Shown: piece after piece, positions 1 through 36,206 of the stretch
Layout of the letters: every line of letters starts with the position of its first letter
How positions within the stretch are numbered: position 1 is the first letter of the stretch
From: Succinatimonas hippei YIT 12066
GTDB lineage: Bacteria; Pseudomonadota; Gammaproteobacteria; Enterobacterales; Succinivibrionaceae
Direction of reading: 5' to 3'
DNA length: 36,206 nt
NCBI RefSeq assembly: GCF_000188195.1
Contig: NZ_GL831077.1
Location: 1 to 36,206 of the forward strand
Made by a program: the position numbers and the translations under genes
The notes under the pieces: model-generated
The model's database searches: none
Told to the model about the DNA's origin: nothing
Seen by the model: the letters and a program-made list of their open reading frames with translations, nothing else

Positions 1-3
1 CGG

Positions 4-34
4 GGTTTTAGCCGCTGATCTTTTTTTGATAAAA
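4..34 (+). repeat. Left copy of 31-base inverted repeat shared by both window ends
   Basis: The 31 bases here, beginning GGTTTTAGCCGCTGATC and ending GATAAAA, are an exact reverse complement of the last 31 bases of the window (36176-36206). The match stops cleanly on the inner side: GTGAAT follows here, against AACCAA in the other copy. A dispersed element, such as the terminus of an insertion sequence at which assembly broke, would give this pattern. No transposase is visible inside the window, so the identity of the element is unknown. Confidence 0.8.
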
Positions 35-56
35 GTGAATACGTCGGGCATAATGG

Positions 57-85
57 TTGCTTCTCACTTTACATGTTAATAATAA
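57..85 (+). promoter_or_regulatory. Possible sigma70 promoter for the small gene at 154
   Basis: TTGCTT at 57-62 is followed after 17 bases by TAATAA at 80-85. The -10 match is imperfect and the region is AT-rich, so a chance match is possible. It lies about 70 bases upstream of the first start codon. Confidence 0.3.
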
Positions 86-153
86 ATAGTGTATATAAAT
101 TTTAGTTCTAATTTCAGTTTTACGAAGTGTATTTATAGTAAACGGAGTATTTT

Positions 154-420
154 ATGGAAGAGTATATCCAACAGCTTAATATTTATCTTAAAGGCGGGCA
201 GGTTCTTTCCGTTAATTTCAGAGTGGAAAAAGCAGACAAATTGAATACCCAAATTGATGCTTTCTTTAAAGCTTTAGGGGATAAAGACAGCAGCGGTAAA
301 AATTTCCTGTTTCAAGGTCAGCGTCCTGTTATTGTGCGTTTATCTGACGTGTCGGCAGCTGATGTAGTAAGTCTTGTACGAAAGGAAAAAGTTGAAAACA
401 AGGCAGAGCCTTCAGCTTAG
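154..420 (+). CDS. Small protein of unknown function
   Basis: This 88-residue protein is not one I recognise. ATG at 154 is preceded by CGGAG at 142-146, a good ribosome binding site. It has no signal peptide and no membrane segment. The first half looks like a small alpha/beta fold (IYLKGGQVLSVNFRVEKAD), with a hydrophobic strand at PVIVRLSDVSAADVVSLV (about residues 58-75) and a charged tail rich in Lys, Glu and Ala. It stands alone and converges on the ddl gene. The coding call rests on the binding site, the length and a sensible composition. Confidence 0.65.
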   Translation: MEEYIQQLNIYLKGGQVLSVNFRVEKADKLNTQIDAFFKALGDKDSSGKNFLFQGQRPVIVRLSDVSAADVVSLVRKEKVENKAEPSA

Positions 421-436
421 TTTTTACAAATAAGAA

Positions 437-461
437 GGGCGCAGATTTGTATGCTGCGCCC
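437..461. terminator. Hairpin between converging genes
   Basis: GGGCGCAG (437-444) and CTGCGCCC (454-461) form a perfect 8-bp GC-rich stem with a 9-base loop, between the stop of the small gene and the stop of ddl. The nearest T-run on the plus strand (474-480) is 12 bases beyond the stem, so it is not a textbook intrinsic terminator. Its place between convergent genes supports a role in transcript ends. Confidence 0.45.
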
Positions 462-479
462 GAGTCTAGATCTGTTTTT

Positions 480-1475
480 TTATTTCTTCTTTCTTGCTGC
501 CCGTTCTATCGCTTGTCTTAAAAACTCCGTCATTTGATGGCCGTTGTGCTCTAAAAGTTTAGGGAACATAGAGATTGGAGTCATTCCCGGGAATGTATTG
601 ATTTCATTAATGATAATTTCATTATGATCTGATAAGAAGAAATCAATGCGAGATAAGTCACGCAGTTTTAATCCAAGATATGCCTTGCGTGCATAATCAC
701 GAATCATTTGTTTGATTTCATCGCTTAAATTTTGCGGTTCAACAGTGGTAACCGATCCGCTGTCTTTACTGTACTTTTCGTCAAAAGTATAGAAAAGATT
801 ATCAGGCATGATAATTTCGCCGGGATTGGTGATGTAAATATTACCGTCTATTTCGTAAGCGGCACACTCAAGTTCACGATGTTTTATGGTTTTTTCAATG
901 ATTACGTCTTCAGAGAAGGTAAAGGCCTCAACGACGCTGTCCCAAAGATCTTCTTTTTTAGTGACATGATAGCAGCCGATAGAAGATCCTTGGCTTGCTG
1001 CTTTAACATATACATCCTGCCATGAATCGAAAGCTTTAAGTGCATTGGCTTTAGAAAGCTCATCTTGGCGCGGAACAATGAGAAATGGAGTATTGGGGAT
1101 ATTAAGAGCCGTTAAATAGAGCTTGGTCGTGATTTTATTAAAGCAATTATGACTTGCTTCACTTTTGCATCCGATATAAGGGATATTGAAGATTTCAAGA
1201 AATGATTGAATATCTCCGGTTTCTCCCGGTACTCCGTGAATGCAAGGTACGGCACAATAAATATCTAAACAATCGCTGCCTGTGACAAAGCGGGAATCCT
1301 TGTCAAAATATCCGGCAGTACCGTCTTTAAGGATAAATTTTTTGTTATGAATTTCGGCTCTTATTACATTATATTCGCCGATTTCATTGATTTTTTTCTC
1401 AATAAAATCTGCCGAAATTAAGGAAATTTGATGCTCGGCACCGTCTCCGCCGCATAAAAGAAGAATATTTTTCAT
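480..1475 (-). CDS. ddl: D-alanine--D-alanine ligase
   Basis: This enzyme joins two D-alanines with ATP in the cytoplasm to make the dipeptide end of the peptidoglycan precursor. It has the expected ATP-grasp features: EHQISLISA near the N terminus, the GSSIG loop around residue 165, and the C-terminal EINTFPGMTPISMFP signature that binds Mg-ATP and substrate. The reading frame continues three codons upstream to a TTG at 1484, but ATG at 1475 starts directly on the usual KNILLL(C)GG strand, so I chose it. Length is about 331 residues, slightly above typical DdlA/DdlB. The gene stands alone here, outside any division cluster. Confidence 0.9.
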   Translation of the reverse strand: MKNILLLCGGDGAEHQISLISADFIEKKINEIGEYNVIRAEIHNKKFILKDGTAGYFDKDSRFVTGSDCLDIYCAVPCIHGVPGETGDIQSFLEIFNIPYIGCKSEASHNCFNKITTKLYLTALNIPNTPFLIVPRQDELSKANALKAFDSWQDVYVKAASQGSSIGCYHVTKKEDLWDSVVEAFTFSEDVIIEKTIKHRELECAAYEIDGNIYITNPGEIIMPDNLFYTFDEKYSKDSGSVTTVEPQNLSDEIKQMIRDYARKAYLGLKLRDLSRIDFFLSDHNEIIINEINTFPGMTPISMFPKLLEHNGHQMTEFLRQAIERAARKKK

Positions 1476-1601
1476 AATTATCAAATAGGTTGAAAGAAGT
1501 TAGAAAGATCTTAAGCTTTGCTGTAAATAACTGCAAATTTAATTTTAAAATTTGTTCTAATGTTTTTAATAAAAGTATCCTCTTATTAGGGGGAAGATAT
1601 A

Positions 1602-2129
1602 ATGCGGAATTACTTTTTGTCGACAGGAAGAATCGGTTTTTCTTTGTGGCAGGACAATGATTTGTTTTTGGCAAAATTATTGTGGGGAGATCCTTGCGTC
1701 ACGCAGTTTATTTGTGCATCCGGTCGCTTTAGTGAAAGGGATATAGAGCAGCGCTTACAGACGGAAATAGAAAATTATTACAGTTTTAAAGTTCAATATT
1801 GGCCGTTATTTGATCTTGCCTCTAATAACCTTATAGGTTGCTGCGGTTTAAGGCCCGGACTAAAAGAAAGTTATGAGTTAGGATTTCATTTACGTCCGCA
1901 GTTTTGGCACAAAGGTTTGGCTTTTGAGGCGGCAGATGAGGTAATTAAATATGTTGCAGCTAAGCTTAAAGTAAAAGAATTGATTGCAGGACATCATCCT
2001 CACAATCTTGCATCGCAAAAAGTTTTACTAAAACTTGGATTTAAATGTATAGGCACAAGTTTTTATAAGCCTACAGGTCTAATGCACCCTTCCTATAAAC
2101 TTTTACTTGGCGATTTAAAAAAAGTATAG
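1602..2129 (+). CDS. GNAT family N-acetyltransferase (RimJ/RimL type)
   Basis: This 175-residue protein has the GNAT fold of the RimJ/RimL branch. Strands around residues 72-85 (LIGCCGLRPG) lead into the ELGFHLRPQFWHKGLAFEAA segment, the family's acetyl-CoA binding loop and helix. A C-terminal HNLASQKVLLKLGFKCIG motif is the classic end of the domain. It would transfer an acetyl group from acetyl-CoA to an amine. The acceptor cannot be told from sequence, and the protein is too divergent to call a ribosomal-protein acetyltransferase. ATG at 1602 follows a run of G (about 1590-1594) that can serve as the ribosome binding site. Confidence 0.8.
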   Translation: MRNYFLSTGRIGFSLWQDNDLFLAKLLWGDPCVTQFICASGRFSERDIEQRLQTEIENYYSFKVQYWPLFDLASNNLIGCCGLRPGLKESYELGFHLRPQFWHKGLAFEAADEVIKYVAAKLKVKELIAGHHPHNLASQKVLLKLGFKCIGTSFYKPTGLMHPSYKLLLGDLKKV

Positions 2130-2212
2130 ATGGTTTACAGCTGCTATGCTGAATGTGAAATGCTTTTTAGGTTTTGATTTAAATACGTATTTAATATGAT
2201 ATAGCTAACTTG

Positions 2213-2303
2213 AAAAAACTTACCCCACTTTTGTGAACTCTATTTTGTAGAGCTCCTTTTGCGGGGTAGTAATTGCATGTAAGTTTTTTGTTTTAAACTT
2301 ACA
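2213..2303. terminator. Nested bidirectional terminator between acetyltransferase and trxA
   Basis: AAAAAACTTAC (2213-2223) pairs exactly with GTAAGTTTTTT (2279-2289). Inside are TACCCC/GGGGTA (2221-2226 with 2263-2268) and CTCTA/TAGAG (2238-2242 with 2248-2252). Both strands read a T-run on leaving the structure, as expected for a terminator shared by convergent genes. A further stem, TGTAAGTTT/AAACTTACA (2278-2286 with 2295-2303), competes for the same right arm. Confidence 0.6.
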
Positions 2304-2311
2304 TAAGCTGA

Positions 2312-2635
2312 TTAAATATTGGCTTCGATAAAACGACGCAGCTCTTCTTCAGGCAATGCTCCAATCTGGGAGGCCATTACTTCGCCGTCTTTATAAATAA
2401 CCATAGTCGGGATACTCATTACTTTGAGTTTGCTGGCCCATTCAACATTTTGGTCGATATCTACTTTGCAGAATTTTACGTTGTCCATTTTTTCTGCTAA
2501 AGATTCGATGATCGGACCGACCATTTTGCACGGACCGCACCACGGTGCCCAGAAGTCGACTAAAACCGGCTTGTCTGATTTGATAACCTCAGCTTCGAAT
2601 TGATCGTCGGTAATGTGTAAGACTTTGTCGCTCAT
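2312..2635 (-). CDS. trxA: Thioredoxin
   Basis: This 107-residue cytoplasmic dithiol carrier reduces protein disulfides and is recharged by thioredoxin reductase. The active site WCGPCK is at residues 32-37, preceded by VDFWAPW, and the cis-proline loop MSIPTM is present. Length matches TrxA of Escherichia coli closely. ATG at 2635 is preceded on the minus strand by AGGAAA. The gene appears to be monocistronic, with a structured terminator downstream shared with the converging acetyltransferase gene. Confidence 0.96.
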   Translation of the reverse strand: MSDKVLHITDDQFEAEVIKSDKPVLVDFWAPWCGPCKMVGPIIESLAEKMDNVKFCKVDIDQNVEWASKLKVMSIPTMVIYKDGEVMASQIGALPEEELRRFIEANI

Positions 2636-2747
2636 TTCTTTTTCCTATAGTGGGATATAAAAACTGGAATTTATTTTAGCACTGCAGTTTGACAGCGGAA
2701 ACCAAACTGCGAATTTTGAGCATTTTCCCGCGCTTACTTAATTAAAA

Positions 2748-3398
2748 TTAAGCGCCGATTGCGGTTAAAGGGCGTTTGAAAACAAATTTTGCAAGATATG
2801 AAAGGATAAGTCCGTACAGCGGTACGAATAATATGACGTTGCACAGAATTTTTACCGTGCAGTCAAAGATACCTATATCTACCCAATTTGCTGCCATAAA
2901 AGGATCAGGAGACTGATAAAAAGCAACTGAGAAAAAGACGAAGGTATCAAGTACGTTTCCTGCAACTGAAGAGCAAGCAGGAGCAGGCCACCATTGCTTT
3001 AGACGACGTAATCTTGAAAAGACTAAAATATCAGCAATTTGTCCTATTACATAAGCGCTGAATGACGCAGCAGAAATTCTGAAGACGAATAGACTGAAAT
3101 CAGTAAGGGAATCAAGACCTTGATACTGTCCCTGAGCAAAAAGCGTTCCGACAAAATACGAAGCGATTAATGCCGGGATCATCGCTGCAAAAATAACTTT
3201 GCGCGCAAGATGCGGGCCGTAGATTCTGACGGTTAAGTCCGTAGTGATAAATATAAAGGGGTAAGTAAAGGTACCCCAGGTTGAGGTGATCCCGAAACAG
3301 TTCATCGGGATTTGCACTGCATAGTTGCTAAGCACAATAATGAAAATGTGCCAGGACAGCAGTTTACATAAAGTAGGTGAAATTTTTGGCATAAGCAT
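2748..3398 (-). CDS. yhhQ: Queuosine precursor transporter (VUT family)
   Basis: This 216-residue inner-membrane protein has about six hydrophobic segments and the conserved acidic and aromatic features of the YhhQ/VUT family. These include the TYPFIFITTDLTVRIYG segment near residue 50, the FSAYVIGQIADILVF segment near residue 115, and an N-D-T-F element (VAGNVLDTFVFFSVAF) near residue 150. Family members import 7-deazaguanine precursors (preQ0/preQ1) for tRNA queuosine. The presence of queH in the same window supports that role. ATG at 3398 is the first methionine; MPKISPT two codons later is an alternative start. Confidence 0.85.
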   Translation of the reverse strand: MLMPKISPTLCKLLSWHIFIIVLSNYAVQIPMNCFGITSTWGTFTYPFIFITTDLTVRIYGPHLARKVIFAAMIPALIASYFVGTLFAQGQYQGLDSLTDFSLFVFRISAASFSAYVIGQIADILVFSRLRRLKQWWPAPACSSVAGNVLDTFVFFSVAFYQSPDPFMAANWVDIGIFDCTVKILCNVILFVPLYGLILSYLAKFVFKRPLTAIGA

Positions 3399-3493
3399 AC
3401 TTAAGAAACAGTTAAGCGCTCAAGCGCAGGAAAAAATGCAGGTAAATTGTACATGAACTTTGTAAAATGAAGAAAATAATTTAAGGAATTTTT

Positions 3494-6316
3494 ATGAACG
3501 CTAATTCTTGCCTGATTTTTATTGACGGATCTTCATTTTTATATCGTGCTTTTTATGCTGCAAAACGGGGGTTTACTACTAAAAGCGGAGTGCCGACCGG
3601 AGCGGTCCTTATTATTACCAATATGCTTAAAAAGCTCTTAAAGCAATATGCAGGTTATAAAATTGCAGTCGTTTTCGATGCTAAAGGAAAGAGCTTCCGT
3701 TCCGATTTATATCCTGAATATAAGAGCAATCGTCCTCCGATGCCTGAAGATCTGAGAATTCAGGTGGACTATGTACATCGTATTGTGAAAGCCATGGGTC
3801 TTCCTTTAATCATCGTTCCTAAAGTGGAGGCAGATGATGTTTTAGGTTCATACGCCAAAAAGGCTCAAAGCTTGGGATTTTCTTCTTTAATTTGTACCGG
3901 TGATAAGGATCTGGCGCAGCTTGTAAATGATAAAGTCACCTTAATCGATACGATGAACGATCATGTTTATGATGAAAAGGGGGTAATGGAAAAATACGGA
4001 GTTCCGCCTTGTCATATTATTGATTTCTTGGCGTTAAAAGGTGACAGTTCGGATAATATTCCCGGCATGCCGGGAGTCGGCGACGTTACGGCTAAAACTT
4101 TAATTAATTCGTTAGGCGGAATAGAAGACATTTTTAGTAAGCGAGAAGAAATTGCCTCTTTATCTTTTCGCGGGGCCAAAACTTTTGCCGCTAAACTTGA
4201 AGAGCACATCGAAGATGTTCGTCTTTCTTATACATTGGCTACTATTAAGACGGATGTGGATCTGCCGATCGCCATTGAAGATTTAACCGTACCGAAGAAA
4301 AATAAGGAAGATCTTTTAAATATTTATAAAGAACTTGAATTTGCAAAACTCTATGCGGAAGAGGCTCAGGAACCTTTAGACTTTGAAGAAAAAACAAAAG
4401 ACTCTGCTGTACCGACTGCGGATGTAAAAGCGCAAGTTCAATCTCAAACAGATTTTTCTGCAGGCGTTTTAAGCGACCATAAAAGCCGCGGCAGTAAATT
4501 TAATCTTATTGATACTATAGCCAAGCTGGATGCATTAATTGAAAAAATAAAAAATAAAGGCTTATTTGCTTTTGATACTGAAACGACTTCCTTGCATCCT
4601 GAAGACTGTACTTTGGTCGGAGTTTCTTTTTCCGTTGAAGAAAAAGAAGCTTTTTATTTGCCGCTTGCCCACGCTTATTTAGGAGCTCCCGTACAGCTTG
4701 CAAAGGATGATGTTTTTGCAAAGCTTGCTCCGGTATTTGCCGATCCTAAGATTAAGAAAATCGGACATAACGTTAAATTTGATTTATTGGTTTTATATTT
4801 TGCAGGACTTTCTGCAGTAAAAGGCGTTTATGCTGATACCATGCTGATGGCGCATCTTTTAGATTCGGTTCAGTCATGTGCTCTTGATAATTTAGCTGAA
4901 AAATATTTATCTTATAAAACAATAAAATACTCAGATGTGGCAGGAAGCGGCAGTAAGTCAGTGACTTTTGACAATGTTCCTGTTGATATAGCTTGTGCTT
5001 ATTCAGGAGAAGACTCTGAAGTTGCTTTGCGTCTGTTTAACGTTCTTTTGCCTAAGATTAAAGATGAAGGTAAGGCTAACGATATTTTGTTTAATTTGGA
5101 GATGCCGTGCCTTAGTGTTTTGTTTGATATGGAACGCGTCGGTGCTCTTGTAAGTGCAGATGAGCTTTATCGCCAGACTGAAGTATTAAAATCAGAGCTG
5201 CAGGCTGTACAAAAAGATATTTATGCAGCCGCAGGACAAGAATTTAATATTGCATCTCCCAAACAGCTTGGAAACGTATTATTTGAAAGTCTTGCCATTC
5301 CGTATCCTAAAAAAGTCAAGGTAGATAAAAACGGTAATAAACAGTACTCAACGGCTGAGGATGTGTTAACTGAGATAGCTCCTATGTACGATATTGCAAA
5401 TCTGGTACTGCGTTTTAGATCGGTATCAAAGCTTATCGGCACATATACTGAAAAGCTGCCGCTTTTAATTTCCAAGCGTACGGGGCGCATTCATACTTCA
5501 TTCAATCAGGCAGGTACTACCACAGGAAGATTATCTTCTTCCGATCCTAATTTACAAAATATCCCGGCAAGAACTCATGAAGGAAAACTTATCAGAAAAG
5601 CTTTCATTGCTCCGCAGGGGTATACCTTAGTGTCGGCAGATTATTCACAAATTGAGCTAAGGCTTATTGCCCATATTGCAAAAGATCCTAATTTGATTAA
5701 AGCGTTTAAATTAGGTTATGACATTCATAAAGCGACAGCAGCAGAAGTTTTAGGTAAAGATATAAACGAGGTAACCGGAGAGGAACGCTCTCGTGCCAAG
5801 GCCACTAATTTCGGGTTGATGTACGGAATGGGAGCTCACGGTTTATCAGCTCAGACCGGTTTGTCGTTTAAAGCGGCAAAAGCTTACATTGATTGTTATT
5901 TTACCCGTTATCCTAAAATCCGTGATTATATGGACAGCATCAAGAAATTTGCTCATGAGCACGGTTACGTAGAAACGATTTTAGGCAGGCGAATTGATTT
6001 TCCCGGTATAAATTCTACAAATCGCATTGCGGTAACCGGAGCAGAGCGCGCCGCAATTAATGCTCCGATGCAGGGTAGTGCTGCAGATATTATTAAAATT
6101 GCCATGATAGCAATAGAAAAATGGATTACGTCCCTGCCTGCCGATACCGTCCGTATGATTTTGCAAGTACATGATGAACTTGTTTTTGAAGTAAAAAATG
6201 AGTTTTTAGATGAGGCAACTGCCAAAATAAAAGAGCTGATGGAAAACGCCGTGACCTTGGATGTTCCGTTGCTTGCCGGTATCGGTATCGGGCAGAATTG
6301 GGGAGATGCGCATTAA
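3494..6316 (+). CDS. polA: DNA polymerase I
   Basis: This 940-residue repair and Okazaki-fragment polymerase has three intact domains. The N-terminal 5'-3' nuclease (about residues 1-290) begins IDGSSFLYRAF and holds ADDVLG and the helix-hairpin-helix GVGDVTA. The 3'-5' proofreading domain (about 340-530) keeps its metal ligands: DTE in FAFDTETTSLHP, GHNVKFD, and YSGEDSE. The polymerase domain has motif A (SADYSQIELR), motif B (RSRAKATNFGLMYG) and motif C (QVHDEL). Proofreading is therefore predicted to be active, unlike in some lineages. Length is close to the 928 residues of E. coli PolA. AAGGA at 3483-3487 precedes the ATG. Confidence 0.97.
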   Translation: MNANSCLIFIDGSSFLYRAFYAAKRGFTTKSGVPTGAVLIITNMLKKLLKQYAGYKIAVVFDAKGKSFRSDLYPEYKSNRPPMPEDLRIQVDYVHRIVKAMGLPLIIVPKVEADDVLGSYAKKAQSLGFSSLICTGDKDLAQLVNDKVTLIDTMNDHVYDEKGVMEKYGVPPCHIIDFLALKGDSSDNIPGMPGVGDVTAKTLINSLGGIEDIFSKREEIASLSFRGAKTFAAKLEEHIEDVRLSYTLATIKTDVDLPIAIEDLTVPKKNKEDLLNIYKELEFAKLYAEEAQEPLDFEEKTKDSAVPTADVKAQVQSQTDFSAGVLSDHKSRGSKFNLIDTIAKLDALIEKIKNKGLFAFDTETTSLHPEDCTLVGVSFSVEEKEAFYLPLAHAYLGAPVQLAKDDVFAKLAPVFADPKIKKIGHNVKFDLLVLYFAGLSAVKGVYADTMLMAHLLDSVQSCALDNLAEKYLSYKTIKYSDVAGSGSKSVTFDNVPVDIACAYSGEDSEVALRLFNVLLPKIKDEGKANDILFNLEMPCLSVLFDMERVGALVSADELYRQTEVLKSELQAVQKDIYAAAGQEFNIASPKQLGNVLFESLAIPYPKKVKVDKNGNKQYSTAEDVLTEIAPMYDIANLVLRFRSVSKLIGTYTEKLPLLISKRTGRIHTSFNQAGTTTGRLSSSDPNLQNIPARTHEGKLIRKAFIAPQGYTLVSADYSQIELRLIAHIAKDPNLIKAFKLGYDIHKATAAEVLGKDINEVTGEERSRAKATNFGLMYGMGAHGLSAQTGLSFKAAKAYIDCYFTRYPKIRDYMDSIKKFAHEHGYVETILGRRIDFPGINSTNRIAVTGAERAAINAPMQGSAADIIKIAMIAIEKWITSLPADTVRMILQVHDELVFEVKNEFLDEATAKIKELMENAVTLDVPLLAGIGIGQNWGDAH

Positions 6317-6431
6317 TTGGATTTTTCGTATAGAAAATGAGCTTTAGCTAAAGGATTATCTTGGCACAAAATGTTATATAAACAAAAAGCGATAAAGTTA
6401 AGGCTTTACTGTAAATTAAGGAGATTAATGG

Positions 6432-6917
6432 ATGAAATTTAGATCTAAGCTGTTTGCTTTGTGCGCTGCAGCAAGTGTTTGTATAAGCGCAAATGCAGGA
6501 ATCTATGATTTCGGAACCTATGACGCTGATGATTTTGGGTATATCCCTGACGATATGCTGGAACTGCCGGATACTCCTGCTGCTTATGTTTCAGGAATTT
6601 GGCTTACTCAAGACTTTTTAGGTCGTGATATTAAATTTGTTGTTCAGCTGACTGAAGGTGTTCCTTATGTAGGAGAAGTAGGCTCTGATCCTATTCCCGT
6701 GAATCTTGTAAAAGTAACTAAAGATGAAACGGTTGTCGTGCAGCTGCTTGCAGGTGAAAAAAAGCAGATTATGCTAAAAGAGGTGAATAAAGACGGGGAG
6801 AGGATGCTCTTGGTTCAACCTGTAGGCGCCAACAGCGCAATGCAGTTTGTCAATTCATCTCTTGAGTACATGACGCCAAACCAGGTTGCCCAAAGCTCTA
6901 AGGATTTAAAGCAATAA
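6432..6917 (+). CDS. Secreted protein of unknown function downstream of polA
   Basis: This 161-residue protein has a clear Sec signal peptide: a basic start, MKFRSK, then a hydrophobic Leu/Ala/Val stretch ending at ANA-G near residue 22. The mature part begins acidic (DFGTYDADDFGYIPDD) and continues as a beta-rich domain with repeated short strands (KFVVQLTEGVPYVGEV, VVVQLLAGEKKQIML). I do not recognise the family. Some gammaproteobacteria carry a small secreted DUF2782 protein next to polA, but this is longer and I cannot show homology. AAGGAG at 6418-6423 precedes the ATG. The stop lies only 8 bases from the stop of converging lpxH. Confidence 0.75.
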   Translation: MKFRSKLFALCAAASVCISANAGIYDFGTYDADDFGYIPDDMLELPDTPAAYVSGIWLTQDFLGRDIKFVVQLTEGVPYVGEVGSDPIPVNLVKVTKDETVVVQLLAGEKKQIMLKEVNKDGERMLLVQPVGANSAMQFVNSSLEYMTPNQVAQSSKDLKQ

Positions 6918-6925
6918 GTAAATGC

Positions 6926-7660
6926 TCAGCTGAAAAGTTCGTCAAGCGAATACCTTAAAAGGTAAAATCCGTTGCCGTCTATTTTGACAAAACTGTAGAA
7001 TTCTCCCCAGTCTCCCAAAGCTAGTCTTTGTTTTTCATGGGGAGTTTCACTATAGTGTAAGCCGTATTGATGCAGATGTCCGTGAATGATTATTGCGCAA
7101 TTGTTGTCAGCAAGAAACTTTTCAATGGTAGCCGGAACCAAGCCGTAAATCAGCGGATCTCTTCCTATGCTTGTCAGCTTTTGACTGTCGTCGCGCAGTT
7201 TTACCGCAATTTTTTTACGGATAAATAACGGCAGCATAAAAAACAGATTTCTTATCCACTTTTTTTTAGTGATTGCTTTGAATTTTTGATATTTTTCGTC
7301 GTTAGAACAAAGGTTATCACCGTGCATAATAAGGCAGGGCTCAGGTCCGGTTTCGTCTACATATATTTCAGGCAGTAAAGTGAAATTAAAGAATTCTGCA
7401 TCCTTTTGCGATATCAAAAAATCACGGTTGCCGTGCTGGAAAAAGACATCAATATTGCGTTGTTTTGCTGATAGTAAAGTTTGTTTTATGAATTTTTGAC
7501 AACTGTCGGACGGATCGATTCCTACGAAAAAGTTAAAAAAATCGCCTGAAATGATCAGGCGATCTCCTTTTTGGAGTTTATTTAAAAAAGCGGCAAAAGC
7601 AGAACATAAGCGTTTGTTTTCTGCACTTAAATGCAAGTCGGCAATTACGTATAGAGCCAC
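6926..7660 (-). CDS. lpxH: UDP-2,3-diacylglucosamine diphosphatase
   Basis: This 244-residue peripheral inner-membrane enzyme hydrolyses UDP-2,3-diacylglucosamine to lipid X and UMP, the fourth step of lipid A synthesis. It has the calcineurin-like phosphoesterase metal motifs in order: ADLHLS (Asp8, His10), SGDFFNFF (the GD motif), HGNRDFL, MHGD, and HGHLH near residue 195. It follows ppiB by 16 bases, the same ppiB-lpxH pairing seen in enterobacteria. It proves an LPS-bearing cell envelope, in agreement with the LPS transferases at the other end of the window. Confidence 0.95.
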   Translation of the reverse strand: MALYVIADLHLSAENKRLCSAFAAFLNKLQKGDRLIISGDFFNFFVGIDPSDSCQKFIKQTLLSAKQRNIDVFFQHGNRDFLISQKDAEFFNFTLLPEIYVDETGPEPCLIMHGDNLCSNDEKYQKFKAITKKKWIRNLFFMLPLFIRKKIAVKLRDDSQKLTSIGRDPLIYGLVPATIEKFLADNNCAIIIHGHLHQYGLHYSETPHEKQRLALGDWGEFYSFVKIDGNGFYLLRYSLDELFS

Positions 7661-7676
7661 TTAAGCCGCCTTTTAT

Positions 7677-8171
7677 TTAGTCAACGATTTTTGCCGACTC
7701 AATTACGATATCTTCAACCGGTACATCACGGAAGAAACCGCGGGTGGAGGTACGGGTGCCTTCGATTTTATCAACTACATCCATGCCTTCAACGACCTTA
7801 CCGAAGACACAGTAACCCCAGCCCATAGTGTCTTTTGAACGGAAGTTTAAGAAGTCGTTATCAACGGTGTTGATGAAAAATTGTGCAGTTGCCGAATGCG
7901 GGTCGCTGGTACGGGCCATAGCAATAGATCCGCGAACATTTTCAAGTCCGTTGTTGGCTTCGTTTTTAATCGGATCCATGGTAGGTTTTTGTTCAAAATC
8001 GCTAGTAAAACCGCCGCCCTGAATCATAAAGCCTTTGATGACGCGATGGAAAATAGTTCCGTCATAGTGGCCCTGTTGGACGTAATCTTCAAAGTTTTTA
8101 GCAGTTACAGGAGCTTTATCATAATCAAGTTCAATTTTGATATCGCCGAGATTGGTTTTTAAAAGTATCAT
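7677..8171 (-). CDS. ppiB: Cytoplasmic peptidyl-prolyl cis-trans isomerase B
   Basis: This 164-residue cyclophilin speeds proline isomerisation during folding. The catalytic surface is visible: [13 protein letters not shown] with its Arg and Phe, [15 protein letters not shown], and [17 protein letters not shown] near the end. It has no signal peptide, so it is the cytoplasmic PpiB rather than periplasmic PpiA. ATG at 8171 is divergent from cysS and upstream of lpxH, in the arrangement known from E. coli. Confidence 0.95.
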
Positions 8172-8244
8172 AATATTCTTACCTTGTATTTAATACTTCG
8201 CTAAAATGAGCGGCATAGATTTATATAATAGAGAGAGATGGCCG

Positions 8245-9618
8245 ATGTTGCAAATCCATAATACTATTTCACGTAAAAAAGAAGAATTTAAACCGATAAA
8301 TGAAGGCCAGATCGGCATGTATGTCTGCGGTGTGACCGTATATGATTTATGCCATATAGGACATGCGCGTACCTTCGTAAATTTTGATATGGTGGTGCGT
8401 TATTTGCGTTATCGCGGCTATAAAGTTCGCTATATTCGCAATATTACCGATATTGACGATAAAATCATAAAACGTGCCCATGAGCGTAAGGTCAGCGCTA
8501 AAGAGCTTGCTGAGAATTTTATCGTTGAGATGCATAAAGATTTTGATGCTTTAAATATTATGCGTCCTGATGAAGAGCCGCGTGCTACCGAAACTATTCC
8601 TGAAATTATTGCTTTAGTACAGAGACTTATTGATAACGGCAATGCATATGTCGCCGATAACGGTGATGTGATGTTCGCTATTGATACTTTCAAGCAATAC
8701 GGAAGACTGTCAGGTCAGAATCTTGAAGAGCTTGAAGCCGGAGCCCGTATCGAAATTGAGAAAACCAAACGCAATCCTTTTGATTTTGTCTTATGGAAGA
8801 TGTCAAAACCCGGTGAACCTTCATGGAGTTCTCCGTGGGGAGACGGTCGTCCCGGCTGGCATATTGAATGTTCAGCAATGAACCTTAAGTACCTAGGAGA
8901 GAATTTTGATATTCACGGCGGCGGATCTGATCTTATTTTTCCGCATCATGAAAATGAAATAGCTCAAAGCTGCTGCGCATGTCACAGCAAATACGTAAAT
9001 TATTGGATGCACTCGGGCATGGTTATGATTAATCATGAAAAAATGTCCAAGTCATTGAATAACTTTTTTACGATTCGTGATGTGCTTGAGCATTATGATG
9101 CAGAGACAATCCGCTTCTTCCTGCTGTCAGCGCAGTATCGCAGTCCCCTTAACTATACACAGGAAAATCTGGATAAAGCTAAAGCTTCGCTTGCTCGCTT
9201 GTATACTGCATTGCGCGACGTGGTTCCGGTTAAAGCCGAAGGTGAAGATGAGTACACTAAACGCTTTAAAGAACTTATGGATGATGATTTTAATACTCCG
9301 GGCGCCATGGCTGTACTCTTTGATTTAGCTAAAGCCGTTAATAAAGAAGAAGGAGAGACTAAAGCCAAGCTTGCAGGAAGGTTGGTAGAGTTAGGATCGG
9401 TTCTTGGAATTTTATATCAGAACCCGTCATCTTTCTTAAAAGGAGCAGAATCATCCGATAATGACGAAGTTTCGGTTATTGAAGCTTTGATTCAAGAGCG
9501 AAAGGATGCAAGAGCGCGTAAAGATTTTAAAGCAGCTGATGCTGCTCGCGATAAGCTTACTGCGATGGGAATAGTTCTTGAAGACGGTCCGTCGGGAACT
9601 ACTTGGAGGCGTAAGTAA
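8245..9618 (+). CDS. cysS: Cysteinyl-tRNA synthetase
   Basis: This class I synthetase charges tRNA-Cys. The HIGH motif is CHIGHARTF, the KMSKS motif is KMSKSLNN, and the zinc-site elements are in YVCGVTV, HIECSAM and [11 protein letters not shown]. The frame is open upstream to 8206, but ATG at 8245 gives the family's standard start (MLQIHNT, like MLKIFNT in E. coli) and has GAGAGA at 8231-8236 as ribosome binding site. Length is then 457 residues against 461 in E. coli. The C terminus carries the usual DAARDKL anticodon-binding helix. A strong terminator follows at once. Confidence 0.96.
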
Positions 9619-9625
9619 TTTTTTT

Positions 9626-9650
9626 AGCCGAGGCTCTAAACCTCGGCTTT
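9626..9650 (+). terminator. Rho-independent terminator of cysS
   Basis: AGCCGAGG (9626-9633) and CCTCGGCT (9641-9648) form a perfect 8-bp stem with a 7-base loop, 7 bases after the cysS stop and followed by a short T-rich tail. This separates cysS from the OLD-family gene. Confidence 0.8.
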
Positions 9651-9738
9651 CGTCACTTTTTAAGAGCATAAAAATTGCCAATACTTAAAAATCTTGTATA
9701 AAAACAAGATGAATTAATAAAAATAAAAAGGCAATTGT

Positions 9739-11637
9739 ATGTATCTTGAAACAGCCGAAATTTTCAATTTTCGCGGAATACGTCATTTAAAGATCAATTT
9801 TGAAGAAGATTCTTCGGTTCTCATCGGTGAAAACTCTTGGGGAAAGTCATCTTTATTAAGTGCTTTATGGATGATGCTCGGCACCGGTGAGAAACTTTGT
9901 CAATTTGAAAAAAGCGATCTGTATATTCCAATTCGTCTTTTGGTTGACAATCTCATAGATACTAATGAAGTTCAAGATAAGGCAATTGAAGCTTCGCGCA
10001 ATAAGCGGGAAAACACTCACCAAATTAAACGCAGAGCTCCTTATTCATCTGAAGATGACTCTTTGGTAGCTCCTGATTTTCAGGATGAGCTGCCCTTTGA
10101 TTTGGATCAATACCCTTTGAATTCGGAAAGTATTTCTTATTTAAATGAAAATTTAAGTTTTATGGAAGAAGATACTTTTCATGATAATGCCGATAAACTT
10201 ATTGTCGATTTATTTTTTGCTGAAAACTCTTTAGGGAAAGAAAACAAGCAATGCAAGGAATTACTACAGGAGGCCTGTGCTTATTATCCTGACGGAGTGT
10301 ATCGCATTCATTGGAGAGCTGAGGCTTATACTGATGAAAACGGAAAGTTTATTACCAAGCACAGTCTTCTTAATGAAAATCTGCAGTGTATCGAGTGTAA
10401 TCAGCATACGCTTATTAAAAAACTTATTCGCTTAAATCCGATTTTGCGTTTGCGCGACGGGCGAATGGCTTTTAATTTAGAAAATAAATGTGAAGATGAA
10501 AACGGGGACGTAAAAGACCTGGTAAAGGCTTTTTCCATGCTAAGCGGAGAGTCAGGTACAAGAGCTGATGATATTGTTAAATCAATTTCTACTTTAAGAG
10601 CTGTTACTTCAAAATACCTGGTTAATTCAAACAGTCATTATTTACCGGATAACCGCGAGCATCCGCGCAGTATTAAAGATATGGTAAATCGTCCGGTTAC
10701 AATTGAGAGCTTAAATAATTTAAAACGAACTTTAAATCAGCCCGGAATGAATAAAACGAAGCTGCTTATAAGTTTATTAACAGGAGCGCTTCTTGTTGCC
10801 AATAAGGATTATCAATATGATGATGCAGCGCGACCCATTTTAATCGTAGAGGATATTGAAGGACGTTTCCATCCGTCTTTGCTTTTGTCATTGTGGTCAA
10901 TAATAGATTCTATTCCGTTGCAGAAAATAGTGACTACCAATTCAAGCGATTTGCTTACAGCAGCACCGCTTAGGGTTTTGCGCCGCTTGTGCAAACAATA
11001 TTACGATACGCGCTGTTATAAAGTTAATGAACGTTCATATAATGCTGAGGATTTACGACGCATCGCGTTTCATATTCGCATTAACCGACCGAATACTTTA
11101 TTTGCCCGCTGCTGGATTCTGGTTGAGGGAGAGACTGAAATCTGGCTTATGACTCAAATTGCTTCATTGCTTGGCATAAGTCTTTATTGCAACGGCATCC
11201 GTCCGGTTGAGTTTGCTCAATGCGGTTTACATCCTTTAATGAAGCTTGCAAGACAGTTAGGTATTTCTTTCTTTGTCTTAACCGACGGCGATGATGCAGG
11301 CAAAAAATATGCACAGACGGTAACTTCGTTTGTCGGAGGAAAAAGCGCCAAAGATCATTTAACGGTTTTGCCGCATTTGGATATAGAACATTATCTTTAT
11401 AACAACGGTTACCAGGATGTGTTTTTGCGTTGCTCGGGAATAAGCGGACCTTTAAGAAAAGGAACATCTGTTGATAAAATCATCGAACTTGCGATCCATA
11501 AGCAAAGTAAACCGGGATTGGCTCTTGCAGTTATGGAAGAGATGCAGCGCCGCGGTTCTGACGGGGTTCCGTATTTGTTTAAACGGATTTTTAAGAAAAT
11601 AAGTATATTAAGTCAAAACGAGTACGGTATTGATTAA
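9739..11637 (+). CDS. OLD-family ATP-dependent endonuclease, YbjD-like
   Basis: This 632-residue protein pairs an ABC-type ATPase with a C-terminal TOPRIM nuclease domain. The Walker A motif is GENSWGKSSLL (about residue 30), nearly the same as in E. coli YbjD. Walker B is ILIVEDIEGRFHP (about 368), followed by an IVTTNSSDLL switch. The TOPRIM core has its acidic residues in VEGETE (about 465) and LTDGDDAGKKYA (about 513). It is about 80 residues longer than YbjD, with an acidic Asp/Glu/Ser-rich insertion at about residues 70-150. OLD-type nucleases act in DNA repair or phage defence; the role of YbjD itself is not firmly known. The neighbours are housekeeping genes, so no defence island is evident. 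Confidence 0.85.
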   Translation: MYLETAEIFNFRGIRHLKINFEEDSSVLIGENSWGKSSLLSALWMMLGTGEKLCQFEKSDLYIPIRLLVDNLIDTNEVQDKAIEASRNKRENTHQIKRRAPYSSEDDSLVAPDFQDELPFDLDQYPLNSESISYLNENLSFMEEDTFHDNADKLIVDLFFAENSLGKENKQCKELLQEACAYYPDGVYRIHWRAEAYTDENGKFITKHSLLNENLQCIECNQHTLIKKLIRLNPILRLRDGRMAFNLENKCEDENGDVKDLVKAFSMLSGESGTRADDIVKSISTLRAVTSKYLVNSNSHYLPDNREHPRSIKDMVNRPVTIESLNNLKRTLNQPGMNKTKLLISLLTGALLVANKDYQYDDAARPILIVEDIEGRFHPSLLLSLWSIIDSIPLQKIVTTNSSDLLTAAPLRVLRRLCKQYYDTRCYKVNERSYNAEDLRRIAFHIRINRPNTLFARCWILVEGETEIWLMTQIASLLGISLYCNGIRPVEFAQCGLHPLMKLARQLGISFFVLTDGDDAGKKYAQTVTSFVGGKSAKDHLTVLPHLDIEHYLYNNGYQDVFLRCSGISGPLRKGTSVDKIIELAIHKQSKPGLALAVMEEMQRRGSDGVPYLFKRIFKKISILSQNEYGID

Positions 11638-11641
11638 TCCT

Positions 11642-11671
11642 TTCCCCTTAAATTAAAGAATTTAAGGGGAA
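11642..11671. terminator. Hairpin between OLD-family gene and yicC
   Basis: TTCCCCTTAAATT (11642-11654) and AATTTAAGGGGAA (11659-11671) make a perfect 13-bp stem with an AAAG loop. It lies between the stops of two converging genes. There is no clear T-run, so termination efficiency is uncertain, but the perfect stem and position suggest a shared transcript end. Confidence 0.6.
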
Positions 11672-11683
11672 GATCTAAACAGC

Positions 11684-12553
11684 TTAATCAATATTTTGTA
11701 CTTGTTCGCGCATTTGTTCGATCAGGACTTTAAGCTCCACGGCAACAGATGTAATGTTAAGCGACGATGCTTTTGAGGCCATGGTGTTTGCTTCTCGGTT
11801 AAACTCCTGCATCATAAAATCAAGGCGCTTTCCGCAGCTTCCTCCAGTTTGCAGAATTTTTCTGACTTCTTTTATGTGGGATTGCAAGCGATCGTATTCT
11901 TCTGCTATATCGCTTTTTTGGGCCTGCAGTACTACCTCTTGCTCAATCAGATCCGGGTTTATTTTTATATCCAGATTGAGTTTTTCAAGTTTGCTTTTTA
12001 TTTTTTCACGCTCAAGTGCGGTAAGGGAATCAAGATTTTCTTTAACGGTAACAAGCTGTGCTTCAATGAGTTCCAGTTTATTAAACAAAACCTTTGCCAG
12101 TCTTTGTCCTTCGCTTTCACGATTTTTGTTGAATTCTAAAAGGTTTTCATAAAAGGCTTCGGTGATCTCTTTTTCAATTTCAGACTGCATACTGCCGCTT
12201 TCCACAATAACACCGGGAAAATTAAGAATATCGATGGGGTTAAGACAAGCGTTATTTGCAAGCTTGTTGATCTCGTTTGCAGCATCAACTAAGGTTTTTA
12301 TCAGATCATGATTGAATTCAAGGCCTGAGCTTTCTTTGGGAGTAAAGCGAATAAGGCATTCAAATTTACCGCGCGGAGCTTGTTGCTTTAATATTTCCCT
12401 GAGTTTTCCCTCAAGGCTTTTAAGTCCGTCCGGTAATTTAAAAGTTACTTCAAAATAACGTGAGTTAACTGATTTTAAGTCAATGGCAATTGATCCGGTA
12501 TTACCGTTTTTACGTAAGGAAGCAAAACCGGTCATGCTTTTAATGCAGCTCAT
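11684..12553 (-). CDS. yicC: YicC family endoribonuclease
   Basis: This 289-residue protein matches YicC throughout. The N terminus is MSCIKSMTGFA with the SINxRY-like SVNSRYFEVTFKLPD segment, and the C terminus holds the highly conserved GKRLDFMMQEFNREANTMASKA stretch. YicC members are hexameric RNases that act with polynucleotide phosphorylase on small RNAs in E. coli. It is divergent from pyrE, the same adjacency as yicC and the rph-pyrE region of enterobacteria. ATG at 12553 has AAGGAG just upstream on the minus strand. Confidence 0.93.
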   Translation of the reverse strand: MSCIKSMTGFASLRKNGNTGSIAIDLKSVNSRYFEVTFKLPDGLKSLEGKLREILKQQAPRGKFECLIRFTPKESSGLEFNHDLIKTLVDAANEINKLANNACLNPIDILNFPGVIVESGSMQSEIEKEITEAFYENLLEFNKNRESEGQRLAKVLFNKLELIEAQLVTVKENLDSLTALEREKIKSKLEKLNLDIKINPDLIEQEVVLQAQKSDIAEEYDRLQSHIKEVRKILQTGGSCGKRLDFMMQEFNREANTMASKASSLNITSVAVELKVLIEQMREQVQNID

Positions 12554-12719
12554 CTGTTCTCCTTAAAGTGCGGCAGGCCGCATAATATGCTTTTTATTTG
12601 ATGAAAACAGCTTGGAATAATTTACCATTTACAAAGTGACTATGTAATCAGTTTTTTAGTTTTGCCGTATTTGTTAGAATGTGCGACAAACTTTTGCAAA
12701 GTCGAAAAAGGAGTGCCTA

Positions 12720-13361
12720 ATGCAGGAATATCAGCGCAGATTTATTGAATTATCCTTAAATAAAGGAGTTCTTAAATTCGGTCGTTTCGTTCTCAAGTCA
12801 GGAAGAGTCAGTCCGTATTTTTTTAATGCCGGCGGTTTTTGTACCGGTGCAGATTTAGCTACGTTAGGCTCTTGTTACGCTCATGCTTTAATTGATTCTA
12901 AAATCAATTTTGATGTTTTGTTCGGACCTGCATATAAAGGAATTCCTCTTGCTTGTGCAACCGCCATGGCTTTAAGCTGCGAACATAATGTAAACGTACC
13001 CTGGTGCTTCAACCGTAAGGAAGCAAAAGATCACGGCGAGGGAGGAAATCTTGTAGGATCTCCTTTAAAAGGAGATGTTCTGCTTATAGACGACGTCATT
13101 ACTGCCGGTACGGCCATCCGCGAATCAGCTGAGATTATTAAAAATTCCGGAGCTAATTTTAAAGGTGCCTTAATCGCTTTAAACCGTATGGAAAAAGGGC
13201 AGGGAGATAAGAGTGCAATTACGGAAGCTGAAGAATCTTTAGGTATTAAGGTTATTTCAATTGTCAGCTTCGTTGATTTGCTTACATATATTGAAAGCGA
13301 TCCTAAGTTAAAAGAGCATTTGCCTGAAATGGAGAAATATCGCTCCATGTACGGCGTTTAA
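12720..13361 (+). CDS. pyrE: Orotate phosphoribosyltransferase
   Basis: This enzyme converts orotate and PRPP to OMP in pyrimidine synthesis. The PRPP-binding motif [13 protein letters not shown] is present near residue 122, and [16 protein letters not shown] forms the orotate end. The frame is open from 12681, but ATG at 12720 gives [10 protein letters not shown], aligned with the E. coli start, and has AAAAAGGAG just upstream. The resulting 213 residues equal the E. coli length exactly. The gene converges on queH with 15 bases between stops. Confidence 0.96.
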
Positions 13362-13376
13362 AGAAATGTAGCTTTA

Positions 13377-14003
13377 TTATTTTTGGTACGCCGTATTTTC
13401 TTTACTGAAGACGCAGCCGCAGTATTGCTGATTATAAAAATTAAATTTTTTAACTAAGGCATCGCGGCGCGTCACCATTCCTTTCTTCCTCCAGTCCTTA
13501 GCCCAGTATTTCACTTCGTCGTTTACGAAACTTTGTGCTTTAAATCCGGCATCATCGATTTGCGCTTTATTTTTCCACCTTGACGTGGCTAAGGTTGTCG
13601 TAAAATGCGTAGCTCCTACTTCTTTTGCAAAGAGTGCTGTTGCGCTAAGGCGAAAGGCAAAACAAACACTGCATCTTTGACCGCGTTCCGGTTCTTGTTC
13701 AAGGCCTTTTATAGCGTCAAACCATTTGCGCGGTTCATAATCTCCTACTGTAACGGGGAAATTCAGGAGGGTGCAGAGCTTTATAAGTTCATCTCGACGC
13801 TTAACATATTCAGCTTGCGGATGAATGTTTGGGTTAAAGAAAAATACGAACGGTTTTATATTATGTACTTTAAAGCATTCAAACATTGCTCCGGCACATG
13901 GGGCGCAGCAGCAGTGTATTACTAAAGATGTAAAACCATCAGGCAGCAGTAAGTCCTTTTTTGGGGTATTTCCGAAGTCGGCAGGTAAAATTAAATCCGT
14001 CAT
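13377..14003 (-). CDS. queH: Epoxyqueuosine reductase QueH
   Basis: This 208-residue enzyme carries out the last step of queuosine synthesis, reducing epoxyqueuosine in tRNA. It is the QueH type, unrelated in sequence to cobalamin-dependent QueG. The paired cysteines that hold the Fe-S cluster and metal are visible: CCCAPC near residue 32, CSVCFAFR near residue 120, and the Cys pair (CGC) near the C terminus. ATG at 14003 is preceded on the minus strand by GGAGG. With YhhQ, it indicates a strain that imports a 7-deazaguanine precursor and finishes Q modification itself. No other Q genes are in the window. Confidence 0.92.
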   Translation of the reverse strand: MTDLILPADFGNTPKKDLLLPDGFTSLVIHCCCAPCAGAMFECFKVHNIKPFVFFFNPNIHPQAEYVKRRDELIKLCTLLNFPVTVGDYEPRKWFDAIKGLEQEPERGQRCSVCFAFRLSATALFAKEVGATHFTTTLATSRWKNKAQIDDAGFKAQSFVNDEVKYWAKDWRKKGMVTRRDALVKKFNFYNQQYCGCVFSKENTAYQK

Positions 14004-14021
14004 GTTTTTTCCTCCGCAGCC

Positions 14022-14050
14022 ATTATAAGAAAACTGAAGTTATTTTTCAG
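14022..14050 (-). promoter_or_regulatory. Likely promoter of queH
   Basis: On the minus strand a perfect TATAAT (14022-14027) lies 17 bases downstream of CTGAAA (14045-14050). Transcription would start about 10-15 bases before the queH start codon, just upstream of its GGAGG site. An inverted repeat (AAAACTGAA 14030-14038 / TTCAGTTTT 14046-14054) spans the spacer and the -35 element and could be an operator. Confidence 0.5.
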
Positions 14051-14054
14051 TTTT

Positions 14055-14397
14055 TCAAAAAAGTTCATCTGTTTAACCTCTGCTCTTTAAGTAGAAGATC
14101 TTCGCGCAGTGGATGTTCAGTTTTAAGTCTGGCTTTTTTACTGCTAAAAATATTGTCAGGTAACAGATGTAGGGAAGCTCAATAGATTGGAGCAAAATAA
14201 TAGGAGAACCGGAAAAACCTTAAAGAAGTGAGTTTGAATGTGTCCGCTAATGCTGACGATGACAGTATTGCTGTTTGGCATTTTAAATCCTCAGCTTCAG
14301 GCTTTACAGGACGCTGTCTGTTAAATACTTTTTTTAAATCGAGATAGATTTTCTGAACGTTTTAAAAACATTTACAGGTGCTTTTTGCAAAAAAAAC
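14055..14397. other. Non-coding stretch between queH and the S10 promoter
   Basis: Most of this 340-base stretch shows no convincing gene on either strand. Short open frames exist on the minus strand, but they lack start codons with ribosome binding sites and have no recognisable similarity. The rpsL-rpsG-fusA-tuf genes that precede rpsJ in many bacteria are absent here. It may be a decayed remnant of former coding sequence or an extended regulatory region. Confidence 0.5.
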
Positions 14398-14425
14398 TTG
14401 CTACAAATAAAAAAAAGAGTAAAAT
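14398..14425 (+). promoter_or_regulatory. Promoter of the S10 operon
   Basis: TTGCTA (14398-14403) and TAAAAT (14420-14425) are spaced by 16 bases, 200 bases upstream of rpsJ. The spacer is almost pure A, consistent with a strong, curved promoter. The expected start is near 14432, just before the first leader hairpin. Confidence 0.6.
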
Positions 14426-14436
14426 AATTGCACTTT

Positions 14437-14528
14437 GTCGTTGCCTTGCGCATAAATGCAGGTTAGAAACGACGCCAGCCCTACATTTTTATAATGCGGC
14501 TGAAGAGACTCCCCCTGATTTTGGGGGA
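14437..14528 (+). promoter_or_regulatory. Structured S10 operon leader with attenuator-like hairpin
   Basis: Three stem-loops follow the promoter. The first is GTCGTT/AACGAC (14437-14442 with 14468-14473) with an inner CCT-GC/GC-AGG stem. The second is AGCC/GGCT (14477-14480 with 14498-14501) around CAT/ATG. The third is TCCCCC/GGGGGA (14510-14515 with 14523-14528), followed by a U-rich tail. In E. coli the S10 leader mediates L4-dependent attenuation and translational repression. The last hairpin here is in the right place for such an attenuator. Recognition by L4 is inference. Confidence 0.55.
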
Positions 14529-14612
14529 ATTGTTTTGTTTCACCTCCTCTTGTTGAAAACGTTTTTAAACGGAATAGATGAGAAGGCGGGTGTTTACATG
14601 TTCTTTTTATAA

Positions 14613-14939
<327 letters not shown>

Positions 14940-14956
14940 CGAGGGGGAATAGTACA

Positions 14957-15595
14957 ATGTCAATCGGTTTAATCGGCCGCAAGCTTGGAATGACCCGTGT
15001 TTTTAATCAGGATGGCAAGTCCGTACCTGTCACCGTCATTCAGGTTGAGGCAAACCGCGTTACCCAGATCAAAAATATCGAAACTGATGGCTACTGCGCT
15101 ATTCAGGTTACTACTGGCGAACGCAAGACCAGCCGCATGACCAAGGCTGAAATTGGTCACTTTGCTAAGACCGGCGTTGCTGCAGGTCGTGGCTTATGGG
15201 AGTTCCGTCTTGAGCCTTCCGAGCTTGAAGCTTATCAGGTTGGTTCTGAGATTAAAGTAGACGCTTTCAAGGATGTTAAGAAAGTAGATGTCACCGGCCA
15301 GTCAAAAGGTAAGGGCACTGCTGGTACTGTTAAGCGTTATAACTTCCGTACTCAAGATTTTACCCACGGTAACTCACGTTCCCACCGTGTTCCGGGTTCT
15401 ACTGGTCAGAACCAGACTCCGGGCCGTGTATTTAAGGGCAAGAAGATGGTTGGCCGTATGGGCAACGAGCGCGTTACTGTTATGTGCCTTGACCTCGTCC
15501 GCGTCGACTCTGAGCGCAATCTGCTCCTCGTTAAGGGTGCCGTTCCCGGTGCCAACAACGGCGATCTGATTGTAAGGCCAAGTGTTAAAGCTTAA
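14957..15595 (+). CDS. rplC: 50S ribosomal protein L3
   Basis: A primary 23S-binding protein of the large subunit whose long loop reaches toward the peptidyl transferase centre. The 212 residues begin [15 protein letters not shown] and carry the loop [20 protein letters not shown] with the Gln that is methylated in E. coli, then [13 protein letters not shown]. Length is within three residues of E. coli. The AGGGGG at about 14942-14947 serves as ribosome binding site, 17 bases after rpsJ. Confidence 0.97.
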
Positions 15596-15611
15596 CCTGG
15601 GGTAAAGAAAC

Positions 15612-16223
15612 ATGGAATTAAAGATGATTGGCGCCGACAAGGGCCTGGAAGTGTCAGAGAGCACTTTCGGTCGCGAGTTCAATGAGGCGCTGGTACATCA
15701 GGTAGTAGTTGCATACCAGAGTACCGCTCGTGCCGGAACCAAAGCGCAAAAGACCCGTTCTGAAGTTTCAGGCGGCGGCAAGAAGCCGTTCCGTCAGAAA
15801 GGTACCGGTCGCGCTCGTGCCGGATCTTCTCGTTCACCTCTGTGGCGTGCAGGCGGCACCATTTTTGCTGCCAAGCCGCAGGATTGGACTCAGAAAGTCA
15901 ACCGCAAGATGTATCGCGTTGCAATGCGCAGCATTTTGTCACAGTTGGTCCGTGAGGATCGCCTCTTAGTTGTCGGCGATTTCAAACTTGAAAATCACAA
16001 GACCAAGACTTTAGTCGCTAAGCTCAAAGAGCTTGACTTAAAGAATGTATTAATTGTAAACGGCGAATTTGACAGCGATTTGTTCCTCGCATCCCGCAAC
16101 CTTTACAAGGTTGAGGTTTGCCAGCCGGGCACCGCTGAGTTCAATCCCATTAACCTTATCAACTTCGACAAAGTTGTTATGACCGAAGCCGCAGTTAAGA
16201 AGGTTGAGGAGATGCTCAAATGA
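15612..16223 (+). CDS. rplD: 50S ribosomal protein L4
   Basis: An early assembly protein that lines the exit tunnel and in E. coli represses its own operon through the S10 leader. The 203 residues include the extended loop with [25 protein letters not shown], which reaches the tunnel, and the globular C-terminal part ([10 protein letters not shown]). The stop overlaps the start of rplW (ATGA), giving translational coupling. Its likely autoregulatory target is the leader at 14437-14528. Confidence 0.97.
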
Positions 16224-16540
16224 TGTTCAATGAAGCACGTATTATGGAAGTTTTGAGTGCTCCGGTTGTGTCTGAAAAGGCAACCATGTTGGCTGAAAAG
16301 GGCAATACCGTAGTATTTAAGGTTCTTCCGAACGCAAACAAGAAAGAAATCAAAGCTGCCGTTGAAAACATTTTCAATGTTAAGGTTAAGGCTGTTCGTA
16401 CCCTCAATATGCAGGGTAAGTCACGTCGTACCGTTCACGGTATTGGACGTCGCTCTGATTGGAAAAAGGCTTATGTTACTTTAATGCCTGATCAGAACAT
16501 TGATCTTACTGCAGCACCGGCTGAGAAGGAGAGCAAATAA
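16220..16540 (+). CDS. rplW: 50S ribosomal protein L23
   Basis: A protein at the tunnel exit that provides the docking site for trigger factor and SRP. The 106 residues contain [19 protein letters not shown] and the conserved end [23 protein letters not shown]. The first ATG at 16220 overlaps the rplD stop, and a second ATG follows at once, so the exact start is uncertain by one codon. The C terminus extends about six residues beyond E. coli L23. Confidence 0.96.
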
Positions 16541-17355
16541 TGGCTATTATTAAAGCTAAGCCTACTTCCGCAGGTCGTCGTCACGTTATCCAGATTAAGT
16601 CTTTTGACTTATGGAAGGGCGGTCCTTTCGCTCCACTCGTTGTTGAGAAGCGCAAGACCGGCGGTCGTGATAACTACGGTCATATTTCAACTCGTCACAT
16701 CGGTGGCGGTCACAAGCAGCGTTATCGTTTAATCGATTTCAAGCGTCAGAAGGACGGAATTGAAGCCCGTGTTGAGCGTCTTGAGTATGATCCTAATCGC
16801 TCAGCTCATATCGCTTTGGTTCTTTATACTGACGGCGAGCGTCGTTATATCCTTGCTCCTAAAGGACTTAAAGTCGGCGATAAGATTATGTCCGGCGACA
16901 GCGCTGAAATTAAAGTCGGCAATTGCCTCCCGATGCGCAATATTCCGCTCGGCACTAACATTCACGCAGTTGAATTAGTTCCCGGTGCAGGTGCAAAGTT
17001 TGCCCGTTCTGCCGGTTCTTACTGCCAGCTTTTGGCTCGCGAAGGTGAATATGTCACTTTGCGTATGCGTTCAGGCGAAATGCGCCGCGTATTGGCCAAC
17101 GGTCGTGCAACTATCGGTGAAATCGGCAACAGCGAACACATGCTTCGTCAGTTAGGTAAAGCCGGTGCTAACCGCTGGCGCGGTGTACGTCCTACCGTTC
17201 GCGGTATGGCAATGAACCCTATCGATCACCCGCATGGTGGTGGTGAAGGCCGTAACAAGGGCATTCAGCCTCGTTCGCCTTGGGGTACTCCTTGCAAGGG
17301 CTTCAAGACCCGCAAGAATAAGCGTACTGAGAAGTACATTATTCGCCATCGTTAA
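16540..17355 (+). CDS. rplB: 50S ribosomal protein L2
   Basis: A large, universally conserved 23S-binding protein needed for subunit joining and peptidyl transfer. The 271 residues hold the GRNNYGHIS-like block ([22 protein letters not shown]) and the C-terminal [17 protein letters not shown] segment with the histidine close to the catalytic centre. Its ATG overlaps the rplW stop by one base (TAATG), and the ribosome binding site GAAGGAGAG lies inside rplW. Confidence 0.98.
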
Positions 17356-17375
17356 CAGTTAACTGAGGATATAAC

Positions 17376-17660
17376 ATGCCACGTTCTCTGAAGAAAGGGC
17401 CGTTTATTGACGAGCACTTACTGAAGAAAGTTGAGCAGACCATGAATGACGGCGACAAAAAGCCGATCAAGACCTGGTCCCGCCGCTCAATGATCGTACC
17501 TGCCATGATCGGTATGACTATCGCCGTCCACAACGGTCGTCAGCATGTACCGGTTTACATTGTTGACGAAATGGTAGGTCACAAACTGGGCGAATTCGCC
17601 CCGACCCGTACTTTCCGCGGTCATGCCGCAGTTGATAAGAAAGCTGCAGCAGCTAAGTAG
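17376..17660 (+). CDS. rpsS: 30S ribosomal protein S19
   Basis: A protein of the 30S head that pairs with S13 near the A-site tRNA. The 94 residues start [19 protein letters not shown], and the core runs [27 protein letters not shown] with [16 protein letters not shown] near the end, all typical. GAGGA at 17365-17369 precedes the ATG. The C terminus has a short Ala/Lys tail. Confidence 0.97.
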
Positions 17661-17671
17661 GAGTGAGCTAA

Positions 17672-18007
17672 ATGTTGGAAGTTAAAGCAGTACATCGTTA
17701 TGCAAGAAGCTCCGCTCAGAAGACCCGTTTGGTCGCTGATCAAGTACGCGGAATGCCTGTTGACAAGGCCTTGAATTTACTTAAGTTCAGCCCGCGCAAG
17801 GCTGCACAGTTGATTTACAAGGTTGTTCAGTCAGCTGTATCAAATGCGGAGCAGAATCAGTCTTTAGATGCTGATCGTCTGTTTGTTTCTCGTATCCTGG
17901 TTGATGAAGGTCCGTCCTTAAAGCGTATTATGCCGCGTGCTAAAGGCCGTGCAGATCGCATTGTTAAGCGTACCTCTCACATCACCGTATACGTTGCTGA
18001 GCGTTAA
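17672..18007 (+). CDS. rplV: 50S ribosomal protein L22
   Basis: A tunnel-lining protein whose beta-hairpin, with L4, forms the constriction and is a site of macrolide resistance mutations. The 111 residues carry [24 protein letters not shown] and the hairpin region [31 protein letters not shown] at 17660-17665 is the ribosome binding site, a short distance after rpsS. Length equals that of E. coli within a residue. Confidence 0.97.
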
Positions 18008-18019
18008 CAGGAGCATAAG

Positions 18020-18829
18020 ATGGGTCAGAAAGTTAATCCCATTGGAATAAGACTCGGCATTACCAAGCCTTATTCATCGGTCTGGTACGCATCAACCGCG
18101 AATTTCCCGGCCAATATTAAGAGCGATTCTGCCGTTCGTAAATATTTGTTTGAAGAACTTAAGAACGATTCTGTATCAAAGATCGTTATTGATCGTCCGG
18201 CAAAGAGCATCCGTGTAACCATTCACACTGCTCGTCCGGGTATTGTTATCGGTAAGAAAGGCGAAGACGTAGAAAAACTGCGCAAGAAGATTGCTGAAAT
18301 CGCCGGAGTTCCTGCTCAGGTTAACATCAGCGAAGTTCGCAAGCCTGATCTTGATGCTAAATTAGTTGCAGATTCAATTGCTTCCCAGCTTGAGCGTCGT
18401 GTAATGTTCCGCCGCGCCATGAAGAAGGCAATTCAGAACGCCATGCGCGTCGGTGCTAAGGGCATTAAAGTTGAAGTTTCAGGACGTTTGGGCGGTGCCG
18501 AAATCGCTCGTTCCGAGTGGCTTCGTGAAGGTCGCGTACCTCTCCATACTCTTCGTGCCGACATTGACTACGCCATCTCTGAAGCCGTAACCACTTACGG
18601 TGTGATTGGCGTTAAAGTCTGGATCTTCAAGGGTGAAGTTTTAGGCAATTTGCCTTTAACTCAGGAAGAGCCTGAAGATCGTAACAACGCCGCAGCTCCT
18701 GCAAGTCGCAAACGTCGTCGTGATGACAACGGTGCACGCACCGGCCGTCGCGGCCGTGGTGCTTCCGCCGCTGCAAAGAAGCCCGCTGCTGAAGCTGCTC
18801 CGGCTGCTGAAGCCAAGGCTGCCGAGTAA
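18020..18829 (+). CDS. rpsC: 30S ribosomal protein S3 with extended C terminus
   Basis: A protein at the mRNA entry site, with a KH domain containing [16 protein letters not shown] (about residue 72) and a conserved C-terminal domain with [23 protein letters not shown]. The 269 residues exceed E. coli S3 (233) by about 36. The extra part, from about residue 213, is a basic Arg stretch followed by an Ala/Pro/Lys/Glu tail ([20 protein letters not shown]). The tail is low-complexity and likely disordered. Similar tails occur on other r-proteins in this cluster. Confidence 0.97.
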
Positions 18830-18844
18830 CGGGAGGGAGAATAA

Positions 18845-19258
18845 ATGTTACAACCTAAGCGTACTAAATATCGCAAGACTCAAAAAGGCCGTAACGAAGG
18901 TTTGGCCTATACCGGAAACGAAGTTTCTTTCGGTGAGTTCGGCTTAAAGGCAACTTCACGCGGTCAGATCACTGCTCGTGAAATCGAAGCTGCACGTCGT
19001 GCTTTTACCCGTGAAATGAAACGTGCCGGTAAAGTTTGGATTCGCGTATTCCCGGACAAGCCTATTACTCAGAAAGCACTCGGTGTTCGTATGGGTAAAG
19101 GTAAGGGTTCAGTTGAATACTGGGTTTGCCCGATTCAGCCCGGCAAAGTCCTCTTTGAGATTGGCGGTATTCCTGAAGCTACTGCTCGTGAGGCTTTCCG
19201 TCTTGCTGCAGCCAAGCTCTCAGTTACCACTACTTTTGTAACCAAGGCGGTGATCTAA
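18845..19258 (+). CDS. rplP: 50S ribosomal protein L16
   Basis: A protein near the A-site finger that helps position tRNA. The 137 residues begin [17 protein letters not shown] and contain [19 protein letters not shown] and the loop [15 protein letters not shown], whose Arg is hydroxylated by YcfD in E. coli. Length is within a residue of E. coli. GGGAGG at about 18831-18836 is the ribosome binding site. The stop overlaps the ATG of rpmC by one base. Confidence 0.97.
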
Positions 19259-19461
19259 TGAAGGCTAGCGAGTTACGTAACAAATCAGTTGAAGAACTGA
19301 AGAGCGAGCTCTCAGGTCTTCAGCGCGAACAGTTCAATCTTCGTTTTCAGTTAAAGACTGGTTCTTTACAGAAGACTGATGACGTAAGAAAGGTCCGTCG
19401 CGATATTGCGCGCGTTAACACTATTATTTCTGAAAAACTTCGCGCTGAAAGCGCCAAGTAG
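19258..19461 (+). CDS. rpmC: 50S ribosomal protein L29
   Basis: A small helical-hairpin protein at the tunnel exit next to L23. The 67 residues are [18 protein letters not shown] followed by [33 protein letters not shown], the family signature. It is translated by coupling from rplP with a TAATG overlap. The length is slightly above the 63 of E. coli because of the C-terminal residues. Confidence 0.96.
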
Positions 19462-19472
19462 AGGAGTGCAAA

Positions 19473-19751
19473 ATGTCTGAAACTCAGAATACCGCTGCCA
19501 AAGTGGCTCGCACTCTCCGCGGCCGCGTCGTAAGCGATAAGATGCAGAAAGCTTGTGTGGTTGCTGTTGAGCGTCGTGTAAAGCATCCGCTTTACGGTAA
19601 AATCGTAAAACGTACCACCAAGTTCCACGTTCAGGATAGAGAGAACATCGCACAGGTAGGCGATATCGTTGATATTTGCGAATGCCGTCCGGTTTCTAAA
19701 ACTATTGCTTGGACTTTGGTAAAAGTCGTTGAGAAAGCCCAAAAGGCCTAA
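19473..19751 (+). CDS. rpsQ: 30S ribosomal protein S17
   Basis: A primary 16S-binding protein with an OB fold. The 92 residues include [36 protein letters not shown] and the closing [28 protein letters not shown]. It is the last gene of the S10 block. A terminator, a new promoter and a second terminator-like hairpin follow within 105 bases, as expected at the S10/spc boundary. Confidence 0.97.
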
Positions 19752-19766
19752 TTAAGACTTAAAAAT

Positions 19767-19799
19767 AAGACCGCAGTTGTAAAATACTTGCGGTCTTTT
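19767..19799 (+). terminator. Terminator at the end of the S10 block
   Basis: AAGACCGCA (19767-19775) and TGCGGTCTT (19789-19797) form a perfect 9-bp stem with a 13-base loop, followed by T-rich sequence. It lies 15 bases after rpsQ. Its right arm overlaps the -35 element of the next promoter. Confidence 0.8.
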
Positions 19800-19816
19800 A
19801 TTATATATGTTATTAT
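19788..19816 (+). promoter_or_regulatory. Promoter of the spc block
   Basis: TTGCGG (19788-19793) and TATTAT (19811-19816) are spaced by 17 bases. The -35 is inside the stem of the upstream terminator. The expected start is near 19823, the first base of the next hairpin. E. coli also starts a separate spc operon at rplN. Confidence 0.65.
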
Positions 19817-19822
19817 TCAGCG

Positions 19823-19854
19823 CCCTTCCGAATCATTCGGCAGGGTGGTTTTTT
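19823..19854 (+). terminator. Terminator-like hairpin in the spc leader
   Basis: CCCT/AGGG (19823-19826 with 19842-19845) and CCGAA/TTCGG (19828-19832 with 19836-19840), with one mismatch between them, make a stem followed by T6 (19849-19854). It could end read-through from the S10 block. For transcripts starting at the spc promoter it would be the very 5' end, where it may protect the RNA or act as an attenuator. Confidence 0.55.
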
Positions 19855-19876
19855 ATTGATTAACGGAGCATTTGAA

Positions 19877-20245
19877 ATGATCCAGATGCAAAGCATGCTC
19901 GACGTTGCCGACAACTCGGGTGCTCGCAGTGTAATGTGCATTAAGGTCCTGGGAGGATCTCACCGCCGTTATGCTGGTATTGGCGACATCATCAAGGTGT
20001 CAGTCAAAGAAGCCATTCCTCGCGGCAAAGTCAAGAAAGGCGATGTTGTTGACGCTGTTATCGTACGTACCAAGAAAGGTGTACGTCGTCCTGACGGCTC
20101 CCTCATTCGCTTCGACAGCAACGCTGCAGTTTTATTAACTGCACAGCACGAGCCAATTGGCACTCGTATCTTCGGACCTGTTACTCGTGAACTTCGTTCC
20201 GAGCAGTTCATGAAGATTGTGTCACTTGCTCCTGAAGTACTCTAA
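19877..20245 (+). CDS. rplN: 50S ribosomal protein L14
   Basis: A protein of the subunit interface and first gene of the spc block. The frame is open from 19856, but ATG at 19877 gives [27 protein letters not shown], the family start, and is preceded by ACGGAG at 19862-19867. The 122 residues match E. coli (123). The core [33 protein letters not shown] is typical. Confidence 0.97.
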
Positions 20246-20262
20246 GTCCAAAGGGGTATCAA

Positions 20263-20592
20263 ATGGCAGCTAAAATCCGCCAGAATGACGAAGTAATCGT
20301 CATAACCGGCAAAAGCAAGGGCAAGATCGGTAAGGTCACCCAGGTTTTAACCGGTGAAAACAAGGTGATTGTCGAGGGCGTAAACGTCCAGAAGAAACAC
20401 CAGAAGCCCAATCCGAATCTCGGTATTCAGGGCGGCATCGTTGATAAAGAGGCACCTATTCATGTCTCCAACGTTGCAATTTATAATCCAGAAACCAAGA
20501 AGGCTGACCGTGTAGGTTTCCGTTTTGAAGACGGCAAGAAAGTACGTTTCTTCAAATCCAACGGACAGGCAGTTCCTTCTCAGGCTAAGTAA
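20263..20592 (+). CDS. rplX: 50S ribosomal protein L24
   Basis: An early-assembly protein that starts folding of the large subunit. The 109 residues have the KOW motif [18 protein letters not shown] near the N terminus, then [32 protein letters not shown]. Length is close to E. coli (104). AAGGGG at about 20249-20254 precedes the ATG, 17 bases after rplN. Confidence 0.97.
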
Positions 20593-20616
20593 GCAGTTTT
20601 TATCAGGAGATAAACG

Positions 20617-21165
20617 ATGGCGAAACTGCATGATCTTTACAAGCAGGAAGTAATCAAAGCCTTAACTGAAAAATTTGGTTACAAAACAGTCATGCAAGTC
20701 CCTCGGATTGTGAAGATCACCCTTAACATGGGTGTCGGTGAGGCAGTTGCAGACAAAAAAGTTTTAGAAAATGCTGCACGCGATATGGCCGCTATTGCTG
20801 GCCAGAAGCCGCTTATCACCAAGGTTCGCAAGTCTGTAGCGGGCTTCCACATTCGTGAAGGCTATCCTATCGGATGTAAGGTAACCCTCCGTGGCGAGCG
20901 TATGTGGGAATTTCTCGAGCGTTTGATCGTAATTGCGATCCCCCGTATCCGTGACTTCCGCGGTCTTTCCGCTAAGTCTTTTGACGGACGCGGCAATTAC
21001 TCAATGGGCGTTCGTGAACAGATCATTTTCCCAGAGATCGATTATGACAAGGTAGACACCATTCGTGGTCTTGACATTACGATCACTACGACGGCAAAAA
21101 CTGACGAGGAAGGTCGCGCCCTCCTCGAAGCATTCAAGTTCCCGTTCCGCACTCAGACTAAGTAA
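20617..21165 (+). CDS. rplE: 50S ribosomal protein L5
   Basis: A 5S rRNA-binding protein that bridges to S13 in the small subunit. The 182 residues contain [16 protein letters not shown], the 5S-contact region [38 protein letters not shown], and the C-terminal [24 protein letters not shown]. Length is near the 179 of E. coli. CAGGAGA at about 20604-20610 is the ribosome binding site. Confidence 0.97.
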
Positions 21166-21181
21166 TCGAGGACGAACCTAA

Positions 21182-21487
21182 ATGGCTAAAACTTCTATGA
21201 AGAATCGCGAGCTGAAAAGACAGCGTCTTTGCGAAAAATATCGTGCAAAGCGCGAACAGCTCAAGACTATTATTTCAAGCGTCTCTTCCTCAGATGAAGA
21301 CCGTTGGGCAGCTGTAATGGCTTTAGCAGCCCTTCCGCGCGACTCCAGCCGCTGCCGTCAGCGTAATCGCTGCAGCGAGACAGGTCGTCCGCATGGTTAT
21401 CTGCGCAAGTTCGGTTTGTGCCGCATTAAATTGCGTGAGCACATGATGCGCGGTGAGATTCCGGGTCTTCGTAAGGCCAGCTGGTAA
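21182..21487 (+). CDS. rpsN: 30S ribosomal protein S14 (zinc-independent form)
   Basis: A protein of the 30S head. The 101 residues lack the CxxC pairs of the zinc-binding S14 and have the long insert, so this is the zinc-independent (C-) type, as in E. coli. Conserved blocks are [18 protein letters not shown] and [20 protein letters not shown], ending [19 protein letters not shown] precedes the start at 21168-21173. Confidence 0.97.
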
Positions 21488-21501
21488 GAGGAGAGATACA
21501 C

Positions 21502-21894
21502 ATGAGCATGCAAGATCCGATCGCGGATTTGCTGACCCGCATCCGCAACGGCCAGGCTGCCGGAAAGGTTTCGGTGTCTTTGCCTTCCTCCAAGCAGAAA
21601 TTGGCAATTGCCAACTTGTTGGTAAAAGAGGGCTATATTGCTTCCGCTAAAGAAAGCGGAGATGTTAAGAAGGTTTTGGAAATCGAGTTGAAGTACTACG
21701 AGGGTAAACCTGTAGTAGAGATGATTCAGCGCGTTTCCCGTCCGGGACTTCGTGTTTACAAGAAGTGCCGCGACCTTCCGCGTATTATGAATGGTTTAGG
21801 CATTGCAGTTATTTCAACTTCAAAAGGCCTAATGACCGACCGCGCTGCCCGTAAGGACGGCTTAGGCGGCGAAGTTATTTGCTACGTCGCATAA
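21502..21894 (+). CDS. rpsH: 30S ribosomal protein S8
   Basis: A primary 16S-binding protein that in E. coli also represses the spc operon by binding near rplE. The 130 residues begin [22 protein letters not shown] and end with [27 protein letters not shown], the rRNA-binding C-terminal domain. Length equals E. coli S8. GAGGAGAGA at 21488-21496 is the ribosome binding site. Confidence 0.97.
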
Positions 21895-21903
21895 GGAGGA
21901 AAC

Positions 21904-22437
21904 ATGTCACGTATTGCTAAGGAAGCTGTTGCTATTCCTCAGGGCGTTGAGGTTTCCGTCAATGGCCAGGTCATTTCTGCCAAGTCTAAACTCGGTCAGA
22001 TGACTTTAAATGTTCATCCGCTTGTTAAGGTTGTTATTGAAGATAAAAACATCCATGTACAGCAGGCTGATGATTCTGCTGACTCAAACATGCAGTCAGG
22101 TACTACTCGCGCTTTGATTCACAACATGATTGTGGGTCTTGACAAGGGTTTTGAGAAAAAACTCCAGTTAGTCGGCGTTGGTTACCGTGCACAGGCTAAG
22201 GGCAAGGTTTTGAATCTTGCTTTAGGTTTCTCCCATCCGGTAGAGCACGCTCTTCCTGAAGGTGTTACCTGTGAAACTCCGTCTCAGACTGAAATCGTTT
22301 TAAAGAGCTTTGATAAGGCTTTATTAGGACAGGTTGCAGCTGACATTCGCGCTTATCGTGCTCCTGAGCCTTATAAGGGCAAAGGCATCCGCTATGCTGA
22401 TGAAGTAGTACGCATTAAAGAAGCCAAGAAGAAATAA
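21904..22437 (+). CDS. rplF: 50S ribosomal protein L6
   Basis: A protein near the factor-binding site, made of two related domains. The 177 residues equal E. coli. They contain [20 protein letters not shown] in the first domain, and [27 protein letters not shown], with the C-terminal block [29 protein letters not shown], in the second. AAGGAGGAA directly precedes the ATG, the strongest ribosome binding site of the block. Confidence 0.97.
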
Positions 22438-22452
22438 CGATTGGGGTATAAC

Positions 22453-22806
22453 ATGTTTGATAAGAAAGCATCCCGCATCCGTCGTGCTAAGAAAGCACGT
22501 GCTAAGATGCATGAACTTGGAGTCACCCGTTTGGTTGTTACCCGTACTCCTCGTCATATTTATGCCCAGATTATCGATAAGGACAGCCGTGTATTAGCCA
22601 CTGCTTCAACCTTAGAGAAAGATCTGATTAAGGATCTCAAGTATACTGGCAATATCGAAGCTGCTAAGCTCATCGGCAAAGTTATCGGCGAACGCGCCCT
22701 TGCCGCAAAAGTTGAAACTGTTGCTTTCGATCGTTCCGGTTACCAATATCATGGCCGTGTCGCTGCTTTAGCTGACGCCGCTCGTGAAGCTGGTCTTAAG
22801 TTCTAG
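22453..22806 (+). CDS. rplR: 50S ribosomal protein L18
   Basis: A 5S rRNA-binding protein. The frame is open from a TTG at 22441, but ATG at 22453 gives [18 protein letters not shown], aligned with the family start, and 117 residues, the same as E. coli. Signature blocks are [17 protein letters not shown] and [46 protein letters not shown]. The weak site TTGGGGT lies upstream, so coupling to rplF is likely. Confidence 0.96.
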
Positions 22807-22815
22807 GAGTCTAAA

Positions 22816-23322
22816 ATGCAACATAAAGATGAATCCCAGGCTGGCGAGCTTCAGGAGAAGCTGGTCGCTGTTAATCGCGTTGCCAAGGTTGTAAAAGGCG
22901 GTCGTATTTTCTCTTTCACCGCTCTTACCGTTGTCGGTGACGGCAAAGGCCGTGTTGGTTACGGCTACGGCAAAGCCGGCGAAGTTCCTGCAGCAATTCA
23001 GAAAGCAATTGAGCAGGCTCGTCGTAATATCCACAGCCATATTGAGCTCAAGGACGGCACTCTGTTCCATCCGATCAAGGGCAGACACTCTGGATCAATG
23101 GTTTATTTACAGCCTGCCTCCGAAGGTACCGGTATTATCGCAGGCGGCGCTATGCGTGCAGTTCTCGAAGTAGCTGGTGTACGTAACGTTTTAGCAAAAG
23201 CATACGGTTCAACCAATCCGATTAACGTGGTTCGTGCAACCGTTGACGCTTTAGCCTCCATGCGTACCCCTGAGAGCGTTGCTGCTAAGCGCGGTCTTTC
23301 AGTTAAGGATATTCTGGAGTAA
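22816..23322 (+). CDS. rpsE: 30S ribosomal protein S5
   Basis: A decoding-fidelity protein at the mRNA entry channel with a double-stranded RNA-binding fold. The 168 residues hold [47 protein letters not shown] and the C-terminal [31 protein letters not shown]. The spectinomycin loop (VAKVVKGGR) is of wild type. Ribosome binding site TAGGAG at 22805-22810. Confidence 0.97.
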
Positions 23323-23325
23323 AAA

Positions 23326-23511
23326 ATGGCCGAGAAGAAAACCATTAAGGTCACTCAGACCAAGAGCACGATCGGCCGTAAGCCTGATCACATCGCAACC
23401 ATGCGCGGTTTAGGTCTTCGTCGTATTCGTCATACCGTTGAGCTTGAGGACACTCCGTCCGTTCGCGGCATGATCAATAAAGTTAGCTATATGGTTAAGG
23501 TCGAGGAGTAA
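23326..23511 (+). CDS. rpmD: 50S ribosomal protein L30
   Basis: A small 50S protein of 61 residues with the family core [54 protein letters not shown]. Only three bases separate it from rpsE, and its ribosome binding site (CTGGAG) lies in the end of rpsE. Length is close to the 59 residues of E. coli. Confidence 0.96.
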
Positions 23512-23514
23512 TTC

Positions 23515-24129
23515 ATGGAAAGCATGCGTTTAAATACTCTTAAACCGGCCGAAGGTTCACGTCGTCCGCACGTTCGTGTCGGTCGCGGTATCGGTTCCGG
23601 TCTCGGCAAGACCTGCGGTCGCGGTATCAAAGGTTCAGGTGCCCGTAAGAGCCCTAATGTCCGCCCTGGTTTCGAAGGCGGTCAGATGCCGATGAAGATT
23701 CGTTTGCCGAAATTCGGTTTCTGGTCAGCTAAAGCTGAACTTGCTGCTGAAGTTCCGTTAAATTCATTAAACGGCATCGACAGCGAAGTTATCGATTTGG
23801 CAACTCTTAAGGCTGCACGTTTGGTTCCTAACAAGGCCAAATACGTTAAGATTGTTCTGTCCCGCGTTCCTAACTTCACTAAGAAAGTTGACATTAAGGG
23901 ATTAGGTGTTACTAAGGGTGCAAAGGCTGCAATTGAAGCTGCCGGCGGTACTGTTGAAGTTGCAGATTATATTACTGCAGCAGCAGCTCGTCGTGAGCGT
24001 TCAATTAAGAACCGTGCTCTTAAGTTGAATGATCTTCAGGCTAAGTTAGCTGCCACCGGTATTCAGAAACCGGCAAAGAAAGATAAGTCAGCAAAAGCTG
24101 ACAAGGCCGCACCTGCCAAGAAGAAGTAA
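23515..24129 (+). CDS. rplO: 50S ribosomal protein L15 with basic C-terminal extension
   Basis: A late-assembly 50S protein. The conserved part includes [52 protein letters not shown] and the C-terminal [22 protein letters not shown]. The protein is 204 residues against 144 in E. coli. The last 50-60 residues are an added Lys/Ala-rich tail ([21 protein letters not shown] at the end), probably disordered and rRNA-binding. ATG at 23515 is supported by GAGGAG at 23503-23508; a second ATG at 23524 matches the E. coli start but is less well spaced. Confidence 0.96.
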
Positions 24130-24136
24130 TGTACGG

Positions 24137-24159
24137 AGCGCGCTAAACGCGCGCTTTTT
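24137..24159 (+). terminator. Terminator-like hairpin between rplO and secY
   Basis: AGCGCGC (24137-24143) and GCGCGCT (24149-24155) form a perfect 7-bp GC stem with a 5-base loop, followed by T5 (24155-24159). The secY ribosome binding site GGAG (24161-24164) starts right after the T-run. This should reduce transcription into secY or be regulated. Confidence 0.65.
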
Positions 24160-24171
24160 CGGAGATTTTGA

Positions 24172-25518
24172 ATGGCTAGAAAATCGCTCTTAGATAAAGG
24201 CCGCAAAGTTGCAGCGCAGACTGGTCCTGTAAACAGTGAATTGCGTTCACGTTTGCTGTTTGTTTTGATTGGACTTGTGATGTTCCGTATCGGATCTTAT
24301 GTTCCGGTTCCGGGCGTCAATGCTGAAGTTTTAGCACGCCTTTTTGAAGAACAGAGCGGCACCATTATCGGCATGTTCAATATGTTCAGCGGCGGTGCTT
24401 TAGAGCGCGCTTCCGTTTTGGCATTGGGAATTATGCCTTATATCTCTGCGTCCATTATCATCCAGTTATTGGCCGTCATTAATCCCACTCTCGCCGAACT
24501 TCGTAAAGAGGGTGAGTCTGGGAGAAGAAAGATCACTCAGTACACTCGTGTATCGACTTTGTTCCTGGCTGCATTGCAAGCTGTGGGTATAGCTACCGGC
24601 ATTCCGAATATGATGCCCGGTTTGGTAGATAACCCAGGTTTCGGTTTTTACTTTGTAACTACCGTAAGTCTTGTTACGGGTACTATGTTCTTGATGTGGC
24701 TTGGCGAACAAATTACTGAAAGAGGTATCGGTAACGGTATTTCTCTTATTATTTTCGCCGGTATCGTTGCTGGTTTGCCCCGTGCACTGGCAGCTACTTT
24801 TGAACAGGCACGTCAAGGAGATCTTTCCACTATCGCACTGCTTTTAATCGGTGTTGTTGTGGTCGTAGTGACCTTCTTCGTTGTGTTCATCGAGCGTGGT
24901 CAGCGTCGAATTGTTATCGATTACGCAAAGCGCCAGATGGGCAATCGTATTTATTCTCAACCCCGCTCTACTTTGCCGCTAAAGATCAATATGTCCGGCG
25001 TGATTCCGGCGATTTTCGCATCGTCAATCATCTTGTTCCCGGGTACCGTGGTATCATGGTTCGGTCAGGGCGACAATGCGGTTGCAAATGTTTTGCAGGA
25101 AGTTTCATTATTCCTGCAGCCTGGTCAGCCTCTATATGAGTTGTTGTATGCAGCTGCAATCGTGTTCTTTACCTTCTTCTATACGGCTTTGGTATTCAGC
25201 CCGCGTGAAGTTGCAGAGAATTTGAAGAAGAGTGGTGCTTTTATTCCTGGAATCCGTCCCGGAGAGCAAACAGCACGTTTTATAGACAAAGTGATGACTC
25301 GTTTGACTCTGAGCGGCTCCATTTATATGGTTTTAGTCTGCTTGGTTCCGCAGTTGCTTATGAACTGGTTTAATGTTCAGTTCTATTTCGGCGGCACCTC
25401 GTTGTTGATTATCGTAGTTGTTATCATGGACTTTGTATCTCAGCTTCAGAGCCATATGATGAATCAGCAATACGGTGATTTAATGCGTAAGGCTAATCTC
25501 AGGAATTACGGACGCTAA
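24172..25518 (+). CDS. secY: Protein translocase subunit SecY
   Basis: The channel subunit of the Sec translocon in the inner membrane. The 448 residues have ten transmembrane segments. Visible signatures are [49 protein letters not shown], which holds the plug and lateral-gate region, [26 protein letters not shown], the cytoplasmic loop [19 protein letters not shown], and the C-terminal [23 protein letters not shown]. Length is near E. coli (443). It lies behind a terminator-like hairpin that may set its dose below that of ribosomal proteins. Confidence 0.97.
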
Positions 25519-25539
25519 GCGTTCTTTAAGGAGAAAGAA

Positions 25540-25653
25540 ATGAAAGTAGGTGCTTCAGTTAAGAAGATTTGCCGCAACTGCAAAGTGGTTCGCCGCCACG
25601 GTGTAGTTCGCATCATCTGCGTAAATCCTAAGCATAAGCAGCGTCAGGGCTAA
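25540..25653 (+). CDS. rpmJ: 50S ribosomal protein L36 (zinc-binding form)
   Basis: A 37-residue protein and the last gene of the spc block. The sequence is [19 protein letters not shown], then [18 protein letters not shown]. The four zinc ligands Cys11, Cys14, Cys27 and His32 are all present, so this is the zinc-containing C+ form. AAGGAGA at 25528-25534 precedes the ATG. It falls 21 bases after secY, as in E. coli. Confidence 0.97.
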
Positions 25654-25671
25654 AATGCTTAGTTAAATTGT

Positions 25672-25700
25672 TTGCATAAACAATTTAAAATCTGTATAAT
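25672..25700 (+). promoter_or_regulatory. Promoter of the alpha block, overlapped by a palindrome
   Basis: TTGCAT (25672-25677) and a perfect TATAAT (25695-25700) are spaced by exactly 17 bases. An 11-bp perfect palindrome, TTAAATTGTTT-GCAT-AAACAATTTAA (arms 25663-25673 and 25678-25688), covers the -35 element. It could be an operator or an AT-rich transcript end for rpmJ. Start is expected near 25707. Confidence 0.7.
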
Positions 25701-25710
25701 TTCCTATTTG

Positions 25711-25737
25711 CATAGCGTCTGTTTTTCAGGCGCTATG
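25711..25737 (+). promoter_or_regulatory. 5'-end stem-loop of the alpha leader
   Basis: CATAGCG (25711-25717) pairs with CGCTATG (25731-25737), with an inner CTG/CAG stem and a T5 loop. It starts about four bases after the predicted transcription start. A weak T-rich tail follows, so it could be an attenuator or a 5' stabiliser. Confidence 0.5.
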
Positions 25738-25774
25738 TGTTTTACTTTATATACAAAAAGTTTTTAAGGGATGA

Positions 25775-25951
25775 CAAAGCCCGGTTTGTCCGTAATGTCT
25801 TAGATTTTACGGAAACTCTTTGCGTCGGATATGTTAGGTCTTACGGCGTTAAGAGATTGTCAATGCCAAAGTGCACTAGAGGGTTGTCGCGTATCCTGAC
25901 GGGCTTTGCGACAGCCGTATGTTTAACCGACCTTTTAGGAGATCAATAGTG
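25775..25951 (+). promoter_or_regulatory. Candidate S4-binding pseudoknot leader of the alpha operon
   Basis: TGTCGC (25885-25890) pairs with GCGACA (25908-25913). The loop between them contains CGGGCTTT (25900-25907), which is complementary to AAAGCCCG at 25776-25783, so a pseudoknot can form. The 100-base connecting segment has its own hairpins, CCGTAA/TTACGG (25790-25795 with 25807-25812) and CTCTT/AAGAG (25816-25820 with 25851-25855). The GTG start of rpsM lies just downstream. In E. coli the S4 protein binds a pseudoknot at the same place, also with a GUG start. The S4 role here is inference. Confidence 0.6.
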
Positions 25952-26305
25952 GCCCGTATTGCTGGCATTAATGTGCCTGATCATAAGATCGCCGTGATTG
26001 CTTTGCAGTCAGTTTACGGCATAGGCCCGACCCGTGCGCGCAATATTTTAGCTGCCGCCGGTGTTGCAGAATCCGCTAAGTTCAAAGATCTTGATGAAGC
26101 TTCCGTGGATAAAATCCGTGAGGAAGTTGCTAAGTACACCGTAGAAGGTGACTTACGCCGCGAGATTTCTATGAACATCAAGCGCCTTGTTGACCTTGGT
26201 TCTTATCGTGGCATTCGCCACCGTCGCGGACTTCCGGTTCGCGGCCAGCGTACCAAGACTAATGCACGTACCCGTAAGGGACCGCGTAAGAGCATTAAGA
26301 AATAA
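25949..26305 (+). CDS. rpsM: 30S ribosomal protein S13
   Basis: A protein at the 30S head that contacts the 50S subunit and P-site tRNA. The frame is open from an ATG at 25919, but GTG at 25949 gives the family start (M)[12 protein letters not shown] and has TTAGGAG at 25936-25942. The 118 residues equal E. coli, whose rpsM also starts with GUG. The block [27 protein letters not shown] ends the protein. Its start region lies in the structured leader, so translation is probably S4-regulated. Confidence 0.96.
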
Positions 26306-26316
26306 GGAGGCACGAG

Positions 26317-26790
26317 ATGGCTGAAGAAATTACTGCAAAAGAAAACGCACAGGCTGCTCCTGCCGCAGCTCCCGCTGCTGCTCCTGCAGCTACTAAAGCC
26401 GCACCTGCCGCTCCTCGTCGCGGTGGTAAACGCGCAAAGAAACAGATTGCAGACGGTGTAGCTCACATCCATGCATCTTTCAACAACACTATCGTAACCA
26501 TTTCCGATCGTCAGGGTAATGCTCTTTCATGGGCTACCGCCGGCGGTTCAGGTTTCCGTGGTTCCCGTAAGTCCACTCCGTACGCTGCTCAGGTTGCTGC
26601 AGAGCGTGCCGGTGAGGCTGCCAAGGAATACGGTGTTAAGAATCTTGAAGTTCTGGTTAAGGGTCCTGGTCCCGGCCGCGAGTCTTCAATTCGTGCCTTG
26701 AACGCTATCGGTTACAAGATTACCAACATTACCGATGTTACCCCGATCCCTCACAATGGTTGCCGCCCGCCTAAAAAGCGCCGCGTCTAG
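26317..26790 (+). CDS. rpsK: 30S ribosomal protein S11 with N-terminal Ala/Pro extension
   Basis: A platform protein near the E site. Residues from about 40 on are canonical: [48 protein letters not shown] and the closing [17 protein letters not shown]. The protein is 157 residues against 129 in E. coli. The additional roughly 28 residues are at the N terminus: an acidic start ([12 protein letters not shown]) and then an Ala/Pro repeat with a few Lys/Thr. AAGGAGG just before the ATG at 26317 makes this start secure. Confidence 0.97.
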
Positions 26791-26821
26791 TGAGACAGCT
26801 AAGATTTCTGGAGAAAGATAA

Positions 26822-27445
26822 ATGGCAAAATATACCGGCCCTGCCCTGAAATTAAGCCGTCGTGAAGGCGTTGACTTGTTCTTAAAGTCAGGCGTTCGTG
26901 CCATTGAGACCAAGTGCAAACTTGATACCGCACCGGGTCAGCACGGCGCTAACAAACCGCGTCTTTCCGACTACGGCATGCAGTTACGTGAGAAGCAGAA
27001 AGTTCGCCGTATTTACGGTGTTTTAGAGCGTCAGTTCCGTAACTATTACAAGAAAGCTGCTAAGATGTCCGGTAATACCGGTGAAAACCTTCTGCAGCTT
27101 TTGGAAAGCCGTTTGGACAATGTTGTTTACCGTATGGGCTTCGGCTCCACTCGTATGGAAGCACGCCAGTTGGTAAGCCACAAGGCTATCACTGTTAACG
27201 ATCATGTCGTAAACATTCCGTCTTATCAGGTACAGCCTTCTGACGTAATCGCAGTTCGCGAAAAAGCTAAAAAGCAGTTACGCATTAAGGCAGCAATCGA
27301 CTTATCCGGTCAGCGTGCTCTTAAACCGACCTGGATTGACGTTGATCATAACGCCATGAAGGGCACCTATAAGAACAAGCCTGAACGTTCTGAGCTTCCT
27401 TCCGATATTAAGGAACAGCTCATCGTCGAGTTGTACTCTAAGTAA
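26822..27445 (+). CDS. rpsD: 30S ribosomal protein S4
   Basis: A primary 16S-binding protein, decoding-fidelity factor and, in E. coli, repressor of its own operon. The 207 residues match E. coli length (206). Signatures are [35 protein letters not shown]-like [19 protein letters not shown] and the S4 RNA-binding domain [31 protein letters not shown]. It most likely binds the pseudoknot at 25775-25951. Confidence 0.97.
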
Positions 27446-27491
27446 TAACGGCAACTGTGCCAGCACCTCTTAGTAAAGTGGGGTACCAATA

Positions 27492-28481
27492 GTGTCAGTA
27501 TGTGAACTGCTCAAACCAAAGCCGGTAAGCTTTACCGAAGTAGCTCCCAATTGCGCACATATCGTGCTTGAGCCTTTGGAGCGCGGATTCGGTAACACAA
27601 TCGGCGTATCATTGAGCGGCATTTTACTTAAGACTCTGCCTGGTTGTGCTATTGATGCATTCCAGATTGACGGAGTCTCGGATGAGAACAGCGTAAAAGC
27701 CGATATGGTTGAGACTGTTTTTGAGCTCATTATGAACTTAAAAACTATCGCCGTAGCTTCTGAATCACCGCTGAACTCTCCGGTATGGCTGTCTCTTGTC
27801 AAATCAGGTGAAGGTGAAGTTAAAGCTTCCGACATCGTTTTGGCAAGCGGAATAAGCTTCCCTAATCCGGACGCTCACATCTGCACCCTTAAGGGTGCCA
27901 AGGCTGCGTTGTCGATGAAGATCCGCGTTTCTTACGGACGCGGTTATGTACCTGCATCTTCCGATGCCCATATTCCGGCTCAGTCGGAAAATGAGATCTT
28001 GATTGATGCTTCATTCAGCCCGGTACGCAGATTTGTTTATGAAGTAGAGTCTGCCCGTGTTGAACAGAGAACGGATTTGGATCGTTTGGTTATCAATATT
28101 GAAACCGATGGAACCGTAGCACCTGAGGCTGTCTTGATGCAAGGAGCCGATTTGCTGCGTGATCACTTGTGCGAACTTGTTGATCAAGAGGAAGTTTCAG
28201 AGCGTTCAATGGCTCCTGCAGCTCCTCCTATGCCGGATCCTGTTCTTATGCAATTGGTTGATGATCTTGAACTTACCGTTCGCTCAGCAAATTGTCTTAA
28301 AGCCGAATCAATTATTTATATCGGTGATCTGGTACAACGCACTGAAGTGGAGTTGTTAAAAACCCCGAATTTGGGCAAGAAGTCCTTAACTGAAATTAAA
28401 GACGTTTTAGCTCAGCGCGGGTTGTCACTTGGTATGAGACTTACCAATTGGCCGCCTCCTAATTTGCGTTCATCGAGATAA
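27492..28481 (+). CDS. rpoA: RNA polymerase alpha subunit, first paralog (beta'-side type)
   Basis: A full-length alpha subunit (329 residues, the same as E. coli) in the normal rpoA position between rpsD and rplQ. The dimer helix [13 protein letters not shown] is kept. The RR of ALRRILL (E. coli Arg44-Arg45, the key beta contact) is S42-G43 here, and HEY plus EGVQED (E. coli 66-77) are replaced by DEN and ADMVET. The segment that contacts beta' in E. coli (about 175-210) is well kept: [16 protein letters not shown] at 185-200. The C-terminal domain is canonical with Arg264 (E. coli Arg265), NCLKAE and GKKSLTEIK. The start codon is GTG. I predict it acts only as the alpha-II partner. Confidence 0.9.
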
Positions 28482-28508
28482 GATAACTGTTTAAGAAAGG
28501 AATTAGAT

Positions 28509-28907
28509 ATGCGTCATCGTTTAAGCGGCCGTCATTTAGGTCGTACTTCTGCACACCGTGCTGCGCTGTATCGCAATCTTGCAAATGCTCTTGTTACTCA
28601 CGAGTGCATTAGAACTACTTTGCCCAAAGCAAAAGAGTTGCGCCGCTTTGTAGAGCGTCTTATTACCATCGCTAAAGTCGATTCAGTGGCAAACCGCCGC
28701 TTGGTCTTCTCTCGCGTTCGTGACAATGATGTAGTTGCAAAGCTCTTTAATGAAATCGGTAAGCTTAATGCTAACCGTCCGGGCGGCTACACCCGCATCT
28801 TAAAGTGCGGCTTCCGTCCTGGCGATCAGGCTCCGATGGCTTACATTATGTTGGTAGAGCGTACCGCTAAAGCTGAAGTAGCTGAAGGCGAAGCTGCTGC
28901 CGAATAA
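28509..28907 (+). CDS. rplQ: 50S ribosomal protein L17
   Basis: A protein near the tunnel exit, encoded between the two alpha genes. The 132 residues are [28 protein letters not shown], the helix pair with [18 protein letters not shown], and the conserved [27 protein letters not shown] short acidic Ala/Glu tail replaces the E. coli end. AAGGAA (28497-28502) precedes the ATG. Confidence 0.97.
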
Positions 28908-28916
28908 AGTTCTATG

Positions 28917-28935
28917 GGGCGCTTTAGCGCCCTTT
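28917..28935 (+). terminator. GC hairpin between rplQ and second alpha gene
   Basis: GGGCGC (28917-28922) and GCGCCC (28927-28932) form a perfect 6-bp stem with a TTTA loop, followed by only three T. It is a weak terminator or processing site that could set the ratio of the second alpha gene to the rest of the operon. Confidence 0.5.
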
Positions 28936-28977
28936 AGATCTTCAATACCGAATTCTGTCTAAAACGAGGGTGTAACC

Positions 28978-29967
28978 TTGGATCAAACTACTGATTTGCT
29001 AAGGCCCAATATCAAGGAAGTTGTAACGCTCTCCCGTAATGTATCTCGAGTTATTCTTGAACCTTTTGAGCAGCATTATGCTCAGGTTTTAGGTACTGCA
29101 TTGCGCCGCATTATGCTTTCTTCAATTCCGGGATATGCAATTACTGAAGTCGAGATTGACGGTGTAGTTCATGAGTACAGCGCCTTAGAGGGTGTTCAGG
29201 AAGATATTCTGCTCATTCTTTTAAATTTAAAGGAAGTTGCTGTTTTCTCTGCAACCATACCGCAGCACGACCCGGTACTTGAAATCAATAAATCAGGCAT
29301 CGGTACCGTTACTGCAGCTGATATCCAATGCCCGGGCGGAATTGAGATCCGTAATCCTGAATTGGTTTTGTGTCATATTACTGATGAAAAGACCAATTTG
29401 CGCATGCGCCTGCATGTAACTCGCGGTCGCGGTTATGTTCCGGCAGTTACTCACCCTCATATCGAAGGTGCCGAAGATCGTTTTATCGGTCGTTTACTGC
29501 TTGATGCTTCATATTGCCCGGTTCTTAATGTGGCTGTGCATACAGCTCCGCTCAATGACGGACAAGAGCAGTTGATTTTGGATATTGAGACCAACGGTAC
29601 AATCGATCCGAGTGATGCAGTTTGTTCTGCTGCTACCATTTTTGCAGATCAGCTCAATTCATTTGTTGATATCCGCAATTCCGTCGCTCCGGCTGACGAT
29701 GCTTCCTTCAAGCCTCTTATTGATCCGAAACTTTTGTGCCCGGTTGAGGACTTGGAACTTACTGTTCGTTCAGCAAACTGCCTTAAAGCCGAAGGTATTA
29801 AGTATATCGGCGATTTGGTACAGCGTACTGAAGTTGAGTTGCTTAAGACTCCGAATCTTGGTAAGAAATCACTTACCGAAATCAAGGATGTCTTGGCAGA
29901 GCGCGGTTTATCTTTAGGTATGCGTCTTGAGAATTGGCCGCCTGCAGATTTAGAATTAAATCATTAA
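28978..29967 (+). CDS. RNA polymerase alpha subunit, second paralog (beta-side type)
   Basis: A second complete alpha subunit, also 329 residues. The beta-contact region is canonical: [14 protein letters not shown] (R43-R44 equal E. coli Arg44-Arg45), [13 protein letters not shown] and LLNLK. The helix start LERGFGHT is changed to FEQHYAQV. The beta'-contact region is lost: E. coli 179-213 spans 35 residues and this one spans 31 (181-211), with [11 protein letters not shown] in place of [14 protein letters not shown]. The C-terminal domain matches the first paralog at 62 of 67 positions, including all promoter-contact residues. The start is TTG with GAGGG at 28966-28970. It is most likely the alpha-I partner in a heterodimer. 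Confidence 0.9.
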
Positions 29968-29977
29968 TCTTTTAAAG

Positions 29978-30006
29978 ACGGGTCGCAAATTGCGGCCTGT
30001 TTTTTT
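29978..30006 (+). terminator. Terminator of the alpha block
   Basis: ACGGGTCGC (29978-29986) pairs with GCGGCCTGT (29992-30000), using two G-U pairs, and is followed by a T-run at 30000-30006. It lies 10 bases after the second alpha gene and closes the whole ribosomal cluster. Confidence 0.85.
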
Positions 30007-30218
30007 ATTTTTTAAAGTCTGAAAGTTTGATTGTCTATTAAACAAGACAATCCTGTTTAAACAAGGCAAAAAGTAACAGAAAAATTATTTTTTACCTAAT
30101 TAAATACGTTTTTTGTTTAAAGAAGAGCTCTTATCTTCAGAATGATAATTATTAGTGGGATGTTGAAAGCACAACGTGTCATTGCTAAACTTTTATAAAG
30201 TTTTAATTGTATGGGTTC

Positions 30219-30581
30219 ATGCTGATGGCTCTCAATATATATGAAATAAGTGATGATTATCAGGATAAATTAACGGATACGATCCTTAAGGAGTTTAAGG
30301 ATACTGTTGAAGAGGTCTTGGTTACTGAAGAAGATCTGTATGACAGAATGCTGCGTTTGTGGAATGACCCTTACCGAGAAATTGAAATAGCATTGGAAGA
30401 GCCGGGAGAGTTGTGGAAAGAATTGAATTCTTTTATAGATCCTGACTATGATTATTTTGAAGCCGAGGTGGCTTCAAGAGGTGAAATGGATCGAATAGTG
30501 CTAGCTAAGATGTTGTGCAGTAATGAGATGTCTGACGATCCTGAAGTTTTTCACTGCGTACAATTTGTGTGGTTACCGTAA
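30219..30581 (+). CDS. Small acidic protein of unknown function
   Basis: I do not recognise this protein of about 120 residues. It is strongly acidic with few Lys/Arg and many Asp/Glu, mostly helical by pattern (DKLTDTILKEFKDTVEEVL), and ends in a short hydrophobic CVQFVWLP. It has no signal peptide. The start is uncertain: the frame is open from a TTG at 30207, with ATG codons at 30219 and 30225. No strong ribosome binding site is seen. Its stop codon overlaps the ATG of the glycosyltransferase (TAATG), so the two are translated together and may work together. Confidence 0.65.
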   Translation: MLMALNIYEISDDYQDKLTDTILKEFKDTVEEVLVTEEDLYDRMLRLWNDPYREIEIALEEPGELWKELNSFIDPDYDYFEAEVASRGEMDRIVLAKMLCSNEMSDDPEVFHCVQFVWLP

Positions 30582-31639
30582 TGGCAGAATTAACCGTAGG
30601 TCATGTAAATTTAGCTCGCGGCTTTCGCGGTGGTGAGCGTCAAACTGAGCTTTTAATTGCTTGTCTTTCCCGTCTTGGTGTAAAGCAGTATCTGGTTTGC
30701 AGAGCCGGAAGCCCTCTTGCCGAACACTTGGACGGAACTCCGGATTTAGAAATTATTGAGCTTAGAAAACGTATAGATTTGCGTTTTAACGGACATAAAT
30801 ATTTGGCGGATAAATGTGATGTTATTCAGGCTCATGAAGCAAGAGCAACACAATGGGCCTTTGTGCATTATCTGCTTTATAAAACTCCTTACGCAACTAC
30901 GCGCCGCGTCCCTGAATCAGTGCGCGATAATGTTTTAAATCGTGCTATTTACGCAAAGGCAGCTGCCGTTGTTGCAATCTCGTCGGCTATAGGCGAAGGC
31001 CTTAAAGCGCAGTTTAAGCGTGAGATTGAACTTATCCCCAGTTCTTGTGCTCATTTTGCGGTAAATAAAGTTAAGGCAAATGAAATTAACAGCCGTTTTG
31101 CGCATTGTTTTGTCATAGGACACATAGGCGCATTGGTTGACAGACATAAAGGTCAGTCCGTATTGATTAAAGCTGCTGAAATTTTAAAGAGGGAGATTCC
31201 GAATCTAAAGGTTGTATTTTTAGGCTCTGGAATAGATCTTGAGAAATTTAAAGAGCAGGGCAAAAATCTTGGTGACGCCTTAGTTTTTGAAGGCTTTGTC
31301 TCAAATGTTGCAGATTACATTAAATCCTTTGATGTTTTTGCTTATCCTTCAAATTATGAAGGATTGGGCAGCGTACTTTTAGATGTAATGGAACAGGGGA
31401 TTCCGGTTGTGGCAACAGCCGTCGACGGGATCCCTGATATCGTGAAAGATCATGACAGCGGTCTTTTAATTGAAAAAGGTGATGCCAAAGCTCTTGCCGA
31501 TGCTGTTTTGAAGATTAAAAACGATGCATCTTTAAAAGAAAAGCTGATACAGGGAGCTCTTGATATGGCAAAGGCTCATAGTCCTGAACTAATGGCTGCT
31601 TCTTATTTAGCTCTTTATAAAAAACTTTTAAAACATTAA
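30581..31639 (+). CDS. Glycosyltransferase family 4 protein
   Basis: This 352-residue GT-B glycosyltransferase probably acts in LPS or capsule sugar assembly at the inner membrane. The N-terminal half has GFRGGERQTELL, the family acceptor-side loop. The C-terminal half has IGHIGALVDRHKGQSVLIKAAEIL and the nucleotide-sugar site YPSNYEGLGSVLLDVMEQGIPVVAT. In that E-x7-E motif the second acid is Asp rather than Glu. The frame extends to a GTG at 30569, but ATG at 30581 fits the strand start MAELTVGHVNL and overlaps the upstream stop. Donor and acceptor are unknown. Confidence 0.85.
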   Translation: MAELTVGHVNLARGFRGGERQTELLIACLSRLGVKQYLVCRAGSPLAEHLDGTPDLEIIELRKRIDLRFNGHKYLADKCDVIQAHEARATQWAFVHYLLYKTPYATTRRVPESVRDNVLNRAIYAKAAAVVAISSAIGEGLKAQFKREIELIPSSCAHFAVNKVKANEINSRFAHCFVIGHIGALVDRHKGQSVLIKAAEILKREIPNLKVVFLGSGIDLEKFKEQGKNLGDALVFEGFVSNVADYIKSFDVFAYPSNYEGLGSVLLDVMEQGIPVVATAVDGIPDIVKDHDSGLLIEKGDAKALADAVLKIKNDASLKEKLIQGALDMAKAHSPELMAASYLALYKKLLKH

Positions 31640-31654
31640 AAGAGTAATAAAAAG

Positions 31655-31678
31655 AAAAAGCGGGATTTCCCGCTTTTT
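31655..31678. terminator. Bidirectional terminator between glycosyltransferase and ugd
   Basis: AAAAAGCGGG (31655-31664) and CCCGCTTTTT (31669-31678) form a 10-bp stem with a 4-base loop. It gives a T-run on both strands, and both flanking genes end here. Confidence 0.9.
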
Positions 31679-31679
31679 G

Positions 31680-32852
31680 TTAGATGTTGTGGAACAAATC
31701 GCGAGTATAGATTTTATCTCTTACGTCAGCTAATTCCTTTTGCATGCGATTGGTGATGATTAAATCGCATTCATTTTTAAAAGCTGTCAAATCACGTACG
31801 ACTTTAGAATTAAAGAAGCTGTCTTCTTTAAGTAAGGGTTCATAGACGATAACATTGACGCCTTTGGCTTTAATTCGTTTCATGACGCCCTGAATTGATG
31901 AGGCGCGGAAATTGTCGGATCCTGATTTCATAATAAGACGGTAAATGCCGACGGTTTTAGGGTTTTTACTTAAAATATCGTCAGCGATAAAGTCTTTTCT
32001 GATACGGTTAGCTTCCACTATGGCTTTAATAAGACAGTTAGGTACGTGCTCAAAATTGGCAAGCAGCTGTTTGGTGTCTTTAGGCAGACAATATCCGCCG
32101 TAGCCGAAGGAAGGATTGTTGTAAAAGTCTCCGATACGCGGGTCAAGACATACGCCTTTAATGATGGATTTGGGGTCAAGTCCTTTTTTGGCTGCATAAG
32201 TATCAAGCTCGTTAAAGAAGGAAACACGCAGAGCAAGATAAGTATTGGAAAAAAGTTTGACGCTTTCAGCCTCGGTTGGGGGAATGATAAGAACCGGCAC
32301 GTCCTTTTCAAGGGAGGACTCTTTTAGAAGGTTGGCAAAAGTTCGGCCTACCGCGTCATTGTGAGTTCCGACGATGATGCGTGAAGGGTGGAGATTATCA
32401 TAAAGAGCCAGACCTTCACGTAAAAACTCCGGTGAAAAATGTAAGGTATGCAGCTTTAATTTAGCTGCTGTTTCTTCGGTAAAGCCTACGGGTAAAGTGC
32501 TTTTGACGATAATTTGGGCATCAGGGGCAAATTTTAAAACACTGTTTATTGAGCTTAAAACTGAGCTTACATCAAAATAGTTAAGCTTAGGATCGTAATT
32601 GGTCGGAGTGGCGATAATGACAAATTCGGCGCCGCTAAGAGCCTTTGCGGCATTATCGGTGGCTTTTAAATTCAGTTGCTTCGTAGCAAGATATTCGGAA
32701 ATTTCTTTGTCGGTAATAGGGCTTTTTCTTTCGTTAATGAGCTTAACGCGTTCGTTGTTTATTTCAAGAACGGTGACTTCATTTTTTACGGCAAGCAGTA
32801 CGGAAAGCGACATTCCTACGTAGCCTGCTCCTATAACGCAAATTTTTGTCAT
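31680..32852 (-). CDS. ugd: UDP-glucose 6-dehydrogenase
   Basis: This enzyme oxidises UDP-glucose to UDP-glucuronate with two NAD, feeding capsule, exopolysaccharide or lipid A aminoarabinose synthesis. The 390 residues (E. coli 388) have the Rossmann motif [14 protein letters not shown] at the start, STLPVGFTE, the [11 protein letters not shown] block, and the catalytic Cys in [15 protein letters not shown]. It is last in a minus-strand run after the heptosyltransferase-like gene, 63 bases apart. ATG at 32852 starts directly on the first Rossmann strand (MTKICVIG). Confidence 0.95.
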
Positions 32853-32915
32853 ATTAAATTCTCCGACAATTGTTTTTGTGCTTTAACAAATAATTGTAAG
32901 CTCTGAATTGTCCTC

Positions 32916-33995
32916 TTAATCTTCAATTTGTATGAAATTGTGCAATTGTTGCGCGAAATCCTCAAAATCAAGGTTTTCTATAAGAGTTTTTTCTTTATAA
33001 AATGTTTCTGCTTTTTTGCACCAGGGAGCAGGGCCCCAGCGGATGATTCCGTCAGGGTCGATTCCGGAATAAAGCGCGAATAAGGAAGTGTTTGAGGCAC
33101 ATGCCAAATGAACATTTGCCGTGTCTACGCTTAAAAGAAATTTAAGTCTGCTTATTGCATAAGCAAGATCTGTTGCGTTTAATTCTTCAGGTAAAACAAT
33201 AAGGCGCTCATTATATTTATTTTTTAAAGTCTCAAGAATAAAGCGATCTTGCGGGGCTACGAGGGGACACAGATAAGCATTAGCGTCAAAATTTAAAAAG
33301 AAATCACAAATATCAATTATGGTTTTATCGCTAAGCTTTCTGTGTTTTGAAGCTCCGTACGGGGCTATACCGTAAACGGTTTTACCGTTGAACAAAAATG
33401 CAAGTTTTTCAGAAGATTCTTTTGTCGTCAGCGGTAAATAATGCATGTCAGGCGTCTTAATTCCGCCTAAGATAAGTAAATCCTTAAAATATTCGCTTAT
33501 ATGTTTACCGAGATTTCTTTTAAGTAAATTTATGTTGACACAGTCGGCTCTGCCTTCAAAGCCTGCGGTATAGGTCGGTTTTAATAGTGATTCCAGAATA
33601 AAATCCCTGGCTCTGAAATTAGGCTCGGTAGTAACAAGAAGATCACAATGCCCTAAATTCATGATTTTCTTTACTGCGTTTTTTATATCATTTTTCTGCG
33701 GTTTTTTCGGTAGAATCACAACCCTGTCAATGTTAAGACACTGTAAATAAATTGGGGCAATGTTCTCAGAGCATAGAACCGAAAACTTTATGGAGGGGAA
33801 ATGTTGTCTGATTTGGGTAAAAAACGGTGTAATAACTTGACTGTCGCCAAGCTTTCCGTCCATTTTGCTTACTACGATATGCTTAATCGATTCAAAATTA
33901 AAAGATGAAAGTTCAGCTGATGCTTTGAAATCATAAAGAAATTTGTTTTTTGCAAAACGCAGTTTGTCTTTAAAAAGACGCAGTTTTTTTAACAT
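32916..33995 (-). CDS. Glycosyltransferase family 9 (LPS heptosyltransferase-like)
   Basis: This 359-residue protein of the GT9 family adds heptose or a related sugar to the LPS core on the cytoplasmic face. Visible are KHIVVSKMDGKLGDSQVITPFFTQIRQHFPSIKFSVL at the N terminus, the middle YGIAPYGASKHRKLSDKTI, where a GT9 nucleotide-sugar site is expected, and AISRLKFLLSVDTANVHLACASNTSLFALYSG, the C-terminal donor-binding block. It follows the transpeptidase gene by 5 bases. Exact core position and donor cannot be read from the sequence. Confidence 0.85.
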   Translation of the reverse strand: MLKKLRLFKDKLRFAKNKFLYDFKASAELSSFNFESIKHIVVSKMDGKLGDSQVITPFFTQIRQHFPSIKFSVLCSENIAPIYLQCLNIDRVVILPKKPQKNDIKNAVKKIMNLGHCDLLVTTEPNFRARDFILESLLKPTYTAGFEGRADCVNINLLKRNLGKHISEYFKDLLILGGIKTPDMHYLPLTTKESSEKLAFLFNGKTVYGIAPYGASKHRKLSDKTIIDICDFFLNFDANAYLCPLVAPQDRFILETLKNKYNERLIVLPEELNATDLAYAISRLKFLLSVDTANVHLACASNTSLFALYSGIDPDGIIRWGPAPWCKKAETFYKEKTLIENLDFEDFAQQLHNFIQIED

Positions 33996-34000
33996 AATGC

Positions 34001-34639
34001 TTAAGGATTAATTGTTATCGGGGTTCCAGGGTCAACTAAAGAAATAAATTCGTCCATTTCAGGATTTAAAATGGCAATGCATCCGTCGGTCCAGTCGGAA
34101 CGCTGAACGGTGGCATGATACTCAGATGAATTATAAGGCTGCCCGTGGATCATGATCATGCCGCCAGGTCTTTTGCCGAGTTTTTTTGCTTCCTCAATAT
34201 CCTGATCGTTAGGATATGAAATGTGGAAAGACTTATAATAATTTGAATTGTAATTGATGTAATCAAGAGTATAAGTGCCTTCAGGAGTACGTTTGTCTCC
34301 CTCGTACTGCTTGTCGCCTACAGGTTTGTCGGATAACGCTATCCAATAAGAACGGATCACCTTATCCTTTTTCATTAAGAACATCTGGTGATTGGCTTTA
34401 TTTACGATTACATGATCGATAAGTTTTTTGGGGCCGCGGTAGCCCTTAGGATAAATCGGCAGGTTGGCAAAGCGGCCTAAATTGACATAGTCGTAATCGC
34501 GATCGTAAATGACAGGCTCCGTAAGTGCTTCATAGTATAAATCGCTGCTTCTGTCGATTTTTGTATAAGTTGAGCAGGAACTGACGAAAAATCCGACGGC
34601 AAATAGAAAAAAAACACCGCAAAGTTTTTTTAAAAACAT
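34001..34639 (-). CDS. L,D-transpeptidase (YkuD) lipoprotein
   Basis: This 212-residue outer-envelope protein has a lipoprotein signal peptide (MFLKKLCGVFFLFAVGFFVSSCS, lipobox SSC at residues 20-22), so it would be lipid-anchored. The YkuD domain has HVIVNKANHQMFL at its start and the catalytic motif IHGQPYN...SDWTDGCIAI with Cys near residue 188. It would cross-link or modify peptidoglycan stem peptides. It heads the minus-strand run with the GT9 and ugd genes. Confidence 0.88.
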   Translation of the reverse strand: MFLKKLCGVFFLFAVGFFVSSCSTYTKIDRSSDLYYEALTEPVIYDRDYDYVNLGRFANLPIYPKGYRGPKKLIDHVIVNKANHQMFLMKKDKVIRSYWIALSDKPVGDKQYEGDKRTPEGTYTLDYINYNSNYYKSFHISYPNDQDIEEAKKLGKRPGGMIMIHGQPYNSSEYHATVQRSDWTDGCIAILNPEMDEFISLVDPGTPITINP

Positions 34640-34781
34640 GATAAGGATATTAAAGATATAAAAATATAGGAAACGACGTTAATTATTTTACCTTAAAGCA
34701 GGTGTTTAAATTTAAGGAAAAACTTGATTTTTTCAAGGGATTAAGCAAGCGCCTCTCAATATTTTGTTGCGTTGGAAGTAG

Positions 34782-34787
34782 TATAAT
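34782..34787 (+). promoter_or_regulatory. Possible -10 element of the MFS gene
   Basis: A perfect TATAAT lies 43 bases before the MFS start codon. No good -35 is present at 16-18 bases upstream, where the sequence is AT-rich. The call is tentative. Confidence 0.35.
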
Positions 34788-34829
34788 TCTGCTCCACAAG
34801 CAAGTTAATGTTTTATTTTTGTTATTAAA

Positions 34830-36056
34830 ATGCATCTTAGCAAGTTAACCGAACAAGGTCGTTCTCTTTCTTTTTTTACTGCGGTTTCATCTTTAATCGT
34901 AACGTTTGCCGTGGCTTCTTTTGCTATACCAATGATGGCAATATGGACAGACTCCCATCATCTTAGTACAGCTAATATCGCCAATACGGTCTTAAGCTAT
35001 TTTGTCGGTTGTATGGTTGCTTTGCTGCTTTTTTCCCGTTTGTCGAATTTTCTGGGCAGAAAGCCTGTAGTTTCCATTTCCTTGCTCTTAAGTATTACAG
35101 CAAGTTTGCTTTTTGCCTATAGTACCGTAGCTAACGAGTTGTACGTGGCACGTTTTTTACAAGGGCTTGCCTGTGGTTTGGCGTCAAGTGCCGGTATGGC
35201 ATGGGTTGTGGATAATTCACCTAAAAGTAGCACTTGGCTAGGTACGGCACTAACCGCAGCAAGTCCTAATATCGGCTTGTCTGTAGGCTGTCTTTTAACC
35301 GGATTTATTGTTGCGTATCGTTTTTTAAGTCCCAAGCTGCTGTTTGAGCTCTCAATCGTTTTATTGTGCTTATGTTTAATTTTAGTTTTTTTAAGCAACG
35401 AAACGATGCGTTTTAATACCGAGTCTTTAACTAAGGTTTTAGTTCCGAAATTTGCCGTACCTAAGAGACTTAAGCGTATTTTTGTTGTAAGTGCCGCAGG
35501 CTTTGTCGGCTCTTGGGGTGTGGGGGCAATTTTACAAGGTTTTTCTGCTCGCTATGCCATTGAAATTTTTGGAAAAACTGATGCTTTGCTCACAGCATTG
35601 ATTTATCTGCTATTTATTATGCCTAACGCTATGATGGGAATAATCGTCGGAAAGTTTGATCCGGTGCGAACGACTTTACTTCTTATCTCTATATTTACTG
35701 TTGCGGCGTTGAGCTTGTTTTTATGTATTCATTTTAAAAGCACGCTTCTGTTCATTCTTAGCGTGTTTTTTACCGGAATGGCCGGCGGAGGTGTAGTAAC
35801 AGCGACTTTGCGTCTGTTACTGTGGGACTCGACGCTTAAAGAGAGAGCCGGAATTATTGCTGCTTTGTATTTTTGCTCTTATGTCGGATCTGGCGCTCCT
35901 AATTTCATCATAGGCAGGATGTCAAATATTACCCTTGATGAAATAGGAATAGGTTTTAGTATGTGGGTTTTATTGGTTTGGATTATCGTAGTTACTACTT
36001 TATTACGGATGAAAAAGTCTCCTAACGAGGCTGAAAGTCTGCGTTTTAAACGTTGA
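34830..36056 (+). CDS. Major facilitator superfamily transporter
   Basis: This 408-residue inner-membrane protein has about twelve transmembrane segments and a central cytoplasmic loop near residue 200 (NTESLTKVLVPKFAVPKRLKR). The MFS motif A is SRLSNFLGRKPVV between helices 2 and 3. A motif C-like region (GMAWVVDNSPKSSTWLGTALTAASPNIGLSVGCLLTG) suggests a drug/H+ antiporter type, but the substrate cannot be named. The C terminus is basic (ESLRFKR). It ends 119 bases before the inverted repeat at the window edge. Confidence 0.85.
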   Translation: MHLSKLTEQGRSLSFFTAVSSLIVTFAVASFAIPMMAIWTDSHHLSTANIANTVLSYFVGCMVALLLFSRLSNFLGRKPVVSISLLLSITASLLFAYSTVANELYVARFLQGLACGLASSAGMAWVVDNSPKSSTWLGTALTAASPNIGLSVGCLLTGFIVAYRFLSPKLLFELSIVLLCLCLILVFLSNETMRFNTESLTKVLVPKFAVPKRLKRIFVVSAAGFVGSWGVGAILQGFSARYAIEIFGKTDALLTALIYLLFIMPNAMMGIIVGKFDPVRTTLLLISIFTVAALSLFLCIHFKSTLLFILSVFFTGMAGGGVVTATLRLLLWDSTLKERAGIIAALYFCSYVGSGAPNFIIGRMSNITLDEIGIGFSMWVLLVWIIVVTTLLRMKKSPNEAESLRFKR

Positions 36057-36175
36057 AAAAGATTTGTGTTTGTAATGTAAGCAATAGAGTAGATATCAAA
36101 TATAAGCAGTAGGTTTTTAATCTTTACAGTATTTTGGCAATATAAAGTACTGCTTTTGTATATGTATACTTGGTT

Positions 36176-36206
36176 TTTTATCAAAAAAAGATCAGCGGCT
36201 AAAACC
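36176..36206 (-). repeat. Right copy of the 31-base inverted repeat
   Basis: These last 31 bases are the exact reverse complement of 4-34, including an uninterrupted run of seven A. Between the MFS stop and this repeat (36057-36175) I see only AT-rich sequence and no gene. Confidence 0.8.

Follow-up and report, generated by a model that had tools for sequence, protein, structure and literature searches.

Overlap of a terminator-like hairpin with the spc promoter at a ribosomal-protein operon boundary of Succinatimonas hippei and its relatives

We analyzed a 36,206-nucleotide stretch of the Succinatimonas hippei YIT 12066 genome (contig NZ_GL831077.1, positions 1 to 36,206; hereafter, the window), across which the S10, spc, and alpha ribosomal-protein blocks stand in order in the list of open reading frames (ORFs). 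Gene names were assigned by resemblance, and those of rpsQ and rplN by their annotated Escherichia coli match. Direct reading shows that the 125-base gap from the rpsQ stop at 19751 to the rplN start codon at 19877 holds both of the hairpins considered below, together with the spc promoter. The features of this boundary are as follows:

19473..19751, forward strand: rpsQ (S17), last gene of the S10 block (ORF list; E. coli match annotated rpsQ/rplN)
19767..19797, forward strand: hairpin 1, S10-block terminator-like hairpin with a 9-bp stem and a 13-base loop (sequence and folding)
19788..19793, forward strand: −35 of the spc promoter, TTGCGG (sequence; family loci)
19808..19816, forward strand: extended −10 of the spc promoter, TGtTATTAT, with TG at 19808-19809 and TATTAT at 19811-19816 (family loci)
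19822..19824, forward strand: predicted spc transcription start (from the distance to the −10)
19821..19847, forward strand: hairpin 2, predicted 5′-terminal leader hairpin of the spc mRNA (folding, shuffles, relatives)
19849..19854, forward strand: T6 behind hairpin 2 (sequence; shuffles; T enrichment in relatives)
19865..19868, forward strand: Shine-Dalgarno sequence of rplN, GGAG (sequence; present in most relatives)
19877..20245, forward strand: rplN (L14), first gene of the spc block (ORF list; matches)

The arms of hairpin 1, AAGACCGCA (19767-19775) and TGCGGTCTT (19789-19797), enclose the 13-base loop and are followed by the tail TTATTATATAT, which amounts to T4 when the final two stem bases are counted and gives way to T-rich sequence up to about 19808. 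The region 19760-19800 folds at −14.7 kcal/mol (z −5.2), a stability reached by 0 of 200 dinucleotide shuffles, and the terminator score of hairpin 1 is borderline (−0.4, by the formula attributed to d'Aubenton Carafa 1990). Five of the six bases of the −35 (19789-19793) are located inside the 3′ arm, with T19788 in the loop, which bears out the claim of an earlier, sequence-only reading of this DNA that the spc −35 lies within the stem of the S10-block terminator. When 19740-19880 was folded whole (z −3.15; 1 of 200 shuffles as good), hairpins 1 and 2 coexisted in one RNA fold and did not compete. The same reading had proposed that the shared bases could insulate the two blocks from each other; this does not follow from our analysis, because the RNA hairpins are noncompeting and the DNA common to terminator and promoter would tend, if anything, toward coupling, given that a polymerase paused at the T-tract of hairpin 1 would be expected to cover the spacer and the −10. 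Coupling of the S10 and spc blocks is at least as likely as their insulation.

Hairpin 2 (CGCCCTtCCGAAtcaTTCGGcAGGGTG, 19821-19847) comprises 11 pairs and one T/C mismatch and is followed by G and T6. It folds at −14.5 kcal/mol, and when the 11 bases immediately following the −10 were held fixed, 10 of 1000 shuffles were as stable and 3 of 1000 matched the terminator score of the hairpin together with its T-run, which in the window is 9.4, or 5.2 with stricter closing pairs. Folding of the leader from its start against unrestricted shuffles was unremarkable (starts at 19822, 19823, and 19824 were equaled by 18, 30, and 33 of 200 shuffles, respectively; z −1.4 to −0.9), probably because such shuffles also move the G+C-rich start, and the case for hairpin 2 thus rests mainly on its position and conservation. 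The predicted start at 19822-19824 corresponds to bases 2 to 4 of the hairpin. The sequence-only reading had the start, at about 19823, open a second hairpin with a T6 tail; the T6 is there, but 19823 is the third base of the stem instead of its first, and 19822 and 19824 are equally possible starts. The mean pairing probability of positions +1 to +4 is 0.97, 0.96, or 0.75 for starts at 19822, 19823, or 19824, respectively, and was equaled by 17 of 200 shuffles for the start at 19823. Our literature search, incomplete in its coverage, found no paper on transcript starts in Succinivibrionaceae.

To place the boundary among its relatives, we identified rplN in 48 of 56 Succinivibrionaceae genomes, representing 14 of 14 genera, and used all 48 upstream regions (family loci), one of them as the named copy L069; as these loci share ancestry, locus counts refer to nonindependent events. 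The 58 chosen outside loci, in which the −10 was picked by script without individual checking, were drawn from sets contributing 7, 6 of 8 (L031 and L034 omitted), 1, 12 of 80, 13, and 20 loci, minus the duplicate L157. From the 80-locus set, 12 loci entered the outside sample, L069 was counted among the family loci, and the other 67 were left out, many of them with very short gaps (relatives of Pseudomonas and Xanthomonas) and others, such as L059, L062, L077, and L104, simply unused. L134 was read one base off in all counts except those of the extended −10 (48/48), of TTG (35/48), and of read-through pairing, which are given below. Two shuffle runs were performed for hairpin 2, with leader stretches of 52 and 60 bases, respectively, and different shuffles, and their per-locus results differ; the hairpin search was limited to 40 bases in both, which understates the long leaders of genus g2. 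A MAFFT alignment of 13 leaders mis-set stems of unequal length and was replaced by the shuffle tests and per-locus folds. Arms are referred to as changing together where stems still pair as the sequence varies, a usage that involves no tree-aware statistic.

The −35 and −10 of the window are separated by a 17-base spacer, and a hexamer beginning with TTG lies exactly 17 bases before the extended −10 in 35 of the 48 family loci, whereas a −35 starting with TTG was found in just 1 of the 58 chosen outside loci. The TGn immediately preceding the TATAAT-like hexamer is more widespread, being present in 48/48 family loci and 53/58 outside loci. Judging from these elements, the spc promoter appears to be an ordinary sigma70-type promoter leaning on its extended −10. 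The alternative returned by a promoter scanner, TTGTAA/TATTAT at 19777-19804, was rejected, the extended −10 at 19811 being the one retained in all family loci.

Twenty-two of the 48 family loci, from 7 of the 14 genera (g1, g3, g4, g8, g10, g13, and g14), have a strong hairpin over the −35, and 18 of these 22 hairpins have a positive terminator score; the layout, for which the sequence-only reading had pointed to relatives as a check, is therefore present in several related genera. The remaining 26 family loci have no strong hairpin over the −35: the terminator of g5 lies upstream of it, T-run hairpins are seen by eye further upstream in some others, and in the g2 loci the −35 TTGC persists without a strong terminator on top. 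Two loci are informative about the overlap itself. L130 has the −35 TTGATC in the hairpin TAGATCAA/TTGATCTA, both arms of which have changed together from the usual CCGCA/TGCGG, and L008 retains the usual −35 in a different surrounding hairpin. In these loci, the promoter element holds its position as the surrounding hairpin is rebuilt. Separately, six loci of g5 and g9 (L030, L069, L142, L023, L017, and L018) carry an inverted repeat like ATATCAC-N7-GTGATAT that spans the spc spacer and −10 and could represent an operator or, again, a nested hairpin.

We also considered a pairing across the promoter available exclusively to read-through RNA (CCCATATC/GATATGGG, noticed by eye in E. coli) and rejected it: E. 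coli itself fails, with 105 of 300 shuffles as good, and the pairing is absent in the window (212 of 300 as good). Among the 106 loci tested, it passed the 5% level in 3/48 family loci and 11/58 others. In several other gammaproteobacteria (L040, L148, L149, L153, and L167, among others), the region before the −10 can pair with the leader, a structure formable solely in read-through RNA.

In 36 of 48 family loci, the base of hairpin 2 lies 4 to 6 bases past the −10. In the first shuffle run, hairpins with a base 4 to 10 bases behind the −10 had a median z of −2.7 in the family versus −0.6 outside, and start hairpins reached by at most 3 of 60 shuffles were found in 32/48 family versus 15/58 outside loci. 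In the second run, with the longer leader, 23 of 48 family loci had p ≤ 0.05, and 10 of the 14 genera include such a member; g5 and g11 showed no excess of hairpin over shuffles in either run. Across the family, the shape of hairpin 2 is mostly kept and its sequence is variable except for GCGCC at the base. Even in L011 and L132-L134, which belong to one genus and have longer leaders, the folds retain a stem at or beside the first bases. The mean pairing probability of +1 to +4 is 0.77 in the family versus 0.43 in shuffled sequences (above 0.8 in 18/48 loci) and 0.81 versus 0.51 in the 58 outside loci (above 0.8 in 39/58). Pairing outside the family thus equals or exceeds that within it, and a base-paired 5′ end extends to spc leaders beyond this family instead of being specific to it. 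Locus by locus, the signal is weak (at most 10 of 200 shuffles in 12/48 loci, the window itself standing at 17/200), and pairing is low in L002 (0.16) and near 0.5 in g10 and g13. L100 (Conservatibacter), L101 (Lonepinella), L107 (Actinobacillus), and L172 have a 5′-terminal hairpin and, following it, a GTCCCGAAAGGG-like hairpin with a T-run.

A related arrangement is found at the next boundary of the window, between the spc and alpha blocks:

25663..25688, forward strand: spc/alpha boundary hairpin, 11 bp (folding)
25672..25677, forward strand: alpha −35, TTGCAT, with 2 of 6 bases in the hairpin stem and 4 in the loop
25695..25700, forward strand: alpha −10, TATAAT (promoter scan)
25710..25738, forward strand: alpha leader hairpin, 12 bp, with a short T-run (z −7.2)

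Thirty of 51 matching family genomes yielded rpsM loci, 18 of which were usable; the others lacked an adjacent rpmJ match (11 loci) or TATAAT (L195). The stretch from rpmJ to the −10 folds better than shuffles (at most 10 of 200 as good) in 17 of these 18 loci, and the first 60 bases of the alpha leader do so by the same measure in 16. In g8, at least 4 of the 6 bases of the alpha −35 are stem-paired in 10 of 11 analyzed loci, within stems of about 8 to 16 pairs whose sequence varies between species; in all four loci of g4, only 1 or 2 of the 6 are paired. Inspection by eye shows that the spc/alpha end-hairpin lacks a good T-run and is thus unconvincing as an intrinsic terminator, and the main stem of the alpha leader starts further from the −10 than its spc counterpart. 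The two boundaries are therefore similar, not identical. In 9 of 12 g8 loci (within L184-L207, downstream of rpmJ), the alpha −10 is seen by eye to lie within a short palindrome, CTGTATAATCATACAG.

Several known systems resemble parts of this arrangement. In E. coli, the ampC promoter is located inside the last frd gene and the ampC attenuator (+17 to +37) is the frd terminator, as described in PMC6045580 and PMC11838884. This case shows that a hairpin close to the start can affect transcripts from its own promoter in addition to read-through ones. On these accounts, frd/ampC shares with the spc boundary a promoter within the end of the upstream unit and a start-proximal hairpin behind it, and it contradicts the claim of the sequence-only reading that hairpin 2 could terminate nothing but read-through from upstream. 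The spc boundary differs in the additional terminator-like hairpin that the upstream unit places over the −35 and in the position of hairpin 2, at the predicted start instead of at +17; attenuation by hairpin 2 is putative. The E. coli S10/spc boundary, where PMC6131387 refers to a termination site downstream of rpsQ as previously known, has the same genes, an extended −10 followed by GCGCC, and a terminator-like hairpin beside the promoter; there, however, the −35 does not resemble TTG and lies downstream of the hairpin and its T-run, and the start hairpin does not exceed shuffles (22 of 60 as good). In searches of titles and abstract openings, largely confined to the open literature, we found no paper describing the terminator/−35 overlap reported here. 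For the leader, the counterparts are the 5′-terminal stem-loops that reportedly stabilize the ompA and papA mRNAs, in work attributed to Emory, Bouvet, Bricker, and Belasco. In both cases a paired 5′ end precedes a single-stranded stretch and a ribosome site, whereas the T-run adjoining hairpin 2 is terminator-like, and stabilization of the spc mRNA is a prediction. The S10 leader of E. coli, attenuated by uL4 according to PMC10931766, likewise belongs to a ribosomal-protein operon and contains a hairpin with a U-run; the spc leader is much shorter and has no conserved protein-binding sequence.

From the anatomy of the boundary, its conservation, and the excess of structure over shuffles, all established above, we infer the start site, the protection of the RNA, and the degree of termination as follows. 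We give about even credence to a compact tandem-operon boundary, in which the S10 terminator sits on the spc −35 and hairpin 2 chiefly tucks in the 5′ end of the spc mRNA. Hairpin 1 would be the intrinsic terminator or 3′-end hairpin of the S10 block, and in part of the family its 3′ arm, reading TTGCGG, would serve both as terminator and as spc −35. The spc transcript would begin no more than a few bases from the foot of hairpin 2, so that its base-paired 5′ end would lie in front of an unpaired U-rich segment and the ribosome site. Hairpin 2 would then most likely slow attack by RppH and RNase E and leave ribosomes access to the U-rich linker; some S10 read-through or some spc transcripts may incidentally end there. 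The linker could equally have a role in translation. According to PMC3997798, a 5′ hairpin impedes conversion by RppH and stabilizes the bla mRNA; the same source also reports that a sequestered 5′ end leaves the rpsO mRNA and T7-transcribed lacZ mRNA unstabilized. The suggestion of the sequence-only reading that hairpin 2 is a 5′ cap structure for its own promoter is thus a good one, given where the spc leader is predicted to start. We favor it because the base of the hairpin stays at the predicted start and 5′ hairpins impede RppH, and rank it above a partial terminator or attenuator, although both can hold together.

Such a partial terminator, similar to frd/ampC and perhaps growth dependent, would consist of hairpin 2 with its T6 and act on S10 read-through as well as on spc transcripts. 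We consider it possible but somewhat unlikely as the main role. The combination of hairpin and T's is better than shuffles not only in the window (3/1000, see above) but also, at p ≤ 0.05 for a hairpin followed directly by T's, in 26 of 48 family loci, and 10 of 48 have terminator scores above 0 versus 0.3 expected from shuffles. T enrichment is, moreover, confined to the bases beside the hairpin (T fraction 0.68 in the 8 bases behind it versus 0.47 in the later linker; mean of 14 genera, Wilcoxon p 0.004, a comparison biased by the common AAC(C) before the ribosome site), and the frd/ampC element is described, in the accounts cited, as acting on both transcripts. Against this, the score is below 0 in 38 of 48 loci, g2 is an exception with few T's behind its hairpin (0.28), and a strong terminator ahead of the essential spc operon would presumably be costly. 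A more deflationary account, which we regard as improbable, takes the layout for a by-product of a short AT-rich gap, with a terminator that ends in TTGCGG by coincidence and all other features due to chance or single inheritance. The gap is indeed just 111 to 144 bases in many of the overlap loci, which makes overlap easy, and g2 keeps its TTGC with no strong terminator over it, but the shuffle tests, the overlap in seven genera, and the similar nesting at the spc/alpha boundary speak against it. Least probable by far, in our judgment, is that the spc leader is the binding site of a ribosomal protein repressing its own operon. Although the spc and S10 operons of E. coli are autoregulated, the same source (PMC10931766) places the binding of the E. 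coli regulator uS8 further in, at rplE. Moreover, hairpin 2 is conserved in shape, not in sequence, beyond its basal GCGCC, and an Rfam scan that found the alpha-operon site at 25872-25981 gave no family at gathering score in the spc leader.

The S10/spc boundary thus belongs to a known type of operon boundary, of which it is a conserved and compact version rather than a proven switch. The balance between ribosomal-protein operons has mostly been told from E. coli, with protein feedback dominant. A bolder and rather doubtful extension of the compact tandem-operon boundary is that nesting of the −35 in the preceding end-hairpin has been selected in this clade and used at least twice, so that downstream initiation would depend on whether upstream polymerases pass or pause, adjacent operons would be balanced by transcription, and the leader hairpin would tune throughput. 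The repeat of the arrangement at the spc/alpha boundary is the part most worth following. A lineage in which a terminator shares its bases with the following promoter at both boundaries would offer natural variants for testing the coupling of termination and initiation. Even as mere compaction, the overlap would remain a conserved case in which one arm of a terminator also serves as a −35.

Finally, the window contains two differing genes for the RNA polymerase alpha subunit, at 27492-28481 and 28978-29967, which flank rplQ and both match three alpha-subunit domains in Pfam. A second RNA polymerase alpha subunit is also present in Francisella, and here it could affect how promoters are read. 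L205 includes, by eye, the start of a gene resembling the first of the two (27492-28481).
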